A stretch of DNA of 64,000 bases from Mesorhizobium sp. NZP2298 (GTDB lineage Bacteria; Pseudomonadota; Alphaproteobacteria; Rhizobiales; Rhizobiaceae), in assembly GCF_013170825.1 (NCBI RefSeq), contig NZ_CP033365.1, forward strand, positions 4,786,001 to 4,850,000. The letters run 5' to 3'. Both the position numbers and the translations under genes were made by a program. The notes under the pieces are model-generated. The model ran no database searches, had not been told where the DNA came from, and worked only from the letters and a program-made list of their open reading frames with translations. The stretch's first letter is position 1, and every line of letters starts with the position of its first letter. Shown here one piece after another: positions 1 through 64,000 of the stretch.

Positions 1-1346
1 GCCAGCAGAAGCGAAGCCGCGGCGGCGGCGCCAACGATCGGCCCGACCTTGGGGAAGTATGGCTCGGAGGGCACCGAAGCCGGCGAGGAGACACGAGCGT
101 CGACCGGCGCATAGTTGCGGTCCTGACGCGAGGCTGCCTCGCGGTAGTTGGTGAGATAGAGTTCGAGCTGTTGGCGCTTGGCCGCCGCATCGCGCTGCAG
201 CGCGTCGAGACCGACCTGCTGTTCGCCAGCCTGTGCCGAGGCCGCCTTCAGCGTGTTGACGTCGGCGACGAGCTGGTTTTCACGTGCCTTGGCGGCATCG
301 GCCTGCATAACCAGGCCCTTCATGACCTTCTGCGCTTCACTGCGGATCTGCGCATCGAGATCGGCCAGCTGTGATTTCGCCGCGCGAACGCGCGGATGAT
401 TGTCGAGCATCGTCGTCGACAGATCGGCGATGTTGGCGCGCAGCTCGACCTGGCGCTCCCGCAAACGCTGGATCAGGTCGGACGACAGCACTTCCGGCAG
501 CGAATCCAGCGAGCCCCCATTCTGCAGCGCCTTGCGTACGCTGTCTGCGGTGCCTTCGGCCGCGGCGCGATTGGCCCGCACCCGCGACAATTCGGTCGAC
601 AGCTCGGCCAGTTGCTGTGTGGCCAAGGTGGAATTGTTGCCGCCCATCAGGAGGTCCGACTGGCCGCGGTACGCCGCGACCTTGGCCTCGGCATCCCTGA
701 CCTGCTTCGACAGGTCGGCGATCTCCGGCGCCAGAAAATCCGCGGCGGCGGTGTTCGATTCGCTCTTGGCCGCGCCCTGCCCGGCAATATAGGCAGCGGC
801 AATGGCGTCTGGGATGGCTGCGGCGAGCTTGGGATCCTCCGAGGAGAACTCGATGGCAATGATGCGAGTCTTTTCAACGCCAAAGACGTTGAGCTTCTCG
901 CGCATCTTCTTCAACACGCGTTCGTCGGCCGGAATATCCATCGGATCGTTCTTCAGCCCAAGCAGGATCAGCACGCGGCTGAGGGACGACATGTTGATCG
1001 TTTCGTCGAACTCAGGCAGTCGCGCCAAGCCGAGTTTCTGCGCCACCTGCTTGAGGATTTCGTTGGACGAAATGATCTGGACCTGGGTGGCGACGCCCTG
1101 CTCGTCGAGGATCGGCTTGTCGCCGTCATTGTTGCTGCCGGCCGGGCGGGTATAAACGGATTCGCGCGGGGCGATTTCCACCTGCGTCTGCGCCTTGTAG
1201 TGTCGTGTCGCGAACGAAGCGAACGCAAACGCCAAGCCTGTCACGAGCAGAACAAAGAGCAATATGCGCAGCCAGTTCCTCGCCAGGCTGGCGAAAAGCT
1301 GCCTGAGATCGACATCGACATCTGCGGCCGCGGACTGAACGGACAT
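1..1346 (-). CDS. Wzz/GumC-type polysaccharide chain-length determinant (C-terminus outside window)
   Basis: Inner-membrane protein of the polysaccharide co-polymerase class, expected to set chain length and couple polymerisation to export of exopolysaccharide. The reading frame runs from an ATG at 1346 off the left edge, giving about 448 codons with no stop. A membrane segment lies at about residues 25-47 (WLRILLFVLLVTGLAFAFA), followed by a Wzz-like stretch (YKAQTQVEIAPRE), then a long alanine/glutamine-rich helical region with coiled-coil character (about 200-400). A second membrane segment begins as the sequence ends (PIVGAAAAASLLLA). Many family members carry a C-terminal tyrosine autokinase domain; whether this one does cannot be seen. 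It is divergent from the export lipoprotein at 1603, with a shared 256-bp promoter region. Family confident; partner specificity inferred. Confidence 0.85.
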   Translation of the reverse strand, partial: MSVQSAAADVDVDLRQLFASLARNWLRILLFVLLVTGLAFAFASFATRHYKAQTQVEIAPRESVYTRPAGSNNDGDKPILDEQGVATQVQIISSNEILKQVAQKLGLARLPEFDETINMSSLSRVLILLGLKNDPMDIPADERVLKKMREKLNVFGVEKTRIIAIEFSSEDPKLAAAIPDAIAAAYIAGQGAAKSESNTAAADFLAPEIADLSKQVRDAEAKVAAYRGQSDLLMGGNNSTLATQQLAELSTELSRVRANRAAAEGTADSVRKALQNGGSLDSLPEVLSSDLIQRLRERQVELRANIADLSTTMLDNHPRVRAAKSQLADLDAQIRSEAQKVMKGLVMQADAAKARENQLVADVNTLKAASAQAGEQQVGLDALQRDAAAKRQQLELYLTNYREAASRQDRNYAPVDARVSSPASVPSEPYFPKVGPIVGAAAAASLLL

Positions 1347-1602
1347 GCATCCCTACTCCGAAACTGGGTCAGGATGCACCGTAAACAACTATGGTAACTC
1401 AGCAGTTAAGATCGCGGTAATACTCCATTAGGGATTACTGGCGAGCGGCTAGAAAAAACGACAAAATGGCAAAATCCCTGCCGGCGCGAGCTCTATTGGC
1501 CGTAGCCTTTACCGGCCATTAACCCTAACAGGACGATAACGAACCCGATCCCAGATGTTTGCTGCGACGCCGCAGCGGCCAGTCGAAGGTACGTATCCGG
1601 TC

Positions 1603-2166
1603 ATGAAAAGCACTGCTTCCCTCGTTCGCGCGCTGCTTGCCGTATCGATGCTCGCCGGCTGCTCCAGCTACCGCCCGCCGCCGGCGGCCTTCCACGAGGT
1701 CCTCGACCAGCCTTATCGCCTCGGCGCCGGCGACCGCGTTCGCGTCACCGTGTTCGAACAGGACGGCCTGACCAACACCTACAGTGTCGACCAGTCCGGC
1801 TATCTCTCCTTCCCGCTTGTCGGTGCCGTACCCGCGCGTGGTCACACCGCGCAGCAGATGGAAAAGGAGATCGCCGACAAATTGCGGCAAGGCTATCTGC
1901 GCGACCCGGACGTTTCGGTCGAGATCGACCGCTACCGGCCGATCTTCGTCATGGGCGAAGTGGGTGCTGCCGGCCAGTATTCCTACGTGCCCGGCCTGAC
2001 CGTGCAGAAGGCCATCGCCATTGCCGGAGGCTTCACACCACGCGCCAACCAGGAAAGCGTCGACATCACTCGCGACATCAACGGCAAGGTGATGACCGGG
2101 CGCGTGGTCACCTCCGACCCGCTGCTGCCCGGAGATACCGTCTTCGTCCGCGAACGCCTGTTCTGA
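1603..2166 (+). CDS. Polysaccharide export lipoprotein, Wza/ExoF family
   Basis: Periplasmic/outer-membrane polysaccharide export protein of 187 residues. The start at 1603 is preferred over an upstream in-frame ATG (1555) because it opens directly into a lipoprotein signal peptide (MKSTASLVRALLAVSMLAGC) with lipobox LAGC and Cys20. The polysaccharide export domain follows (YRLGAGDRVRVTVFEQDGL, about residues 38-110), then a SLBB-like segment (GAAGQYSYVPGLTVQKAI, about 120-170). The length fits the short ExoF/GumB-like members rather than full Wza. The stop lies 10 bp before the next gene, so it probably heads the operon with the glycosyltransferase. It acts with the Wzz-type protein encoded divergently. 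Confidence 0.88.
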   Translation: MKSTASLVRALLAVSMLAGCSSYRPPPAAFHEVLDQPYRLGAGDRVRVTVFEQDGLTNTYSVDQSGYLSFPLVGAVPARGHTAQQMEKEIADKLRQGYLRDPDVSVEIDRYRPIFVMGEVGAAGQYSYVPGLTVQKAIAIAGGFTPRANQESVDITRDINGKVMTGRVVTSDPLLPGDTVFVRERLF

Positions 2167-2176
2167 CAGATACCAC

Positions 2177-3307
2177 GTGGCGGACAAGCTCAGGATCGTC
2201 CACTGCTTTCGTTCACCCGTCGGAGGAATTTTCCGGCATGTGCGCGACCTGACGGAAGCTCAGGTCGCGGCCGGCCATGTGGTCGGGATCGTCTGCGATT
2301 CGACCACCGGCGGCGAATTCGAGGAGCGCCTGTTCGAGCAGATGAAGGACACGCTGGCGCTCGGTATCCATCGCACGCCAATGCAGCGCCATGTCGGCCC
2401 GGGCGATCTCGCCTCGGCCCGGCGCACCTACAGGATCATCAAGGAATTGCAGCCGGACGTCCTGCACGGGCACGGTGCCAAGGGTGGCGCCTATGCCCGT
2501 CTGTTCGGCTCATTGTTGCGGGTATCAAGGTCTCGCGTAGCCCGCCTTTATTCGCCGCATGGCGGCTCCCTCCACTATGACGAAACAACAGCCACGGGGA
2601 GGCTGTTCTTCGCACTGGAGCGCTCCATGGCGCGCTTCACCGATTGCCTGCTCTTCGTCTCGGATTATGAGCGGCGAACCTATCGCAGGAAGGTGGGCGA
2701 GCCGCCGATCCCGAACACGCTGGTCTACAACGGACTGCGCGCCACGGAATTCGAACCGGTGGCGATCGAACCCGATGCGGCGGATCTGCTCTATATCGGC
2801 ATGATGCGGGACCTGAAGGGCCCCGACATCTTCATCGATGCGCTGGCCGCAGCCGGTCCCCGGCTTGGCCGTACGCTGAGCGCGGTGATGGTCGGCGACG
2901 GCGACGACCTACCGCGCTACCACGCGCAGGTGAAGCGTCTTGGGCTTCAGGACCATGTCCGCTTCCTGCCGCCAATGCCGGCCAGGGAGGCCTTCGCGCT
3001 GGCAGCGCTCGTCGTCGTTCCCTCGCGCGCCGAAGCCATGCCCTATATCGTGCTGGAAGCGCTTGCCGCGGCAAGACCCATGATCGCAACCGCTGTCGGC
3101 GGCATACCGGAGATTTTCGCTGCCGGCTCCCCTGCCCTGATCAGGCCCGATCCCGTCGAACTCACTGAAAAGATGAGTGAGGCGCTGGCCGATCTCGCAG
3201 CCTACGGCAAGCTGATGCCCGACGGCGCCGGCCTCAAGGCGCGTTTCGGCGCCGACGTCATGGCCGCCGAAATCGAGAAGGCCTATTTCGCCGCGCTCGG
3301 CAGGTGA
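2177..3307 (+). CDS. Glycosyltransferase family 4
   Basis: Predicted cytoplasmic GT-B fold glycosyltransferase of 376 residues that adds a sugar to the growing exopolysaccharide repeat unit. The start is GTG at 2177. The N-terminal glycine-rich segment (RSPVGGIFRHVRDL, about residues 11-24) and the C-terminal donor-site signature with an EX7E motif (EAMPYIVLE, residues 286-294) followed by GGIPE are typical of GT4. It lies 10 bp after the export lipoprotein gene and is followed 89 bp later by the sugar transferase gene. Donor and acceptor sugars cannot be deduced. Confidence 0.85.
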   Translation: MADKLRIVHCFRSPVGGIFRHVRDLTEAQVAAGHVVGIVCDSTTGGEFEERLFEQMKDTLALGIHRTPMQRHVGPGDLASARRTYRIIKELQPDVLHGHGAKGGAYARLFGSLLRVSRSRVARLYSPHGGSLHYDETTATGRLFFALERSMARFTDCLLFVSDYERRTYRRKVGEPPIPNTLVYNGLRATEFEPVAIEPDAADLLYIGMMRDLKGPDIFIDALAAAGPRLGRTLSAVMVGDGDDLPRYHAQVKRLGLQDHVRFLPPMPAREAFALAALVVVPSRAEAMPYIVLEALAAARPMIATAVGGIPEIFAAGSPALIRPDPVELTEKMSEALADLAAYGKLMPDGAGLKARFGADVMAAEIEKAYFAALGR

Positions 3308-3396
3308 CTCCCCAAGCCTTTCCAAAGCCACGTGTTGTTTCAAGGGTTTCTTAGCTCTCTTTTGCTAATCACCCTGGGAAGCTTGCGGACTGTTCC

Positions 3397-4932
3397 ATGA
3401 ACGAGATTGACCCCGCGCGCCGCTTTTCAGCAGAAGCTGTGCGTAAATTCAACGGCCCGACCGATGGCGACGCACCCGGGGGCATGAACGATGTTGCCCG
3501 ACAGGTCGCGTCGCAATACCGGCGCGATACGATGTCGCCGATCATGGTCAGCGGTGTCCTGCGCATGGTCGAGTTCGCGATCCTGTTCCTTTCGGGGCTC
3601 TGCGTCTATTTCTACTATGTCGGGTTCTTCAACTATCTCGCCTGGCAATATCCGGTGACGATCGCCGCCGCGTCGTTCCTCGCCGTGGTTCTGCTCGATG
3701 TCACCGACTGCTACCAGGTCGTTTCCCTGATGCGGCCGATCGCCAATTTCGGCCGCATCCTGCTGGTCTGGGCCGGCACCTTCGCGCTGATGGCGTTGAC
3801 GGCTTTCACCATGAAGATGTCGGAAGACTATTCGCGACTGCTGTTCGGCACCTGGTTCGTGGTCGGCTTCGTCCTCCTCTTTGGCCTCAGGCTGGTGATG
3901 TCGAAGCTGATCCGGCGCTGGGCCCGCGATGGACGCATGGAGCGGCGCGCCGTCATTGTCGGCGGCGGCAAGGCTGCGGAAGTGCTGATCCGCTCGGTCG
4001 AAAAACAGCCTTACAACGACATCCGCATCTGCGGCATATTCGATGACCGCAGCGACAAGCGCTCGCCGCCCATCGTTGCCGGCTATCCCAAGCTCGGCAC
4101 CATTTCGGAACTGATCGAGTTCGCGCGCATCGCCCGCATCGACATGCTGATCGTGTCGCTGCCGCTGACCGCCGAAACACGTGTGCTGCAGCTGTTGAAG
4201 AAACTGTGGGTGCTGCCGGTGGACATTCGGCTTTCGGCGCATTCAAACGCGCTGCAGTTCCGCCCACGCGCCTATTCCTTCATCGGTTCGGTGCCGATGC
4301 TCGACATCTTCGACAAGCCGATCAACGACTGGGATTCGGTCGCCAAGCGCGCCTTCGACATCATTTTCTCGCTGATCGGCATCATCGTCTTCTCGCCGGT
4401 GATGCTGGCGACCGCGATCGCCATAAAACTCGACAGCAAGGGACCGGTGCTGTTCAAGCAAAAGCGACACGGCTTCAACAATGAGATCATCGAGGTCTAC
4501 AAGTTCCGCTCGATGTACACCGACCGGTCGGATCCCACCGCCAAGCAGACGGTGACCAAGAACGATCCGCGCGTCACCCGCGTCGGCCGCTTCATCCGCA
4601 AGACGTCGATCGACGAACTGCCGCAGTTCGTCAATTCGCTGCTGGGATCGCTGTCGCTGATCGGCCCGCGCCCGCATGCGATCGCGGCGCAGTCGCACAA
4701 CCTTCTCTACAACGAGGTGGTCGACGGCTATTTCGCCCGCCACAAGGTCAAGCCGGGCGTCACCGGCTGGGCGCAGATCAACGGCTGGCGCGGCGAGATG
4801 GACACCAACGAGAAGATCCGCATGCGGACGGAGTACGACCTCTACTACATCGAGAACTGGTCGCTGCTGTTCGATCTGCGGATCCTGTTCCTGACGCCGA
4901 TCCGGTTGCTCAATACGGAAAACGCCTATTGA
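3397..4932 (+). CDS. Polyprenyl-phosphate sugar (glucose/galactose) phosphotransferase, WbaP/WcaJ/ExoY type
   Basis: Integral membrane enzyme of 511 residues that starts exopolysaccharide repeat-unit assembly by transferring a hexose-1-phosphate to undecaprenyl phosphate. Several N-terminal membrane segments (about residues 50-165) are followed by a CoA-binding-like Rossmann domain (VIVGGGKAAEVLIRSV, about 187-202). A C-terminal bacterial sugar transferase domain begins at KRAFDIIFSLIGIIVFSP (about 314) and includes FKQKRHGFNN, YKFRSM, the IDELPQ and IGPRPH motifs, and GVTGWAQINGWRG. Full length for the two-domain PHPT family. The stop overlaps the next start (TTGA), so the two genes are probably translationally coupled. 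Which hexose is used is inferred only from the family. Confidence 0.92.
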   Translation: MNEIDPARRFSAEAVRKFNGPTDGDAPGGMNDVARQVASQYRRDTMSPIMVSGVLRMVEFAILFLSGLCVYFYYVGFFNYLAWQYPVTIAAASFLAVVLLDVTDCYQVVSLMRPIANFGRILLVWAGTFALMALTAFTMKMSEDYSRLLFGTWFVVGFVLLFGLRLVMSKLIRRWARDGRMERRAVIVGGGKAAEVLIRSVEKQPYNDIRICGIFDDRSDKRSPPIVAGYPKLGTISELIEFARIARIDMLIVSLPLTAETRVLQLLKKLWVLPVDIRLSAHSNALQFRPRAYSFIGSVPMLDIFDKPINDWDSVAKRAFDIIFSLIGIIVFSPVMLATAIAIKLDSKGPVLFKQKRHGFNNEIIEVYKFRSMYTDRSDPTAKQTVTKNDPRVTRVGRFIRKTSIDELPQFVNSLLGSLSLIGPRPHAIAAQSHNLLYNEVVDGYFARHKVKPGVTGWAQINGWRGEMDTNEKIRMRTEYDLYYIENWSLLFDLRILFLTPIRLLNTENAY

Positions 4933-6179
4933 GCGCGATTTCCCATGAACTGCCGCCGGGCGCGGTCAACGCCAAGCTGATCGCCCTGATTTCTTCCGGT
5001 GCGGTGGTGTTCGGCATCCTTCTGTCCGGCTTCGTCATCAGCGAGCCGGCGCCTTACGAAATCTACATGGCCGGGCTGATCGCCATCTGGGCGCTCTTCG
5101 GCTTGCGGATCTCCCGCGCGGCCATGCCGCTGCTGGTGCTGCTGGTGACAATGAATATCGGCGGCATGATCTCGATGACGCAGATGGCGGATCTCGCCTT
5201 CACGCCCCTCTATCTCTCCGTGTCGCTGTTCCTGGCCTTCAGCGCGGTGTTCTTCGCCTCGGTCACCGCCACGCAACCAGGTCTCTACCGGCTGATCTTC
5301 AATGCCTATGTCGTCTCGGCCGTGGCTACGTCGCTGCTCGGCATAGCAGGCTATTTCCATGTCTTTCCCGGCGCCGAGATCTTCACCAAATACGACCGCG
5401 CCGCCGGCGCCTTCCAGGATCCGAACGTCTTCGGACCCTTCCTGGTGCTGCCCGGCATCTATCTGCTCTATCTGCTCCTGACCGGTCCGGTCTCGCGCAT
5501 GCCGCTGCTGGCGGTGCCGCTGCTGATCATCGCATCGGGCATCTTCTTCTCCTTCTCGCGGGGCGCCTGGGGCATGTTCGCCGTTTCTGCCGTGCTGCTC
5601 ACCGGCTGCCTGTTCCTGCAGAGCAACAGCGGCAAGTTCCGGCTGCGCGTGGTGATCATGACCATCGCCGCGCTGTCGCTGCTGACGATCGCCATCATCG
5701 TCATCCTGCAATTGCCCGGGGTAGCGGACATGTTCACCCAGCGCGCGCATCTCGAACAGAGTTACGACACCGCCCGCCTCGGCCGTTTCGCCCGCTACGG
5801 TATAGGCTTCCAGATGGCGATGGAGCGTCCGTTCGGCATCGGGCCGCTGGTCTTCGGCAAGATGTTCGGCGAGGACACGCACGACATCTGGCTGAAAATG
5901 CTGATGGATTATGGCTGGCTCGGCTTTGTCTCGTTCCTGACACTGGTCGTCTGGACCATGACCGCCGGCTTCCGCATCCTGCTGCGCGACCGGCCGTGGC
6001 AGCCTTACCTCTTGTGCGCCTATGTCGCCTTCATCGGCAATATCGGGCTCGGCACCTTCATCGACATCGACCACTGGCGCCACGTCTACCTGCTGCTCGG
6101 CCTGATCTGGGGCGCCATCGCCTTGGAATACCGCCATCAGCGGCTGTTGCGGCCGGCTCTGGCTCAAGCAGGAAGCTGA
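4929..6179 (+). CDS. O-antigen ligase/exopolysaccharide polymerase-like membrane protein
   Basis: Predicted polytopic inner-membrane protein of 416 residues with about ten hydrophobic helices and an O-antigen ligase (Wzy_C) type core around FSRGAWGMFAVSAVLL (about residues 205-222). A long periplasmic loop precedes the last helices and contains THDIWLKMLMDYGWLG. The most likely role is polymerisation of lipid-linked repeat units (ExoQ/Wzy-like), given its position at the end of an exopolysaccharide gene set. The start is TTG at 4929, overlapping the previous stop by 4 bp; no better in-frame ATG lies near the N-terminus. Polymerase versus ligase cannot be separated by sequence reading. Confidence 0.82.
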   Translation: MSAISHELPPGAVNAKLIALISSGAVVFGILLSGFVISEPAPYEIYMAGLIAIWALFGLRISRAAMPLLVLLVTMNIGGMISMTQMADLAFTPLYLSVSLFLAFSAVFFASVTATQPGLYRLIFNAYVVSAVATSLLGIAGYFHVFPGAEIFTKYDRAAGAFQDPNVFGPFLVLPGIYLLYLLLTGPVSRMPLLAVPLLIIASGIFFSFSRGAWGMFAVSAVLLTGCLFLQSNSGKFRLRVVIMTIAALSLLTIAIIVILQLPGVADMFTQRAHLEQSYDTARLGRFARYGIGFQMAMERPFGIGPLVFGKMFGEDTHDIWLKMLMDYGWLGFVSFLTLVVWTMTAGFRILLRDRPWQPYLLCAYVAFIGNIGLGTFIDIDHWRHVYLLLGLIWGAIALEYRHQRLLRPALAQAGS

Positions 6180-6361
6180 AGGCACGATCTGCCCAGGGTT
6201 CAGCCAAGACGAACCCGGGAGAACTCCCATTTCGAAATGGCCAGGCTCAAACCGTTCGGGCCATTGATGGCGACTAGCTGTGAGCTTTCGGGAGGTTGTC
6301 CGTTCGGACCGGACCGAGGAGACTGGAGTTACCAGGCTTCAGCATCCACCGGAGGGTCCGA

Positions 6362-6433
6362 ATGAACATCCACAAGAATGCCCGTCTAACGCCGCTGCGT
6401 CGAGAGGAGATGGCGCTGTCGGTGATAGGGCGC
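6362..6433 (+). mobile_element. IS481-family transposase, 5' remnant only
   Basis: An ATG at 6362 opens into MNIHKNARLTPLRREEMALS, the highly characteristic N-terminus of IS481-family transposases in rhizobia. The match ends after about 24 residues, and the helix-turn-helix and DDE core that should follow are missing. This is therefore the left stub of an insertion sequence whose remainder was lost. The IS left end probably lies in the roughly 100 bp upstream; I could not delimit a terminal inverted repeat. No active element is present. Confidence 0.8.
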
Positions 6434-6772
6434 TCTTTCCCAAGCGTGACTGACCCCCGCAGTCGGGGCGATGGGCAACAAAAAAGCGGGCTATTGCCCG
6501 CTTCCCTTCGTTGCCAAGACTCATGCTCGATGCCGGTACATTCATGGCCGTCGAGCTGTCGATCAGCTCAAATGCACAGTCTGCCTGGTAAACCTCACCG
6601 ACTATCTGAAGGGACGTTCGCGCGAATGCTTGATCAAGTATATGGCAGCCAAACGTGTTGCAAACAAGGCGCACTGCTAAAGCTCGGCTTCGGCGGCTTT
6701 TCGTTCTGGCTACAATGTGGCTAAAAACTCTATAGCCACCTCTGGGGGAAACGGCTAACTCTTTGTTTTGTT
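6434..6772. other. Unassigned stretch between IS481 remnant and tRNA-Pro
   Basis: About 340 bp without a gene I can support. It is less GC-rich than its surroundings. It contains a terminator-like hairpin (6484-6503) and a perfect 7-bp inverted repeat, GTGGCTA (6717-6723) with TAGCCAC (6733-6739). Short ORFs of up to about 69 codons exist (for example 6471-6680 on +), but they have no recognisable family or good ribosome-binding site. Its place directly 3' of a tRNA gene and beside an IS stub suggests leftover accessory DNA. Confidence 0.4.
6484..6503 (-). terminator. Rho-independent terminator, minus-strand orientation
   Basis: Perfect 8-bp stem AAGCGGGC/GCCCGCTT with a 4-nt loop. Read on the minus strand it is followed by a run of T residues. 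The only minus-strand transcript arriving from the right is that of tRNA-Pro, whose encoded CCA end is at 6773. Confidence 0.65.
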
Positions 6773-6849
<77 letters not shown>

Positions 6850-6957
6850 GACCGGTCGCGATGTATCGTGATAACCCCGCTCCGGTCAACCGAATTCCGC
6901 GACTATCTTGCAGGTAGATTGTGAGATAATGGAGGCCGGCTGCATCAGTGTCCTACC

Positions 6958-7419
6958 TTAACCCTGGCACACATCGACCCATTCCGCACCGATAAGATCG
7001 ACCATGCGCCGCGGAGCGATCCGTACCGCGGCGTTGGTGGCGCCGGCGGCCGGCACCACCTCATCGAATTCGCGCAGCGAAACGTCGCAGTAGACCGGCA
7101 GCGGCGCCGGCAAGCCGAACGGGCAAACACCGCCAACCGGATGGCTCGTGGCAGCCACAACTTCCTCCGCGTCCAGCATGCGCGGCTTGCCGCCGAACCG
7201 GTCCTTGAACTTGCGGTTGTCCAGTCTGGCGATGCCGCTGGTCACGACCAGCATGGTCCGCTCGCCGACGCGCAGGCAGATCGTCTTGGCGATCTGCGCC
7301 GGAAGGACGCCATGCGCCTCCGCCGCCAGCATCACCGTCGCCGAACTTGCTTGCGTGACCAGGACCTCGATGTCGGGCGCATGAGCGGCGAAGAAGGCAC
7401 GAACAGAGTCCAGGCTCAT
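6958..7419 (-). CDS. YbaK/ProX-type aminoacyl-tRNA deacylase
   Basis: Cytoplasmic protein of 153 residues with a YbaK/aaRS-associated domain, expected to hydrolyse mischarged aminoacyl-tRNA. Members of the family act on Cys-tRNAPro, Ala-tRNAPro or other substrates. The core contains the conserved lysine in IAKTICLRVGERTMLVV (about residues 47-63), the TSGIARLD strand and the GGVCPFGLP loop (about 103-111). The start at 7419 (MSLDSVRAFF) is chosen over an upstream in-frame start, because the family begins here and the upstream 30 codons look non-coding. It is immediately upstream of tRNA-Pro(GGG) on the same strand. Substrate identity is not determined by the sequence. Confidence 0.85.
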   Translation of the reverse strand: MSLDSVRAFFAAHAPDIEVLVTQASSATVMLAAEAHGVLPAQIAKTICLRVGERTMLVVTSGIARLDNRKFKDRFGGKPRMLDAEEVVAATSHPVGGVCPFGLPAPLPVYCDVSLREFDEVVPAAGATNAAVRIAPRRMVDLIGAEWVDVCQG

Positions 7420-7550
7420 GTCAGAAAACCCATGATTCAAAGCCGATGCACGGCGGACGCGATTGGCGCAGATTTGGATGCCGCAGGTATAAACACGTGC
7501 GATCCACAAATCGGCAAGCCCGGCCTGCCTGAGAACACCATGGCATCAAC

Positions 7551-7581
7551 AAGAAACCCGCCAAGCGGGCCTTGGCGGGTT
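7551..7581 (-). terminator. Terminator of the XRE-family gene
   Basis: Perfect 11-bp stem (7555-7565 with 7571-7581) and 5-nt loop. On the minus strand it is followed by TTTCTTGTTG. It sits 22 bp beyond the stop of the minus-strand gene at 7604. Confidence 0.75.
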
Positions 7582-7603
7582 CTCTTGCATGCCTGGGGCT
7601 GGT

Positions 7604-7888
7604 CTATGCCAAGGGTCCGCCTTGCGCGGCCGGCGTCGGCGCGGCGGAAGCGATGAGAGCCTCCTGCGGCATGCGAAGCGCGGACGCAATACGACGCAGC
7701 TTCGACGGATCGGCCGCCCGGCCGTTCTCCATATCCTCGATCTCGCCGACCGAGAGGCCGCAGGTCAGGGAAAGCTCTTCCACGCTGTATCCGCGGGTTT
7801 CCCGCATGGCTCTGAGGGTGCTGTAATCGTGCCCGATCTCACTGGCTAACGGTTCGGAGAGGGCATGGCTTTTTGCATTGTTGGGCAT
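7604..7888 (-). CDS. Small XRE-family helix-turn-helix regulator
   Basis: Protein of 94 residues with one HTH_3 domain (about residues 24-78: LRAMRETRGYSVEELSLTCG, then GEIEDMENGR). A short acidic/alanine tail follows and there is no second domain. The start is set at the ATG at 7888, because GGAG lies six bases upstream; an in-frame TTG two codons earlier overlaps that ribosome-binding site. It is monocistronic with its own terminator. Target genes are unknown. It could act alone as a transcriptional repressor; no toxin partner is adjacent. Confidence 0.8.
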   Translation of the reverse strand: MPNNAKSHALSEPLASEIGHDYSTLRAMRETRGYSVEELSLTCGLSVGEIEDMENGRAADPSKLRRIASALRMPQEALIASAAPTPAAQGGPLA

Positions 7889-8172
7889 TGGCAACTCCGG
7901 TGGCTGAAAGCGTCTTGATCAAAAATGGAGTGTTGCCTGAGACGAGCAGGAACATGCCCGCTCGCCGATGATTTGCCAAGAGCCAAACGGACCGTCACGC
8001 TATCGTGAACCGGACGCCTTCGCGGCGGCTTACGCACATCGGCGCCATCAAGTTCTTTTGAACACCCGGCACCTTTTTGCTCGGAGGTTTAGGCCCACCT
8101 GTTCGTTGTTCTGATGCACTGGCGTGAAAACCATCCGGTTCCAGCCAGCCCATTCCCAGAAGGATATCTGCA

Positions 8173-8787
8173 ATGAACGTCAAGACATCCCTCCTCGTGC
8201 TCGGCACGATCTCCAGTCTTTTCATCGCCGGAGCGGCGACCGCTCAAGCGGCGGACGCGTTGCGCGTTCGTGGTACTGTGATCAGCTTCGAGCCCTCACT
8301 GCTCACCGTCAAAACCCGCCAGGGTGACACCTCCGCGATCAAGCTCAATACCGGCTGGAAGATCTCGGGCGTCGCCAGTGCCTCCGAAAAGGACATCAAG
8401 CAGGGCGACTTCCTCGGCATCGCTTCCGTTTCAAAGGCGGATGGCGGCAGCGGGGCGCTCGAAGTCGTGATTTTCCCCGCTGCCTTGAAAGGCACCGGCG
8501 AGGGTGACCGCCCGTGGGACCTGCAGCCGAACAGCCGCATGACCAACGGCACGGTGGCGGACGTTACCGACATAAGCGGGCGAGCCGTGACGCTGACCTA
8601 CGACAATGGGCAGACCAAGAAGATTTCGATCCCCGACAGCACGCCTGTCGTGACCTTTGCCCCGGCCACGCCGACCGATCTCAAGCCAGGCGCAACGGTT
8701 TTCGTGACCGCCCAGCGAGAGGCTGACGGGACGCTGAGTTCCAGCCGTGTCGTGGTGGGAAACAATGGCGTGGTCCCGCCGATGTAG
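8173..8787 (+). CDS. Exported protein of unknown function (DUF5666-like)
   Basis: Protein of 204 residues with a clear Sec signal peptide (MNVKTSLLVLGTISSLFIAG, cleavage probably after AQA near residue 27). The mature part is beta-rich, with two similar segments: LRVRGTVISFEPSLLTVKTR (about 30-50) and MTNGTVADVTDISGRAVTLT (about 119-138). Each has the V-x-G-T/x-V pattern seen in DUF5666/OB-like periplasmic proteins. A good ribosome-binding site (AGAAGGA) precedes the ATG. There are no catalytic residues I can name. It is the first of several small exported proteins in 8173-10318. Confidence 0.7.
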   Translation: MNVKTSLLVLGTISSLFIAGAATAQAADALRVRGTVISFEPSLLTVKTRQGDTSAIKLNTGWKISGVASASEKDIKQGDFLGIASVSKADGGSGALEVVIFPAALKGTGEGDRPWDLQPNSRMTNGTVADVTDISGRAVTLTYDNGQTKKISIPDSTPVVTFAPATPTDLKPGATVFVTAQREADGTLSSSRVVVGNNGVVPPM

Positions 8788-8980
8788 CCAAACAGCCGGA
8801 AGAGCGCGGCTTTTCGGCCCTGGTGATGATGGTCGGAAAGCCGGCTTCTTCGGAAACAGTCCAGAAACAAAATTCTACAATCGGGAAATACTGACGAAAA
8901 AATTCGGGAGCGTAATCCCATGCGCGGCGGTCGGGCTATCGACCCGATTTATATCTGCCTGCGAAAAAAGGAAACGATCC

Positions 8981-9163
8981 ATGAAGAAGTCCCTCCTCTC
9001 GGCTCTCGGGCTTGCGGTTGCAGTTGCTTTCACGGTGCCGGCTATCGGCGTGACCAGCGCGGATGCGGCCCCGATGGCGAAGCATCATCGTCATCATCAC
9101 CACTATCGTCATCATCACCGCCATCACCGCCATCATCACATGAAGACGATGAAGAAGGCCTGA
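8981..9163 (+). CDS. Small histidine-rich exported peptide
   Basis: 60-residue ORF with AAGGA eight bases before the ATG and a clean Sec signal peptide (MKKSLLSALGLAVAVAFTVP, cleavage probably after ADA near residue 29). The mature part is only about 31 residues and contains 17 histidines in HH/HHH runs separated by Arg or Tyr. It ends in MKTMKKA. Such composition suggests binding of Ni, Zn, Cu or Co in the periplasm, or pH-dependent behaviour; this is inference from composition. A strong inverted repeat follows the stop. It is not related in sequence to its neighbours. Confidence 0.75.
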   Translation: MKKSLLSALGLAVAVAFTVPAIGVTSADAAPMAKHHRHHHHYRHHHRHHRHHHMKTMKKA

Positions 9164-9178
9164 CACCGCACTGCCAAC

Positions 9179-9220
9179 GAGAAGACCGGCCTTGGCCTCC
9201 TGTTCAAGGCTGGTCTTCTC
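9179..9220 (+). terminator. Long hairpin after the His-rich gene
   Basis: Near-perfect 16-bp stem (9179-9194 with 9205-9220, one mismatch) starting 15 bp after the stop codon. There is no clear T tract on the plus strand, so it may act as a transcript-stabilising hairpin as well as a terminator. Confidence 0.5.
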
Positions 9221-9507
9221 CTGGTCATGCGCTGCCAGACCCGACATGAACCGGGCCCATCGGATTTCGCCTGACGACACTGCTGGCCAGGATTTCGGCG
9301 CCAATCCAATACCTCGAGAGGCGAGACTTTCACGCCGCACCAAATCGCGATACGGCCAGGGATGTTTCTGACCGGCAGCTGTACCGGATCAGGCTTTCGC
9401 GAACAGGCTAGGTATCCCGATGACGGCCAAGGCCGACCTCTCCCGGATAGACCGCCTTGTCCTGTCGGTTGCCCGATTGTGGCACACTTAGCCACCCTGC
9501 CCTTATC
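9221..9507. other. No gene seen
   Basis: About 290 bp between the hairpin and the broken ATP-grasp gene. I see no ORF with a ribosome-binding site, no RNA gene and no repeat. It may include decayed upstream sequence of the pseudogene. Confidence 0.4.
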
Positions 9508-9912
9508 GTGCGGTTCTTCATGAAACCGGGCTATCTGCCCAATCCGGCCGCGCCCGTGCGCCACCATGAACTGTTGCTTTGGCGAAAGATTCTCGATCGC
9601 AACCCGCTGTTCGTGACGCTGACCGACAAGCTGGCGGCCAAGGCTCATATCCGTGGAGCCTGCCCCGGGATCCCCATACCGAATACGCTCTGGTGTGGGG
9701 CGACGCTACCGACATCCCGCCGGGTCTGCTGACCGGCGCCGTGGTGGTCATCCGGCGTTCGCCCGCGAAATCGAGCGGCTCTGGCGGCTCGACCAATCCG
9801 CCTTCCTGCGCCGACCTCACAACGGGGCTGTGCGCCTCTATGCCGACGCGCTTCGCGCCAGATGCCGGGGCAACATTGCAAATGACCAGGCCGACGCCGC
9901 GCGGCGCCCCTG
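9508..9912 (+). pseudogene. Broken TupA-like ATP-grasp (polysaccharide biosynthesis) gene
   Basis: A first frame (from GTG 9508) reads FFMKPGYLPN and then WRKILDRNPLFVTLTDKLAA, the typical N-terminal signature of TupA-like ATP-grasp proteins of polysaccharide loci. It continues IPNTLWCG near 9690. The match then moves to other frames (ALVWGDATDIPPGLLTGAVV from about 9690; later FAREIERLWRLDQSAF), and no frame stays open to a full length of 250-300 residues. This indicates at least one frameshift plus loss of the 3' half. Family identity comes from remembered motifs, so it is moderately sure; that it is non-functional is clear. Confidence 0.6.
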
Positions 9913-10039
9913 ATGAAGCCGCCGGAATCGGCAGCGCTTTTTTCTGCAACTACCCCATGAACCTTTCCTTCGAGCAGCTCACTAAGCCTGCATGGACGCC
10001 GGCAAGGCGATCCCCAATCAAACCGAAGGAAATGCAGAA

Positions 10040-10318
10040 ATGACCACCAACTCGAACTTCAAGCGCCTCTCGCTCGCCGGCGCCATCGCATTCTCGGCGA
10101 TCGGCTCGATGTCGATGACGAATTCGGCCTTTGCCAATGGCACGCACCCCACTGGCGACGGCGGCGCTGTTTGCAAGGGCGCAGGCCACTGCCTGGTACT
10201 CTCGATCGAGTGCAAGGGCACCTATACGGACGCCACCGACAAGAACGGCACGGTCTATGGCAAATGCAGCCAGACCGCGCAGGTTTCACCCCAGGCCAAG
10301 ATCAAGCTCGCCAAGTAA
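10040..10318 (+). CDS. Small exported cysteine-containing protein of unknown function
   Basis: 92-residue protein with a signal peptide (LSLAGAIAFSAIGSMSMTN, predicted cleavage after AFA near residue 33). The short mature domain holds four cysteines (VCKGAGHC, SIECKG, GKCSQ) that could form two disulfides in the periplasm. The start at 10040 is preferred to an upstream in-frame ATG at 9992, because it puts the positively charged n-region right before the hydrophobic core. It is followed by a good terminator. Resembles DUF2282-like small proteins only in size; no function assigned. Confidence 0.65.
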   Translation: MTTNSNFKRLSLAGAIAFSAIGSMSMTNSAFANGTHPTGDGGAVCKGAGHCLVLSIECKGTYTDATDKNGTVYGKCSQTAQVSPQAKIKLAK

Positions 10319-10336
10319 CCACCTGATGGCAATAAG

Positions 10337-10378
10337 AATGGCGGCTCTCCTTTCGGGGTCGACCGCCATTTTTCTTGA
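10337..10378 (+). terminator. Rho-independent terminator
   Basis: Stem AATGGCGG (10337-10344) with CCGCCATT (10363-10370), followed by TTTCTTG. It lies 19 bp after the stop of the small exported protein. Confidence 0.75.
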
Positions 10379-10410
10379 TTGAATCCCTTGTCTTATGACC
10401 AGAGGGCTCC

Positions 10411-10716
10411 TCAGCGCCGGCTGAAAAGCAGGCTGGCGACCAGGCCGAGTACCACAAGGCCGACCGCGGCGGCGGCCGCCGGATGGTCGCGGGCCGATTT
10501 CTCGATCACCCTGCCCTGCTTTCGGATTGCCGGCATGGCATCCCGCAGACGTCCGGCAAGATCCGAATATGTATCAAGAGCGGCATCGCGGCCGTCTTCA
10601 TAGTAAGTGCCACCCCGTTTTGACATTGCCTTGCGCAACGCCGCGAGTTCCCTTGAGAGGGCCGCGACCTGCTTTTCGAGGTCGATGTCCGAAAGAGTCG
10701 AGAATGATGCCATCAT
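10411..10716 (-). CDS. DUF883/ElaB-like membrane-anchored stress protein
   Basis: 101-residue protein with the ElaB/YqjD-like plan: an N-terminal helical, charged region (LEKQVAALSRELAALRKAMS, about residues 13-32) and a single C-terminal membrane helix (AAAAVGLVVLGLVASLLF) ending in SRR. Family members sit in the inner membrane and some bind ribosomes in stationary phase; that role is by analogy. The start is the first of two adjacent ATGs (10716), with AAGGA five bases upstream. It is convergent with the exported protein gene. Confidence 0.65.
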   Translation of the reverse strand: MMASFSTLSDIDLEKQVAALSRELAALRKAMSKRGGTYYEDGRDAALDTYSDLAGRLRDAMPAIRKQGRVIEKSARDHPAAAAAVGLVVLGLVASLLFSRR

Positions 10717-10815
10717 GCGTTTCCTTGTCTTGCTGAACGATGTCTCGCAGAAGGAAACGTAACGCCTCACCCGAAGGCGAGTTCCGGCCCAAAGGCTTCA
10801 AAACGCGTGCGGCGG

Positions 10816-11355
10816 TCAGCGCACCTGGTCAAGCAGACGCTTGCATTCCAGCAGATCGAACAGCGCCTCCTGCAGCAGCGCGCGGTTGTCGCGCGAGAGT
10901 TTCGACGCGTCCGGCTGAACCGGACCTTCCTCGTCGCTCTTGCCCAGGCCAAAAAAGCGGCGGCTGGGCTTGACCCTCGGCTGGCCAACCAGTTCATCAT
11001 CTCCACCGCGCGGCTGCGCCGCCGGTGTCAGCGGCACCTGATCGGCCTGCTTCCGTTGCGAGATCGCCTCGACGGCGGCCATGTCACCATTGCCGATGGC
11101 GACCAGGAAATGATTGCCGTTTTCGCGCAGCAGCTTCTGCACACCCTTGATCGTGTAGCCCTGGTCGTAGAGCATGTGGCGGATGCCCTTGATCAGTTCG
11201 ACGTCCTGCGGCCGGTAGTAGCGACGGCCGCCGCCGCGCTTCATCGGCTTGATCTGGTTGAAGCGCGTCTCCCAGAAACGCAGCACATGCTGGGGCAGGT
11301 CGAGATCTTCAGCGACCTCGCTGATTGTGCGGAAGGCGTCAGGGCTCTTGTCCAT
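10816..11355 (-). CDS. MerR-family transcriptional regulator
   Basis: 179-residue regulator with an N-terminal MerR winged helix-turn-helix ([20 protein letters not shown], then [16 protein letters not shown], about residues 8-75). The C-terminal half has low complexity, without cysteines of a metal-binding MerR. The ATG at 11355 is favoured, since a GAGGA site precedes it; the upstream GTG in the same frame overlaps that site. In rhizobia this gene regularly follows ihfA, fabH and plsX, as here. A perfect palindrome (11367-11382) lies just upstream of its ribosome-binding site and may be an autoregulatory operator. Confidence 0.85.
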
Positions 11356-11366
11356 GGGCGAAATCC

Positions 11367-11415
11367 TCACGCTGGAGCGTGATCCGGAACGGTACTCAGC
11401 GAGATCAGGCTCACC
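11367..11415. repeat. Palindrome upstream of merR, probably part of a rhizobial intergenic repeat
   Basis: Perfect dyad TCACGCT-GG-AGCGTGA at 11367-11382, followed by ATCCGGAACG and ending near GAGATCAGGCTCA. The order resembles a degenerate copy of the common rhizobial intergenic element that begins GAGCATGATCCGGAAAAG and ends GATCATGCTC. Alternatively the dyad is an operator for the MerR-type protein. Confidence 0.4.
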
Positions 11416-11566
11416 AAAGAGAAAAACTCATTCCGGTTGCGCGGAATGGACCATACGCGAAACACCAATCCGGCCATGCTGCCGAATCGGACCTTATTTC
11501 AGCGGTTTGTGAAGCAATATTCAAGCCCGGCGTCATGGCGGCGCCGGTTTTCAACGCCAACGGAGG

Positions 11567-11890
11567 CTATTTGCCGCCCTTGGCCTTGCTGTTCTGATGC
11601 GAGCGCAAGATGCGGTTCTTCAGCACGTTGGACGATTTGAAGGTCATCACCCGACGCGGCAGGATCGGCACTTCTTCACCGGTCTTGGGATTGCGCCCGA
11701 TGCGCTCGTTCTTCGAGCGGACATGAAACGTCGCGAAGGACGACAGCTTGACCGTCTCGCCACGCACGATGGCTTCGCAGATTTCGTCCAGCACGGCTTC
11801 GACGAGTTCGGCGGATTCAGTGCGCGACAGACCGACCTTTCGATAGACGGCCTCCGCAAGGTCGGCACGCGTAAGTGTCTTTCCCCCCAT
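11567..11890 (-). CDS. ihfA: Integration host factor subunit alpha
   Basis: 107-residue DNA-bending protein of the HU/IHF family; with IHF beta it forms the nucleoid heterodimer used in transcription, replication and recombination. Visible features are the N-terminal helices ([20 protein letters not shown]), the hinge ([14 protein letters not shown]) and the beta-arm signature [16 protein letters not shown] with the intercalating proline. Alpha rather than HU or beta is chosen because of [10 protein letters not shown] and the position between merR and fabH, where ihfA is found in alphaproteobacteria. The C-terminal tail is slightly long and basic. Confidence 0.93.
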
Positions 11891-11991
11891 GCGACCGTCC
11901 CATCAGCTCAAACATAAAATCGGCACAACAACGGCTGAGCCTAAGTAATTGATCCGGCAAGGTCAAGGACCGAAACCGACCCGTTCGGCAC

Positions 11992-12963
11992 TTACCAGCG
12001 AACCAGAACAGCACCCCAGGTGAAGCCGCCGCCCATCGCTTCCAGGAGAACGAGGTCTCCCTTCTTGATGCGACCATCGGCAACGGCCACCGACAGTGCC
12101 AGCGGCACGGAAGCAGCCGAGGTGTTACCGTGCAAATCGACCGTAACCACCACCTTTTGCTCGGCTATCCCGAGCTTCCTGGCGGAAGCGTCAATAATTC
12201 GTTTATTGGCCTGGTGCGGCACGAACCAGTCGAGATCGTCAGCGGTGATGCCCGCGGCCGAGAAGGTCGCCTCGATAACGTCGGTGATCATGCCGACCGC
12301 GTGCTTGAAGACCTCGCGGCCTTCCATCCTGAGGTGGCCGACCGTTCCCGTCGTTGACGGTCCGCCGTCGACGAAAAGCTTGTCCTTGTGCGCGCCGTCA
12401 GAGCGCAGGCTGGCCGCCAGAACGCCATGGTCGGCAATCGTGCCAGCCCCCTCGCCTGCTTCCAGGACCAGGGCGCCGGCGCCGTCGCCGAACAAAACGC
12501 AGGTCGAGCGGTCATTCCAGTCGAGGATGCGCGAGAATGTTTCCGAGCCGATGACCAGCACGCGCTTGGCGAAGCCGCCACGGATATAGAGATCGGCTGT
12601 CGTCATCGCATAGACGAAGCCCGAGCACACCGCCTGCATGTCGAAGGCAAAGCCGTGATGCATGCCGAGCCTGTTCTGGATCTCGACAGCAGTGGCCGGG
12701 AATGTGTTGTTGGGCGTCGACGTCGCCAGCACGATCAGGTCGATGTCGTCCGGCGTCAGCCCGGCATTTGCAAGGGCGGCACGGGCCGCGGCCTCGCCCA
12801 GGGAAGCCGTCGTCTCGTCGTCGGCCGCGATATGACGCTGGCGGATGCCAGTGCGCTGGGCAATCCACTCGTCCGAGGTTTCGACCATGCCCTCGAAATC
12901 GGCATTCTTCATGATGCGGCGGGGCAGCGCGGCGCCCGTGCCGCGCACGACTGATCTGATCAA
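11992..12963 (-). CDS. fabH: 3-oxoacyl-ACP synthase III
   Basis: 323-residue thiolase-fold enzyme that condenses acetyl-CoA with malonyl-ACP to start fatty acid synthesis. The catalytic triad is visible: Cys113 ([10 protein letters not shown]), His250 ([10 protein letters not shown]) and Asn280 (LHGNTSAAS), together with the C-terminal [13 protein letters not shown]. The start is TTG at 12963 (product begins [10 protein letters not shown]), supported by AGGAAAG upstream. It follows plsX by 9 bp, so the two are in one operon, the usual lipid-synthesis arrangement. Confidence 0.96.
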
Positions 12964-12972
12964 AGTTCTTTC

Positions 12973-14043
12973 CTATTCCTTCGCGTCGGTAACGACGTCG
13001 GATTTCCTAGATGACAGGGCACGCGGGTTGCGCGCATGAAACAGGTCGAGGTCGGCCTCGATCCGGTCAAGCAGATTGTTGCGAACCATGTCGTAGCCGA
13101 GTTCGATCGCGGCGGCGAACCCGTCCGAATCGGCACCGCCATGGCTTTTGACGACGATGCCGCTCAACCCCAGGAAAACGCCGCCATTGGAGCGGCCGAC
13201 ATCCATCTTTTCGCGCAGGCGATCGAAGGCGCCCTTGGCGAAGACATAGCCGATCTTGGCCATCAGGGTACGGCTCATGGCGGCGCGCAGGTAACCTGCG
13301 ATCTGGCGCGCGGTGCCTTCCGCCGTCTTCAGCGCGATATTGCCGGCGAAGCCTTCGGTCACCACCACGTCGACCGTGCCCTTGCCGATATCGTCGCCTT
13401 CGACAAAGCCATGATAGTTCATCGAGGCCATGTTGGCCTCGCGCAGCATGCGTCCTGCTTCCTTGACCTCTTCCTGGCCCTTGATCTCTTCCACGCCGAC
13501 ATTGAGCAGGCCAACCGTCGGTCGGGCGATGCCGAACACGGCGCGCGCCATGCCGGTGCCGAGAATGGCAAAATCGATGAGTTGTTGGGCATCGGCGCCG
13601 ATGGTGGCGCCGACGTCCAGAACCACGCTTTCGCCGCGCAATGTCGGCCACAATGCCGCGATCGCCGGGCGATCGATGGTGGCCATGGTGCGCAGGCAGA
13701 ATTTCGACATCGCCATCAACGCGCCTGTGTTGCCGGCGGAGATGCAAGCGTCCGCGGCACCCGACTTGACCGCTTCGACCGCCTTCCACATCGACGACTT
13801 CCAGCGGCCATGGCGCAGCGCCTGGCTGGGCTTGTCGTCCATCCTGACCGCGATCTCGCAGTGGAAGAATTCGCTCACCTCGGCCAGCTTGGGGAACTTG
13901 GCCAGTTCGGGGCGCACCAGTTCCTCACGCCCGTAGATGACGAAGCGGATGTCGGGACGGCGGGTCGCGACCGTCATGAGCGCCGGAATGACCACGGCTG
14001 GTCCGTGATCGCCGCCCATGGCATCGATGGAAATCCTGATCAC
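12973..14043 (-). CDS. plsX: Phosphate acyltransferase
   Basis: 356-residue peripheral membrane enzyme that converts acyl-ACP to acyl-phosphate, the donor for PlsY in phospholipid synthesis. Recognised from [20 protein letters not shown] at the N-terminus, the central [27 protein letters not shown] and NVGVEEIKG, and the C-terminal [14 protein letters not shown]. Start GTG at 14043. The C-terminal extension ([15 protein letters not shown]) is short and basic. Operon with fabH and probably ihfA and merR; DUF177 lies 113 bp upstream. Confidence 0.96.
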
Positions 14044-14156
14044 GCGGTATTTATCTCACGGTTATGCGGCAGGTCGCTTTAGTGATCGCGAAGGTTCGGC
14101 GAAAATAGCGGTTTTGGGTTTTCACACAACCGACTTTTCCATCGCGGGCGAGGTTT

Positions 14157-14705
14157 TCAGGATTTTCCCAGCAAGGATCGCAGTTTTTGCTGAAATTCAT
14201 TCTCAGCCGCTTCGGTCCTGCCGACGGCGTCCAGCGACGCGCCCGGCTTGCGCGGATAAGGGTCGATCGCCAATCCGAAGAACTGTTCGGCGAGTGCCCC
14301 GACATCGATGGTGTCACCGGAAAATGTTTCGGGACTGTCGGGCCCGCCCGCATCGAGAAGTATCTCGCCGCCGCCTTCGAACCCCTGCCGTCCGAGCTTG
14401 GAGTCCTCGGGCAACAGCAGCGCCTCGACCGGCTCGTCGATATGCGCCTGGACCGGATCGAGCGTGACGATGCAGGCCTGGGTGATGTCGGCCTCGACAC
14501 GGCCGCTGACCTTCACGCCATTGCGCTTCCAGGACGCCACCAGAAGCTCCGCACGATAGGCTTCCACCGAAAGCAGCCCGTGCTCCCCTGCGAGCGCCGC
14601 GCGCTGGGCGGCATCGGCCTCGATCACCACGGGCAGGCCCTTCTGCGGCAGCCGGGCGACATTGGCGAAAAACGATACCGGGCTTCGCGTATCAGCATGT
14701 TTCAT
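14157..14705 (-). CDS. DUF177 (YceD-like) protein
   Basis: 182-residue protein of the DUF177 family, linked to large-ribosomal-RNA accumulation in other bacteria and plants, and usually encoded near plsX and rpmF. The family core is ITQACIVTLDPVQAHIDEPV (about residues 82-101), followed by an acidic region (DTIDVGALAEQFFGLAIDPY). The start at 14705 gives the usual N-terminus; the in-frame upstream stretch overlaps the bc1 chaperone gene and is not needed. Stop and start overlap as TGATG with the upstream gene, which implies translational coupling. Confidence 0.85.
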   Translation of the reverse strand: MKHADTRSPVSFFANVARLPQKGLPVVIEADAAQRAALAGEHGLLSVEAYRAELLVASWKRNGVKVSGRVEADITQACIVTLDPVQAHIDEPVEALLLPEDSKLGRQGFEGGGEILLDAGGPDSPETFSGDTIDVGALAEQFFGLAIDPYPRKPGASLDAVGRTEAAENEFQQKLRSLLGKS

Positions 14706-15250
14706 CAAGCACCTCCCCTGGCGAGCGGAAACGTTGCCGTACCGGAAACGATTGATTCGGACGGCTGAGCGGCCAGTTGCCGGCAAGCGTCGACGACATA
14801 GTCGGCCAATTGCGATGCCTCGGGCCACGCGCCGGTGTCGGGCCGGACATTGCGGGCAAGTGCCGCGGTCAGCCCGTCGTGGTCGTTTCTTTCCAGCGCA
14901 TCATCATAGGCGGCGGTACGGCCATAAAACATCTTCGCCAGTTTCTTCATGCGTTTGGGCACGCCCACATCGCCAATGCCCAGCTCCCGCAGCGAATGAT
15001 CGACGTCGAGGAAGAACTCGTCGATCAGCACCTGGGCGATCTCCTGCGCCACGCCGTCTTCACCGCGCAAGCGATGCTGGAACAGGAACATATGCAGCGA
15101 AAGCATCTCGAAACGGCCGAGCGGCGTATCCGGTACATTCCAGTGGGAATAAAATACAGTCTGCCGCGCCGCTGCCACGATTTGTGCGTAGAGCGCGTCG
15201 GTGATGGCGCGGTTGGCGTGGCGTTCGCGACCAAAAAGGCGCTGGAACAT
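14705..15250 (-). CDS. Ubiquinol-cytochrome c chaperone (CBP3/UQCC1 family)
   Basis: 181-residue protein of the Ubiq_cyt_C_chap family, whose members help assemble cytochrome b into the bc1 complex. Typical features are the N-terminal MFQRLFGRER, the helical core TPLGRFEMLSLHMFLFQHRL (about residues 49-68) and LIDEFFLDVDHSLRELGIGD (about 84-103), then PKRMKKLAKMFYGR. The ATG at 15250 is the family start; an ORF extension upstream runs into the divergent bamE promoter. It is co-transcribed with DUF177 and divergent from bamE. Confidence 0.88.
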   Translation of the reverse strand: MFQRLFGRERHANRAITDALYAQIVAAARQTVFYSHWNVPDTPLGRFEMLSLHMFLFQHRLRGEDGVAQEIAQVLIDEFFLDVDHSLRELGIGDVGVPKRMKKLAKMFYGRTAAYDDALERNDHDGLTAALARNVRPDTGAWPEASQLADYVVDACRQLAAQPSESIVSGTATFPLARGGA

Positions 15251-15361
15251 GGGGATGGTCTCCGGGGACCGTTTGTTGAATTGGCCTTGTTGCATCGGCA
15301 GGCAAGCTGGTTTACCGGTTTTGCGGCCCAGCGCAAGTTGCGGCGATATAATGGAGAATTG

Positions 15362-15880
15362 TTGTTGCGCGCGCTGAATTTCAAGTCGACCTTCTCGTCC
15401 AGGCCTGCTGGCGCGATCTCGCTGCTGCTCGTCATATCGGCGCTCTCGGCATGTCATACCAACAAGATGTTCGGCGACCTAAGTCCGAGCGAGACGCTCA
15501 CGCAAGGGTATGTCTACGACCAGCAGGCCGTCGATTCGGTGCCCGTCGGTTCCAGCCGCGAGCAGGTGCTTCTGGCGCTTGGCACGCCGTCGACGACGGC
15601 CACTTTCGACAACGAGGCGTTTTATTACATTTCGCAAACGCGCAAGCGCTATGTCGCCTTCGACAAGCCCAGGCTTGTCGACCAGAAGGTGCTCGCGGTC
15701 TATTTCGGCGCCGATGGCCGCGTCACCCAGATCGCCAATTACGGCTTGAAGGACGGCAAGATCTTCGACTTCATTTCGCGCACCACTCCGACTGGCGGCA
15801 AGGACCAGAACTTCCTCAGCCAGATCATCAACGGCGCCAGCAAGCTGGCGCCCAGCATTCCCGGCGGTGGAACTCCCTGA
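15362..15880 (+). CDS. bamE: Outer membrane protein assembly factor BamE (SmpA/OmlA)
   Basis: Outer-membrane lipoprotein of about 172 residues in the beta-barrel assembly (BAM) complex. The signal sequence AISLLLVISALSAC has lipobox LSAC with Cys31. The BamE domain follows: YVYDQQAVDSVPVGSSREQV and LLALGTPSTTATFDNEAFYY (about residues 50-92), then the C-terminal half QTRKRYVAFDKPRLVDQKVL. No ATG lies in front of the signal peptide. The best choice is a TTG at 15362 (or 15365), because GGAGA is positioned correctly before a run of three TTG codons. Monocistronic with a good terminator; divergent from the bc1 chaperone gene. Confidence 0.9.
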   Translation: MLRALNFKSTFSSRPAGAISLLLVISALSACHTNKMFGDLSPSETLTQGYVYDQQAVDSVPVGSSREQVLLALGTPSTTATFDNEAFYYISQTRKRYVAFDKPRLVDQKVLAVYFGADGRVTQIANYGLKDGKIFDFISRTTPTGGKDQNFLSQIINGASKLAPSIPGGGTP

Positions 15881-15930
15881 TCATCAGAACCCTGCTTCCT
15901 TTCGGAAAGCAGCAACATCTCAGGCGACCG

Positions 15931-15965
15931 AAAACCCGTGGGAGCGATCTCACGGGTTTTTGTTT
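15931..15965 (+). terminator. Terminator of bamE
   Basis: Perfect 10-bp stem AAAACCCGTG/CACGGGTTTT (15931-15940 with 15951-15960) followed by TGTTTGG, 50 bp after the bamE stop. Confidence 0.85.
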
Positions 15966-16715
15966 GGCCAAGGAAAGGCCAGCTCGCCAGCAATGGGCAA
16001 GCCCGTTTCAAATCCCCCGGGCTTTGGGGCTTTTTGAAAATGAGCGGTGGCGAACGCGCAGCGCCGGAGGGCTGGATGGCCACCGGCACAAGAGGCGTCG
16101 TTGTCGAACAACCGCCCCTCGAAGGCGTTCCCGTCAACAACTCGATCTTCGGCGTCGGCAAGGGTGGATTCTACGATCCCGTTGACACGGTAGGGTTTGG
16201 CTCGTCGCAGGTGGTCCGGCTGACATCGCTGGACTGGCTCGGCCCCCTGGCGCCCTGCCAGCCAGTGCTTTTGCGAGGCCTCGCAAGACTGGCTCTTCCG
16301 GTCCTGGCGAAAGGGCGCGATCATCGCGACGATGCCGCATCTGACCGTGCTCAAGCTGCACTCCGGCAACCGCCGGGGCTATGGCGAAGACCTTGCGACG
16401 AAAGGGCTCGTCGCGGCAATGGAGACGCCAACACCTTGCGTGTGAGGGTGCTTGCCGGTGCTGACGGACCGCCTTGCTCGACAAGAGCCACCTATCTCAG
16501 GCGCAGATTGCTCGCCGCTTGCGGCATTCACCCCAGGGCGCGGTCCTTCCGTCATCGACACAAACGCGGCGCATTCGTCGCGCTGCTGCGCGAGATTCGC
16601 GGCCTCCCGCCAATGCCCGAGCGCGAGCCGGGTGTGCAGGAACTGTCGGAGATCTACGGCAGCCGCCCGGGCACGAACGCCAGCGGCGGTTGAAATCCCG
16701 TCGAAGCTGACGCAT
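15966..16715. other. Relic region with scrambled coding potential, no intact gene
   Basis: 750 bp between two terminators. Codon-like composition appears in different frames: from ATG 16041 (MSGGERAAPEGW ... GVGKGGFYDPVDTVGFGSS) to about 16250; in another frame at about 16260-16443 (QDWLFRSWRKGAI ... LHSGNRRGYGEDL, ending in TGA); and again at about 16560-16693 (FVALLREIRGLPPMPERE, ending in TGA). None is a complete protein I recognise, and no good ribosome-binding sites are present. The picture fits one or two decayed genes on the plus strand. Confidence 0.45.
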
Positions 16716-16721
16716 CAAATG

Positions 16722-16755
16722 AAAAGCCCGCGGGGATCGCTCCCCGCGGGCTTTT
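16722..16755. terminator. Bidirectional terminator
   Basis: Perfect 15-bp stem (16722-16736 with 16741-16755), 4-nt loop, with A and T runs at its flanks. It ends hppA transcription on the minus strand and whatever arrives on the plus strand. Confidence 0.9.
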
Positions 16756-16775
16756 TCGGATCATCGGCCCGGCGG

Positions 16776-18917
16776 TTAGCCGTGCGCGAGCACGGCCAGC
16801 AGCAGGAGGGCCACGATGTTGGTGATCTTGATCGCCGGATTGACCGCGGGGCCCGCGGTGTCCTTGTAGGGATCGCCGACCGTGTCGCCGGTCACCGAAG
16901 CCTTGTGCGCCTCGGAGCCCTTGAGGTGCTTGACGCCGTCCTTGTCGGTGAACCCATCCTCGAACGATTTCTTCGCATTGTCCCAGGCACCACCGCCCGA
17001 GGTCATCGAGATGGCGACGAACAGGCCGTTGACGATAACGCCGAGCAGCGAGGCACCGAGGGCCGCGAAGGCCGATGCTTTCGAACCGGAGATCAGCAGC
17101 ACGCCGAAATAGACGACGAGCGGCGCCAGCACCGGCAGCAGCGACGGAATGATCATCTCCCGGATCGCCGCCTTGGTCAGAAGGTCGACCGCACGCGCAT
17201 AGTTCGGCTTGGACGTGCCTGCCATGATGCCCGGATCTTCGCGGAACTGCTTGCGAACCTCCTCGACGATGGCGCCCGCTGCACGGCCAACGGCCGTCAT
17301 GGCGATGCCACCGAACAGATACGGGATCAGGCCGCCGAAGATCAGGCCGGCGACGACATAAGGGTTGGAGAGATCGAAGGAGATTTCACCCATGCCCTGG
17401 AAGTAGGGATATTTGTCGCCATTGGCGGCAAAGAACTTGAGGTCGTTCGAATAGGCGGCAAACAGCACCAATGCGCCGAGGCCGGCCGAGCCGATGGCAT
17501 AGCCCTTGGTCACGGCCTTGGTGGTGTTGCCGACCGCGTCGAGCGCGTCGGTGGAGTGACGCACTTCCTTGGGCAGGCCCGCCATTTCGGCGATGCCGCC
17601 GGCATTGTCGGTGACCGGGCCGAAGGCGTCGAGCGCCACGATCATGCCGGCAAGGCCGAGCATGGTGGTGACCGCGATCGCCGTGCCGTAGAGGCCGGCG
17701 AGCTGGTAGGTCGAGATGATGCCGCCGACGATGACGATGGCCGGCAACGCCGTCGATTCCAGCGAAACCGCGAGGCCCTGGATGACGTTGGTGCCGTGGC
17801 CGGTGACCGAAGCCTGGGCGATCGAGTTGACCGGGCGCTTGTTGGTGCCGGTGTAGTACTCGGTGATCACCACGATCAAACCCGTCACCACGAGACCGAT
17901 GAGGCCGCAGATGAACAGGTTCTTGCCGGTGATGATCATGCCGGCGACAGTGCCGACCTCGCCCCAGCCGAGCGTTGCCGAAGTGGCGACGGCGAGGCCG
18001 ACGATCGACAGCAGGCCGGTGACAATTAGCCCCTTGTAGAGCGCGCCCATGATCGAGCCGTTGGATCCGAGCTTGACGAAGAAGGTGCCGACGATCGAGG
18101 TCAGGATGCAGGCGCCGCAGATGGCGAGCGGATAAAGCATCGCAGTCTGGAGAACGGCGGTACCGCCAAAGAAGATGGCGCCGAGAACCATGGTGGCGAC
18201 GACCGTCACCGCATAGGTCTCGAACAGGTCGGCGGCCATGCCGGCGCAGTCGCCGACATTGTCGCCGACATTGTCGGCGATGGTCGCGGGATTGCGCGGA
18301 TCGTCTTCCGGGATGCCGGCTTCGACCTTGCCGACGAGATCGCCGCCGACGTCGGCACCCTTGGTGAAGATGCCGCCGCCGAGACGGGCGAAGATCGAGA
18401 TCAGCGAGGCTCCGAAGCCGAGCGAGACCAGCGAGTCGATGACGATACGGTCATTGGGCTGCAGGCCCATGGGACCGGTCAGGATCAGGTAGTAGATCGA
18501 GACGCCAAGCAATGCCAGGCCCGCCACCAGCATGCCGGTGATGGCGCCCGACTTGAAGGCGATGTCGAGACCGGCGGCGAGGCTGTTGGAAGCCGCTTGC
18601 GCGGTGCGCACATTGGCACGCACCGAAACATGCATGCCGATGAAGCCGGCGGCGCCCGACAGGACGGCGCCGATCAGGAAGCCGATCGCGGCCGTGATAG
18701 AAAGCAGCCACCAGGCGAGCAAAAGCACAACCACGCCGACGATGGCGATGGTGGTGTACTGGCGCGCCAGATAGGCTTGCGCGCCTTCGCGGATGGCGGC
18801 GGAGATTTCCTGCATGCGTGCATTGCCCTGATCGGACGCGAGAACCGATCGTGTCGCCCAGATAGCGTAAAGGACAGAAAGCAGACCGCAGGCGATGACG
18901 GCGTAAAGTATGGTCAT
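16776..18917 (-). CDS. hppA: Membrane-bound proton-translocating pyrophosphatase
   Basis: 713-residue, about 16-helix inner-membrane enzyme that hydrolyses pyrophosphate and pumps protons. The substrate-binding motif is clear: [20 protein letters not shown], then [20 protein letters not shown], and the second acidic motif [13 protein letters not shown] near the C-terminus. The stretch [17 protein letters not shown] has Lys after NTT where potassium-dependent enzymes have Ala, so this is probably the potassium-independent subfamily, as in Rhodospirillum rubrum. The ATG at 18917, with GAGGA upstream, is preferred to a TTG two codons earlier. Monocistronic. Confidence 0.96.
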
Positions 18918-19171
18918 TGCCAAATTTTCCTCGATTGTTGGCCCAAATGAACCCCTCCCTGGGCCGTTGAGACAAAGACCGGAATCCGCGCACGGAATCC
19001 ACCTCTTCGCATCGGTGTATGCGAAACAGGGCTCGGAACGTCAAGATATTGTTCAGTTTTTGCCCGGCTTTCGCCCAAAAGACAAAGCCGCGACCACAAT
19101 GCCCGCATGGGCCGTTCATTTAGATCGATTGAAATGACGCTAGGGAATCATTCCGACAGCACCGCTTGGGA

Positions 19172-19921
19172 CTATTCCGCCTCGCGGCCCATTCGGCGTG
19201 CGGTGTAGCGTTCGACCGCCGACAGACCGTCATAGATCAGCACTGCAAGGGCCGCCACGATCAGGCCACCCTGCAGGATGAAGGCAAGGTTGTTGGACAA
19301 CAACCCGGCTATGATCACCTCGCCCAGCGTCTTGGCCGCCACGGTCGAGCCGATGGTGGCCGTGGCGAGGCTGATCACCACCGACAGCCTGATGCCGCCC
19401 AGGATGATCGGCGCGCTCAGCGGCAGTTCGACCTTGGTGAGCCTTTGCCAGCCGGTCATGCCGGCGCCACGCGCCGCCTCCATGACATTGGCCGGCAGCG
19501 TCGTCAGTCCGGTCAGAGCATTCTCGAAGATCGGCAGCAGACCATAGAGAAACAGCGCGATCAGCGTCGGCTTCTCGCCAAAGCCGACAGCCGGCACGGC
19601 TAGCGCCAGCACAGCCACCGGCGGAAAGGTCTGGCCGATGTTGACCAGGCTGCGCGACAGCGGCAGGAATTCGGCGCCGGCTGGCCTGGTGACGAGGATG
19701 GCCAGAGCCACGGCAACGATGGTAGCGGCGACGGTGGCGATCAGCACGGTGCGCAAATGCAGCAGCGTCAGCGTCAGCAGGCTGCCTTGATTGTAGATCG
19801 CGGGAGCGTTGTTTTCGGTCAGCGGCTTGAGCAGTGGCTCGAACCAGCCTGGACTGGTGACAAAGGCCACCAGCACCACCACCAAGGCAAGCCTCAGCAG
19901 CAGAGGCAGCCAGGCTTTCAT
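19172..19921 (-). CDS. yehW: Osmoprotectant-type ABC transporter permease (YehW-like)
   Basis: 249-residue permease with about six membrane helices and the binding-protein-dependent transport signature MEAARGAGMTGWQRLTKVEL (the EAA loop, about residues 142-161) followed by PLSAPIILGGIRLSVVIS. Last gene of a four-gene operon; its ATG overlaps the stop of the ATPase gene as ATGA. Length and order match E. coli YehW in the OsmF-YehYXW betaine transporter. The symbol is given by operon resemblance; the substrate is inferred. Confidence 0.85.
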   Translation of the reverse strand: MKAWLPLLLRLALVVVLVAFVTSPGWFEPLLKPLTENNAPAIYNQGSLLTLTLLHLRTVLIATVAATIVAVALAILVTRPAGAEFLPLSRSLVNIGQTFPPVAVLALAVPAVGFGEKPTLIALFLYGLLPIFENALTGLTTLPANVMEAARGAGMTGWQRLTKVELPLSAPIILGGIRLSVVISLATATIGSTVAAKTLGEVIIAGLLSNNLAFILQGGLIVAALAVLIYDGLSAVERYTARRMGREAE

Positions 19922-20856
19922 GCCGGCCTCGCCGCGCGCTTGACCAGCCCGTCCACCGTGACGCGGCCGAGCAGTTTGCCGTCGGCGCCTTTTACCGGCA
20001 GCGCCGGTCGGCCCGACCACAGGAGTTCGGCAAGCGCATCGCGCTGGCTTGCGTCGCCGGGGATCGCCTCGCCATCGGCGGTGCCCTTTTCCACCGCGTC
20101 ACGCACCCGCCCGAGCGACAACAGCCTGAATGGCCTCTCGCTGGCGCCAACCAGGGTCTCGACAAAGCTGCTGGCCGGGTTTGCCAGGATCTCGGCGGGC
20201 TTGGCGTATTGCACGAGCTTGCCGGCATCCATGACAGCGATCTTGTCGCCCAGATGCACGGCCTCTTCCATGTCGTGAGTGACAAGAATGATGGTGGTGC
20301 CGAAGCGCTTCTGGATCGCCAGCAGATCTTCCTGAGCCTTGGTGCGGATGATCGGATCGAGTGCGCCGAACGGTTCGTCCATCAGAAGCACGTTGGGCTC
20401 GGCGGCGAGCGCCCGGGCCACACCGACACGTTGCTGCTGGCCGCCCGACAATTCGTGCGGATAGCGCGGCCCGAACGCCTCGGGATCGAGCTGGTAGAGC
20501 GTCATCAGCTCGTCGACGCGAGCCTTGATGCGGGCCTTGTCCCAGCCGAGCAGCACCGGCACGGTGGCGATGTTCTGGGCCACGGTGCGATGCGGAAACA
20601 GGCCATGGCCCTGGATGGCATAGCCGATGCTGCGGCGCAGTTCGTAGCCGGGCACCGAACGATTGTCGGCGCCGTCGAGCTTGATGATGCCGGCGGTTGG
20701 CTCGACCAGCCGGTTGATCATGCGCAGCAACGTCGTCTTGCCGGAGCCGGAGGTGCCGACAATGACGCAAACCGTGCGTGGCTCGATGACCATCGACACG
20801 TCGTCGACCACGGTGGTCGCATCATAGCGCTTGGTAATGCCTTCGATCTCGATCAT
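19918..20856 (-). CDS. yehX: Osmoprotectant-type ABC transporter ATP-binding protein (YehX-like)
   Basis: 312-residue ATPase with Walker A GTSGSGKTT (about residues 34-42), Q loop in YAIQGHGLFPH, signature LSGGQQQRVGVARALA, Walker B VLLMDEPFGALD and switch His in LVTHDMEEA. A C-terminal region of about 75 residues (ALPVKGADGKLLGRVTVDGL) resembles the degenerate CBS regulatory part of OpuCA/ProV-type proteins. Start and stop each overlap the neighbouring genes by 4 bp (ATGA), so the three cytoplasmic/membrane components are translationally coupled. Confidence 0.9.
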   Translation of the reverse strand: MIEIEGITKRYDATTVVDDVSMVIEPRTVCVIVGTSGSGKTTLLRMINRLVEPTAGIIKLDGADNRSVPGYELRRSIGYAIQGHGLFPHRTVAQNIATVPVLLGWDKARIKARVDELMTLYQLDPEAFGPRYPHELSGGQQQRVGVARALAAEPNVLLMDEPFGALDPIIRTKAQEDLLAIQKRFGTTIILVTHDMEEAVHLGDKIAVMDAGKLVQYAKPAEILANPASSFVETLVGASERPFRLLSLGRVRDAVEKGTADGEAIPGDASQRDALAELLWSGRPALPVKGADGKLLGRVTVDGLVKRAARPA

Positions 20857-22016
20857 GCCGTTTCAACCCTGCGCCTGGTGGCGGTCATTTCGATCACCGC
20901 ATCGAGGATGATGGCCGCGGCGAAGGCGAGCGCGACCGTCGGCACCGCGCCAAGCAGCACCAGGTCCATCGCTGTCTGGCCAACGCCCTGGAAGACGAAC
21001 ACACCGAATCCGCCGCCACCGATAAGCGCGGCGATGGTGGCAAGGCCGATATTCTGCACCAGCACGATGCGGATGCCGGTGAGGATCACCGGAAAGGCCA
21101 GCGGAAATTCGACGCCGAACAGGCGCTGGCGGTCCGTCATGCCCATGCCGCGCGCGGCGTCGTTGGCGGCACGCGGCACGCCGGCGAGACCGACAACCGT
21201 GTTGGCCACCACCGGCAGCAGCGAATAGAGGAACAGGGCGACGAAGGCAGGTGCGGTGCCGATGCCGCGAATGCCGAGCGCGGCAGCTCCCGGCACATGC
21301 TCGGCGACCCAGCCGAGCGGCGCGATCAGCAGGCCAAACAGCGCGATCGAAGGAATGGTCTGGATGATGTTGAGCACGTTGAGCACGCCGGCACGCAGCT
21401 TTTCGACACGGTGGCAAAGGATGCCGAGCGGCAGGCCGACGATCACTGCCGCGGCCAGCGAGCCAAGCGCCAGCGTCACGTGCTTGGAGCCCTCGGCCCA
21501 GAAACTGTCGGCACGGTTGGCATATTCCTTGAGGATGGAAAGGTCGTTCCAGGCCCCCGACACCAGAAGCAGGCCGATCGCTACAGCGGCGGCGACCAGC
21601 ACACCGACACGTGCCGAGGGCGACAAATTCAGGCGCGTCAGCACGTCGGCCAGCAAGAGCGTGAAGGCAAAGATGAGAATCCAGAAACCGGAGGCCGGAG
21701 ACACTCTGGCAAAGGTGTTGCCGGCCGGCGTCAAGAACGTGCCGGCAACGCCGACGAGCAGCGCGAGCGCGGCAAGCGCGACCACGCCGGCGGCAAGGCG
21801 CAGCACAAGCGGTGTCCTGAAAAGTGCTATGAGCGCGGCGACGACCACGACAGCCAAAAGCAATGCCCCGGCGGTTGCCGGCAGCGCCTCGAGAATCGAA
21901 CGCGCCTGGCCCGGAACGATCCGGTTGGCGCGGAACGTGGCGAAGGGGGCGAGGAACGCCGCATAGGCGGCGATCGCGGCGATGACCACGCCGAGCTTGT
22001 CGAAACGGATATTCAC
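20853..22016 (-). CDS. yehY: Osmoprotectant-type ABC transporter permease (YehY-like, large)
   Basis: 387-residue permease with an extra N-terminal set of membrane helices (about residues 10-165) ahead of the usual permease domain. The EAA-like loop is NDAARGMGMTDRQRLFGVEF (about 292-311). GTG at 22016 is chosen as the start because GGGAGGG lies just upstream and the protein then begins MNIRFDKLG; an in-frame ATG at 22052 adds 12 residues of low quality. The size matches E. coli YehY and contrasts with the short YehW-like partner. Confidence 0.87.
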   Translation of the reverse strand: MNIRFDKLGVVIAAIAAYAAFLAPFATFRANRIVPGQARSILEALPATAGALLLAVVVVAALIALFRTPLVLRLAAGVVALAALALLVGVAGTFLTPAGNTFARVSPASGFWILIFAFTLLLADVLTRLNLSPSARVGVLVAAAVAIGLLLVSGAWNDLSILKEYANRADSFWAEGSKHVTLALGSLAAAVIVGLPLGILCHRVEKLRAGVLNVLNIIQTIPSIALFGLLIAPLGWVAEHVPGAAALGIRGIGTAPAFVALFLYSLLPVVANTVVGLAGVPRAANDAARGMGMTDRQRLFGVEFPLAFPVILTGIRIVLVQNIGLATIAALIGGGGFGVFVFQGVGQTAMDLVLLGAVPTVALAFAAAIILDAVIEMTATRRRVETA

Positions 22017-22071
22017 GCCCTCCCCCGTCGGTCGTTCCGGCGCGCCACGCATGCGGCGCGCCGGAATCGCC

Positions 22072-22983
22072 CTACTTCAGAAAGCCGTTCTTCTTCAGGA
22101 AGTCCTCGGCGACGCCCTTGACCGGCTCACCGCCGACCTGCACGCGGCCGTTCAGTTCCTGCAGCGTGACGAGATCGAGCTTGGCGAAGACCGGCTTCAG
22201 CAGCGTCTCGATCTCGGGATGTTCCTTGAGCACGGATTCGCGGATGATCGGGGCCGGTTGGTAGACAGGCTGCACGCCCTTGTCGTCCTCGAGCACGACC
22301 AGGCCGGACGGCGCGATGCCGCCGTCGGTGCCATAGACCATGGCAGCGTTGGCGCCGCTGGTCTGGTTCGCTGCCGCGGCGATGGTCGCCGCCGTGTCGC
22401 CGCCCGAGAGCGTGATCAGTTGGTCCGGCTTCAGCGTGAAGCCGTAGGTGGTCTGGAAGGCCGGAAGGGCCGCAGCCGAATTGACGAACTCGGAGGAAGC
22501 CGCCAGCACCACCTTGCCGCCGCCGGCGACGTATTTGCCGAAGTCCGACAGGGTGACGAGCTTGTTCTCGTCCGTCACTTCCTTGCGTAGCGCGATCGCC
22601 CATGTGTTGTTGGCAGGCGCCGGCGACAGCCAGACGATCTTGTTAGCGTCATAGTCGAGCTTCTTGGCCGTCTCATAGGCCTTGGCGGCATCCTTCCAGA
22701 CCGGGTCATCGGCCTTTTCGAAGAAGAAGGCGGCGTTTCCGGTGTATTCGGGGTAGATATCGATCTCGCCGGCGGTGATCGCCTTGCGCACCACCGGCGT
22801 GCCGCCCAGCTGGATGCGGTCCGTAGTCTTGATGTTGTTGGCGTTGAGAACGAGCTGGATGATGTTGCCGAGCACGCCGCCCTCGGTGTCGATCTTCGAG
22901 GAGACGACCACCTGGGCACTGGCGGAAGCTGCCGTGATGCCGAGCGCGAGCGCCGCGCCAGCCAGAGCCTTGGTTGAAAACAT
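22072..22983 (-). CDS. osmF: Osmoprotectant substrate-binding protein (OsmF/YehZ/ProX type)
   Basis: 303-residue periplasmic binding protein with signal peptide (MFSTKALAGAALALGITAAS, cleavage after ASA near 23). The OpuAC/ProX fold is shown by VVVSSKIDTEGGVLGNIIQL, the GEIDIYPEYTGNAAFFF stretch (about residues 73-89) and a central LVVLEDDKGVQPVYQPAPII. First gene of the operon osmF-yehY-yehX-yehW. Family members bind glycine betaine or related compounds, often with low affinity. Expression is expected to respond to osmotic or stationary-phase stress, but no such promoter could be proven here. Confidence 0.88.
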   Translation of the reverse strand: MFSTKALAGAALALGITAASASAQVVVSSKIDTEGGVLGNIIQLVLNANNIKTTDRIQLGGTPVVRKAITAGEIDIYPEYTGNAAFFFEKADDPVWKDAAKAYETAKKLDYDANKIVWLSPAPANNTWAIALRKEVTDENKLVTLSDFGKYVAGGGKVVLAASSEFVNSAAALPAFQTTYGFTLKPDQLITLSGGDTAATIAAAANQTSGANAAMVYGTDGGIAPSGLVVLEDDKGVQPVYQPAPIIRESVLKEHPEIETLLKPVFAKLDLVTLQELNGRVQVGGEPVKGVAEDFLKKNGFLK

Positions 22984-23157
22984 TGTGAAAATCCCTTGCT
23001 ATGAACCGAAATACGGTGCCCGCATATGAGCATGGCCCAAACGCGGCGTCGGGGCATACGGTTTCATAAGAGTGGGTATCAGCGCAATAATTTTGTTCTG
23101 AAACGGCGACTTCGACGGAAGCGATCCTGACAGCATCATGTCACGTCAAGTCGAGGC

Positions 23158-24375
23158 TCAGGCGTCGGATTTGCGCGGGCCCGTCAGCTTCAACGTACCA
23201 AGTGCCAAAAAGCACAGAACGGTGACCGGAAAGATCATCCAATTCAGCATCTCCCAGCCCCAGGCATTGTAGACCATGCCCGACAGCAGCGACGCGCAGG
23301 CGACTGAGCCGAACAGGGCGAAGTCGTGAAAACCCTGCACCTTGCCCTTTTCCGACGGCCGGTAGCTGGCAGCGACCATGGCGGTGGCGCCGATGAAGCC
23401 GAAATTCCATCCGAGACCGAGCAGGATAAGCGACGTCCAGAATTGCCACAGCGCCAGGCCCGACAAGGCTACTGCTGCGCAGCCAATCAGTAGCAGCAAG
23501 CCAGTGGCGACGATCCGCTCGGCGCCAAACCGATGGATCAGCGAGCCGGTGAAGAAGCTCGGCGCGAACATCGCCATGACGTGCCAGGAAATGCCCAGCG
23601 TCGCATCATTCTCCGACAGGCCGCAGCCGACCATGGCCAGCGGCGCGCCGGTCATGACGAAGCTCATCAGCGCATAGCAGCCGACGGCGCAGAACAGTGC
23701 GGCGACGAAGCGCGGCCTGGTGACGATTTCGGCCAGGGGTCTGGCATCGCCGGCGGCAACATCAACCCTGCTAGCGGCCTTTGCCGGCAAGCGCAGAAAC
23801 GACAGGATAACGGCTCCAACCGCGGCAAGCGGCAGGATAGCGGCGAACGACCCGGCAAACATCACCGGCGCGAACAGTTCACGGGTGAAGATGACGATCT
23901 GCGGCCCAAGGATGGCGGTGACGATGCCGCCGGCCAGCACGAAAGAGATGGCGCGCGCCTTGAACTCCGGCGGCGCGTTGTCAGCGGCGGCGAAGCGGAA
24001 CTGCTGGACGAAGGCACCGCCAATGCCGATCACGAGCAGCGCAAACGCGAACAGCCAGAAACTGCCGTGGAAAAGCGCCAGAGTGGCGATCAGGCCGCCA
24101 AGCGCGGTGACGACGGTTCCGGTCATGAAGCCGCCGCGCTGGCCCAGCCGGCGGATGATGGCCGCGGCCGGCAAAGCGCCGAGCGCCACGCCAAGGTTGA
24201 AGCCAGTGATCGGCGCCGTCGCCAGCGACTTGTCGGCGCCGAGCAGATATTGCCCGGCCAGTGCGCCCATGGAGATGGCTATGGGTGCCGCCGAGCCGAT
24301 AATCGCCTGCGAGGCGGCGAGGATCAAAGCGGTGTGCCGCGCGTCCTTGCCCACCTCGACGTTGATGGCTGTCAC
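23158..24375 (-). CDS. Major facilitator superfamily transporter
   Basis: 405-residue protein with twelve predicted membrane helices and the loop 2-3 motif region [20 protein letters not shown] (about residues 71-90). Central hydrophilic loop [20 protein letters not shown] separates the two halves. Start GTG at 24375 overlaps the nusB stop as GTGA, so it is the last gene of the nrdR-rib-nusB operon. Substrate unknown; family placement is firm, and a link to flavins would be guesswork from position only. Confidence 0.82.
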
Positions 24376-24872
24376 GATGCGTCCTTGCCGCGCCCCTCGC
24401 CGCGCACCCGGCGTGACACGCGGTCGAGCACGGCATTGACCAGCTTCGGCTCGTCTTCCTCGTAAAAAGCCTTGGCGATGTCGACATATTCCGAAACGAT
24501 GACCGCCACCGGCACGTCTTCGCGCTTCATCAATTCATAGACGCCGGCGCGCATAATGGCGCGCAGCGTCGAATCGAGCCGAGACAGCGGCCAATCATCG
24601 GTAAGCGCCTGGCGGATGACCGGATCGATGGTCTTCTGGTTCTCGACGACGCCGGTCAGGATGGCGCGGAACCATTGCGCATCCGCCTCGCGATAAAGCG
24701 CGCCGTCGACTTCCTTGCCAAGCCGGAACGCCTCGTATTCGGCGGTGATCTCGAAGACACCGCTGCCGGCGACATCCATCTGATAGAGCGCCTGGACGGC
24801 AGCCAGACGGGCAGCACCGCGCTTGTTGGCGTGGCGTATCGCGGGCTGTCCGGGCGAATCGGGTTCGCTCAC
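24372..24872 (-). CDS. nusB: Transcription antitermination factor NusB
   Basis: 166-residue RNA-binding protein of the rRNA antitermination complex, working with NusE (S10) at boxA. Helical NusB fold: [20 protein letters not shown] (about residues 19-38), the central [20 protein letters not shown] and the signature [30 protein letters not shown]. Start GTG at 24872 overlaps the ribH stop (GTGA). Its position directly after ribH is the standard alphaproteobacterial order. Confidence 0.95.
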
Positions 24873-25363
24873 GATCGCGCTCCCATTCGTTCCTTGAGGG
24901 CGATCATGGTCAACGCCGCACGCGCGGCAAATCCGCCCTTGTCACCCTCCGAGCGCTTGGCCCGCGTCCACGCCTGCGCGTCGTTCTCGGTGGTCAGGAT
25001 GCCGTTGCCGATGCAGACCGAGTCCTGCACGGAAAGGTCCATCAGCGCGCGGCTGGATTCATTGGCGACTATGTCGAAATGATAGGTGTCGCCGCGAATG
25101 ACGGTGCCGAGCGCAACGAAGCCGTCGTAATTCGTGCCGCCTTCAGCCGCGCCGTCCAGCGCGAAGGTAATGACCGCGGGAATCTCGAGCGAACCTGGAA
25201 CGGTGATGACGTCGTAGGTCGCGCCCGCTTCATCGAGCGCGCTTGTCGCGCCTTCGAGCAGCGCGTCGGCAAGGTCGTCGTGGAAGCGCGCTTCGACAAT
25301 CAGCAGATGCGCCTTCGTCTTCGGACGAATGAAGGCTTTGCCGTGTTGGGATGTGCCTGCCAT
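24869..25363 (-). CDS. ribH: 6,7-dimethyl-8-ribityllumazine synthase
   Basis: 164-residue enzyme of riboflavin synthesis that condenses the pyrimidine intermediate with 3,4-dihydroxybutanone phosphate. Recognisable motifs: [15 protein letters not shown] (about residues 55-69), [20 protein letters not shown] with the catalytic His (about 84-103) and [14 protein letters not shown]. Start ATG at 25363 with GGAG upstream. It lies 109 bp after ribE and overlaps nusB. Confidence 0.95.
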
Positions 25364-25472
25364 AAAAATCTCCGGGGGGTTGCCGGTGACTTAGGCCGAA
25401 GCCGGATTGATCGCAAGCGGAAGATTGCTGGAAGCGCATGAGACACCTTGGACCGGCCGATCCGCCAGACTT

Positions 25473-26090
25473 CTAGAGCCCCTCTTTCGCCGCCTCCGCC
25501 AGCCGCGCGGCGTAGCGGGCCATGGTGTCGATCTCGAGATTGACGCGGTCGCCGACCTTGCGCTCGCCCCAGGTGGTGACGGTCAGCGAATGATGGATCA
25601 GCAGCACGTCGAAGCGGGTACCCTCCACCTTGTTGACGGTGAGCGAGGTGCCGTCGAGCGCGACGGAGCCCTTCGGCGCGATGAATCTCGCCAGATGGCG
25701 CGGCGCCTCCAGCGTGAAGCGCACCGCGTCGCCCTCGTCCTTGCGCTCGACAATCTCGGCAGTGCCGTCGACATGGCCCGACACGATGTGGCCGCCGAGT
25801 TCGTCGCCGATCTTCAGCGCCCGCTCGAGATTGACCTTGGTGCCGGATTTCCAGCCCGAGGCCGTGGTCAGCCGCAAGGCCTCTTCCCAGGCTTCGACCT
25901 CGAACCAGCGCGCGTTCGAGCCATGTTCGGGCAAAGCCGTGACCGTCAGGCAGACGCCGCCGCAGGAGATCGAGGCGCCTATGGCGATGGTCTCGGGATC
26001 ATAGGCGGTATCGATGCGCAGGCCGACGCCTTCGCTGAGCGGCTTGACGGCCGCAACGGTGCCGATATCGGTGACAATTCCGGTGAACAT
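25473..26090 (-). CDS. ribE: Riboflavin synthase alpha chain
   Basis: 205-residue enzyme that dismutates two lumazine molecules to riboflavin. It has the two lumazine-binding domains: MFTGIVTDIGTV at the N-terminus with SISCGGVCLTVTAL (about 39-52), and the repeat HIVSGHVDGTAEIV with ALDGTSLTVNKVEG (about 98-145). Starts 10 bp after ribD ends. The gene is named ribE or ribC depending on convention. Confidence 0.95.
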   Translation of the reverse strand: MFTGIVTDIGTVAAVKPLSEGVGLRIDTAYDPETIAIGASISCGGVCLTVTALPEHGSNARWFEVEAWEEALRLTTASGWKSGTKVNLERALKIGDELGGHIVSGHVDGTAEIVERKDEGDAVRFTLEAPRHLARFIAPKGSVALDGTSLTVNKVEGTRFDVLLIHHSLTVTTWGERKVGDRVNLEIDTMARYAARLAEAAKEGL

Positions 26091-26100
26091 CGATTGATCC

Positions 26101-27231
26101 CTAAATGTCTCTTACCCATTCGGCGTAGCTGTCTTCGCCGAAGCGCATCTCGCGCAGCTTGCGAAAGCCAGCCGGGATATGGTCGGCATCGACCGGCGAT
26201 GCAATGCCATCCTCGCCAATCGCCTCCGGTCCCTGGAACAACACGATGCGGTCGACCAGGCCCTCGTCCAGGAATGCCTTGGCGACCTGGGCGCCGCCTT
26301 CGACCAGCACGCTTGCCATGCCGAGCGCCGCCAGGTCTTCGAGCAGTTCCGGCAAGGCGACGACGCCGTCATGGGTTTCGGTGCCGATGAAGCGCACGCC
26401 GGCGCGTTCAAGCGCAGCGCGACGGTGCGGATCAGCCTCAAGACAGGCAGCGACATAGAGCGGCACCCGGTCGACACCGGAAACCAGCTTCGAGGCTTCC
26501 GGGAGCCGGATCTGACGATCGAGGATGATGCGCGCTGGCGAACGGTTTTCCAAACCCGGCAGGCGCACGGTCAGCGCCGGATCGTCTTCCAGTGCCGTGC
26601 CGATGCCGATCAGGATGGCGTCCGACTCCGCGCGCATCAGATAGACGTCGCGACGCGCGATCTCGCCGGTGATCGCAACCTGGCCAGCGCCTTTCCTGCC
26701 GATCTTGCCGTCGCTCGAAAGCGCAAGCTTCAGCGTCACTTCCGGGCGTTTTCGCAGAGATCGAATCAAATAGCCCGCCATCTGTTCGGCTGCTTCCGTG
26801 GCCAGCACCTTCTCCACCACCTCGACACCGGCGGCGCGCAGAATGGCATAGCCCTTGCCGGAGACGCGCGGATCGGGATCGCTGGCAGCACCGACGACGC
26901 GCGCAATGCCGGCATTGACCAGCGCGTTCGCGCACGGTGGCGTGCGGCCGTGGTGGGCGCAGGGTTCCAAAGTGACGTAAGCCGTGGCGCCACGCGCGAG
27001 TTCGCCGGCCTCGGCCAGCGCCTCGGTCTCGGCATGCGGACGGCCACCGACGGCGGTGACACCGGTGCCGACTATCATCGGCCCCGCGCCGCCATCGCGC
27101 ACGATGATCGTGCCGACCGAAGGATTGGTCGAGGTCCTGCCCGCATTCCTGCGTGAAAGCCGCAGAGCCGCGGCCATGAAACGGCGATCAAGGGCCGCTT
27201 GTTCGGCCTCGCTCAGTTGCGGTGCTGCCAT
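26101..27231 (-). CDS. ribD: Bifunctional riboflavin deaminase/reductase RibD
   Basis: 376-residue enzyme with an N-terminal cytidine-deaminase-like domain, whose zinc site is HAETEAL (about residue 68) plus PCAHHGRTPPC (about 97-107), and a C-terminal reductase domain (LKLALSSDGKIG, then ESDAILIGIGTALEDDPALTVR). Deaminates and then reduces the pyrimidine intermediate of riboflavin synthesis. The start is 2 bp after the nrdR stop. No FMN riboswitch was recognised upstream. All key residues are present. Confidence 0.95.
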   Translation of the reverse strand: MAAPQLSEAEQAALDRRFMAAALRLSRRNAGRTSTNPSVGTIIVRDGGAGPMIVGTGVTAVGGRPHAETEALAEAGELARGATAYVTLEPCAHHGRTPPCANALVNAGIARVVGAASDPDPRVSGKGYAILRAAGVEVVEKVLATEAAEQMAGYLIRSLRKRPEVTLKLALSSDGKIGRKGAGQVAITGEIARRDVYLMRAESDAILIGIGTALEDDPALTVRLPGLENRSPARIILDRQIRLPEASKLVSGVDRVPLYVAACLEADPHRRAALERAGVRFIGTETHDGVVALPELLEDLAALGMASVLVEGGAQVAKAFLDEGLVDRIVLFQGPEAIGEDGIASPVDADHIPAGFRKLREMRFGEDSYAEWVRDI

Positions 27232-27233
27232 GC

Positions 27234-27713
27234 TCAGCCGGCGTCCTCTTCAGTCTTGTCTTCGTCGCCCTTCAGCTCGCCCAGCAACTCGTGGAAATCC
27301 TTGGCCTCGCGGAAATTGCGGTAGACAGAGGCAAAACGCACATAGGCAACGTCGTCGAGCGATTTCAACGCCTCCATGACCAGCCGGCCGATCTCGCCGG
27401 AAGCCACTTCCGTCTCGCCGGAGCTTTCGAGCTGGCGCACGATACCGGTCACCGCGCGGTCGATGCGCTCGGGATCGACATTGCGTTTGCGTACCGCGAT
27501 CTCGACCGAGCGCAGCAGCTTGTCGCGGTCGAACGGCACTTTCCGGCCTGACTTCTTGACCACGACCAGATCGCGCAACTGCACGCGCTCGAATGTGGTG
27601 AAACGTCCGCCGCAATCGGGGCAGACACGCCGCCTGCGGATCGCCGCGCCGTCCTCGGCGGGGCGCGAATCCTTCACCTGCGTATCTTCGGACTGACAAT
27701 AAGGACAGCGCAT
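27234..27713 (-). CDS. nrdR: Transcriptional regulator NrdR
   Basis: 159-residue repressor of ribonucleotide reductase genes. The N-terminal zinc ribbon ([20 protein letters not shown], then [21 protein letters not shown]) has all four cysteines; it is followed by the ATP-cone domain ([20 protein letters not shown], about residues 56-75). The acidic tail [12 protein letters not shown] is common in rhizobia. First gene of the tightly spaced nrdR-ribD-ribE block. Confidence 0.96.
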
Positions 27714-27752
27714 GAAAAGCCTTGGGTTCGCGAATCTGGTGAGGCGAAAGGC

Positions 27753-27938
27753 TTAGAGCCTTTCTGGGCGGGATTGAAGCAGTTCCGTTTCTTCAGAGAT
27801 AGCGAGGCGCGAGGAAGATTGCCAGCGGGCAACCAGCCAGACGGCAATGCCGCCGGCGACGGCCAGGCGATAGTCGACCTTGCCGATAAACAGCCAGCAG
27901 GCGCCAACGAAGGCAAGATAGGCGGGAATTGTCTTCAT
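27753..27938 (-). CDS. Very small membrane protein of unknown function
   Basis: 61-residue protein with two hydrophobic stretches (IPAYLAFVGACWLFIG, about residues 4-19, and YRLAVAGGIAVWLVARW, about 23-39) and a polar tail. The start overlaps the stop of the upstream frameshifted small gene as ATGA. This argues that both are real and were once translationally coupled. It sits 40 bp before nrdR, so it may share that operon. No family recognised. Confidence 0.6.
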   Translation of the reverse strand: MKTIPAYLAFVGACWLFIGKVDYRLAVAGGIAVWLVARWQSSSRLAISEETELLQSRPERL

Positions 27939-28080
27939 GCCTGCAAGGCAGGCGTCGCGCCGACGGCGAGCAAGGCAATGACGGCAAAGATCGGCGCCAG
28001 CGGCAGGATGCCCGTCTGGACGCCCAGACGGTCGGCGGCGTCACCGGCCCGCCGACCATGCCCTTCCAGGCAATGTCCAT
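27935..28080 (-). pseudogene. Small membrane-protein gene with a single-base frameshift
   Basis: From ATG 28080, preceded by AGGGA, the frame reads MDIAWKGMVGGPVT with strong GC-rich third positions. A second frame with the same quality then takes over (AADRLGVQTGILPLAPIFAV, IALLAVGATPALQA, stop at 27935). Adding one base near 28040 joins them into a 48-residue protein with one membrane helix. The stop overlaps the next ATG (ATGA). Either a genuine recent mutation or a sequencing error. Confidence 0.55.
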
Positions 28081-28112
28081 CCGCAATCCCTATTGCGCAT
28101 CCGGCTCTCCCG

Positions 28113-28694
28113 TCACGGCGCGACGTCCTTGGTGGGAAAGCCGCAGGACGTGCCCAGGTTGCGGTAGGCCTTGGTGAAGCCGTCCATCGGGATACTGGCG
28201 ACAGCCTGCTTGCCGAAAGTCACGTCCAGCGAGACAACCTGGCGCATGGCACGCAGCAGCGCGAGACTGGTCTTGGCCTGATTGTCGACCGTCCAGCTCG
28301 GGCGGCCGATGACGGCATCGTTGGAATAGACCGTCGCCGAAATCTTGACACCGGGATCGCCGAACGTCGCCGCGATCTTCTTGCCGGTCGGCAGCTCCTT
28401 GTTGTCGACAGTGAGCATGATGGCCGGATAGGCATCGGGCGGCAGCGCATCGCCGGTCGAGATCGACAAGGTCAGCGTGCCCGAATTGCCGTTCGCATCG
28501 AAGAACGCCGTCGAAGCCGCACAGGTCTTGCTCGCATCCTGGCCGGTGTCGAGCACATCGACGATGGTCGTCCATTTGCCGAAGGTGTTGGTAACCGGCG
28601 TCTCCGGGGCGGCCTGTGTCTGCGCCAGGGCGGACCCGCAAAGGGCCAGCCAGCCGACAACGCCGAGCAGGGCGAGACGAAAATTGCGCATCAT
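28113..28694 (-). CDS. Invasion-associated locus B (IalB) family exported protein
   Basis: 193-residue periplasmic protein. A signal peptide (RLALLGVVGWLALCGSALAQ, cleavage after ALA near 24) is followed by the IalB-type domain with WTTIVDVLDTGQDASKTCAA and the C-terminal YRNLGTSCGF. The two cysteines may form a disulfide. Named after a Bartonella protein; in rhizobia such proteins are common, and a role in host contact is not established. The start at 28694 is the first of two adjacent ATGs, with GGAG five bases upstream. Confidence 0.72.
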   Translation of the reverse strand: MMRNFRLALLGVVGWLALCGSALAQTQAAPETPVTNTFGKWTTIVDVLDTGQDASKTCAASTAFFDANGNSGTLTLSISTGDALPPDAYPAIMLTVDNKELPTGKKIAATFGDPGVKISATVYSNDAVIGRPSWTVDNQAKTSLALLRAMRQVVSLDVTFGKQAVASIPMDGFTKAYRNLGTSCGFPTKDVAP

Positions 28695-28790
28695 CAAGTC
28701 TCCAATTCCATGCGTCACCCGATCAAGGGCGACGCACCGCCGGCGAATAAGAGATGACGCTTCGCGCCCGGTCAATCGAGATAAGGATGA

Positions 28791-30104
28791 TCAACCGAGA
28801 TAAGGATAGAGCGGGAAACGATCGGTCAGCGCCACGACCTTTGCCTTGACCGCCGCCTCGACCGCGGCATTGCCCTCGTCGGAATTGGCGACCTTGAGAC
28901 CATCCAGCACTTCAGCGATCAGCTTGCCGATCTCGCGGAATTCGGCTTGGCCGAAGCCGCGCGTTGTGCCGGCCGGGGTGCCGAGGCGAACGCCGGAGGT
29001 GACGAAGGGCTTTTCCGGATCGAAGGGAATGCCATTCTTGTTGCAGGTGATGTTGGCACGGCCAAGAGCTGCCTCGGCGCGCTTGCCGGTGGCGTTCTTG
29101 GGGCGCAAATCGACCAGCATCAGATGGTTGTCGGTGCCACCGGAAACGATGTCGAGACCGGTCTCCTTGAGGCTCGAAGCCAGCGCCTTGGCATTGGCGG
29201 CCACGCTCTCGGCATAGACCTTGAAGCTCGGCTTCAGCGCCTCGCCAAAGGCCACCGCCTTTGCGGCGATGACATGCATCAGCGGGCCGCCCTGCAGGCC
29301 GGGGAACACCGCCGAGTTCATCTTCTTGGCAATGTCCTCGTCATTGCACAGGATCATGCCGCCGCGCGGGCCCCGCAGCGACTTGTGCGTGGTGGTCGTC
29401 ACCACATGCGCGTGCGGCAGCGGCGACGGGTGCACGCCGCCGGCCACGAGGCCGGCAATGTGCGCCATGTCGACCATCAGATAGGCGCCGACCGCGTCAG
29501 CGATCTCGCGGAAACGCTTCCAGTCCCAGATGCGCGAATAGGCGGTGCCGCCGGCCAGGATCAGCTTCGGCTTGGTCTCATGCGCGGTCTTCTCGATCGC
29601 GTCCATGTCGAGCAGATGGTCGTCCTTGCGCACGCCATAGGAGACGACCTTGAACCATTTGCCGCTCATGTTCACAGGCGAGCCATGGGTAAGATGGCCA
29701 CCGGAATTGAGATCAAGGCCCATAAAGGTGTCGCCGGGCTGCAGCAGCGCCAGGAACACCGCCTGGTTCATCTGGCTGCCGGAATTCGGCTGGACGTTGG
29801 CGAAATTGCATCCGAACAGCTTCTTCGCCCGCTCGATGGCCAGTTCCTCGGCCACGTCAACGAACTGGCAGCCGCCGTAATAGCGCTTGCCCGGATAGCC
29901 TTCGGCATATTTGTTGGTCATGATCGACCCTTGCGCCTCGAGCACCGCGCGCGAGACGATGTTTTCCGAAGCGATCAGCTCGATCTCGTGGCGCTGGCGA
30001 CCGAGTTCGTTGCGGATGGCGCCGAAAATCTCCGGATCGGCGTCTTCCAGCGTGGTTTCGAAGAAGGATTCGAATTTGTTCGACGCTGCCGCTGCTGTTG
30101 CCAT
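28791..30104 (-). CDS. glyA: Serine hydroxymethyltransferase
   Basis: 437-residue PLP enzyme that interconverts serine and glycine with transfer of a one-carbon unit to tetrahydrofolate. PLP lysine motif [19 protein letters not shown] (about residues 231-249) and [29 protein letters not shown] at the N-terminus are clear. The ATG at 30104 with GAGGA upstream is the family start; 22 additional in-frame codons upstream are dismissed. Head of the conserved glyA-nrdR-rib region, although separated here by the ialB-like and small membrane genes. Confidence 0.97.
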
Positions 30105-30297
30105 GGCCTGAAATCCTCGGTTCGGGGGCAATTTGTTCATGCATGCCGTTGCCCCAAAACCGCTGCACACTTTTGGGCGACACGCATTGCCGCGCCATTA
30201 ACACAGTTGTTTTCGACCCGCCACGTTTGCAGCGCGAAATTTGCTGGCCGGTTTGCGGCAGAGGTTGCAAATCCATGGCCCTTGGGAATCGCAGGCC

Positions 30298-31941
30298 CTA
30301 TTTTCGTGACTGCCTGCCGTCCAGAAGAGCTTCGGTAAGCGTGATCTCGGTGAGCAACGCCCGCGCGGTGTGATCGTTGATCACGCCACGGCGAAGCATG
30401 GCGCGCAAGGCGTCGCGCTCGGCGGCGATGCCGGCGAGCCTCAGATCGATCTCCAGCCTCCCTGCCTCGCGCATCTCGGCGCGCGCTTCATCGGCCTCGT
30501 CGGCCGCCGCGATGCGCCGCCGGTAGGAAGCGACAATCCCGTTGGCGGCGGCGAGCCTGACGCCCGGCACATCGCCCTCCTCTTCATCGGTCTGCGCGAT
30601 GCTTTCAAGGTGGGCGATCGCGGCCTTCGCCGCGCCGACACGCGCCATGCGTTCCTCGGCGGCGCCTGCGTCTTCACCGGGCTCGACCAGTCCGCGCGCG
30701 ATGACGGGCAAGGCCAGGCCGGCGATCGCCAGGGAGCAGATGATGACGCCGGCGGCGAGAAAGATGACAAGGTCCCGCGCGGGAAACGGCGAGCCGTCCT
30801 GCAGGGCCAGCGGCAGCGACAATATGCCGGCCAGCGTAATGGCGCCACGCACGCCGGCCACCGACCCGGCGAGCCGCACGCGTAGGCCGAATGGCTCGGC
30901 CTTGCGTTTGCCAAGCCGAGCCGCAAGCCCCGCCATGATGTCGCCAATCCAGATCCAGACGAAACGGAGCGCGATCAGGCACAAGGTCAGCGCCATCACG
31001 GTCAGCACCGGCTGAATGAGTGGATAGTTGCCGGCTAGTTCCGGTGGCACCTTGCGGATGATTTCGGGAAGCTGCAGGCCGAGCACGATGAACAGCGCGC
31101 CGTTGAAGACGAAGGAAAATGTCGTCCAGAGCGAGATCGTCTGCATGCGCGCCGAGACTCCAAGGAAACGGAATATGCCGGTGCTCCCCGTCAACAGACC
31201 AGCGGTCACCGCGGCCAGGATACCCGAAGCCTCGAAGTGCTCGGCGCCGAGATAGGCGACGAAGGGAAGCAGGATAGTTATCAGCACCTGCGCCTCGGCC
31301 GGCACACCGCCGATGCGGTTCAAGAGTTGCAGCGCCTTGGCGGCGACGAACAATGCCGCCACGCCAGCCAGGATGCCGACCGCCACGGCGTAGACGAAAC
31401 TCAGCGACGCCTCGGCGAAGGAAAAACTGCCGGTCAATGCCGCCGCGACGGCAAAGCGGAACATGACCAGGCCCGACGCATCGTTGAGCAGAGACTCGCC
31501 TTCGAGAATGTGCATCAGCCGCGCCGGGACCACGCTCCTGTCGACGATCGAGGAGACGGCCACCGCATCGGTGGGCGACAGGACTGCCGCGAGCGCGAAG
31601 GCAACGACCAGCGGAATGCTCGGCACAAGCCAGTGCAAGGCATAGCCGAAGCCGACAATGGTGAAGAAGACGAGGCCGATGGCAAGGTCGAGGATGGGTC
31701 CGCGCAATGCCATCAGCTCGCGTTTGGGCGCGCCAAAAGCGTCACTGAACAGCAGCGGTGGAATGAACACCAGCAGGAACAGTTCCGGATCGATCTCGAT
31801 ATGGATGCCGCGCACCGGCCATGCGAGCGCGGCGCCCATCGCAATCTGCAGGATCGGCAGCGGCACCCGCACCAGCCGCACCAGCGCGCCGGAAACGGCG
31901 ACGAAAACGAGTACGACGAGGACAAAGATGGCGGCTTGCAT
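30298..31941 (-). CDS. CPA1-family Na+/H+ antiporter (YjcE type)
   Basis: 547-residue cation/proton antiporter with about twelve helices and a cytoplasmic C-terminal region of roughly 150 residues. The ion-binding core is visible: SPTDAVAVSS (about residues 111-120) and LEGESLLNDASGLVMFRFAV (about 133-152), plus SVAGVRGAITLAGILSLPLA in the C-terminal half. The ATG at 31941 starts directly at the first helix (MQAAIFVLVVLVFVAVSG). The upstream in-frame extension of 60 codons is Arg/Pro-rich and non-coding in character. Likely role is pH and sodium homeostasis. Confidence 0.88.
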   Translation of the reverse strand: MQAAIFVLVVLVFVAVSGALVRLVRVPLPILQIAMGAALAWPVRGIHIEIDPELFLLVFIPPLLFSDAFGAPKRELMALRGPILDLAIGLVFFTIVGFGYALHWLVPSIPLVVAFALAAVLSPTDAVAVSSIVDRSVVPARLMHILEGESLLNDASGLVMFRFAVAAALTGSFSFAEASLSFVYAVAVGILAGVAALFVAAKALQLLNRIGGVPAEAQVLITILLPFVAYLGAEHFEASGILAAVTAGLLTGSTGIFRFLGVSARMQTISLWTTFSFVFNGALFIVLGLQLPEIIRKVPPELAGNYPLIQPVLTVMALTLCLIALRFVWIWIGDIMAGLAARLGKRKAEPFGLRVRLAGSVAGVRGAITLAGILSLPLALQDGSPFPARDLVIFLAAGVIICSLAIAGLALPVIARGLVEPGEDAGAAEERMARVGAAKAAIAHLESIAQTDEEEGDVPGVRLAAANGIVASYRRRIAAADEADEARAEMREAGRLEIDLRLAGIAAERDALRAMLRRGVINDHTARALLTEITLTEALLDGRQSRK

Positions 31942-32363
31942 GGTGCGATTCCGGCTGTTTCGCGAACCATGCGCAATCGTCGACCTCGCGTCCAGACAGC
32001 GCCGGCGCGGCGACGGCCGGGCCGAGTTCAGGGCATGAGCGAGCCGACCGCATGGGCAAGCATGCCGGTAATGTAAGAAAAAGCCGGCACCTGGCGTCAA
32101 CGCGAGGCTGCCTAGGGGCACCAGGTGGCCGGCCGCACGCCAGCCCCCCGCGGTCGACGTGCGTATGCGGGGCGCCGATGTCCAGACATCCAGACGTGGA
32201 TGACGAAAGCCAGCGCCGCTCCTTTCCTGGATAAGCGAGTATATTCCCGCATCAACCTCCCGATAGCGCGAGGTTGACAGATGGCTTGCGCCAGGTGGCA
32301 GCCTTGCGGGTCATATGCGGTTGTGCCACCGTGCACCACGGCTGGCGAGCGGGGGTTCGATCT
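31942..32363. other. Divergent intergenic region between antiporter and luxR-type gene
   Basis: 422 bp without a supportable gene. It must hold the promoters of both flanking genes. The one feature I see is a dyad at 32254-32277 close to the LuxR-type gene (listed separately). Confidence 0.4.
32254..32277. promoter_or_regulatory. Inverted repeat upstream of luxR-type gene, possible operator
   Basis: Perfect 7-bp arms CAACCTC (32254-32260) and GAGGTTG (32271-32277) with a 10-bp spacer, 86 bp before the start codon. The 24-bp span is a little longer than classical 18-20-bp lux boxes. Operator role is inferred. Confidence 0.4.
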
Positions 32364-33089
32364 ATGCTGTCGCGGATCATGGCACATGCCGAACCGGCCC
32401 TGGCGTCGGAAACAGCCGAGGATGCAAGCATCGCTTATTTCGCGGCGATGGAAACCTTCGGCGCTTCCTATCTGCAGACCCGCCTCTATCGAAGGCCGGC
32501 GGCGACGCTGACGTCGGCCAGCCATTGGGCGGCCGGCGGCTTCATCACCCGGCTGGCACCGGCGGACTGGCCAGGCAGCCCTGCGTTCGACTATGTGTGC
32601 TTCGAGTGCAACCCGCTGCTGGGCGCGATCCGCGAAAGCCGCACGCGCTACCGGTTCTCCGACTTCGCTCCGCGCGACCGCCCACAGTTCGGCGTCTATT
32701 GGGAAGCGCTCGGCGAGGCTGGGATCAATGATGCGCTGTGTTCCACCTCCTACGGCGCCGATGGCGCCATAGCCTCGCTGCATCTCGGCTTCCACGAGCG
32801 TGAATTCACGGCAGAAGAGAGTTTTGCCATCCAGATGGCCGGTCTCGTGCTGACGGAACGGCTGATGAACCTGACGACGCCACCGCCCGCCGCCATCGTT
32901 CGGCTGACGGTGCGCGAGCGTGATGCCCTGGCGCTTGTCGCCGAAGGCAAAACGGATTGGGAAATCTCGGTCATTCTCGGCATTGCCGAAGCGACCGTGC
33001 GCTTCCATGTCGACAATGCCAGGCGCAAGCTCGGCGCCGTCAATCGCGCGCAAGCGGTGGCGCGGCTGGTGAACCAGCGCTTGATTTAA
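32364..33089 (+). CDS. LuxR-family regulator with autoinducer-binding-like domain (solo)
   Basis: 242-residue regulator with an N-terminal PAS-like autoinducer-binding-like region (about residues 15-165) and a textbook C-terminal LuxR helix-turn-helix (LTVRERDALALVAEGKTDWE, then ISVILGIAEATVRFHVDNAR, about 178-225). No luxI-type synthase lies in the window. The usual ligand-pocket pattern W-x3-Y plus DP is not obvious; NPLLGAI stands where the DP motif is expected. It may therefore respond to a non-standard signal or none. The ATG at 32364 is preferred, with GGGGG upstream, over an earlier in-frame ATG at 32274. Confidence 0.83.
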   Translation: MLSRIMAHAEPALASETAEDASIAYFAAMETFGASYLQTRLYRRPAATLTSASHWAAGGFITRLAPADWPGSPAFDYVCFECNPLLGAIRESRTRYRFSDFAPRDRPQFGVYWEALGEAGINDALCSTSYGADGAIASLHLGFHEREFTAEESFAIQMAGLVLTERLMNLTTPPPAAIVRLTVRERDALALVAEGKTDWEISVILGIAEATVRFHVDNARRKLGAVNRAQAVARLVNQRLI

Positions 33090-33108
33090 CGACGTTTTCG
33101 CCAAACAA

Positions 33109-33134
33109 AAAAGCCGCCTGACGGCGGCTTTTCG
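33109..33134. terminator. Bidirectional terminator between convergent genes
   Basis: Stem AAGCCGCC/GGCGGCTT (33111-33118 with 33123-33130), flanked by A and T runs. It serves the luxR-type gene on + and the L,D-transpeptidase gene on -. Confidence 0.85.
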
Positions 33135-33151
33135 TTATGAATATCAAAGCC

Positions 33152-34420
33152 TTACAGCGAAGATGTAATCTGCAACTCGCTGGCGCCGTCCAGCGCGTAG
33201 ACGTCGTCGCGGAACTGAACCACCCCGGGTCCGGTCGACCATGCCGAGAGATAGAGGAAGTGCACCGGAACCGGGTTGGTGACCTGGATCGGCGTGTTCT
33301 GGCCGGTCTTGATCGCCGCCTCGAAATGCTGACGGTCCCAGCCGGGCGTGTCGCGCAGGATCCAGGTTACGAGATCGCGCACGTTCTGGACGCGCACGCA
33401 GCCCGAGGAGTCGAAGCGCATCATCTTGCCGAACAAGCTCTGCTGGGGCGTGTCGTGCATGTAGACGCCGTCCGGGCTCGGGAAGTTGATCTTGACCGAG
33501 GCCATGGCGTTTTCCGAACCGGGATCCTGGCGGAACCGGTATTTGGCGGCATCATCGGTCGACCAATCGACGTTCATCGGATCGACTTCGCTGCCGTCCG
33601 GCGCGAACAGGCGGATATGGCTGTTCTTCAAATAGTCGGGATCCTTCCGCATCAGCGGAATGATGTCCTTGCGCACGATCGAGACCGGCGCGTTCCAGTA
33701 CGGGTTGACGATGATCTCGTTGATCTTGGAATTGACGATCGGTGTCTGGCGATCGATCTTGCCGACGATTGCCGTGTGGCGAAGCACGACGCGGTCGTTC
33801 TCTACCGCTTCGACCTGCGCCGCCGGAATGTCGACCAGCACATAGCGGCTGCCTAGCGTGCCGGCCTTCTCCTTCAGCCGCTGCAGATTGGTCTGCAACT
33901 GGCCAAGCCGGACCTGCGCCGAAACGTTCATCGCCGCATAAGTGTATTTGCCCATCGAGCCGTCGGCGGGCAGGCCGTGGCGCAGCTGGAAGCGCTTGAC
34001 CGCCGAGTCGACATAGGAATCGAAGGCCGTCGAAATACCGGCGCTCTGCGAAAGGTCGCCAGCGACCATGAGCCGCTTGCGCAGCGGCACGACATCGGGA
34101 TCATCGACGCCGAGTTGCAGCTTCTTGGTCGCGGGGACCTCTACCCAGCCGCCCTGCCCGACAATGTTCTGATATTGCGCGACCGCCTGCTCCGTGAACG
34201 CAACGGTCTGCGGGCTGAAGATCGGCAGCGTCGAAGCCACTTTGCCACCTTCGCTGGCGCGGGCGTCGAACTGGTCGTCCCAATTGCCGCGGGCCGAGGA
34301 TTTCAGGATATCTCCGATCACATCCTGCGCGCTCGCACGGCCGGCCACCATGGCGGCGGCGAGCAACGAGGCTCCGGAAAGGAAAAGGCGGCGGCTGGTT
34401 CTCATGGATGTTCCAGACAT
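33152..34420 (-). CDS. L,D-transpeptidase (YcbB/LdtD-like, LdtP type)
   Basis: 422-residue exported peptidoglycan enzyme forming 3-3 crosslinks or anchoring proteins. The N-terminus carries a twin-arginine type signal (TSRRLFLSGASLLAAAMVAG). A peptidoglycan-binding-like region follows (DSYVDSAVKRFQLRHGLPAD, about residues 134-153), then the YkuD domain with catalytic Cys341 in SSGCVRVQN and upstream His in YMHDTPQQ. The start could be 34420 or 34405; neither has a strong ribosome-binding site. The adjacent upstream gene encodes an LdtR-like MarR regulator, which in related bacteria controls exactly this kind of gene. Confidence 0.87.
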   Translation of the reverse strand: MSGTSMRTSRRLFLSGASLLAAAMVAGRASAQDVIGDILKSSARGNWDDQFDARASEGGKVASTLPIFSPQTVAFTEQAVAQYQNIVGQGGWVEVPATKKLQLGVDDPDVVPLRKRLMVAGDLSQSAGISTAFDSYVDSAVKRFQLRHGLPADGSMGKYTYAAMNVSAQVRLGQLQTNLQRLKEKAGTLGSRYVLVDIPAAQVEAVENDRVVLRHTAIVGKIDRQTPIVNSKINEIIVNPYWNAPVSIVRKDIIPLMRKDPDYLKNSHIRLFAPDGSEVDPMNVDWSTDDAAKYRFRQDPGSENAMASVKINFPSPDGVYMHDTPQQSLFGKMMRFDSSGCVRVQNVRDLVTWILRDTPGWDRQHFEAAIKTGQNTPIQVTNPVPVHFLYLSAWSTGPGVVQFRDDVYALDGASELQITSSL

Positions 34421-34646
34421 AGGTAGCGGTTCGATTACTTGCTGCGTCGATCATAGGGCGATCTCGCCCGCACTCTAAAATTGGCAATCTTAACAATTAG
34501 CCAACCATGGCCCGTATCACGTTGGCGAGAGACGCACGAGGCGCGATACGGTTGCGGGTGGACGCATGGTCTTCACGACAGCATCACTGCCACCCTCGGT
34601 TCCACTGGAATATGGCGGCAACGTGGCCTTGCGCCCAAATCGGTCG

Positions 34647-34693
34647 GGCCGGCGCCCCGAAAAGAAAGGGACCGATGCTTTTCGGCACCGGCC
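34647..34693 (-). terminator. Hairpin downstream of ldtR, in a 335-bp gene-free gap
   Basis: Imperfect long stem in which GGGCCGGCGCCCCGAAAAG (34647-34665 on +) pairs with CTTTTCGG...CCGGCCC (to 34693). It lies 60 bp past the ldtR stop. The rest of 34421-34755 holds no gene I can support and should carry the promoter of the transpeptidase gene; near 34481-34504 there is a short TTGGC/GCCAA dyad in an AT-rich patch. Confidence 0.5.
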
Positions 34694-34755
34694 CTGACTG
34701 GAGGTCGCCATTTCGGCCGCGCTTCTGTGGCGCGGGCCAGATCTGATGCGGCGTC

Positions 34756-35271
34756 TTACATCCGATATGCGATCGTGTCGTTCCAGAAGCGGTCGAGCCG
34801 CTGCAACGCGCGGTTCATCTGCTTGAACTCGTCGGTGTTGATGCCGCCGACCTGCTCGATCGAGCCGACATGGCGCTCATAGAGACCGGCGACGACGTCG
34901 GCCACCTCGTTGCCCTTCGGGGTCAGCGAGACGCGGACCGAACGGCGGTCGATGCGCGAACGCTGGTGGTTGATGAAGCCGAGATCGACCAGCTTCTTCA
35001 GATTGTAGGACACGTTCGAGCCGAGATAGTAGCCACGCGAGCGCAGCTCGCCGGCGGTCAGCTCGGAATTGCCGATGTTGAAGAGCAGCAGTGCCTGGAT
35101 GGCATTGATGTCGGAACGGCCATTGCGGTCGAATTCATCCTTGATCACGTCAAGCAGACGGCGGTGCAGCCGCTCGACGAGCTGCAGCGATTCCATGTAA
35201 AGGGAACGGATAGCCTCGCGGCGATCGTCGGAAACGTTGGCGGTCTTCGCCGCCGGACGCGAATTGATCAT
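34756..35271 (-). CDS. ldtR: MarR-family regulator LdtR
   Basis: 171-residue winged-helix MarR regulator. The sequence strongly recalls LdtR of Liberibacter and Sinorhizobium: SLQLVERLHRRLLDVIK, INAIQALLLFNIGNSELTAG and ELRSRGYYLGSNVSYNLKKL (DNA-recognition helix, about residues 75-94), then the wing SRIDRRSVRVSLTPKG. LdtR is known to control an adjacent L,D-transpeptidase gene and osmotic-stress responses. Here the two genes are on the same strand, 335 bp apart, with a hairpin between them, so they are probably separate transcripts. A dyad at 35334-35354 is a candidate autoregulatory site. Confidence 0.82.
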   Translation of the reverse strand: MINSRPAAKTANVSDDRREAIRSLYMESLQLVERLHRRLLDVIKDEFDRNGRSDINAIQALLLFNIGNSELTAGELRSRGYYLGSNVSYNLKKLVDLGFINHQRSRIDRRSVRVSLTPKGNEVADVVAGLYERHVGSIEQVGGINTDEFKQMNRALQRLDRFWNDTIAYRM

Positions 35272-35333
35272 TGTCTTTGCCTCTCGTTTGTCGCCCTGGT
35301 GATTTTTTGTTTTTCACCTTGATCGCGACACTA

Positions 35334-35354
35334 TCGAATACTCATAAAATTCGA
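35334..35354. promoter_or_regulatory. Dyad in the AT-rich promoter region of ldtR
   Basis: TCGAAT (35334-35339) and ATTCGA (35349-35354) with a 9-bp spacer, 63 bp upstream of the ldtR start in unusually AT-rich sequence. MarR proteins bind short palindromes of this kind, so LdtR itself could bind here. Inference only. Confidence 0.4.
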
Positions 35355-35509
35355 CTTAAACGCTAGGGCTAACAAGAGCTTACCGGTAACAGGTTTCGAA
35401 AGAGGCTTAACGAACGGTCACCCGAGCAAGGATAATTAACCTAAAGGCTTAGGCAATGATCGCGAGGCCGGATCGAGGTGGCCGCGAAGTCGTCAATGGC
35501 GGCAAGAGC

Positions 35510-35932
35510 TTAGTGCCGCGCGGGGCGTTTCTGCATGTAGATGACGACGCGAAAGACGATGTAGAGCAGCGCCACCGCCGCATGCGAGACGACGATCAGC
35601 AGCCGATGGCCGAAAAGCTCGGGAAAGCCGGCGTACATGACGGTTTCGGTGACCGCGCAGATGAACCAGATCACCGGCCCCCAGGAGGCCAGCATCCATA
35701 GCCCGGCGGCGGCGAAGGGGAAGAACACGGCGAGCATCACCGCCGCCACCTGCCAGTGCACCGGCATCAGGTCGAAGCGCCAGAGCGATCCGGGGTAAAA
35801 GCCGATCAGCTTGATCCAGTACAGGATGCCGAACAGCAGGCAGTAGCCGGCGATGACGCGCTGAAACCAGGCGAAGATGACCTCGACCGTCGAGGGCTGG
35901 AGTACGACGCGTCGCGACGTCACCTCGCTCAT
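35510..35932 (-). CDS. DUF6163 integral membrane protein
   Basis: 140-residue protein with four predicted membrane helices (about residues 18-42, 59-80, 83-103, 108-130), for example VIFAWFQRVIAGYCLLFGIL and WQVAAVMLAVFFPFAAAGLW. It matches the rhizobial DUF6163 family by appearance. No function is known. The start overlaps the stop of the hydratase-like gene (ATGA), so it is translated from the same mRNA. Confidence 0.75.
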   Translation of the reverse strand: MSEVTSRRVVLQPSTVEVIFAWFQRVIAGYCLLFGILYWIKLIGFYPGSLWRFDLMPVHWQVAAVMLAVFFPFAAAGLWMLASWGPVIWFICAVTETVMYAGFPELFGHRLLIVVSHAAVALLYIVFRVVIYMQKRPARH

Positions 35933-36972
35933 ACCTGGAGTTCCCGTTCACCGAGCGGGGCGAAATAGGCCTCGACGTCCGCCTCGCCAACCGCATCGAG
36001 GCTTGCCGGCCGCCATTGCGGCTTCGACCCCTTGTCAATGATGGCGGCGCGGATGCCTTCGTAGAAATCATGGCCGGCAAGCATGCGGTTGAGGATGCGA
36101 AATTCCATCTTCATGCAGTCGTCCATCGACAATGTCAGCCCGGCGCTGATCTGCCGCCAGGCGACGCGAAGGCTGGTCGGAGAGCGCATGCGGATCGTCG
36201 CCAGCGTCTTGGCCGCGAATTCATCGGTGCCCGACGCGCGATCCAGGCTGTTGAGAACATCCTTCAGCGACGGTTGGTTGAAATGGCGCGATATCGCTTC
36301 CAGCGTCGGCCTGTCGGTCTCCCGCTTTGCCTGGATAAAGAAACCGCGCAGCACCGATTCCGGATCGCCGGTCAGCACCAGCCGATCAAGGAAGCTGGCC
36401 TGGTCTTCGGCCTTGATCGTGTGGGTGGCGAGCCCCGACCACAGCGCGTCGCCATAGCGGATGCGGTTGCCGGTCAGGGCCAGATACATGCCGAAGGAGC
36501 CGCCAAGGTCGGGCAGCAGATGGCTGGCGCCGACATCGGGGAAGAAGCCGATACCGACCTCCGGCATGGCGAACTGGGCATTCTCGGTCATCACCCGGTG
36601 CGAACCGTGAAAGGAAATGCCGACGCCGCCGCCCATGACGATGCCGTCGATGAGGGCGACATAGGGTTTCTTGAAGCTGTTGATGCGGGCGTTCAGCCGA
36701 TACTCGTCGGCGAAGAACTCGACCGGCGGCTTTCCGGCCCGGCCGGCCTCGTAGATATGCAGGATGTCGCCACCGGCCGAAAACGCCCTGCCCTCGGCCT
36801 TGACGAGGACGACGTCCACGCCGTCATCGCGCTCCCAGGCACGCAAGGCCTTACCCAGCGCCTTGACCATGCGATGGGTGACGGCGTTGAGTGCCTGCGG
36901 CCGCGTCAGCGTCACGACACCGGCCCTGCCCAACCGTTCGAAGCGAATTTCGTCGCCTCCACCAAAATCCAT
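35929..36972 (-). CDS. Enoyl-CoA hydratase/isomerase family protein, 3-hydroxyisobutyryl-CoA hydrolase-like
   Basis: 347-residue crotonase-fold enzyme. N-terminal GVVTLTRPQALNAVTHRMVK, the oxyanion-hole stretches AEGRAFSAGGDILHIYEAG (about residues 58-76) and DGIVMGGGVGISFHGSHRV (about 109-127), and PEVGIGFFPDVGASHLLP (about 136-153) are typical of the HIBYL-CoA hydrolase branch. That branch is about 350 residues long, against about 260 for simple hydratases. Predicted role is valine breakdown; a related acyl-CoA substrate is possible. It is upstream of and overlaps the DUF6163 gene. Confidence 0.85.
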   Translation of the reverse strand: MDFGGGDEIRFERLGRAGVVTLTRPQALNAVTHRMVKALGKALRAWERDDGVDVVLVKAEGRAFSAGGDILHIYEAGRAGKPPVEFFADEYRLNARINSFKKPYVALIDGIVMGGGVGISFHGSHRVMTENAQFAMPEVGIGFFPDVGASHLLPDLGGSFGMYLALTGNRIRYGDALWSGLATHTIKAEDQASFLDRLVLTGDPESVLRGFFIQAKRETDRPTLEAISRHFNQPSLKDVLNSLDRASGTDEFAAKTLATIRMRSPTSLRVAWRQISAGLTLSMDDCMKMEFRILNRMLAGHDFYEGIRAAIIDKGSKPQWRPASLDAVGEADVEAYFAPLGERELQV

Positions 36973-37157
36973 CGCCAGAGAATCCTTCCCCCCGCCTGCG
37001 GGACTGAAGTGCTAAAGGCGGCGCATGGGTGCGTCAATGGCAGCGGCCTCTCCGCCACGGCCTTGGCGGCCGGCGGTTGGCAATGCTACGAAGATGGCTA
37101 CCGTCGCGAGCGACGCGCCGATAGTGCGCGCGCAAGCGGCTTCAGGGACAGTTGGTC

Positions 37158-37979
37158 ATGTCCGGATTTCTCCGTCCCGCGCTGTTGACGATCGGGTTTA
37201 TGATCGCCGGCCTTGCACCGCGTCCCGCGTTCGCCGTCACGACCGACGATCTCTACCAGTCGCGGACCATCGTCACCGGCCAGGGCGAGGAGAACCGCCA
37301 GATAGGCTTCAGGGATTGCCTGGACCGGGTTCTGGTCAAGGTGTCGGGGGATCAGCGGCTGCCGAAAAAGCCGGAAATGCTGGCACTACGGGACAAGGCC
37401 GGCGATTTCGTCGACGCCTTCCGCTACCACGACCGGCTGGAGGGTATTCCGATCCATGACGAGCAAGGCACGCATGACCGGCCGCATGATCTGACTTGTC
37501 TCTACAAACCCGCCACGGTCAACAAGCTGCTCGCACAGCTCGGCAGCAAGCCCTGGCCTGGCGAGCGACCAACGCTCGCCGTCTTTCTCAGCACCGAACA
37601 GGGCGCTCGGCATTTTTTGCTAAGCGCCGAGGAGGAACGTGGCGAGACGATGCGCGAGTCTTTCGCCAATGCCGCCGATCCGCTATTGATGAATGTCGCG
37701 TTTCCGAAGGCTGCGCAGTTGGCCGAGCTGGACGAAAAAGGGCTGCGCACCGACGACATGGCAAGGCTGGATCAGCTGGCCAAACAGGTCGGTGGCGCGC
37801 AAGCGCTCGCCGGCAGCATCGTATGGAGCGACAAGGAGCTCGGGTGGATCGCCGATTGGCGACTGGCAGATCACGGCAGGACCTATCGCTGGGAGGTCCG
37901 CGGCGTCAGCTTCGACGAGGCGTTCCGTGTGGCAATCGGGGGTGCTGCACAAATTCTTTCCGGCAATGGGCAGCCCTGA
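37158..37979 (+). CDS. DUF2066 exported protein
   Basis: 273-residue protein with a signal peptide (FLRPALLTIGFMIAGLAPRP, cleavage after AFA near 27) and a DUF2066 domain (IGFRDCLDRVLVKVSGDQRL, about residues 49-68). The C-terminal half (about 140-270) has a second alpha/beta region ending in IGGAAQILSGNG. ATG at 37158 is used; an in-frame TTG two codons earlier is less likely. Function is unknown in all bacteria I can recall. It precedes hemB on the same strand by 112 bp. Confidence 0.78.
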   Translation: MSGFLRPALLTIGFMIAGLAPRPAFAVTTDDLYQSRTIVTGQGEENRQIGFRDCLDRVLVKVSGDQRLPKKPEMLALRDKAGDFVDAFRYHDRLEGIPIHDEQGTHDRPHDLTCLYKPATVNKLLAQLGSKPWPGERPTLAVFLSTEQGARHFLLSAEEERGETMRESFANAADPLLMNVAFPKAAQLAELDEKGLRTDDMARLDQLAKQVGGAQALAGSIVWSDKELGWIADWRLADHGRTYRWEVRGVSFDEAFRVAIGGAAQILSGNGQP

Positions 37980-38091
37980 CCGGATAGGCATGGCGGGACG
38001 GTGCCTCCCTTTCTGCCGGCCTGGCACAATCGTGTCGCATTGGTCAGCACCAAGGGCTCGTGGTAAAAGCCGCCAAACGAGAGTTTTGGCC

Positions 38092-39123
38092 ATGAACAAA
38101 TTCACCCCGACAAAGCCAGCCGGCGCGCGCAGCGTCGACGACATTACCGGCAGCCGCCGCCTGCGCCGCATGCGCAAGGCCGACTGGTCGCGCCGCCTGG
38201 TGCAAGAGAACCGGCTTGCGGTCGATGACCTGATCTGGCCGATCTTCGTCGTCGAGGGCAGGAATGTGCGGGAGCCGATCGCGGCCATGCCAGGCGTCTT
38301 CCGCCTGTCGGTCGACCTTGCCGTCAAGGAGGCCGAACGGGCGGCAAAGCTCGGCATTCCGGCTCTCGCCACCTTTCCCAATGTCGAGTTCGGCTTGCGC
38401 GACCAGACCGGCTCGCACATCCTCGACCCGGAAAACATCATCAATCGCGCCAGCCGCGCGATAAAGGACGCGGTGCCCGGAATCGGCATCATCACCGACG
38501 CCGCGCTCGACCCGTTCACCAGCCATGGCCATGACGGCATCCTGCGCGACGGCATCATCGTCAATGACGAGACGGTCGAGCAGGTCGCGGCTGCGGCTGT
38601 CATCCAGGCGGCCGCCGGCTCCGACATCATCGCGCCTTCCGACATGATGGACGGCCGGATCGGTGCCATCCGCGACGCGCTCGACGCCAACGGTTTTCAG
38701 GACGTGGCGATCATGTCCTACGCGACGAAGTTCGCCTCGGCCTTCTACGGCCCCTACCGCGAGGCGGTCGGCACCGCCGGTCTGCTCAAGGGCGACAAGA
38801 AGACCTATTACATCGACCACGCCAATTCCGACGAGGCGGTGCGCGAGGCCGAGCAGGACATCGCCGAGGGCGCCGACATGCTGATGGTCAAACCCGGCCT
38901 GCCCTATCTCGACATCATCCGCCGGCTGAAGGACGAATTCCAGATGCCGACCTTCGCCTACCAGGTGTCGGGCGAATATTCGATGATCAAGGCGGCGGGC
39001 GCCAATGGCTGGATCGATGGCGAGAAGGCAATGCTGGAGAGCTTGCTTGCCTTCAAGCGCGCCGGCTGTGACGGTATCCTGACCTATTTCGCGCCTGAGG
39101 TGGCGCAGATGCTGAAGGGGTAG
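38092..39123 (+). CDS. hemB: Delta-aminolevulinic acid dehydratase (porphobilinogen synthase)
   Basis: 343-residue TIM-barrel enzyme that condenses two 5-aminolevulinate molecules to porphobilinogen in heme and cobalamin synthesis. Both active-site lysines are visible: AIMSYATKFASAFYGPYREA and AYQVSGEYSMIKAAG. The segment TDAALDPFTSHGHDG has Ala/Asp where zinc enzymes have cysteines, so this is the cysteine-less, magnesium-type enzyme common in alphaproteobacteria. The ATG at 38092 is the family start; upstream in-frame codons overlap the DUF2066 gene in another frame and are discarded. Confidence 0.97.
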   Translation: MNKFTPTKPAGARSVDDITGSRRLRRMRKADWSRRLVQENRLAVDDLIWPIFVVEGRNVREPIAAMPGVFRLSVDLAVKEAERAAKLGIPALATFPNVEFGLRDQTGSHILDPENIINRASRAIKDAVPGIGIITDAALDPFTSHGHDGILRDGIIVNDETVEQVAAAAVIQAAAGSDIIAPSDMMDGRIGAIRDALDANGFQDVAIMSYATKFASAFYGPYREAVGTAGLLKGDKKTYYIDHANSDEAVREAEQDIAEGADMLMVKPGLPYLDIIRRLKDEFQMPTFAYQVSGEYSMIKAAGANGWIDGEKAMLESLLAFKRAGCDGILTYFAPEVAQMLKG

Positions 39124-39329
39124 CTCGCACCAAACCTGAACAAGGAAGCCGCCGAAGCCCCGCGATGCGGCATATAAGCACCGTCATCTTCGTTTTGAAC
39201 GATCGTTCCCAGCTGGCTGTCAGGAGCCTTCTGTAGCCCGTTGCGCATCACACGAAACCAATTGCTTTTTGCAAGCAGTTAGGTTAAGCGGCCACTGGTT
39301 GCAAATTACATGCGGTTCAGGAGGCAATG

Positions 39330-39977
39330 ATGTCAAAACTTCGTGTCAATGCGTTCACCCTCTCGCTCGACGGTTACGGCGCCGGTCCGGATCAGACTCT
39401 TGAACATCCTCTCGGCGTCGGCGGCGAAAATCTGCACAAATGGATGATCGGCACCCGCACGTTCCGCCAGATGGTGCTCGGCAAGAACGACGGGACCACC
39501 GACACCGATGACAGCTTCGCGGCACGCAGTTTCGAGAATGTCGGCGCCTGGATCCTCGGCCGCAACATGTTCGGGCCGATCCGCGGCGATTGGCCTGACG
39601 ACAGCTGGAAAGGCTGGTGGGGCCCCAACCCGCCCTATCACGTGCCGACTTTCGTGCTGACGCGTTACAAACGCGATCCGATCGTCATGGAAGGCGGCAC
39701 GACCTTCCACTTCGTCACCGACGGCATCCATTCGGCGCTCGAGCAGGCAAAGGTCGCGGCTGGCGGCAAGGATGTGCGGGTTGGTGGCGGCGTTTCGACA
39801 ATCCGGCAATACCTTCAGGAGAAGCTCATCGACGAGATGCACCTGGCGATCTCGCCGATCCTGCTTGGCACAGGTGAGAATCTGTTCGCCGGTCTCGACA
39901 TGCTGAAGCTCGGCTACCAGTGCACCGAGCAGGTTGCGACGGCGCTTGCCACGCATGTGATGATCGGGCGGGCGTGA
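39330..39977 (+). CDS. Dihydrofolate reductase family (RibD C-terminal-like) protein
   Basis: 215-residue protein of the DHFR/RibD-C superfamily, small stand-alone NAD(P)H-dependent reductases of unknown substrate. Features: SKLRVNAFTLSLDGYGAGPD at the N-terminus, VGAWILGRNMFGPIRGDWPD (about residues 67-86), and the nucleotide-binding-like VGGGVSTIRQYLQEKLIDEM (about 149-168). The second of two adjacent ATGs is used because GGAGG is five bases before it. Monocistronic; a palindromic repeat follows immediately after its stop. Confidence 0.8.
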   Translation: MSKLRVNAFTLSLDGYGAGPDQTLEHPLGVGGENLHKWMIGTRTFRQMVLGKNDGTTDTDDSFAARSFENVGAWILGRNMFGPIRGDWPDDSWKGWWGPNPPYHVPTFVLTRYKRDPIVMEGGTTFHFVTDGIHSALEQAKVAAGGKDVRVGGGVSTIRQYLQEKLIDEMHLAISPILLGTGENLFAGLDMLKLGYQCTEQVATALATHVMIGRA

Positions 39978-39987
39978 CTACAGCTCT

Positions 39988-40157
39988 TTCTCCCCGTCAC
40001 TATACGGGGAGAAATGCCCGGCAGGGCAATGAGGGGCGGCGCGGCCTTTGGAGACTAGCGGCAAGCTACCAATAGCAGCGAATTGGGGCTCAATCGCCAA
40101 CGCTGGCGCCGCCCCTCATCCGCCCTTCGGGCACGTTCTCCCCGTGAACGGGGAGAA
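39988..40157. repeat. Rhizobial palindromic intergenic repeat (RIME/REP-like)
   Basis: 170-bp element with a hairpin at each end: TTCTCCCCGT/ACGGGGAGAA at 39988-40013 and again at 40136-40157. The inner arms also pair over a long range (AATGAGGGGCGGCGC near 40028-40042 with GCGCCGCCCCTCAT near 40107-40120). The whole could fold as one large cruciform or RNA hairpin. It fills the gap between two convergent genes and ends 11 bp from the ppk2 stop. Such elements are widespread in rhizobial genomes. Confidence 0.85.
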
Positions 40158-40168
40158 GGACAAGGTGC

Positions 40169-41089
40169 TCAATACTTCTCCGGCACGTAGAGTTCGCGCG
40201 GCAATGTCTGGCGCTCGTATTCGGGATTGAAGACGCGTTCCGGCAGCGTGATCTCCTCGTGCGGCACCTCTTCATAAGGCATCTGCTTGAGCAGATGGTC
40301 GATGCAGTTCAGCCGTGCGCGCTTCTTGTCGTTGCCCTCGACGATGAACCAGGGCGCCTCCGGAATGTTGGTGCGGGCGAAGGTCTCTTCCTTGGCCTTG
40401 GTGTACTGCTCCCAGCGCACGCGCGATTGCAGATCCATCGGCGACAGCTTCCACTGCTTCATCGGATCGTGGATGCGCATCAGGAAGCGCATCTGCTGCT
40501 CCTCGTCGGTGATCGAGAACCAGTACTTGACCACGGTGATACCGGAGCGCACCAGCATGCGCTCGAACTCCGGCACGTCGCGGAAAAATTCCTCGACCTG
40601 ACCGGGATCGGCAAAGCCCATCACCTGCTCGACGCCTGACCGGTTGTACCAGGAGCGGTCGAACAGCACGATCTCGCCACCGGCCGGCAGATGCGGCACA
40701 TAGCGCTGGAAATACCATTGCGACTTCTCGCGCTCGGTCGGCGCCGGCAGCGCCACGACGCGGCAGATGCGCGGATTGAGCCGCTGGGTGATGCGCTTGA
40801 TGACGCCGCCCTTGCCAGCGGAATCGCGGCCCTCGAAAATCACCACCAGCTTCTTCTTGTGGTAGGCGACCCAGGACTGCAGCTTGATCAGCTCGGATTG
40901 CAAGGTGATCAGGTCACGGAAATATTGCATGCGGTCGATCGAAGGCGGATGCGCGTTCTTGTAGATCTTGGCGATCTCCATCGACAGCGCCGGCTCCGAC
41001 ATTTCGAGCTCATAGTCTTCGTCGAGCGTGTCGGCGAGCTCGGCTTCAAGCCAGTCCTTGGCGGGAGAATTCTGTCTTAGCTCGGTCAT
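40169..41089 (-). CDS. ppk2: Polyphosphate kinase 2
   Basis: 306-residue kinase that uses polyphosphate to phosphorylate nucleoside diphosphates (or the reverse). Walker A GRDSAGKGG (about residues 89-97), the lid-region motif LPAPTEREKSQWYFQRYVPH, Walker B-like FDRSWYNRSGVE and IEGND-like FIVEGNDKKRARLN are all present. Length fits single-domain PPK2 (class I). Monocistronic and convergent with the reductase-like gene; a palindromic repeat separates them. Confidence 0.94.
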   Translation of the reverse strand: MTELRQNSPAKDWLEAELADTLDEDYELEMSEPALSMEIAKIYKNAHPPSIDRMQYFRDLITLQSELIKLQSWVAYHKKKLVVIFEGRDSAGKGGVIKRITQRLNPRICRVVALPAPTEREKSQWYFQRYVPHLPAGGEIVLFDRSWYNRSGVEQVMGFADPGQVEEFFRDVPEFERMLVRSGITVVKYWFSITDEEQQMRFLMRIHDPMKQWKLSPMDLQSRVRWEQYTKAKEETFARTNIPEAPWFIVEGNDKKRARLNCIDHLLKQMPYEEVPHEEITLPERVFNPEYERQTLPRELYVPEKY

Positions 41090-41370
41090 ATCAGTCGCTC
41101 CGCTTGCAAGCCTGTCGGCTCATGTCCGGCACCCCAAACTGCTGGCCCCTAGCCTGGAATGGAAACACCTTAGCCGAATTCAATATAGGCCGGCGGTGAC
41201 GGTTTTATTGCAGTCCGGGGCGCGATCGCGGCTGTTAAAAGCTCCGCCATGTGTGATCGATCCATCATCATTGCATGGCGACAAGCCGGGCGAATTGTCC
41301 TACAAATCCCCGGTCGCATTCCGGGCTGCCCTTCGCGGCACCCCAATTCAACACAATCGCGAGGACTGAC

Positions 41371-42414
41371 ATGGAATACCGCACCCTTGGCCGTTCCGGC
41401 CTGAAGGTTTCGACACTGACTTTGGGCACCATGACGTTCGGCGGCACCGGCCCCTTCGCCGCGGTGGGCAACAGCGATCTTGCCGAAGCCAAGCGCATGA
41501 TCGACATGTGCATCGACGCCGGCATCAACCTCATCGACACCGCCAATGTCTATTCGAACGGCCTGTCGGAAGAGATCATCGGCGAGGCGCTCGGCGGCAA
41601 GCGCAAGAACGACGTGCTGATCGCGTCCAAGGCGCGCATGCGGATCGGCGGCGGGCCGAACGACGAAGGCCTGTCGCGCCACCATCTGATCCGCGAATGC
41701 GAAAAGAGCCTGAAGCGGCTGAAGACCGACGTCATCGACATCTATTTCGTTCACCAGTGGGATGGTCTTACCCCTGTCGAGGAAACGGTGGCCGCGCTCG
41801 ACACGTTGGTCGCCCAGGGCAAGGTGCGCTATATCGGCTGCTCCAACTGGTCCGGCTGGCAGGTGATGAAGGCACTCTCCATCAGCGACAGCCGTCACCA
41901 GCAACGCTTCGTCACCCAGCAGATCCACTATACGCTGGAGGCACGCGAGGCCGAATATGAACTGCTGCCGATCTCGGTCGACCAGGGACTGGGCGTGCTG
42001 GTCTGGAGCCCGCTCGCCGGCGGCTTGCTGTCCGGCAAATACCGCCGCGACAGCCCGACCGCGCGCCAGCTCGCGGGCTGGTCCGAGCCGCCGATCCGGG
42101 ACGAGGATCGGCTGTGGCGGATCGTGGATGTGCTGGTGGAGATCGGCAAGGCTCGCGGCGTCTCGGCGGCGCAGGTGGCACTTGCCTGGCTGCTCGGCCG
42201 CCCCGCCGTCTCCTCGCTGGTGATCGGCGCCCGCAACGATGCCCAGCTCAAGGACAATCTCGCCGCGGCTGCCCTGGAACTCAACCCTGAAGAACGCCAG
42301 CGCCTCGACGCGGTCAGCCGCCCGCCCCTGCTCTACCCCTACTGGCACCAGCAATTGACGGCAAAGGATCGCTTCGGCCCCGCCGACATGGTTCTCGACC
42401 GCAGCGTCATCTGA
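41371..42414 (+). CDS. Aldo/keto reductase
   Basis: 347-residue NADPH-dependent TIM-barrel oxidoreductase. The catalytic tetrad is in place: Asp and Tyr in LIDTANVYSNG (about residues 51-61), Lys in IASKARM (about 84) and His in IYFVHQWDG (about 125), with the C-terminal cofactor loop WSPLAGGLLSGKYRRD and IGARNDAQLKDNL. The start at 41371 (MEYRTLGRSGLKVS) has GAGGA upstream. Substrate unknown. Convergent with the GT90-like pair. Confidence 0.92.
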   Translation: MEYRTLGRSGLKVSTLTLGTMTFGGTGPFAAVGNSDLAEAKRMIDMCIDAGINLIDTANVYSNGLSEEIIGEALGGKRKNDVLIASKARMRIGGGPNDEGLSRHHLIRECEKSLKRLKTDVIDIYFVHQWDGLTPVEETVAALDTLVAQGKVRYIGCSNWSGWQVMKALSISDSRHQQRFVTQQIHYTLEAREAEYELLPISVDQGLGVLVWSPLAGGLLSGKYRRDSPTARQLAGWSEPPIRDEDRLWRIVDVLVEIGKARGVSAAQVALAWLLGRPAVSSLVIGARNDAQLKDNLAAAALELNPEERQRLDAVSRPPLLYPYWHQQLTAKDRFGPADMVLDRSVI

Positions 42415-42433
42415 CTCTCTGGCCGAAGCGCGC

Positions 42434-43405
42434 TTAGCCCTCGATGAAGTGCCAGAGTTGGGGATCGGGTTCGATCTGGCCGCTGAGCACGAAATATTTA
42501 TAGAGCACGAGCAGGGAGACAGCCTGCTCGTCTCGCTCATTGGAGAATGTCCGGCAATAGGCATTGGCCGCGGCAACAATGCGCTCGGCCTGCGCCGGAT
42601 GCCGTTCGAAATAGCGCACCTTTTCGCCAAGATCGGCGAAATCCGGATCGAGCGGCACATAGTGGACGTTGGCTTCGAGCCGGCTCTCCGCGAACCACGT
42701 CTCGTAGGTCGGCGGCGGCATCAGGCACAGCGAGTTCGAATTCATGATCCATTTGAGATTGGTCGCTACGTCATTGCCCTCCAGCGAGACGATGTAGCGG
42801 TAGCGCAAGTGCTGGCGGATGCTGAGAAAGGGCTTGCTGTACTCGGCCGGCGCACTTCGCTTGTGTGAACCTACGTCGCAGAACGGCAGGTCACGCGCCG
42901 CGTTCAGGAACCGTGTCCTGATCGGATTGTTGAGATCGCCGCGCCAGATCACGACCGGCAGCTTGTCGGCGAAGGCGACTGCGTCGGCGGGCATGTAGAA
43001 GTGGCGGAACTTGTTGAACTTCAGAATGACCGCATTGCCATTGTCGGCACGGATCGGCCGGTCCTTGACGAGCGTCGGCACCTTCGGCAACCCGATGACG
43101 TCGCCGAACTCCACGTCGAGAAGCAATGCCGGATCGAAATAGCGGGCAAACTCCTTCAGGTCGTAATAGTACATGCTCGGTCCGAACGGCATCTTGTCGA
43201 TGCGCACCGCATCCGGGCCAGGCACAAAGGCGTCCTGCAGCTTGTTGTAGTCATTCAACCGCCGGCGCACGGCCTCGTCCGAAAGCCTGGCCTGCTCCAG
43301 GCGGTCCGCCAGCCGTCGTCGGAAGAGTGCCTGTGGCGCGATATCGCGCATGACGTTTCGCGCGTAGTAGAAAACCTTCTGCGTCGTTCTCTTTATGCCG
43401 GCCAT
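42434..43405 (-). CDS. GT90-like (CAP10/LpsA-type) glycosyltransferase, copy A
   Basis: 323-residue predicted cytoplasmic glycosyltransferase. Characteristic stretches are KLPVVIWRGDLNNPIRTRFL (about residues 147-166), the RYRYIVSLEGNDVATNLKWI donor-site region (about 202-221) and SLCLMPPPTYETWFAE (about 225-240). It resembles the CAP10/GT90 and LpsA lipopolysaccharide families, so a role in surface-glycan decoration is likely. The linkage made is unknown. A paralog of identical length lies directly upstream on the same strand (43556), with about 150 bp between them. Confidence 0.78.
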   Translation of the reverse strand: MAGIKRTTQKVFYYARNVMRDIAPQALFRRRLADRLEQARLSDEAVRRRLNDYNKLQDAFVPGPDAVRIDKMPFGPSMYYYDLKEFARYFDPALLLDVEFGDVIGLPKVPTLVKDRPIRADNGNAVILKFNKFRHFYMPADAVAFADKLPVVIWRGDLNNPIRTRFLNAARDLPFCDVGSHKRSAPAEYSKPFLSIRQHLRYRYIVSLEGNDVATNLKWIMNSNSLCLMPPPTYETWFAESRLEANVHYVPLDPDFADLGEKVRYFERHPAQAERIVAAANAYCRTFSNERDEQAVSLLVLYKYFVLSGQIEPDPQLWHFIEG

Positions 43406-43555
43406 GGTTCACGTTGATCAGGACAAACGCGACCAAAACACACGACAACCGAGTTTGTTCCCGCGTCACGCTTACGCGTCATTGTGCCAGGCATTTACCA
43501 AGCGCGGCGGTCGTCCAGCGCGTGCCGATCGGCTTCGACGAGAGGATCCGGGCAA

Positions 43556-44527
43556 CTAGCCCGTTATGCAGCGCCAGACCGCGGTATCCGGCTTGATCTG
43601 GCCGCTGAGCACGAAATATTTGTACAGCACCAGCAGGGAGATCGCCTGTTCGGTCTGTTCGTGCCCAAAGGTCCGGCAATAGGCGTTCGCAGCCGCGGTG
43701 ATACGCTCCGCCTTCTCCGGGTTCCGTTCGAAATAGGCCACATGTTCGGCAAGGTCCGAGAAATCAGCTTCGAGCGGCACATAGTGGACATTGGCCTCGA
43801 GCTGCCGCTCGGCGAACCATGTCTCATATGTCGGCGGTGGCATCAGGCAGAGCGACTTCGAGCTCAAGATCCACTTGAGGTTGGTCGCCACGTCATTGCC
43901 TTCAAGCGAGACGATGTAGCGATAGCGCTGGTGCTGGCTGATGCTCAGAAACGGCTTGGCGTATTCGGCCGGAGCGTTCGGCTTGTGCGAGCCGGCATCG
44001 CAGAACGGCAGGTCGCGCACCGCCTTCAGAAATCTCGTCCTGATCGGATTGTTGAGATCGCCGCGCCAGACCACGACAGGCAGCTTGTCGGCGAACGAGA
44101 TGGCATCAGCCGGCATCTGGAAGTGACGAAACTTGTCGAGCTTCATGATGACCGCGTTCTCGTCGTCATCCCGGATCGGCCGGTCCTTCACGATCGTCGG
44201 CACCTTCGGCACATTCCTGACGTCGCCGAATTCGAAGTCGATCAGCAGTCCGGGGTCGAAGTAGCGGGCAAATTCCTTCAGGTCGTAATAGTACATGGTC
44301 GGCGTGAAGGGCAGCTTGCTGATGCGCATGGCATTGGCACTTGGGGCGAAGCCATCCTGCAGCTTGTTGTAGTAATTTACCCGCCGGCGCGCCGCCTCAT
44401 CGGAAAGCCTGGCCTTTTCGAGGCGAACTGCCAGTCTGCGGCGAAACAAGGCTTGTGGAATGACATCGCGCGCGACGTTTCGCGCATAATAGAAAACCTT
44501 TGCCGACGTCCGCGCAATTGTGGCCAT
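43556..44527 (-). CDS. GT90-like (CAP10/LpsA-type) glycosyltransferase, copy B
   Basis: 323-residue paralog of the downstream gene; by eye roughly three quarters of positions are identical with no length change. All core motifs are retained (VVWRGDLNNPIRTRFL, YIVSLEGNDVATNLKWI, LCLMPPPTYETWFAE). Divergence is spread over the N-terminal 80 residues and the last 30, so neither copy looks decayed. A recent tandem duplication followed by amino-acid change suggests differing sugar or acceptor preference. Probably co-transcribed with copy A. Confidence 0.78.
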   Translation of the reverse strand: MATIARTSAKVFYYARNVARDVIPQALFRRRLAVRLEKARLSDEAARRRVNYYNKLQDGFAPSANAMRISKLPFTPTMYYYDLKEFARYFDPGLLIDFEFGDVRNVPKVPTIVKDRPIRDDDENAVIMKLDKFRHFQMPADAISFADKLPVVVWRGDLNNPIRTRFLKAVRDLPFCDAGSHKPNAPAEYAKPFLSISQHQRYRYIVSLEGNDVATNLKWILSSKSLCLMPPPTYETWFAERQLEANVHYVPLEADFSDLAEHVAYFERNPEKAERITAAANAYCRTFGHEQTEQAISLLVLYKYFVLSGQIKPDTAVWRCITG

Positions 44528-44726
44528 GGTTCACTTGATCAAAACAAACGGGCAGCTCTCAATACGCTGGCGCCCCGCGTTTTCTACATCATTATGGCGC
44601 CCGTCTGGCAAGCCCCCCTGCAAATCCGCGACGCCGCGCCCGCGCACGGCCGCTTCAGCTGTTGTGTTTGACGGCTAATGCTCCTAGGCAGGGTCAGAGC
44701 CGCAAGGCAGGTTAAAAGGAGCCGAT

Positions 44727-44873
44727 ATGGCGCGAGCACCAAACTACGATCAGGAACGCAAGGAACGTGACCGGCAGAAGGCGGCGAAGAAGGCCGAAAA
44801 GCTGGCGGCCAAGGTTGCCGCGCGCGAACGTTCGAAGCCCGAGGGCGAGGCCGAAACCGAAACAGCGGAATGA
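44727..44873 (+). CDS. 48-residue highly charged protein of unknown function
   Basis: Small ORF with a strong ribosome-binding site (AGGAG six bases upstream) and a terminator directly after the stop. The product is almost entirely helical and charged (MARAPNYDQERKERDRQKAA, KKAEKLAAKVAARE) with an acidic end (EGEAETETAE). No membrane segment or signal. Similar short charged proteins occur in other rhizobia as conserved hypotheticals. Basic first part could contact nucleic acid; that is speculation. Confidence 0.7.
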   Translation: MARAPNYDQERKERDRQKAAKKAEKLAAKVAARERSKPEGEAETETAE

Positions 44874-44879
44874 CGGCAA

Positions 44880-44904
44880 AAGGCCCGCACATGCGGGCCT
44901 TGCT
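44880..44904 (+). terminator. Terminator of the 48-residue protein gene
   Basis: Perfect 9-bp stem AAGGCCCGC/GCGGGCCTT (44880-44888 with 44893-44901) and 4-nt loop, starting 7 bp after the stop. The T tract is short. Confidence 0.7.
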
Positions 44905-44927
44905 TCAATCGAGATTGCCGACCTGAA

Positions 44928-45188
44928 TCAGGCGGGCGCCTTGTCGCTGACAAAAACGTCCACTTCCCGCGCCGCGGCGATAAAGGCGCGCCTGGCATTC
45001 ATCGCCGGCTTGTCGCCGGCCAGCGCATCGTGGCAGGCCTGCAGCGCCGCGCGATGCTTGGGACTGCGCTTGCCGGGCCAACTGTTGAGGAGGTAATCGG
45101 AAGCCTCGCGGGCCGTGCGCAAGAGCTGGGTGCTTCCCGCCGTGACGGACTTGACGGTCACGGGTGTTTCAAATCGGTTGTTTTCCAT
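44928..45188 (-). CDS. DUF982 protein
   Basis: 86-residue protein of the DUF982 family, which is almost confined to Rhizobiales. The pattern is FETPVTVKSVTAGSTQLLRT, then REASDYLLNSWPGKRSPKHR, AALQACHDALAGDKPAMNAR and the C-terminal AFIAAAREVDVFV. No signal or membrane segment. Function unknown. Monocistronic, transcribed towards the 48-residue gene. Confidence 0.82.
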   Translation of the reverse strand: MENNRFETPVTVKSVTAGSTQLLRTAREASDYLLNSWPGKRSPKHRAALQACHDALAGDKPAMNARRAFIAAAREVDVFVSDKAPA

Positions 45189-45381
45189 CGCCGCTCTTAC
45201 GCCATCGGCGCCCTTGAAGCGAGGCCGAAAGTGCGCTTCGCTTCCGGACGCCGCTTTTGCCCGGCAGCGCCCTGCCGTACAGAGCGGTTCGCGGCTTCAC
45301 GGAAACGCCGAACCGCCTCAGTCTCTTTATGCTGACGCAATTCGGGACGGGAAACCGCTTCACACTTTTCCCGGACCTGCT

Positions 45382-46047
45382 TCAAGCGGCGACGACGGCA
45401 AATCCCCTGGCACGAAGACCGCGTCGATCGTTGGCGAGCGACGTCACCAGCCGGTCGCGGCTGCCGATGATATGCGCCGAGAGCCGGCGCGCCGCTTCAT
45501 CGGCCTCGCCAAGGCGGGCCGCCGCCAGAATGGCACGGTGTTCGGCCCAGGCGCGACCCAGGGCTGCCTCGTCACGCACCTCCAGCCATCGGGCCCGCGA
45601 CAGGCGCGTCATGGCATCGCGCACGGCCCTGAACAGGAATTCGTTGCCCGACAGGCGCGCCAGCTCGATGTGAAAATCCATGCCGACACGATGCCATTCC
45701 TCGCGCGGCGTATTTTCGTCGCAGGAATCGAGCATCGCCTCGATGATATCGAGGGCGCTCGTTTCGGCGTGCATGCATGTCAGCCGCATGGCCGCGACCT
45801 CGACGGCTTCGCGATAGACGGCGATCTGCTCGAGCTCGGCAAGGTTGATAGGCGACACCGTCCAGCCGCGGCCATCCCTGCCCACCAGCCCCTCGGTCTC
45901 CAGCCGCAGAAGCGCCGCCCTGACCGGTGTGCGCGAGGCGCCAAAGCGGCCTTCGATCCAACGTTCTGTCAATTTCTCGCCAGGACCGATCTCGAGCCCC
46001 AGGATCATCTCCCGTAACTGTCGTTCGACATTCTGCATCTGCGACAT
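45382..46047 (-). CDS. GntR-family (FadR/FCD type) transcriptional regulator
   Basis: 221-residue regulator with an N-terminal winged helix (LREMILGLEIGPGEKLTERW, then FGASRTPVRAALLRLETEGL, about residues 11-53). The C-terminal all-helical FCD ligand domain (about 80-210) holds a likely metal-binding set (DFHIELARLSGNEFL and HRAIL). Start at 46047 follows family length; the upstream in-frame codons overlap the divergent promoter. Divergent from the MFS gene at 46164, with three TGGTATCC half-sites in between, so it probably represses both genes and is released by the substrate of the pump. Confidence 0.88.
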   Translation of the reverse strand: MSQMQNVERQLREMILGLEIGPGEKLTERWIEGRFGASRTPVRAALLRLETEGLVGRDGRGWTVSPINLAELEQIAVYREAVEVAAMRLTCMHAETSALDIIEAMLDSCDENTPREEWHRVGMDFHIELARLSGNEFLFRAVRDAMTRLSRARWLEVRDEAALGRAWAEHRAILAAARLGEADEAARRLSAHIIGSRDRLVTSLANDRRGLRARGFAVVAA

Positions 46048-46100
46048 CGCGCTAGCCTCTTCGAAGCCGCATTGACAGCAGCCGGGTTGAAGTTCATGAC

Positions 46101-46132
46101 GGATACCAGTTTGGTATCCCAAAATGGTATCC
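46101..46132. promoter_or_regulatory. GntR operator: palindrome plus third half-site
   Basis: GGATACCA-GTT-TGGTATCC at 46101-46119 is a perfect 8-bp-arm palindrome, followed by another TGGTATCC at 46125-46132. It lies between the divergent GntR and MFS genes, 54 bp from the regulator start and 31 bp from the MFS start. The fit to the spacing and symmetry of FadR-type operators is good; binding itself is inferred. Confidence 0.75.
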
Positions 46133-46163
46133 GCAACAAGCACTGATATCGGGCAGGCAGGAC

Positions 46164-47417
46164 ATGGCACAGGAAGATACGCAACAAGGCGGCTACAACA
46201 TCCACTGGCGGCGCAATCTCGCCGTCTGTTTCGCCGGCTCGTTCAGCACGCTCATCGCCATGACGCTGCTGTTGCCTTTCCTGCCGCTTTATGTTGAACA
46301 GCTCGGCGCGCAAGGCCATGCGTCGATCGTGCAGTGGTCCGGCATCGCCTACGGCGCCACCTTCTTCGCCGCGGCCCTGGTCGCGCCATTGTGGGGACGG
46401 CTGGGCGACCGCTACGGCCGCAAGGTGATGCTGGTGCGTGCCAGCTTCGGCATGGCGATCTGCATGTCGCTGACGGGCATGGTCGAGACGGTCTGGCAAC
46501 TGGTGCTGCTGCGCCTGCTGATCGGGTTTGCCGGCGGCTATTCCTCGGGTTCGACCATATTGGTGGCCATGCAGACGCCCAAGGACCGCTCCGGCTGGGC
46601 GCTCGGCGTCCTGTCGGCGGGAATCACGGCAGGTTCGCTTGTCGGTCCCCTGCTCGGCGGTGCGCTGCCGCCGGTCATCGGCATTCGCGCCACCTTCCTG
46701 TTGTCCGGCGGCGTCATCTTCCTTGCCTTCCTGGCGACGACATTCCTCATCAAGGAGACCCAGCGCCCGAAGCCGGCCACGGCAGCGTCGGCGGCAAGGC
46801 CGAAAAGCGGCTGGTCGCAGATCCCGGACAAGCGCCCCGTCGTGGCCATGCTGACAACCGGCATGCTGCTCGCCTTCGCCACAATGTCGATCGAGCCGAT
46901 CATCACCGTCTACGTGCAGCAACTCATAGAGGACCAGAGCCGGGTGACGATGATCGCTGGCGTGGTGATGTCGGCGACGGCGCTAGGCACCATCCTGTCG
47001 GCATCCTGGCTTGGCAGGCTTGCGGATCGTGTCGGCCACTGGAATGTCGTTGTCGGAGCGCTGGCCGTATCGGCCCTGCTGCTTATCCCGCAGGCCTTCG
47101 TCAGCAATGGCTGGCAACTGATCGGCCTTCGCTTTCTGATGGGACTGGCGCTGGGTGGCCTGCTGCCCTGCATCACCAGCGTCATCCGCCACAACATCCC
47201 CGACGGCGTCGGTGGCAATGTGCTTGGGCTGGCCATCTCGGCGCAGTATGTCGGGCAGGTTGCGGGACCACTATCCGGTGGTTTCGTCGGCGGTCACTTC
47301 GGCATGCGCTCGGTGTTTCTCGCCACATCGGTGCTGATGGCCGGCGGTGCCGTCTACAACTGGATTGTCCAGTCGCGGCGCACACGGCATATGGCGTTGG
47401 AAGCGAGCGAGTCCTGA
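46164..47417 (+). CDS. MFS multidrug-type exporter
   Basis: 417-residue protein with twelve membrane helices in two halves. Motif A is clear after helix 2: APLWGRLGDRYGRKVMLVRA (about residues 74-93), and motif C-like GITAGSLVGPLLGGALPPVI in helix 5 points to the drug:H+ antiporter family (MdtG/TetA-like). Controlled in all likelihood by the divergent GntR regulator. Substrate unknown. The DUF423 gene follows 33 bp later. Confidence 0.86.
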   Translation: MAQEDTQQGGYNIHWRRNLAVCFAGSFSTLIAMTLLLPFLPLYVEQLGAQGHASIVQWSGIAYGATFFAAALVAPLWGRLGDRYGRKVMLVRASFGMAICMSLTGMVETVWQLVLLRLLIGFAGGYSSGSTILVAMQTPKDRSGWALGVLSAGITAGSLVGPLLGGALPPVIGIRATFLLSGGVIFLAFLATTFLIKETQRPKPATAASAARPKSGWSQIPDKRPVVAMLTTGMLLAFATMSIEPIITVYVQQLIEDQSRVTMIAGVVMSATALGTILSASWLGRLADRVGHWNVVVGALAVSALLLIPQAFVSNGWQLIGLRFLMGLALGGLLPCITSVIRHNIPDGVGGNVLGLAISAQYVGQVAGPLSGGFVGGHFGMRSVFLATSVLMAGGAVYNWIVQSRRTRHMALEASES

Positions 47418-47450
47418 GGTTCAGGCCGTCAAAAGAGGGAACTAGCCGAC

Positions 47451-47816
47451 ATGAATTCCTCCGAACCAACCGCCAGCCCTACCCTCGTGTTTGCCGGCGG
47501 TCTCGTCGGCGCGGCAGGCGTGGCGCTGTCAGCTGCCGCCGCGCATCTCGGCGGCGCCTTCACCGGCACGGCCGCGTCGTTCCTCTTGATGCACGCGCCT
47601 GTCTTCCTCGCCGTCGGCCTCACCGGCGCAAATCGCTTTCTGCGGATCGCCAGCGTCGCCTTGCTTGCCGGGCTCCTGCTTTTCGCGGGCGATCTACTTG
47701 CCCGCGATTTCCTGGGATCGAGGCTGTTTCCGATGTCGGCGCCGATCGGGGGCACCTTGCTCATCGCCGGCTGGCTGGGGATAGCGATCTCTGCCCTGGT
47801 ACGTCGACGTTCCTAA
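47451..47816 (+). CDS. DUF423 small membrane protein
   Basis: 121-residue protein with four predicted membrane helices and the DUF423 (YgdD) pattern: LVFAGGLVGAAGVALSAAAA at the N-terminus, LLMHAPVFLAVGL in the middle and SAPIGGTLLIAGWLGIAISA at the end. Function unknown. Likely the second gene of a transcript with the MFS exporter (33-bp gap). Confidence 0.82.
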   Translation: MNSSEPTASPTLVFAGGLVGAAGVALSAAAAHLGGAFTGTAASFLLMHAPVFLAVGLTGANRFLRIASVALLAGLLLFAGDLLARDFLGSRLFPMSAPIGGTLLIAGWLGIAISALVRRRS

Positions 47817-47833
47817 GGCCGAATCGGTCGGGA

Positions 47834-47983
47834 TCAATCCCCGGGACGGCCGGTGCGGATCCACAAATTGTGATTGCGCGAGGCCCGCTTCGTCAGGCGT
47901 CGCGCTTCCGGTCGCTCGGCGGCCGGAGCGATGCCCCAGTAGTTGCGATAAATGTCTTCAAACAAATGCTTGATGGGATGCAT
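47834..47983 (-). CDS. 49-residue tiny protein, paralog 1, with operator upstream
   Basis: ATG at 47983 is preceded by AGGGAG eight bases upstream. Product MHPIKHLFEDIYRNYWGIAP then a basic tail with WIRTGRPGD. The first 16 residues match the second tiny ORF at 48039-48182 (MHP..., LFEDIYRN-x-W), while the rest differs. No signal peptide or membrane segment. Operator TTGAATCGATCCAA lies 19 bp upstream of the start. I know of no family. The shared N-terminus, ribosome-binding sites and operators all argue for a real gene. Confidence 0.65.
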   Translation of the reverse strand: MHPIKHLFEDIYRNYWGIAPAAERPEARRLTKRASRNHNLWIRTGRPGD

Positions 47984-48001
47984 GATTTTTCTCCCTTCGG
48001 G

Positions 48002-48015
48002 TTGAATCGATCCAA
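48002..48015. promoter_or_regulatory. LacI-type operator A
   Basis: TTGAATCGATCCAA, one of three copies in 290 bp of a 14-bp palindrome with a central CG, as in LacI/GalR operators. It lies 19 bp upstream of the tiny gene 1 start, where it would block initiation. Confidence 0.75.
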
Positions 48016-48038
48016 TACATAGGCAAAAAACGCGGCGA

Positions 48039-48182
48039 TCAGCTTCGCTTACGCCCCACTAGGAAGCGAAGGTCGCGAATCCATGGGCTTGCCCTGCCCC
48101 GACGCCTGAAGCTGTTGGCGGCCGACCCAATACTCCAGTCGTTGCGATAGATGTCTTCGAACAGGTAATTGACGGGATGCAT
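48039..48182 (-). CDS. 47-residue tiny protein, paralog 2, with operator upstream
   Basis: ATG at 48182 preceded by GGGGAGG seven bases upstream, a near-ideal ribosome-binding site. Product MHPVNYLFEDIYRNDWSIGS, then a basic arginine-rich tail ending LVGRKRS. It shares MHP and LFEDIYRN-x-W with tiny protein 1. The N-terminus could form an amphipathic helix, the tail is cationic. Operator B (48225-48238) lies 43 bp upstream of the start. No known family. Divergent from the LacI-type regulator gene. Confidence 0.68.
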   Translation of the reverse strand: MHPVNYLFEDIYRNDWSIGSAANSFRRRGRASPWIRDLRFLVGRKRS

Positions 48183-48224
48183 GTCGCACCTCCCCTGAAA
48201 CACAGGCGGGCCAAACCCACCAAC

Positions 48225-48238
48225 TTGGATCGATTCAA
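48225..48238. promoter_or_regulatory. LacI-type operator B
   Basis: TTGGATCGATTCAA, the reverse complement of operators A and C, in the divergent region between tiny gene 2 and the regulator gene. Its centre is 49 bp from that of operator C, close to an integral number of helical turns. Confidence 0.75.
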
Positions 48239-48273
48239 GAATAGGTCTCCGGCAGTTCCCGGTCAAGCAAAAT

Positions 48274-48287
48274 TTGAATCGATCCAA
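48274..48287. promoter_or_regulatory. LacI-type operator C
   Basis: TTGAATCGATCCAA, 57 bp upstream of the regulator start codon, consistent with autoregulation. Confidence 0.75.
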
Positions 48288-48343
48288 CGAAAGTGCTAGA
48301 TGCAAATCCGGAACGTGCTAAATGCATGTCAGGAGGCACGCAC

Positions 48344-49420
48344 ATGGCGTCACTCACCGCAGGCAATCGAAGACCCGTCCGGCTGGCCGATATCGCCAAG
48401 GCCGCCGGTGTTTCGCACGGCACCGCATCCAATGTCTTCAGCCGCCCCGAGATCGTGCGCGAGGAAGTCCGCGAGCGGGTCAAGGCGGCCGCCGAGGCGA
48501 TGGGTTATGGCGGGCCGGATCCCAAGGGCCGATTGTTGCGGGCAGGCAAGGTCAACGCCATCGGCGTCGCCACCGCCGAACCCCTCTCCTACTTCTTCGA
48601 CGATCCTTTTGCGCGGGTCATGATGGCGAGCATCTCGCAGGCCTGCGATGCAACAGGAGCCGGCATTTCCCTGGTCTCGGCAGCCAACAACGAACAACTT
48701 GCCTGGAACATCCAGAGTGCCCTGGTCGACGGCTTCATCGTCTTCTGCATCGAAGGCGGCTCGCGGCTGGTGGAACTGGCACGCGAGCGCAAACTGCCCT
48801 TCGTGGCGCTCGACCTGGACTCCGAGGATGGGGCGGTCGCGGCGATCGGTGTCGACAACATCGCCGGCGCCAGCCTGGCGGCCCGCCATCTCACGGATCT
48901 CGGACATCGCCGCTTTGCCGTTCTGGCACTGCCTTTCGTCGACGGCAGGACGGGTCTCGTTTCACCCGAGCAGGTTCGCTCAGCGACCTATGCGGGCACG
49001 CGCGACCGGCTCACCGGCTATCTCCAGGAGCTTTCGCGGGTTGGCGTCGATACATCCACAGTGCCCGTCTACGAGACCGCCAACGACGCGGCCAGCACGA
49101 GAGAGGCACTCGAAACCATCTTCGCGGCCAAGGAGCCGCCCACTGCCATCCTGGCGATGTCGGACAAAATAGCCCTGGTGACGCTCGAATGGCTGAGCGC
49201 GCGCGAGTTCAGCGTCCCCAACGATGTTTCCGTCATCGGGTTCGACGGCGTTCCGGAGTCCGCCGTGTCCGAGCCGCCCTTGACCACGATCGCTCAGCCG
49301 ATAGCCGAAATGGGCCGCCTTGCCGTCAAGGCGATCCTGGAGAGCGACGGCAAGGTCAGCCGGCAGTTGCTGCCGGTCAAACTGGTTGTGCGGGCCTCGT
49401 CGGTTCCGCCGCGCGGCTGA
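48344..49420 (+). CDS. LacI-family transcriptional regulator
   Basis: 358-residue regulator. N-terminal LacI helix-turn-helix and hinge (VRLADIAKAAGVSHGTASNV, then FSRPEIVREEVRERVKAAAE, about residues 12-52). A periplasmic-binding-protein-like effector domain (about 65-350) includes VDGFIVFC, GVDNIAGASLAARHL, GHRRFAVLALP and DVSVIGFDGVPESAVSEPPL. ATG 48344 with AGGAGG upstream is favoured over in-frame ATGs further up. The effector is presumably a sugar or similar small molecule. Its most likely targets are its own gene and the two tiny ORFs, since all carry the same palindrome. Confidence 0.92.
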   Translation: MASLTAGNRRPVRLADIAKAAGVSHGTASNVFSRPEIVREEVRERVKAAAEAMGYGGPDPKGRLLRAGKVNAIGVATAEPLSYFFDDPFARVMMASISQACDATGAGISLVSAANNEQLAWNIQSALVDGFIVFCIEGGSRLVELARERKLPFVALDLDSEDGAVAAIGVDNIAGASLAARHLTDLGHRRFAVLALPFVDGRTGLVSPEQVRSATYAGTRDRLTGYLQELSRVGVDTSTVPVYETANDAASTREALETIFAAKEPPTAILAMSDKIALVTLEWLSAREFSVPNDVSVIGFDGVPESAVSEPPLTTIAQPIAEMGRLAVKAILESDGKVSRQLLPVKLVVRASSVPPRG

Positions 49421-49432
49421 ACGGCGCGCCGC

Positions 49433-50611
49433 TCAGCGATTGGCTCTTGCCATGGCGGAGATGCCGAAGGACGCACGCGCCGGCGTGACATCCTTTTGCG
49501 TCGTACGGACCTTGCCCGATGCGCTGATGGTCGACAGCCATTCGAGATAGAAGGCGAGCGCGAACTGCATGGCGATGCCGGCTGACAGCAGCAGGCTGTC
49601 ATAGGCAAATCCGCCCGGATTGATCAGCTTCATCACCTGCGCGACCATGGCGATCACCGTGCCGGCGATGAAGACCGGCAGCGAGCGCTTGCCGAGTATC
49701 GCCAGCGGATGGTCAGGGCTGGTGCGGAACAGGTTCGACAGCGCCGGCAAGGCGACGATCAGATAGCTGACAGCCAGGATATGCAGCAGCCTTGGCAGCG
49801 ACAGGAAGGTCTTGTCAAAACCGCCGATGACCACCGGCAGCTTGAACCACGTGATCTGGCCCCAGAGCGGACTGTGCACCCATATCAGCGCCGTCAGCAC
49901 ATAGGCCGCGGCGGCGCCAACCAGCCAGCGGTTGATCGGAATGACACCGCCGCGCCGGACATGCAGCATGGCGGCGAGGCCGATGTTGAACAGGAACTGC
50001 CAGGAGAGAGGGTTCAGGAACCAGAAGCCGGGCTCAGGGTAATTGGGCGGGGCGATCTGCCAGATGCCGGCGACCAGCCACAGCGCACCGGACACGACAA
50101 GCGCCGCGACAGGCCTGTAGCTGATGGACAGGACGAAGGCCGGTGCCATCAGAAGCAGCGCGGCATAGACCGGCAGGATATTGTTGTAGCCAAGCTGATG
50201 GCCGAGCGTGACGATGCCGACCAGCGCTTCCGGCGTGTTCTTCATCAAGGGCTCGATGTTGATCAGTTTCAGCAACTCCGGCCGCCTTGTGAACACGGCC
50301 ACGGTACAGAACAAGGCGATCACCACCATGGTCGTGACGATATGGGCGATATAGAGCATGCCTGCCCGCCGCCACATCTTCAATGTGGCCAAAAGCCGGC
50401 CACCCGAGTGGAACTTCGTGCCGTAGGCCAGCGCCACCGAGATGCCGGAAATCAGCACGAACGCCTCCGCCGCGTCCGAGAAACCGAAATTCTTGTAGGT
50501 GAAGGCCTCGAAAGCCGTGCCCGGCACGTGGTCGATAAAAATGATGATCAGCGCAAGCGCGCGCAACACATCGATACGCGTATCGCGTTCGGGCGAGACA
50601 GGGGTAGTCAT
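49433..50611 (-). CDS. opgC: OpgC-type acyltransferase for periplasmic glucans
   Basis: 392-residue integral membrane protein with about ten helices and the OpgC_C pattern: RIDVLRALALIIIFIDHVPG (about residues 12-31), GFSDAAEAFVLISGISVALA (about 43-62) and FWFLNPLSWQFLFNIGL (about 196-212). OpgC proteins succinylate osmoregulated periplasmic (cyclic beta) glucans in rhizobia and Brucella. Start ATG 50611; an in-frame TTG two codons upstream, with GAGG close by, is an alternative. Convergent with the LacI gene (12 bp). Confidence 0.88.
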   Translation of the reverse strand: MTTPVSPERDTRIDVLRALALIIIFIDHVPGTAFEAFTYKNFGFSDAAEAFVLISGISVALAYGTKFHSGGRLLATLKMWRRAGMLYIAHIVTTMVVIALFCTVAVFTRRPELLKLINIEPLMKNTPEALVGIVTLGHQLGYNNILPVYAALLLMAPAFVLSISYRPVAALVVSGALWLVAGIWQIAPPNYPEPGFWFLNPLSWQFLFNIGLAAMLHVRRGGVIPINRWLVGAAAAYVLTALIWVHSPLWGQITWFKLPVVIGGFDKTFLSLPRLLHILAVSYLIVALPALSNLFRTSPDHPLAILGKRSLPVFIAGTVIAMVAQVMKLINPGGFAYDSLLLSAGIAMQFALAFYLEWLSTISASGKVRTTQKDVTPARASFGISAMARANR

Positions 50612-50812
50612 CGACAAAAGGCCTCAAAGCTGGTTGTTCATGTCCAGCAATGCGACCCCCGGCGCACCGCTTCGATTCCTCCCATGCGGAGTATATCGGC
50701 GCAGAAACGGGCTGGAATGCGCCTGGTTCAATCAACTTTCGCGGAGGATGAAAATATTGCGTTTTGAAGCCGGCAAATTGAGCGAAGCCTCATATAATCA
50801 AGAGGATGCGGG

Positions 50813-51472
50813 ATGACCGGCAACAGCACCGAAAACAGTCCCCTGCTCAAGGATCTGGCCTTTGCCTATCGTCTCCTGGGCGCCGGCGGGAACAGCCGCG
50901 AATGCCTTTTCCTGTTGCATGGATCGGGTGTCGACGAGACCACCCTGGCGCCGCTGGCAAGACGCATCGCACCCGACGCCATGGTGATCGCGGCGCGTGG
51001 GCGTATCCCCCAGGAGGACGGTTTTCGCTGGTTCGAGCGTATAACCCCGACGCGCTTCGAACAGGAAAGCATCCTGGCCGAAACGGCTGCCTTCGCGGCA
51101 TTCGCAAGCGAGGCCGCCAAGCGCCATGGGCTTGATCTCGATCACGCGACATTCCTCGGCTATTCGAACGGGGCCAATCTGGTTTCGAGCCTGATGCTGC
51201 TCCATCCGGGCATCGTCCGCAGGGCGGTGCTGCTAAGGCCAATGCCTGTACTCGACCATGTGCCCGCGACGGACCTCGCTGGAATACCGACGCTGATTAT
51301 CGCTGGCGCCGCCGACGAGACCTACGGGCCCTTCGCGCCGGCACTGGTGACGCTGCTCAGCCGGCACGGCGCCGCCATCGACGCCCGGATCATTCCCTCG
51401 GGCCATGAAATCGGTGATCCGGACGCCGCTATTGTCAGGCAATGGTTGGCGGGATCGGCTGCCGTGGCGTAG
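50813..51472 (+). CDS. Alpha/beta hydrolase (carboxylesterase/phospholipase-like)
   Basis: 219-residue serine hydrolase. The oxyanion region CLFLLHGSGVDETTLAPL (about residues 31-48) and the triad Ser118 (FLGYSNGAN), Asp168 (IAGAADETYGPF) and His198 (IPSGHEIG) are all in place. This pattern matches small carboxylesterases of the YpfH/MhqD type. No signal peptide, so cytoplasmic. Monocistronic; GAGG precedes the ATG. Natural substrate unknown. Confidence 0.85.
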   Translation: MTGNSTENSPLLKDLAFAYRLLGAGGNSRECLFLLHGSGVDETTLAPLARRIAPDAMVIAARGRIPQEDGFRWFERITPTRFEQESILAETAAFAAFASEAAKRHGLDLDHATFLGYSNGANLVSSLMLLHPGIVRRAVLLRPMPVLDHVPATDLAGIPTLIIAGAADETYGPFAPALVTLLSRHGAAIDARIIPSGHEIGDPDAAIVRQWLAGSAAVA

Positions 51473-51562
51473 GCGGACCAGCCTTTCGAACCGACCGCTG
51501 TCTCGACCGGGCACAGCCGCGATCCGCGCCTCCCCACCGACAAGGAGCGAAGATGCTGAAGC

Positions 51563-52948
51563 CTACCGCCCCATCCTGTTCCAGGCATCGAGCCCTGCGA
51601 TCTTGTAGGCTTCCGCCAGCGTCGGGTAATTGAAAGTGTTGTTGACGAAGAAGTCGACGGTGCCGCCGAGGTTGATGACCGCCTGACCGATATGGATGAG
51701 CTCGGTGGCGCCCTCGCCGACAATATGCGCGCCGAGCAGTCGCCGCGTCTCGATCGAGAACAATAGTTTCAGGAAGCCAGTGTCGACCCCCATGATATGT
51801 CCGCGCGAGGTTTCGCGGAAGCGCGCGACACCGACCTCGTAGGCGCCACCACTCTGGCGCACCTGCTCCTCGGACTGGCCGACCGTGGAAATCTCCGGCA
51901 CCGCATAGATGCCATAGGGGAATGTTTCCGGCGGTGGCGGCAGGGTCACGCCGAAAGCGTGGCAGGCGGCCACCCTGCCCTGCTCCATCGAGGTCGAGGC
52001 GAGGCTCGGAAAGCCGATGACATCGCCGGCTGCGTAGATATTGGGCACGCTGGTCTGGAAAGTCTGCGGATCGACCTTGATGCGGCCTCGGGAGTCGGCC
52101 TCGATGCCGACCACGTCGAGACCCAGGCTGCCGATATTGCCGGTGCGGCCGGCGGCGTAGAGCACGACCTCCGAGCGAATGGTGCGGCCGTCGGCCAGCT
52201 CCACCTCGGCGGCCTCGGGCTTGGAGCGGATTTCCTTCACCGCGCTGCCCAGCCTTATCGTCATGCCGCGATCACGCATCTGGTGGATGAAATCGTCGAC
52301 AATCTCGCGGTCTACGAAATCGAGGATGGAGTTGCGCGGCTCGACCAGCGTCACCGGCACGTCGAGTGCCGAAAAGATCGTGGCGTATTCGACGCCGATG
52401 ACGCCGCCGCCAATCACCGTCAGCGTGCGCGGCAGGCGGTCGAGCTCGAGCATCTCGTCGCTGTCGAAGACGCGGGTCTTGTCGAAGGGCACGTCGCGCG
52501 GCCGGTGCGGCCTGGTGCCGACCGCGATCAGCGCGTTGGCGAAGCCGACTTCGCTGTAGTCGCCATTGTCCGACGTCAGGCTGACCTTGTTGGGGCCGAG
52601 AAATTTCACCGCCGCGCGGGCGCTCTTGACGGTGTTGCGCATGAACTGGTGCTGCAGCACCTCGACCTCGTGATCGAGCGTCTTGTGCAGGCGCTCGATC
52701 AGGTCTCCGACCGAAATGTCCTGCTTGACCCTATAGCCGCGTCCATAAAAGCCGCGCTCGCGCCAACCCGAGAGATTGAGCACCGTTTCACGCAGCGTTT
52801 TCGAGGGGATGGTGCCGGTATGCACCGAGACGCCGCCGAGACGCCGGCCGCGATCGACCACCAGCACCGATTTGCCGAGTTTGGCCGACTGCACCGCGGC
52901 GCGGCGTCCGGAGGGGCCGCTGCCGATGACCAGCATTTCGTAGTCCAT
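51563..52948 (-). CDS. sthA: Soluble pyridine nucleotide transhydrogenase
   Basis: 461-residue FAD flavoprotein that exchanges reducing equivalents between NADPH and NAD+. FAD motif MLVIGSGPSGRRAAVQSAK (about residues 5-23), NAD motif TVIGGGVIGVEYATIFSAL (about 174-192), C-terminal dimer domain with FNYPTLAEAYKIAG. In the place of the CxxxxC redox disulfide of related lipoamide dehydrogenases stands VSVHTGTIPSKTLRE, without either cysteine; this is the hallmark of SthA. ATG 52948 gives the family start. Confidence 0.93.
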   Translation of the reverse strand: MDYEMLVIGSGPSGRRAAVQSAKLGKSVLVVDRGRRLGGVSVHTGTIPSKTLRETVLNLSGWRERGFYGRGYRVKQDISVGDLIERLHKTLDHEVEVLQHQFMRNTVKSARAAVKFLGPNKVSLTSDNGDYSEVGFANALIAVGTRPHRPRDVPFDKTRVFDSDEMLELDRLPRTLTVIGGGVIGVEYATIFSALDVPVTLVEPRNSILDFVDREIVDDFIHQMRDRGMTIRLGSAVKEIRSKPEAAEVELADGRTIRSEVVLYAAGRTGNIGSLGLDVVGIEADSRGRIKVDPQTFQTSVPNIYAAGDVIGFPSLASTSMEQGRVAACHAFGVTLPPPPETFPYGIYAVPEISTVGQSEEQVRQSGGAYEVGVARFRETSRGHIMGVDTGFLKLLFSIETRRLLGAHIVGEGATELIHIGQAVINLGGTVDFFVNNTFNYPTLAEAYKIAGLDAWNRMGR

Positions 52949-53163
52949 AGTGCCCGTCCCCTCACTTCTGCCCCGAAACGCTTTGTTGCGCCGCAACAAG
53001 CTAATGCCATCCACACCGCAAATTCAACCGATTCAGATTGCGAAGCACGGCTTTCAGGCTTCGCCTCCCTCGAAGCGCTCGACCTTGATTCCGCCGCAAG
53101 CCTTCACCATTTCATCATCGAGCGGTCCGCACCCTATGTCGGGCCTTGTTACGAGGAAATGAC

Positions 53164-53634
53164 ATGAACGCGCGCGTTCTCGACGGCGAAATCATCAACA
53201 CCCGGCTTGACGACGTCAGGGCCTATGAGGGCGTGCGCACAAGGCGCATCCTGGCCTTTGTGCTCGACTACATCATCGTCGCCCTGCTCACCATTCCCTT
53301 TGCCATACTGGTGTTTTTCCTCGGGCTTCTGACGCTTGGCGTTGGCTGGGTGCTGTTCGGCGTCTTGGTGCCGGCCGTCGCCATCCTCTACATCTGGAAC
53401 ACGCTGGGCAGCGTAGACCAGGCAACCACGGGCATGAAGATAATGGGCATCCGCCTCGACCGCCTCGACGGCAGGCCGATCGACGGCCTGACCGCGGTTG
53501 TCCATTCGGTGCTGTTCTGGGCGGGCAATGTCATCCTGTCGCCGCTGGTCCTGCTGGTGACGTTGTTCTCAGACCGCAAGCGCACGCTGCACGACCTTCT
53601 GCTCGGCACGGTGGTCAGCCGCACCGGCCGTTGA
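53164..53634 (+). CDS. RDD-family membrane protein
   Basis: 156-residue protein with three to four membrane helices and RDD-like features: RTRRILAFVLDYIIVALLTI (about residues 26-45), the loop QATTGMKIMGIRLDRLDGRP and the end RKRTLHDLLLGTVV. Function unknown; some relatives are Na+/H+ exchangers. GAGGAA precedes the ATG at 53164. It lies 126 bp before bpt on the same strand. Confidence 0.85.
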   Translation: MNARVLDGEIINTRLDDVRAYEGVRTRRILAFVLDYIIVALLTIPFAILVFFLGLLTLGVGWVLFGVLVPAVAILYIWNTLGSVDQATTGMKIMGIRLDRLDGRPIDGLTAVVHSVLFWAGNVILSPLVLLVTLFSDRKRTLHDLLLGTVVSRTGR

Positions 53635-53760
53635 GGCGTTCCCCGCCTTGTCGGCGCAAATGTGAAGGCATCAGATTGCACGTGCCTTCACAATCCTGTT
53701 GAATTTTTTGCTTTCCGCGCCAAAGGTAGAGCGACTCGAAGGAGCGTTTCCAAGACTTAG

Positions 53761-54525
53761 ATGACGCAGCATCCGACCCAGTCGCCACAGTTCTTCCTGA
53801 CCGCGCCGTCGCCGTGCCCCTATCTCGACGGCCAGTTCGAGCGCAAGGTGTTCACGCATCTGGTCGGGGACAAGGCGTCGGAGATGAACGACCTCCTCAC
53901 GCAAGGCGGCTTCAGGCGTTCGCAGAACATTGCCTACAGGCCGGCCTGCGAGACCTGCCGCGCTTGTGTTTCCGTGCGCATCCTCGCCCAGGAATTCACC
54001 GCCAGCCGCAACATGAAGCGTGTGCTGCAGCACAATTCCGACCTTGTCGGCGCCATGCACAATGCCGAGCCCTCGACCGAACAATATTCGCTGTTCCGCG
54101 GCTATCTCGATGCCCGCCATCGCCGCGGCGGCATGTCCGACATGACGGTGCTCGACTACGCCATGATGGTCGAGGACACCCATGTCGACACCAAGGTGAT
54201 CGAATACCGGCGGCGCGGACCCGACAGCTTCATCACCGGCAAGGGCCAGGGTGAGCTCATCGCGGTGGCACTCACCGACAAGATGGCCGACGGCCTGTCG
54301 ATGGTCTATTCCTACTTCAATCCCGAATTCGAGGAGCGTTCGCTCGGCACGTTCATGATCCTCGACCACATCGCCCGCGCTAGGGCGATGGGCCTGCCCC
54401 ATGTCTACCTCGGTTACTGGGTCAACGGCTCACGCAAGATGAATTATAAGATGCGCTTCATGCCGCAGGAGCATCTCGGCCCCAAGGGCTGGGAGCGCTA
54501 CACCAACGAAGCGGTTTCACGCTGA
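53761..54525 (+). CDS. bpt: Aspartate/glutamate leucyltransferase (leucyl-tRNA--protein transferase, ATE family)
   Basis: 254-residue enzyme of the N-end rule that attaches leucine to proteins with N-terminal Asp or Glu, marking them for ClpAP. The ATE fold with [19 protein letters not shown] at the N-terminus, the cysteine motif [15 protein letters not shown] (about residues 60-74), and the C-terminal [20 protein letters not shown] and [18 protein letters not shown] are typical of the Bpt branch. Confidence 0.94.
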
Positions 54526-54659
54526 GTTTTTCCACGATCCGCGCTTAAGCTTAAACTGTTTCAAGGCACGGGATGCTGGTCTTTCAGCCGGTTGGCTGGA
54601 GACAGTGCGCTACTGCACCGATCAGCCGCCAGCCTGCATTTCATTGCGAAAGTTCCTGC

Positions 54660-55556
54660 ATGCCTTCCCACCATGATCACCAGAAGGGTCTTTTGATCAC
54701 CGCCATCGGCGGACTGACGCTGACTGTCGACATACCGTTGATCCGCCTCGCCGACGGCGGCGCATGGACGATCATGCTGCTGCGCACCGGCACCACATTC
54801 GTCGCCGCCATGGTCATCTGGTGGGTCTGGCGGGCTTTGAGCCGTAACGCCCCGCCGCTCATTCCGGGCTGGTCCGGCCTGATCGTCGCGATATGCTACG
54901 GGCTGACAGGGATCACCTTCGTCACCGCCGTCTATCACACCTCGACCGCCGATCTCGTCTTCATTTTGGCCTTCAACACCGTGTTCGCAGGGCTATTGTC
55001 CTGGATATTCCTGCGGGAAAGGCCACGGCTGGTGACCATCGTGGCGATGCTGATCATGATCCTTGGCGTGCTGGTCATCGTCGGTGGGTCGGTCGGCACC
55101 GGCAAGCTGTTCGGCGATTTCATGGCGCTGTGCTCGGCTTTCTTCATCGCTGTGGCCATCACCATCTCACGCGCCAGCGGCAAGGACATGGGCTTCACCT
55201 CACTTGTCGGCGTGCTTCTGCCGCTCGCCCTGGCAGCCTTCATGGTGTCGGGCGAAGGCTTCCACGTCAACGCGCCATGGTGGATCATCTTCAACGGCGC
55301 CGTCATCATGCCGATCTCGTTCTTCTGTCTTGCCGCCGGGCCGAAATACATTTCCGGGCCGGAAGTGGCGATGTTCTACGTGCTCGAAACGGTGTTGGCG
55401 CCGGTCTGGGTGTGGATGATCTTTGCCGAGGCACCGACCCGCAACAGCCTGATCGGCGGCGCGATCCTGATCGTCACGCTGGTCGCCCATTCGCTCTGGC
55501 AACTGCATGATGGCCGCAGGCAACGAGTTGACCTTGCGGTGCACCATCCAGTCTAA
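54660..55556 (+). CDS. DMT-superfamily (EamA) transporter
   Basis: 298-residue permease with ten predicted helices in two EamA repeats. First repeat: LITAIGGLTLTVDIPLIRLA to FLRERPRLVTIVAMLIMILG; second: GDFMALCSAFFIAVAITISR to FYVLETVLAPVWVWMIFAEA. ATG 54660 is taken because it leads directly into the first helix. The upstream ORF extension is Cys-rich and unlike a signal. Substrate unknown, export of metabolites is common in the family. Confidence 0.85.
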   Translation: MPSHHDHQKGLLITAIGGLTLTVDIPLIRLADGGAWTIMLLRTGTTFVAAMVIWWVWRALSRNAPPLIPGWSGLIVAICYGLTGITFVTAVYHTSTADLVFILAFNTVFAGLLSWIFLRERPRLVTIVAMLIMILGVLVIVGGSVGTGKLFGDFMALCSAFFIAVAITISRASGKDMGFTSLVGVLLPLALAAFMVSGEGFHVNAPWWIIFNGAVIMPISFFCLAAGPKYISGPEVAMFYVLETVLAPVWVWMIFAEAPTRNSLIGGAILIVTLVAHSLWQLHDGRRQRVDLAVHHPV

Positions 55557-55594
55557 CGGGTAATTGATGGGCCTGGCGCAAGTCGCGTTTCGGA

Positions 55595-56830
55595 TCAGGC
55601 GCTGGCCTTCTTTGCCGCGCCAGCCTCCGGCAAGACCTCGATCTGTGGGTTGGCCTCGATCTCGGCCGCCGAGCCGGCGGGCAACTCGTCGACCAGTTCC
55701 ACCTCGCGCAGCCACTCGCGCCAGATGGCGACCAGCAGCGCCATCAGCACCGGACCGATGAACAGGCCGAGGAAGCCCATGGTCTTGACGCCGCCGATCA
55801 GGCCGAAAAAGGTCGGCAGGAAAGGCAGTTTTATCGGTCCGCCGACAAGCTTCGGGCGCAGCGTCTTGTCGACGATGAACAGCTCGACCGCACCCCACAG
55901 GAACAGCGCCAGACCGGCCATGGGCGAGCCGCTGGCCGCGAGGTAGATCGAGACAAGGGTGAAGGACAAGGGTGCGCCGCCGGGAATGAGCGCCATGACG
56001 CCGGTCAGGGCGCCGAGCGTCACCGGCGACGGCACGCCGGCCAGCCAGTAGGCAATGCCCAGCACCAGCCCCTCGCCTATGGCGATGACGGTCATGCCGG
56101 TCACGGTCGAGGAGATCGTCGCCGGCACGACGCGCGAAATCCGCTCCCATCTGGTCGGCAGGATGCGCTCGCCAAGGCGGTCGACCTGGCCGGCAAAATG
56201 CTCGCCATCGCGATAGGCGAAGAACAGGGCGATCATCATGAACAGCAACGTCAGGAGCAGCCCAAAGGCACTGCCGCCGGCGGCGAGCGCGCCTCGATAG
56301 ATGCTGCCGATATTGGCGCCGCTGACCAACTGGATCAGTTCGCCAATGCCGCCGGGATGCCCGAAATTGGTCGTCCATTGCTCGTTCAGCCAGTCGCCGA
56401 TGACAGGCATGGTCGCGATCCAGTGCGGCGTGGTGGCACCATGCCGGTTGGTCTCGATCGCCCAGGCGACCCACTCGCGCACCTCGTTGATGGCATAGGT
56501 GCCGGCAAGCGCGATCGGTATCACCAGGAAGGCAAGGATGAACAGGATGGCCAAGGTGGCGGCGACGGTGCGGTTGCCGCCAACGCCGGCAAGCAGCCGC
56601 TGGTAGAGCGGCCAGCTGGCGAAAGCGATGACAAGCGCGGCCAGCACCGGGAAGAGGAAGCCGTGGAAGAAGTAGACGCCCGCGGCGACGATCAGCACCA
56701 GCAGCCAGCGCGCCGCCGACAGCGGCGGAATGACAGCCGACCGCAACGGCGTCGACAGGCCGAACAGGCGCTGCTGCCGTTCCGGTTTCTGGATCCTGGA
56801 TTCCTTCAAACGCCCGTGACTCCCAAACAC
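55595..56830 (-). CDS. AI-2E family transporter (PerM-like)
   Basis: 411-residue membrane protein with about eight helices and AI-2E (UPF0118) motifs: GVYFFHGFLFPVLAALVIAF near the N-terminus, the long hydrophilic loop after helix 3 (about residues 125-215), and C-terminal VMALIPGGAPLSFTLVS with PKLVGGPIKLPFLPTFFGLI. Some members export autoinducer-2 or act as Na+/H+ antiporters; function here is open. Start GTG at 56830 with GGAGAAGG upstream. Convergent with the DMT gene. Confidence 0.85.
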   Translation of the reverse strand: MFGSHGRLKESRIQKPERQQRLFGLSTPLRSAVIPPLSAARWLLVLIVAAGVYFFHGFLFPVLAALVIAFASWPLYQRLLAGVGGNRTVAATLAILFILAFLVIPIALAGTYAINEVREWVAWAIETNRHGATTPHWIATMPVIGDWLNEQWTTNFGHPGGIGELIQLVSGANIGSIYRGALAAGGSAFGLLLTLLFMMIALFFAYRDGEHFAGQVDRLGERILPTRWERISRVVPATISSTVTGMTVIAIGEGLVLGIAYWLAGVPSPVTLGALTGVMALIPGGAPLSFTLVSIYLAASGSPMAGLALFLWGAVELFIVDKTLRPKLVGGPIKLPFLPTFFGLIGGVKTMGFLGLFIGPVLMALLVAIWREWLREVELVDELPAGSAAEIEANPQIEVLPEAGAAKKASA

Positions 56831-56900
56831 CCTTCTCCGTTATGCACTGATATAGTGCAGCAATCGTGACGATACTCCAAATGATCACGGTGACGCCGCC

Positions 56901-57052
56901 AATCTCTCCCCTTGTGGCGGAGATGTCCGGCAGGCCAAGGGGGGCGCCGCGCGTGGAGCGCTAGCCTCGTCTGTCACGATAGGGGGTCGCGTCCGGTCGC
57001 GCCGATCCCCTCTGTCGCCTTTGGCGACATCTCCCCCTCGAGAGGGGAGATC
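56901..57052. repeat. Second palindromic intergenic repeat, different family
   Basis: About 150 bp with pairing ends: ATCTCTCCCCTTG at the left and the hairpin ATCTCCCCCT...AGGGGAGAT at the right (57029-57051), plus inner hairpin GTCGCC-TTT-GGCGAC near 57015-57029. It differs in sequence from the element at 39988. It ends 6 bp before the parC stop codon. Such elements are common between convergent rhizobial genes, although here it lies between the 3' end of parC and the promoter side of the AI-2E gene. Confidence 0.75.
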
Positions 57053-57058
57053 GCAACT

Positions 57059-59311
<2,253 letters not shown>

Positions 59312-59650
59312 GGGCTGGGACTAGCCGAGCGGGTGATTCGCGGCAAGAGGCGCGCGCCCGGCCGGTCGAATTGCGCGCTTTTCTGCAACAGGAAACCGCA
59401 AGGTCGCGCTTGCCGGCCAACATCAATCTGTTACACGCCGCATCTATTGCGAAGCACGATAACCGCTCGACGGCCCGACCTTCATGCCAAATTCACCGCA
59501 TTCTCCAATGGCGTTCGGATCGGGTTTGCCTTTCGCCGCGATTTTTGACCATTGTGCCGGGACATGCCTTTTTCCCGTCCAGTTCGTCACGGAATGGTGA
59601 TGGCGCAAAGAATTGAAAAACAATTTCAGGACACTCTCAGGGACCTTGCG
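59312..59650. other. Divergent promoter region between parC and an exported protein
   Basis: 339 bp without a supportable gene. AT-richer near 59500-59640. In-frame ATGs upstream of 59651 exist, but none is followed by a signal peptide. No repeat or RNA gene is recognised. Confidence 0.4.
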
Positions 59651-60841
59651 ATGACAATCAAACGCTCAACTCTCCGGAAATTCGCTCTTTCGACCTTCCT
59701 GTTCACACTGCCGCTGAATGCGGCCCTTGCCCAGGATGCGGCCGTTGCCGATCGGCTGAAGGCGGCGCTGGCGGCCCAGGGCGTAAACATCTCCTGGACC
59801 GGGGTGACCGGCGACAACACCAGCATGGTGCTGCAGGGCGTGTCCATCAAACCGGCGGCGGAAAAGGAAGCCCTGCCGATCGGCGACGTCAAGCTCGAGG
59901 GCGTGACCGAGGCCAATGGCGGCTACGACATCGGCACCGTCTCGACCTCCCCCTTCGAACACAGCAAGGATGGGGTCACCCTCAACCTGAGCCCCTTCGT
60001 CATCCACGACATGACGGTTCCGGCCGAAGGCGCCACCGGCCCGCTGGGCTCGCTGATGATGTACAAGTCGGCCGAACTGTCCAACATGACGGTCAAGGTC
60101 GCCGACAAGACCGCCTTCTCGATGGACGGGCTTGCCATCCAGATCACGCCGCCCGCGGACGGCAAGGCGATGGAGTTCACCGGCAATACGGAAAAGTTCA
60201 CGGCAGATCTCTCGCTGGTCGACGACCCCAAGTCCAAGGAAGTCATCGACGCGCTCGGCTACCAGAACATCTCCGGCAATCTCGCAATGGCCGGCACCTG
60301 GCAGCCCTCGGACGGCAAGATGGAACTGTCGAAATATGACATCTCCGTCGAAAATGCGGGCACGCTCGGCATGACCTTCAATCTCGGCGGCTACACGATG
60401 GACTTCATCAAGTCGCTGCAGGAGATGCAGAAGAAGATGGCGGCGCAGCCCGAAGGCGCCGACAATTCGGCGCAAGGCATGGCCATGCTCGGCCTGTTGC
60501 AGCAGCTTTCCTTCAACAGCGCCTCGATCCGCTTCGACGACGATTCGCTGACCGGCAAGGTGCTGGAATATGTTGGCAAGCAGCAAGGCATGTCGGCCAA
60601 GGACATCGCCAACCAGGCCAAGGCGATCGTGCCGTTCGGCATGGCCCAGCTCAACAATCCCGAGCTGACGGCGCAGGTGACGGCGGCGGTCAGCAAATAT
60701 CTGGACGACCCGAAGAGCCTCGAAATCTCGGCCGAGCCGCCGGCATCAGTGCCGTTCGCGCTGATCATGGCGGGCGCCATGTCCAACCCGCTCGATCTGC
60801 CGAAGACGCTCGGCGTGGCCGTCAAGGCCAACGAAGACTGA
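59651..60841 (+). CDS. Exported protein of unknown function
   Basis: 396-residue protein with a signal peptide (LRKFALSTFLFTLPLNAALA, cleavage after ALA near residue 27). The mature part is rich in beta strands and repeats a pattern of hydrophobic alternation (for example TSMVLQGVSIKPAAEKEALP, ELSNMTVKVADKTAFSMDGL). It recalls AsmA/DUF945-like lipid-binding or outer-membrane-associated proteins, but I cannot place it firmly. The ATG at 59651 is chosen over upstream ATGs because it starts the signal peptide. Own terminator follows. Convergent with aspS. Confidence 0.65.
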   Translation: MTIKRSTLRKFALSTFLFTLPLNAALAQDAAVADRLKAALAAQGVNISWTGVTGDNTSMVLQGVSIKPAAEKEALPIGDVKLEGVTEANGGYDIGTVSTSPFEHSKDGVTLNLSPFVIHDMTVPAEGATGPLGSLMMYKSAELSNMTVKVADKTAFSMDGLAIQITPPADGKAMEFTGNTEKFTADLSLVDDPKSKEVIDALGYQNISGNLAMAGTWQPSDGKMELSKYDISVENAGTLGMTFNLGGYTMDFIKSLQEMQKKMAAQPEGADNSAQGMAMLGLLQQLSFNSASIRFDDDSLTGKVLEYVGKQQGMSAKDIANQAKAIVPFGMAQLNNPELTAQVTAAVSKYLDDPKSLEISAEPPASVPFALIMAGAMSNPLDLPKTLGVAVKANED

Positions 60842-60860
60842 TCGAAACGTCAGGATCAAG

Positions 60861-60890
60861 AAAAAGCCCGGCAGCGATGCCGGGCTTTTT
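60861..60890 (+). terminator. Terminator after the exported protein
   Basis: Perfect 12-bp stem AAAAAGCCCGGC/GCCGGGCTTTTT (60861-60872 with 60879-60890) followed by TGTGGG. The A run on the left also makes it usable for aspS on the minus strand. Confidence 0.88.
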
Positions 60891-60955
60891 TGTGGGCTAT
60901 TGAATCCACAGAGATAGTTCCGCCCGTTTTTTAAAGCATCGCCCGAAGCTCGCGA

Positions 60956-62746
60956 TCACGCGTCCTTCTTGGTCGGCGCGACACGCAGGGCCAGTTCGCG
61001 GAGCTGCTGCGGCGAGGCTTCCGACGGTGCGTTCATCAACAGATCATAGGCCTGCTGGTTCATCGGGAACATGGTGATCTCGCGCAGGTTCTTGGCGCCA
61101 ACCAGCAGCATGACGACGCGGTCGACGCCCGCCGCCATGCCGCCATGCGGCGGCGCGCCGTACTGGAAGGCACGGTAGAGGCCGCCGAAACGCTCCTCCA
61201 CCGTGGCGCGGTCCAGCCCGACCGTCTCGAACGCCTTGACCATGGTTTCGGGCAGATGGTTGCGGATGCCGCCGCTGGCGATCTCGAAGCCATTGCAGAC
61301 CATGTCGTACTGGAACGCCTTGATGCCGAGCAGATCCTCGCCGTTCAGCGCGTCGATGCCGCCCTGCGGCATCGAGAACGGGTTGTGGGCGAAGTCGATC
61401 TTCTTCTCCTCTTCGTTCCATTCGAAGAACGGGAAGTCGACGATCCAGCACAATTCGAAGCGCTCGCGGTCGACGAGGTTCAGTTCCTCGCCGGCGCGCG
61501 TGCGTGCCGCTCCCGCGAAGGAGACGAACTTCTTCGGGTCGCCGGCGACGAAGAACGCGGCGTCGCCGTCGGCAAGGCCGAGCTGCTGCCGGATCGCCTC
61601 GGTGCGCTCCTCGCCGATGTTCTTGGCGAGCGGGCCGGCGCCTTCGAGCTTGTCGCCCTCCTTGCGCCAGAAGATGTAACCCAGCCCCGGCTGGCCCTCG
61701 CCTTGCGCCCAGGAATTCATGCGGTCGCAGAAGGCACGGCTGCCGCCGGTCTTGGCCGGAATGCCCCACACCTCGGCCTTCGGGTCGTTGGCCAGAATGT
61801 TGGCGAACACCTTGAAGCCGGAATCGCGGAAATGATCGGAAACAGCCTGCATCTCGATCGGGTTGCGCAGGTCCGGCTTGTCGGAGCCGTATTTGCGCAT
61901 GGCGACATCATAGGGAATGCGCTGGAACTTCTGCGTCACCGGCTTGCCGTTGGCGAAGGCCTCGAAGACGCCGCGCATCACCGGCTCCATGGTCGACAGC
62001 ACGTCGTCCTGCTCGACGAAGCTCATTTCGAGGTCGAGCTGATAGAATTCGCCTGGCAGACGGTCGGCGCGCGGGTCCTCGTCGCGGAAGCAGGGCGCGA
62101 TCTGGAAATAGCGGTCGAAGCCCGACACCATGATCAGCTGCTTGTACTGCTGCGGCGCCTGCGGAAGCGCGTAGAAGGTGCCGGGATGGATGCGCGACGG
62201 CACCAGGAAGTCGCGGGCGCCTTCCGGCGACGAGGCGGTGAGGATCGGCGTCGAGAATTCGGTGAAGCCGACATCGTTCATGCGCTTGCGCATCTCGGCG
62301 ATGATTTTCGTGCGCGCCACGATGTTCCTGTGCAGCGTGTCGCGGCGCAGGTCGAGGAAGCGGTACTTCAGCCTGATGTCCTCGGGATAGTCCGGCTCGC
62401 CGAACACCGGCAGCGGCAATTCCTTGGCTGCCGACAGCACCTCGATCTCGCGGGCGAAAATCTCGATCTCGCCGGTCGGCAGGTTGGCGTTGACCGTCTC
62501 CGGGAGGCGCGCCTTTACCTCACCGTCGACGCGGATCACCCATTCGCCGCGCACGGTCTCGGCGATCTTGAAGGCAGGCGAATCGGGATCGGCGACGATC
62601 TGGGTCAGGCCGTAGTGGTCACGCAGGTCGATGAAGAGCAGGCCGCCATGGTCGCGCACGCGATGCACCCAGCCCGAAAGGCGAACGGATGAGCCGACAT
62701 CGCTCTTTCTCAACTGGGCACAGGTATGGCTGCGGTAACGGTGCAT
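60956..62746 (-). CDS. aspS: Aspartyl-tRNA synthetase (Asp/Asn type)
   Basis: 596-residue class IIb synthetase of bacterial type. N-terminal anticodon-binding OB domain ([20 protein letters not shown], about residues 18-37), motif 2 [16 protein letters not shown] (about 215-230), the bacterial GAD insertion domain in the middle, and motif 3 [14 protein letters not shown] (about 530-543). [18 protein letters not shown] at 62746 is the conserved start; a further ATG lies two codons upstream. Many alphaproteobacterial members also charge tRNA-Asn; that would need gatCAB and absence of asnS, not visible here. Confidence 0.96.
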
Positions 62747-63153
62747 GGTCATTGGTAAAGTCCGGGGTGCTGGGTGGCAGGCCAAAGCATCAAAGCCCGG
62801 CCCAAAATTTGCGCGAAAAGCGCATGGGAGGCCGGATTTGTCAAGGCGAGCGCCCACGCCCGTCCCTCGAGCGAGGTGCCGTTGAAGATCGCACGCCTGT
62901 CCTCGGCGACGTTCAGCCGGGGTGTTGTGGATACGGTTGCCAGACGCGGCTGAAGGCCGTCGACACCCGCGGCGAAGAACGTTCATCCCCGCAGGCACGG
63001 TCCTGGAGCGAGGTCAATGGAAAGGCATCTGTCAGATCGCATCTGGCGATTCTCCAAGTCCATGGGTTCGCATCCTGAATAGCGCGGCAATTGCCGCTGG
63101 CATTGATGGATGCAATGGTTCAAGAAGGGATCACCGATACGTGATCGCCTTTC
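62747..63153. other. Divergent intergenic region aspS / MFS gene
   Basis: 407 bp with no gene, RNA or repeat that I can support. ORFs crossing it are short, arginine-rich and lack ribosome-binding sites. Confidence 0.4.
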
Positions 63154-64000
63154 ATGTCCTCCATCCGCCCGCTGATCCCGCTTCTTCTCGCCGCAGGCAT
63201 CCTGCTTGGCGGCAATGGGCTGCAGAGCACGCTGATCGCGCTGCGCGGCGCGCAGGAGGGGTTTTCCGCTTCCGACATCGGCCTGATGGGCACTTTCTAT
63301 TTCGCCGGCTTCCTGCTCGGCTGCCTGGCCATCACCCGCATCATGAAGGCGGTCGGCCATATCAGGGCGTTTTCGGCGCTGGCCGCGATCGCCTCGGTCG
63401 GCACCCTGCTGCTGGTGCTGGTCCTCGATCCGGTGATGTGGTGCGCGGTGCGCTTTGCCGGCGGCTTCTGCTTCGCCGGTTTGTTCACCATCGTTGAAAG
63501 CTGGTTGAATTCCGGCGTCAGCAATCACGACCGCGCGCGTGTGCTGGCGATCTACCGGATGGTCGACACTGGTTCCGTAACCGGTGCTCAGTTCCTGATT
63601 CCGATCTTCGGCGCCGGCGGCTTCACCATCTTCGCCATCATGTCGATCATGATCACGCTGTCGCTGGTGCCGGTGTCGCTCGGCGACCGCTCCAACCCGA
63701 CCCCTCCGGAGGAGGTCAAGCTCGACCTGGCGCGCGTCTGGCGCATTTCGCCGCTGGGTTGCTTCGGCTGCATTGCCGTCGGCGTCACCAACAGCGCCTT
63801 TCGCACCTTGTCGCCGGTCTATGCCGAGCAGATCGGCATGTCGGTCGCCGATGTCGTTACCTTCGTCAGCGTCGGCATCTTCGGCGGCGCCATCATCCAG
63901 TATCCGCTGGGCTATCTGTCCGACCGCTGGGACCGGCGCCGGGTGCTGTTGCTAACGACCTGCTGCGCAATGCTTTCGGCATTGGCGCTGGTGTTCATCG
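63154..64000 (+). CDS. MFS transporter (YcaD-like), C-terminus outside window
   Basis: Open frame from ATG 63154 to the right edge, 282 codons without a stop. Eight or so membrane helices are visible. Starts SSIRPLIPLLLAAGILLGGN; helix 2 and loop FYFAGFLLGCLAITRIMKAV; GGFCFAGLFTIVESWLNSGV in helix 4-5; YLSDRWDRRRVLLLTT shows motif A of the second half. The VESWLN stretch resembles YcaD-type MFS proteins. Substrate unknown. About a quarter of the protein is missing. Confidence 0.83.
   Translation, partial: MSSIRPLIPLLLAAGILLGGNGLQSTLIALRGAQEGFSASDIGLMGTFYFAGFLLGCLAITRIMKAVGHIRAFSALAAIASVGTLLLVLVLDPVMWCAVRFAGGFCFAGLFTIVESWLNSGVSNHDRARVLAIYRMVDTGSVTGAQFLIPIFGAGGFTIFAIMSIMITLSLVPVSLGDRSNPTPPEEVKLDLARVWRISPLGCFGCIAVGVTNSAFRTLSPVYAEQIGMSVADVVTFVSVGIFGGAIIQYPLGYLSDRWDRRRVLLLTTCCAMLSALALVFI

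What the first reader, a model, noticed from the sequence alone, without database searches (positions are those of the whole stretch)
47834..49420. Compact LacI-type regulon with three identical-type operators and two tiny paralogous genes
TTGAATCGATCCAA occurs at 48002-48015 and 48274-48287, and its reverse complement at 48225-48238. Each copy sits upstream of a gene: tiny ORF 1 (19 bp), tiny ORF 2 (43 bp) and the LacI-type regulator (57 bp). The sequence is a near-perfect palindrome with a central CG, the hallmark of LacI/GalR operators. I see no transporter or catabolic enzyme in the set, unlike ordinary LacI loci, so the regulator seems dedicated to expressing two proteins below 50 residues. 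That is an unusual arrangement and could be a small-protein signalling or transporter-modulating system.
Basis: partly seen in the sequence, partly recalled or inferred. Interest (0 to 1): 0.8.

Follow-up and report, generated by a model that had tools for sequence, protein, structure and literature searches.

The report
LacI switch for two tiny proteins
In Mesorhizobium soil bacteria and their relatives, a gene switch of the sugar-sensing LacI type appears to control, at its own locus, only itself and one or two very small conserved proteins (47 and 49 residues here), an unusual and testable circuit whose purpose is unknown.

Summary
Three copies of TTGRATCGATYCAA lie where stated and are the only exact copies in the 7.34-Mb genome (0.03 expected). 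Both tiny genes are real: in 79 of 80 named loci an operator is followed within 80 bp by a tiny-gene start, and codons 4-18 give dN/dS 0.077 (ORF2 position) and 0.120 (ORF1 position) against 0.76-1.34 in the other frames. The LacI gene is in 112 of 119 genomes of the genus. The module recurs in six further genera. ORF2's promoter abuts one operator, so repression is well supported by sequence, though untested. The tiny proteins match no Pfam, NCBIfam or PHROG family. Locally the regulator is dedicated to them. In Mesorhizobium a one-mismatch site also lies inside the promoter of a distant MFS transporter gene, so "no transporter" may not hold; the evidence there is mixed. What the proteins do is unknown; I favour a helical core that binds a protein partner, by analogy with SgrT and DUF1127 proteins. 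New variant of a known kind.

The parts
48344..49420 (+). LacI-family regulator, 358 aa; recognition-helix motif AGVSHGTASNV
   Evidence: Pfam LacI 1.8e-10, Peripla_BP_3 9.8e-33; in 112 of 119 genus genomes at E<=1e-60
48039..48182 (-). tiny gene 2 (ORF2), 47 aa, MHPVNYLFEDIYRNDW..., tail PWIRDLRFLVGRKRS
   Evidence: anchored dN/dS 0.077 over codons 4-18, 72 unique sequences
47834..47983 (-). tiny gene 1 (ORF1), 49 aa, MHPIKHLFEDIYRNYWGIAPAAERPE...
   Evidence: anchored dN/dS 0.120 over codons 4-18, 58 unique sequences
48002..48015 (.). operator O1, 18 bp before ORF1
48225..48238 (.). operator O2, abutting (1 bp overlap) the -10 of the ORF2 promoter
48274..48287 (.). operator O3, 49 bp from O2, holding the proposed -35 of lacI
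   Evidence: in relatives 78 loci passed a 45-52 bp filter on O2-O3 spacing, 49 or 50 bp in 68 of them; of the 79 loci with operators, L170 lacks O3 within 2 mismatches
48238..48266 (-). ORF2 promoter TTGACC-17-TATTCT
   Evidence: in relatives the best match (8-10 of 12) falls at the same offset from O2 in 75 of 78 loci
48274..48302 (+). proposed lacI promoter: TTGAAT inside O3, 17 bp, TGC-TAGATG extended -10
   Evidence: my reading and of the conserved TG.TAgat after O3; the consensus scans did not single it out

Best explanation
This is an autoregulated LacI-type repressor module whose local output is one or two orphan, probably cytosolic proteins, mostly 42-55 residues (longer forms of 87-137 residues in a few relatives). 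Without its effector the regulator sits on O2 and O3 (and O1), blocking the ORF2 promoter and probably its own. A small ligand, probably sugar-like as for most characterised LacI proteins, releases it, and the tiny proteins and more regulator are made. Each tiny protein has a highly conserved N-terminal core (MHPxxxLFEDIYRNxWGI), probably an amphipathic helix, and a basic, more variable tail. I infer that the core docks on one protein partner, most likely a transporter or sensor of the same metabolite, and adjusts its activity. Shown by sequence: gene reality, linkage, operator conservation, promoter overlap. Inferred: repression, ligand class, helix, partner.
For: Operator exclusivity: 3 exact sites per 7.34 Mb, all local, reversed control 0; 65 of 71 genomes have exact sites. 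Linkage: 79 of 80 named loci have at least 2 operators (within 2 mismatches) and a tiny start beside LacI (the 80 are the best of 260 relatives found); all 18 tiny-bearing genomes have a LacI orthologue next door. Coding: dN/dS 0.077 and 0.120 against 0.76-1.34 in other frames. Promoter geometry: O2 abuts the -10 of a TTGACA-like promoter at the same offset in 75 of 78 loci. Core: AlphaFold helices 3-16 and 25-43 at low confidence; ORF1 hydrophobic moment 0.59, matched by 22 of 2000 shuffles. Tail mean net charge +5.4 (ORF1 position) and +6.5 (ORF2 position). Four genomes without LacI (G006, G013, G051, G096) keep the neighbouring MFS and DUF423 genes but have no tiny motif in the 2 kb or so read beyond them and no exact operator in the genome.
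Against: No binding, expression or ligand data. A one-mismatch site in an MFS promoter argues the regulon is not purely local in Mesorhizobium. No partner was found; the fold is low confidence (pLDDT 61.7, pTM 0.24) and amphipathicity is weaker for ORF2 (117 of 2000 shuffles as high) and for two relatives (105 and 241 of 2000). ORF1 has no clear promoter.
Confidence: 0.55

Rival explanations
1. The regulator is a wider transport regulator in Mesorhizobium: besides the tiny genes it represses a distant MFS transporter, and in some clades a second MFS gene and an AglR-like/ABC sugar-transport promoter. The tiny proteins are accessory members of a sugar-uptake regulon.
For: TTGAATCGATCTAA lies between TTGACT and TAATTT of the MFS gene at G000:C1:1437904; no LacI gene is seen among the ORFs of the 15 kb around it (by reading translations). 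Of 20 LacI+ Mesorhizobium genomes examined 19 have the site or a one-mismatch variant: G000; six; nine; G042 and G076; G085, where the variant TTGAATCGTTTCAA sits 20 bp off. I read the promoter in nine of them; the other ten rest on the same 14-mer. The twentieth, G003, has no such MFS gene at E<=1e-50. G042 keeps the site though its local operators are gone. In 4 of 4 LacI-minus genomes with the MFS gene (G006, G013, G051, G096) no site lies within 3 mismatches in the 230 bp read.
Against: LacI+ genomes of three other genera have the MFS gene without a close site (best 3 mismatches in G352, 5 in G361 and G260). G024 keeps the site though no LacI or tiny motif is seen at its locus; G074 and G068, whose LacI loci are missing or in assembly gaps, keep it too. 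Most of the orthologous promoters read carry some LacI-like palindrome (CTAAACCGATTTAG, ATAAAACGATTTAA), so another regulator may own it. The second-MFS and AglR-like sites are clade-limited and the former overlaps a start codon.
Confidence: 0.25
2. The tiny proteins act back on LacI itself, as an anti-repressor or co-repressor, making a closed circuit.
For: Tiny gene and regulator are adjacent in all 18 tiny-bearing genomes; no other locus in G000 matched the tiny profile at E<=0.001 (2 matches, 17 candidates scored).
Against: LacI survives without tiny genes in G042. No structural evidence of an interface.
Confidence: 0.12
3. The tiny-gene transcript is a dual-function small RNA like SgrS/SgrT, the RNA doing most of the work.
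For: Size and layout resemble SgrR-sgrS/sgrT (recalled; titles and abstract openings in the listing).
Against: The conserved signal is at the amino-acid level; Rfam gives one chance-level match, 16.9 bits against a gathering score of 75.9. RNA structure was not otherwise tested.
Confidence: 0.06
4. The ORFs are spurious and the palindromes are chance.
For: None found.
Confidence: 0.01

Closest known systems
Local LacI/GalR-family regulons (Ravcheev et al. 2014, PMC4052901; abstract and found passages seen)
   Same: Even palindrome with central CG, autoregulation, divergent target next to the regulator
   Different: The abstract gives nearly 90% of its LacI proteins as local regulators of sugar utilization; here no catabolic gene or transporter is in the local set
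SgrR-SgrS/SgrT of E. coli (titles and abstract openings in the listing; layout recalled)
   Same: Regulator beside a transcript for a protein under 50 aa that tunes sugar uptake
   Different: SgrR is not LacI type (recalled); SgrT is one protein within an sRNA; here there are usually two tandem paralogues, each with an operator; target unknown
DUF1127 small proteins of Agrobacterium (PMC12501420, title and abstract opening in the listing)
   Same: Alphaproteobacterial proteins under 50 aa reported to act by protein-protein contact
   Different: No Pfam match of any kind
PckR of rhizobia
   Same: LacI-family regulator with a similar motif, TNNAANCGNTT (quoted in PMC8877191, passage read)
   Different: PckR is a scattered central-carbon regulator (PMC4052901 passages); TTGGATCGATCCAA does not fit its motif

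Membership tests
LacI/GalR-family regulator | N-terminal LacI HTH plus periplasmic-binding-protein-like domain | tested here: met
   Pfam LacI, Peripla_BP_1 and Peripla_BP_3 above their cut-offs
LacI/GalR-family regulator | Even palindromic operator with central CG | tested here: met
   family norm from PMC4052901; binding itself not tested
Local sugar-utilization LacI regulon | Adjacent catabolic or transport operon under the operator | tested here: not met
   Exact operators precede only lacI and the tiny genes; neighbours are convergent DUF423 and MFS genes and an OpgC gene on the far side of lacI, none with an exact operator
DUF1127 small proteins | Match to the Pfam model | tested here: not met
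   0 Pfam families at E<=1 for both proteins
SgrS/SgrT dual-function RNA | Known RNA family match | tested here: not met
   No Rfam match at gathering score on 47600-48500; one chance-level hit
SgrS/SgrT dual-function RNA | Small protein inhibits a sugar transporter | not testable with these tools
   needs an uptake assay

The most novel reading that the evidence does not exclude
A LacI-type repressor has become the dedicated switch of a new family of small protein effectors: tandem paralogues with a highly conserved 18-residue docking helix that retune a transporter or sensor post-translationally, so that a metabolite signal is turned into a protein-contact signal rather than into catabolic enzymes.
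Probability: 0.35. Interest if true: 0.8.

Novelty: new variant of a known kind. Interest (0 to 1): 0.6.

Why it matters
LacI proteins are textbook sugar-gene switches. One whose conserved local output is only tiny, functionally unassigned proteins gives a genetically clean way into small-protein function: a single regulator, a known operator, a defined promoter and two paralogues, in nitrogen-fixing symbionts. It also shows how operator conservation can uncover small-protein families that family libraries miss.

Tried and rejected
Wider regulon: the four one-mismatch sites of G000 were read one by one. One lies in the 3' end of a mannitol-dehydrogenase-like gene (my reading) and is missing from 2 of 6 near relatives; I treat it as chance. 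The second-MFS site is absent from several LacI+ genomes and overlaps a start codon; 9 of the 13 loci gave no anchor, so that comparison is thin. The AglR-like site recurs in a subset only.

Operator/recognition-helix covariation: G260 has Arg for His in AGVS[H]GT and TTGAACCGATCCAA at its three sites, but single TTGAACCGATCCAA sites also occur with His regulators, so I give it no weight.

LacI paralogues at 40-47% identity were looked at for a ligand hint: seven stretches fetched, ORFs read in three (L309, L311, L313); no sugar operon seen; the other four (L310, L312, L314, L315) were not read. A solved-structure search gave only generic LacI relatives, and for the tiny profile three hits at E 1.6 or worse. 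The first unfiltered codon test picked wrong start codons and gave 0.47 and 0.20 in frame 0; one search replaced it by anchoring on the start TGCAYCC, which fixes M-H-P, so codons 1-3 are left out. One search used motif-filtered sequences and is biased; its values (0.055, 0.076) are not relied on. Relaxed selection on LacI in G042 was tested and not shown. A structure model was made for ORF1 only.

Full report
WHAT IS THERE. Two tiny genes on the minus strand (ORF2 48039-48182, ORF1 47834-47983) are divergent from a LacI-family gene (48344-49420, plus strand). The sequence TTGRATCGATYCAA lies before each of the three genes, at 48225, 48002 and 48274. Beyond them are a convergent DUF423 gene (47451-47816) and an MdtG-like MFS gene (46164-47417; below the NCBIfam cut-off) on one side and an OpgC gene on the opposite strand on the other. 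The exact-operator set is therefore lacI, ORF2 and ORF1.

IS IT MORE THAN CHANCE. The whole genome has 3 exact copies, all here, and 4 with one mismatch; the reversed-pattern control has none. An i.i.d. model expects 0.03 exact copies. Of 71 genus genomes 65 have exact copies, most often 3; in the 26 whose places are listed (the last partly), all are at the LacI locus but one.

ARE THE TINY GENES REAL. In a scan of named genomes with a LacI profile (260 relatives, best 80 kept), 79 of 80 loci have at least two operators within 2 mismatches upstream of LacI, and 79 of 80 have a tiny start (TGCAYCC) within 80 bp after an operator: 67 have two, 12 have one. The exception is M. composti (L143). 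With sequences chosen only by that anchor, codons 4-18 give dN/dS 0.077 (ORF2 position, 72 unique) and 0.120 (ORF1 position, 58 unique); the other two frames give 0.76 to 1.34. One ORF1 (L187) is out of frame and one ORF2 (G021) is cut by a stop. In the 30 best orthologue loci (the window's own included), 25 have three exact operators and 5 have two.

HOW FAR IT REACHES. A tiny-protein profile finds 18 of 394 sampled genomes of the family: 8 of the window's genus (its own genome included) and 10 in six other genera. In an order sample it finds 10 of 397, all in the same family. In a class sample it finds G000 and two matches broken by stops, which I discount (3 of 385). In all 18 genomes a LacI orthologue is next door; the ten from other genera have it at 58-72% identity with local operators. 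The LacI gene is in 112 of 119 genus genomes at E<=1e-60. Of the seven without, G074's locus falls at a contig end, and G024 and G068 are fragmented (690 and 1310 contigs); G006, G013, G051 and G096 keep the neighbouring MFS and DUF423 genes but show no LacI or tiny motif in the stretch read. Tiny proteins are longer in a few relatives: 87 residues in G416 and 130-137 in G054, G055 and G005.

HOW IT WORKS. In 78 loci that passed a 45-52 bp filter on O2-O3 spacing, the best promoter match for ORF2 (8-10 of 12, 16-17 bp spacer) falls at one offset from O2 in 75, with the -10 abutting O2, so a protein on O2 would block ORF2 transcription. O3 is followed by a conserved TGnTAgAT, which with TTGAAT inside O3 makes a 17-bp spaced promoter for lacI; this is my reading, and the consensus scans did not pick it. 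ORF1 has its own operator but no clear promoter. Direct autorepression is inferred from sequence. The effector is unknown. The tiny proteins share an N-terminal core (L7, F8, Y12, W16 at 96% or more at both positions; M1, H2 and P3 are fixed by the anchor) predicted as a helix at low confidence. The ORF2 family has its own conserved tail, about PWxRxLRFLVERKR, so the two paralogues are not redundant copies.

OTHER POSSIBLE TARGETS. TTGAATCGATCTAA (one mismatch) sits between the -35 and -10 of an MFS gene 3.4 Mb away. It or a one-mismatch variant is found in 19 of 20 LacI+ Mesorhizobium genomes examined (G000; six; nine; G042 and G076; G085, at a shifted position); I read the promoter in nine of them. 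The twentieth, G003, lacks the MFS gene. In 4 of 4 LacI-minus genomes the MFS promoter has no site within 3 mismatches. Against it: three LacI+ genomes of other genera lack a close site, and G024, where no LacI is seen at the locus, has it, as do G074 and G068 whose LacI status is open. I rate MFS as a plausible but unproven added target in Mesorhizobium. G042 (LacI kept, tiny genes and operators gone, MFS site kept) fits this.

COMPARISON. It is a LacI-family regulator by the features tested. It is not an ordinary local sugar regulon, since the adjacent metabolic operon is absent. It works most like SgrR-SgrT in outline (recalled, with abstract openings). The tiny proteins match no Pfam, NCBIfam or PHROG family, and the source names shown are 'hypothetical' or 'uncharacterized' protein (which list 30 of 30 and 120 of 352). 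Full-text searches for the two operator strings and for LFEDIYRN found no paper, and the listings of two topical searches (15 of 90 and 5 of 5 papers) show none on such a system; these cover only the open PMC library.

Noticed in passing
L005 (G000:C1:1437904): One-mismatch operator between -35 and -10 of an MFS gene, seen in 19 of 20 LacI+ Mesorhizobium genomes examined; candidate second target
   Followed up: yes
L004 (G000:C1:418630): TTGAATCGACCCAA beside an AAAGCGCTTT site (the published AglR motif) in the divergent promoter of a LacI-family gene and a sugar-binding-protein gene (aglR/aglE by recall), in a subset of relatives
   Followed up: partly
L007 (G000:C1:4096582): TTGGATCGATTCAT runs into the ATG of a second MFS gene (3-phenylpropionate-transporter-like, below cut-off) in a subset of relatives
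   Followed up: partly
L143, L301 (M. composti, G042): Tiny genes and operators are missing while the LacI gene is kept, next to DUF423
   Followed up: yes
L235, L242: TTCAATCGATTCAA in a conserved intergenic stretch, before what looks like a class I fructose-bisphosphate aldolase gene in L235 (my reading, no family search); fits the PckR motif quoted in PMC8877191
   Followed up: partly
L309, L311: A LacI paralogue (43-47% identity) in some Mesorhizobium is divergent from a conserved ~109-aa hypothetical gene, again no sugar operon seen
   Followed up: no
G019:C268:12598: One exact operator away from the LacI locus
   Followed up: no
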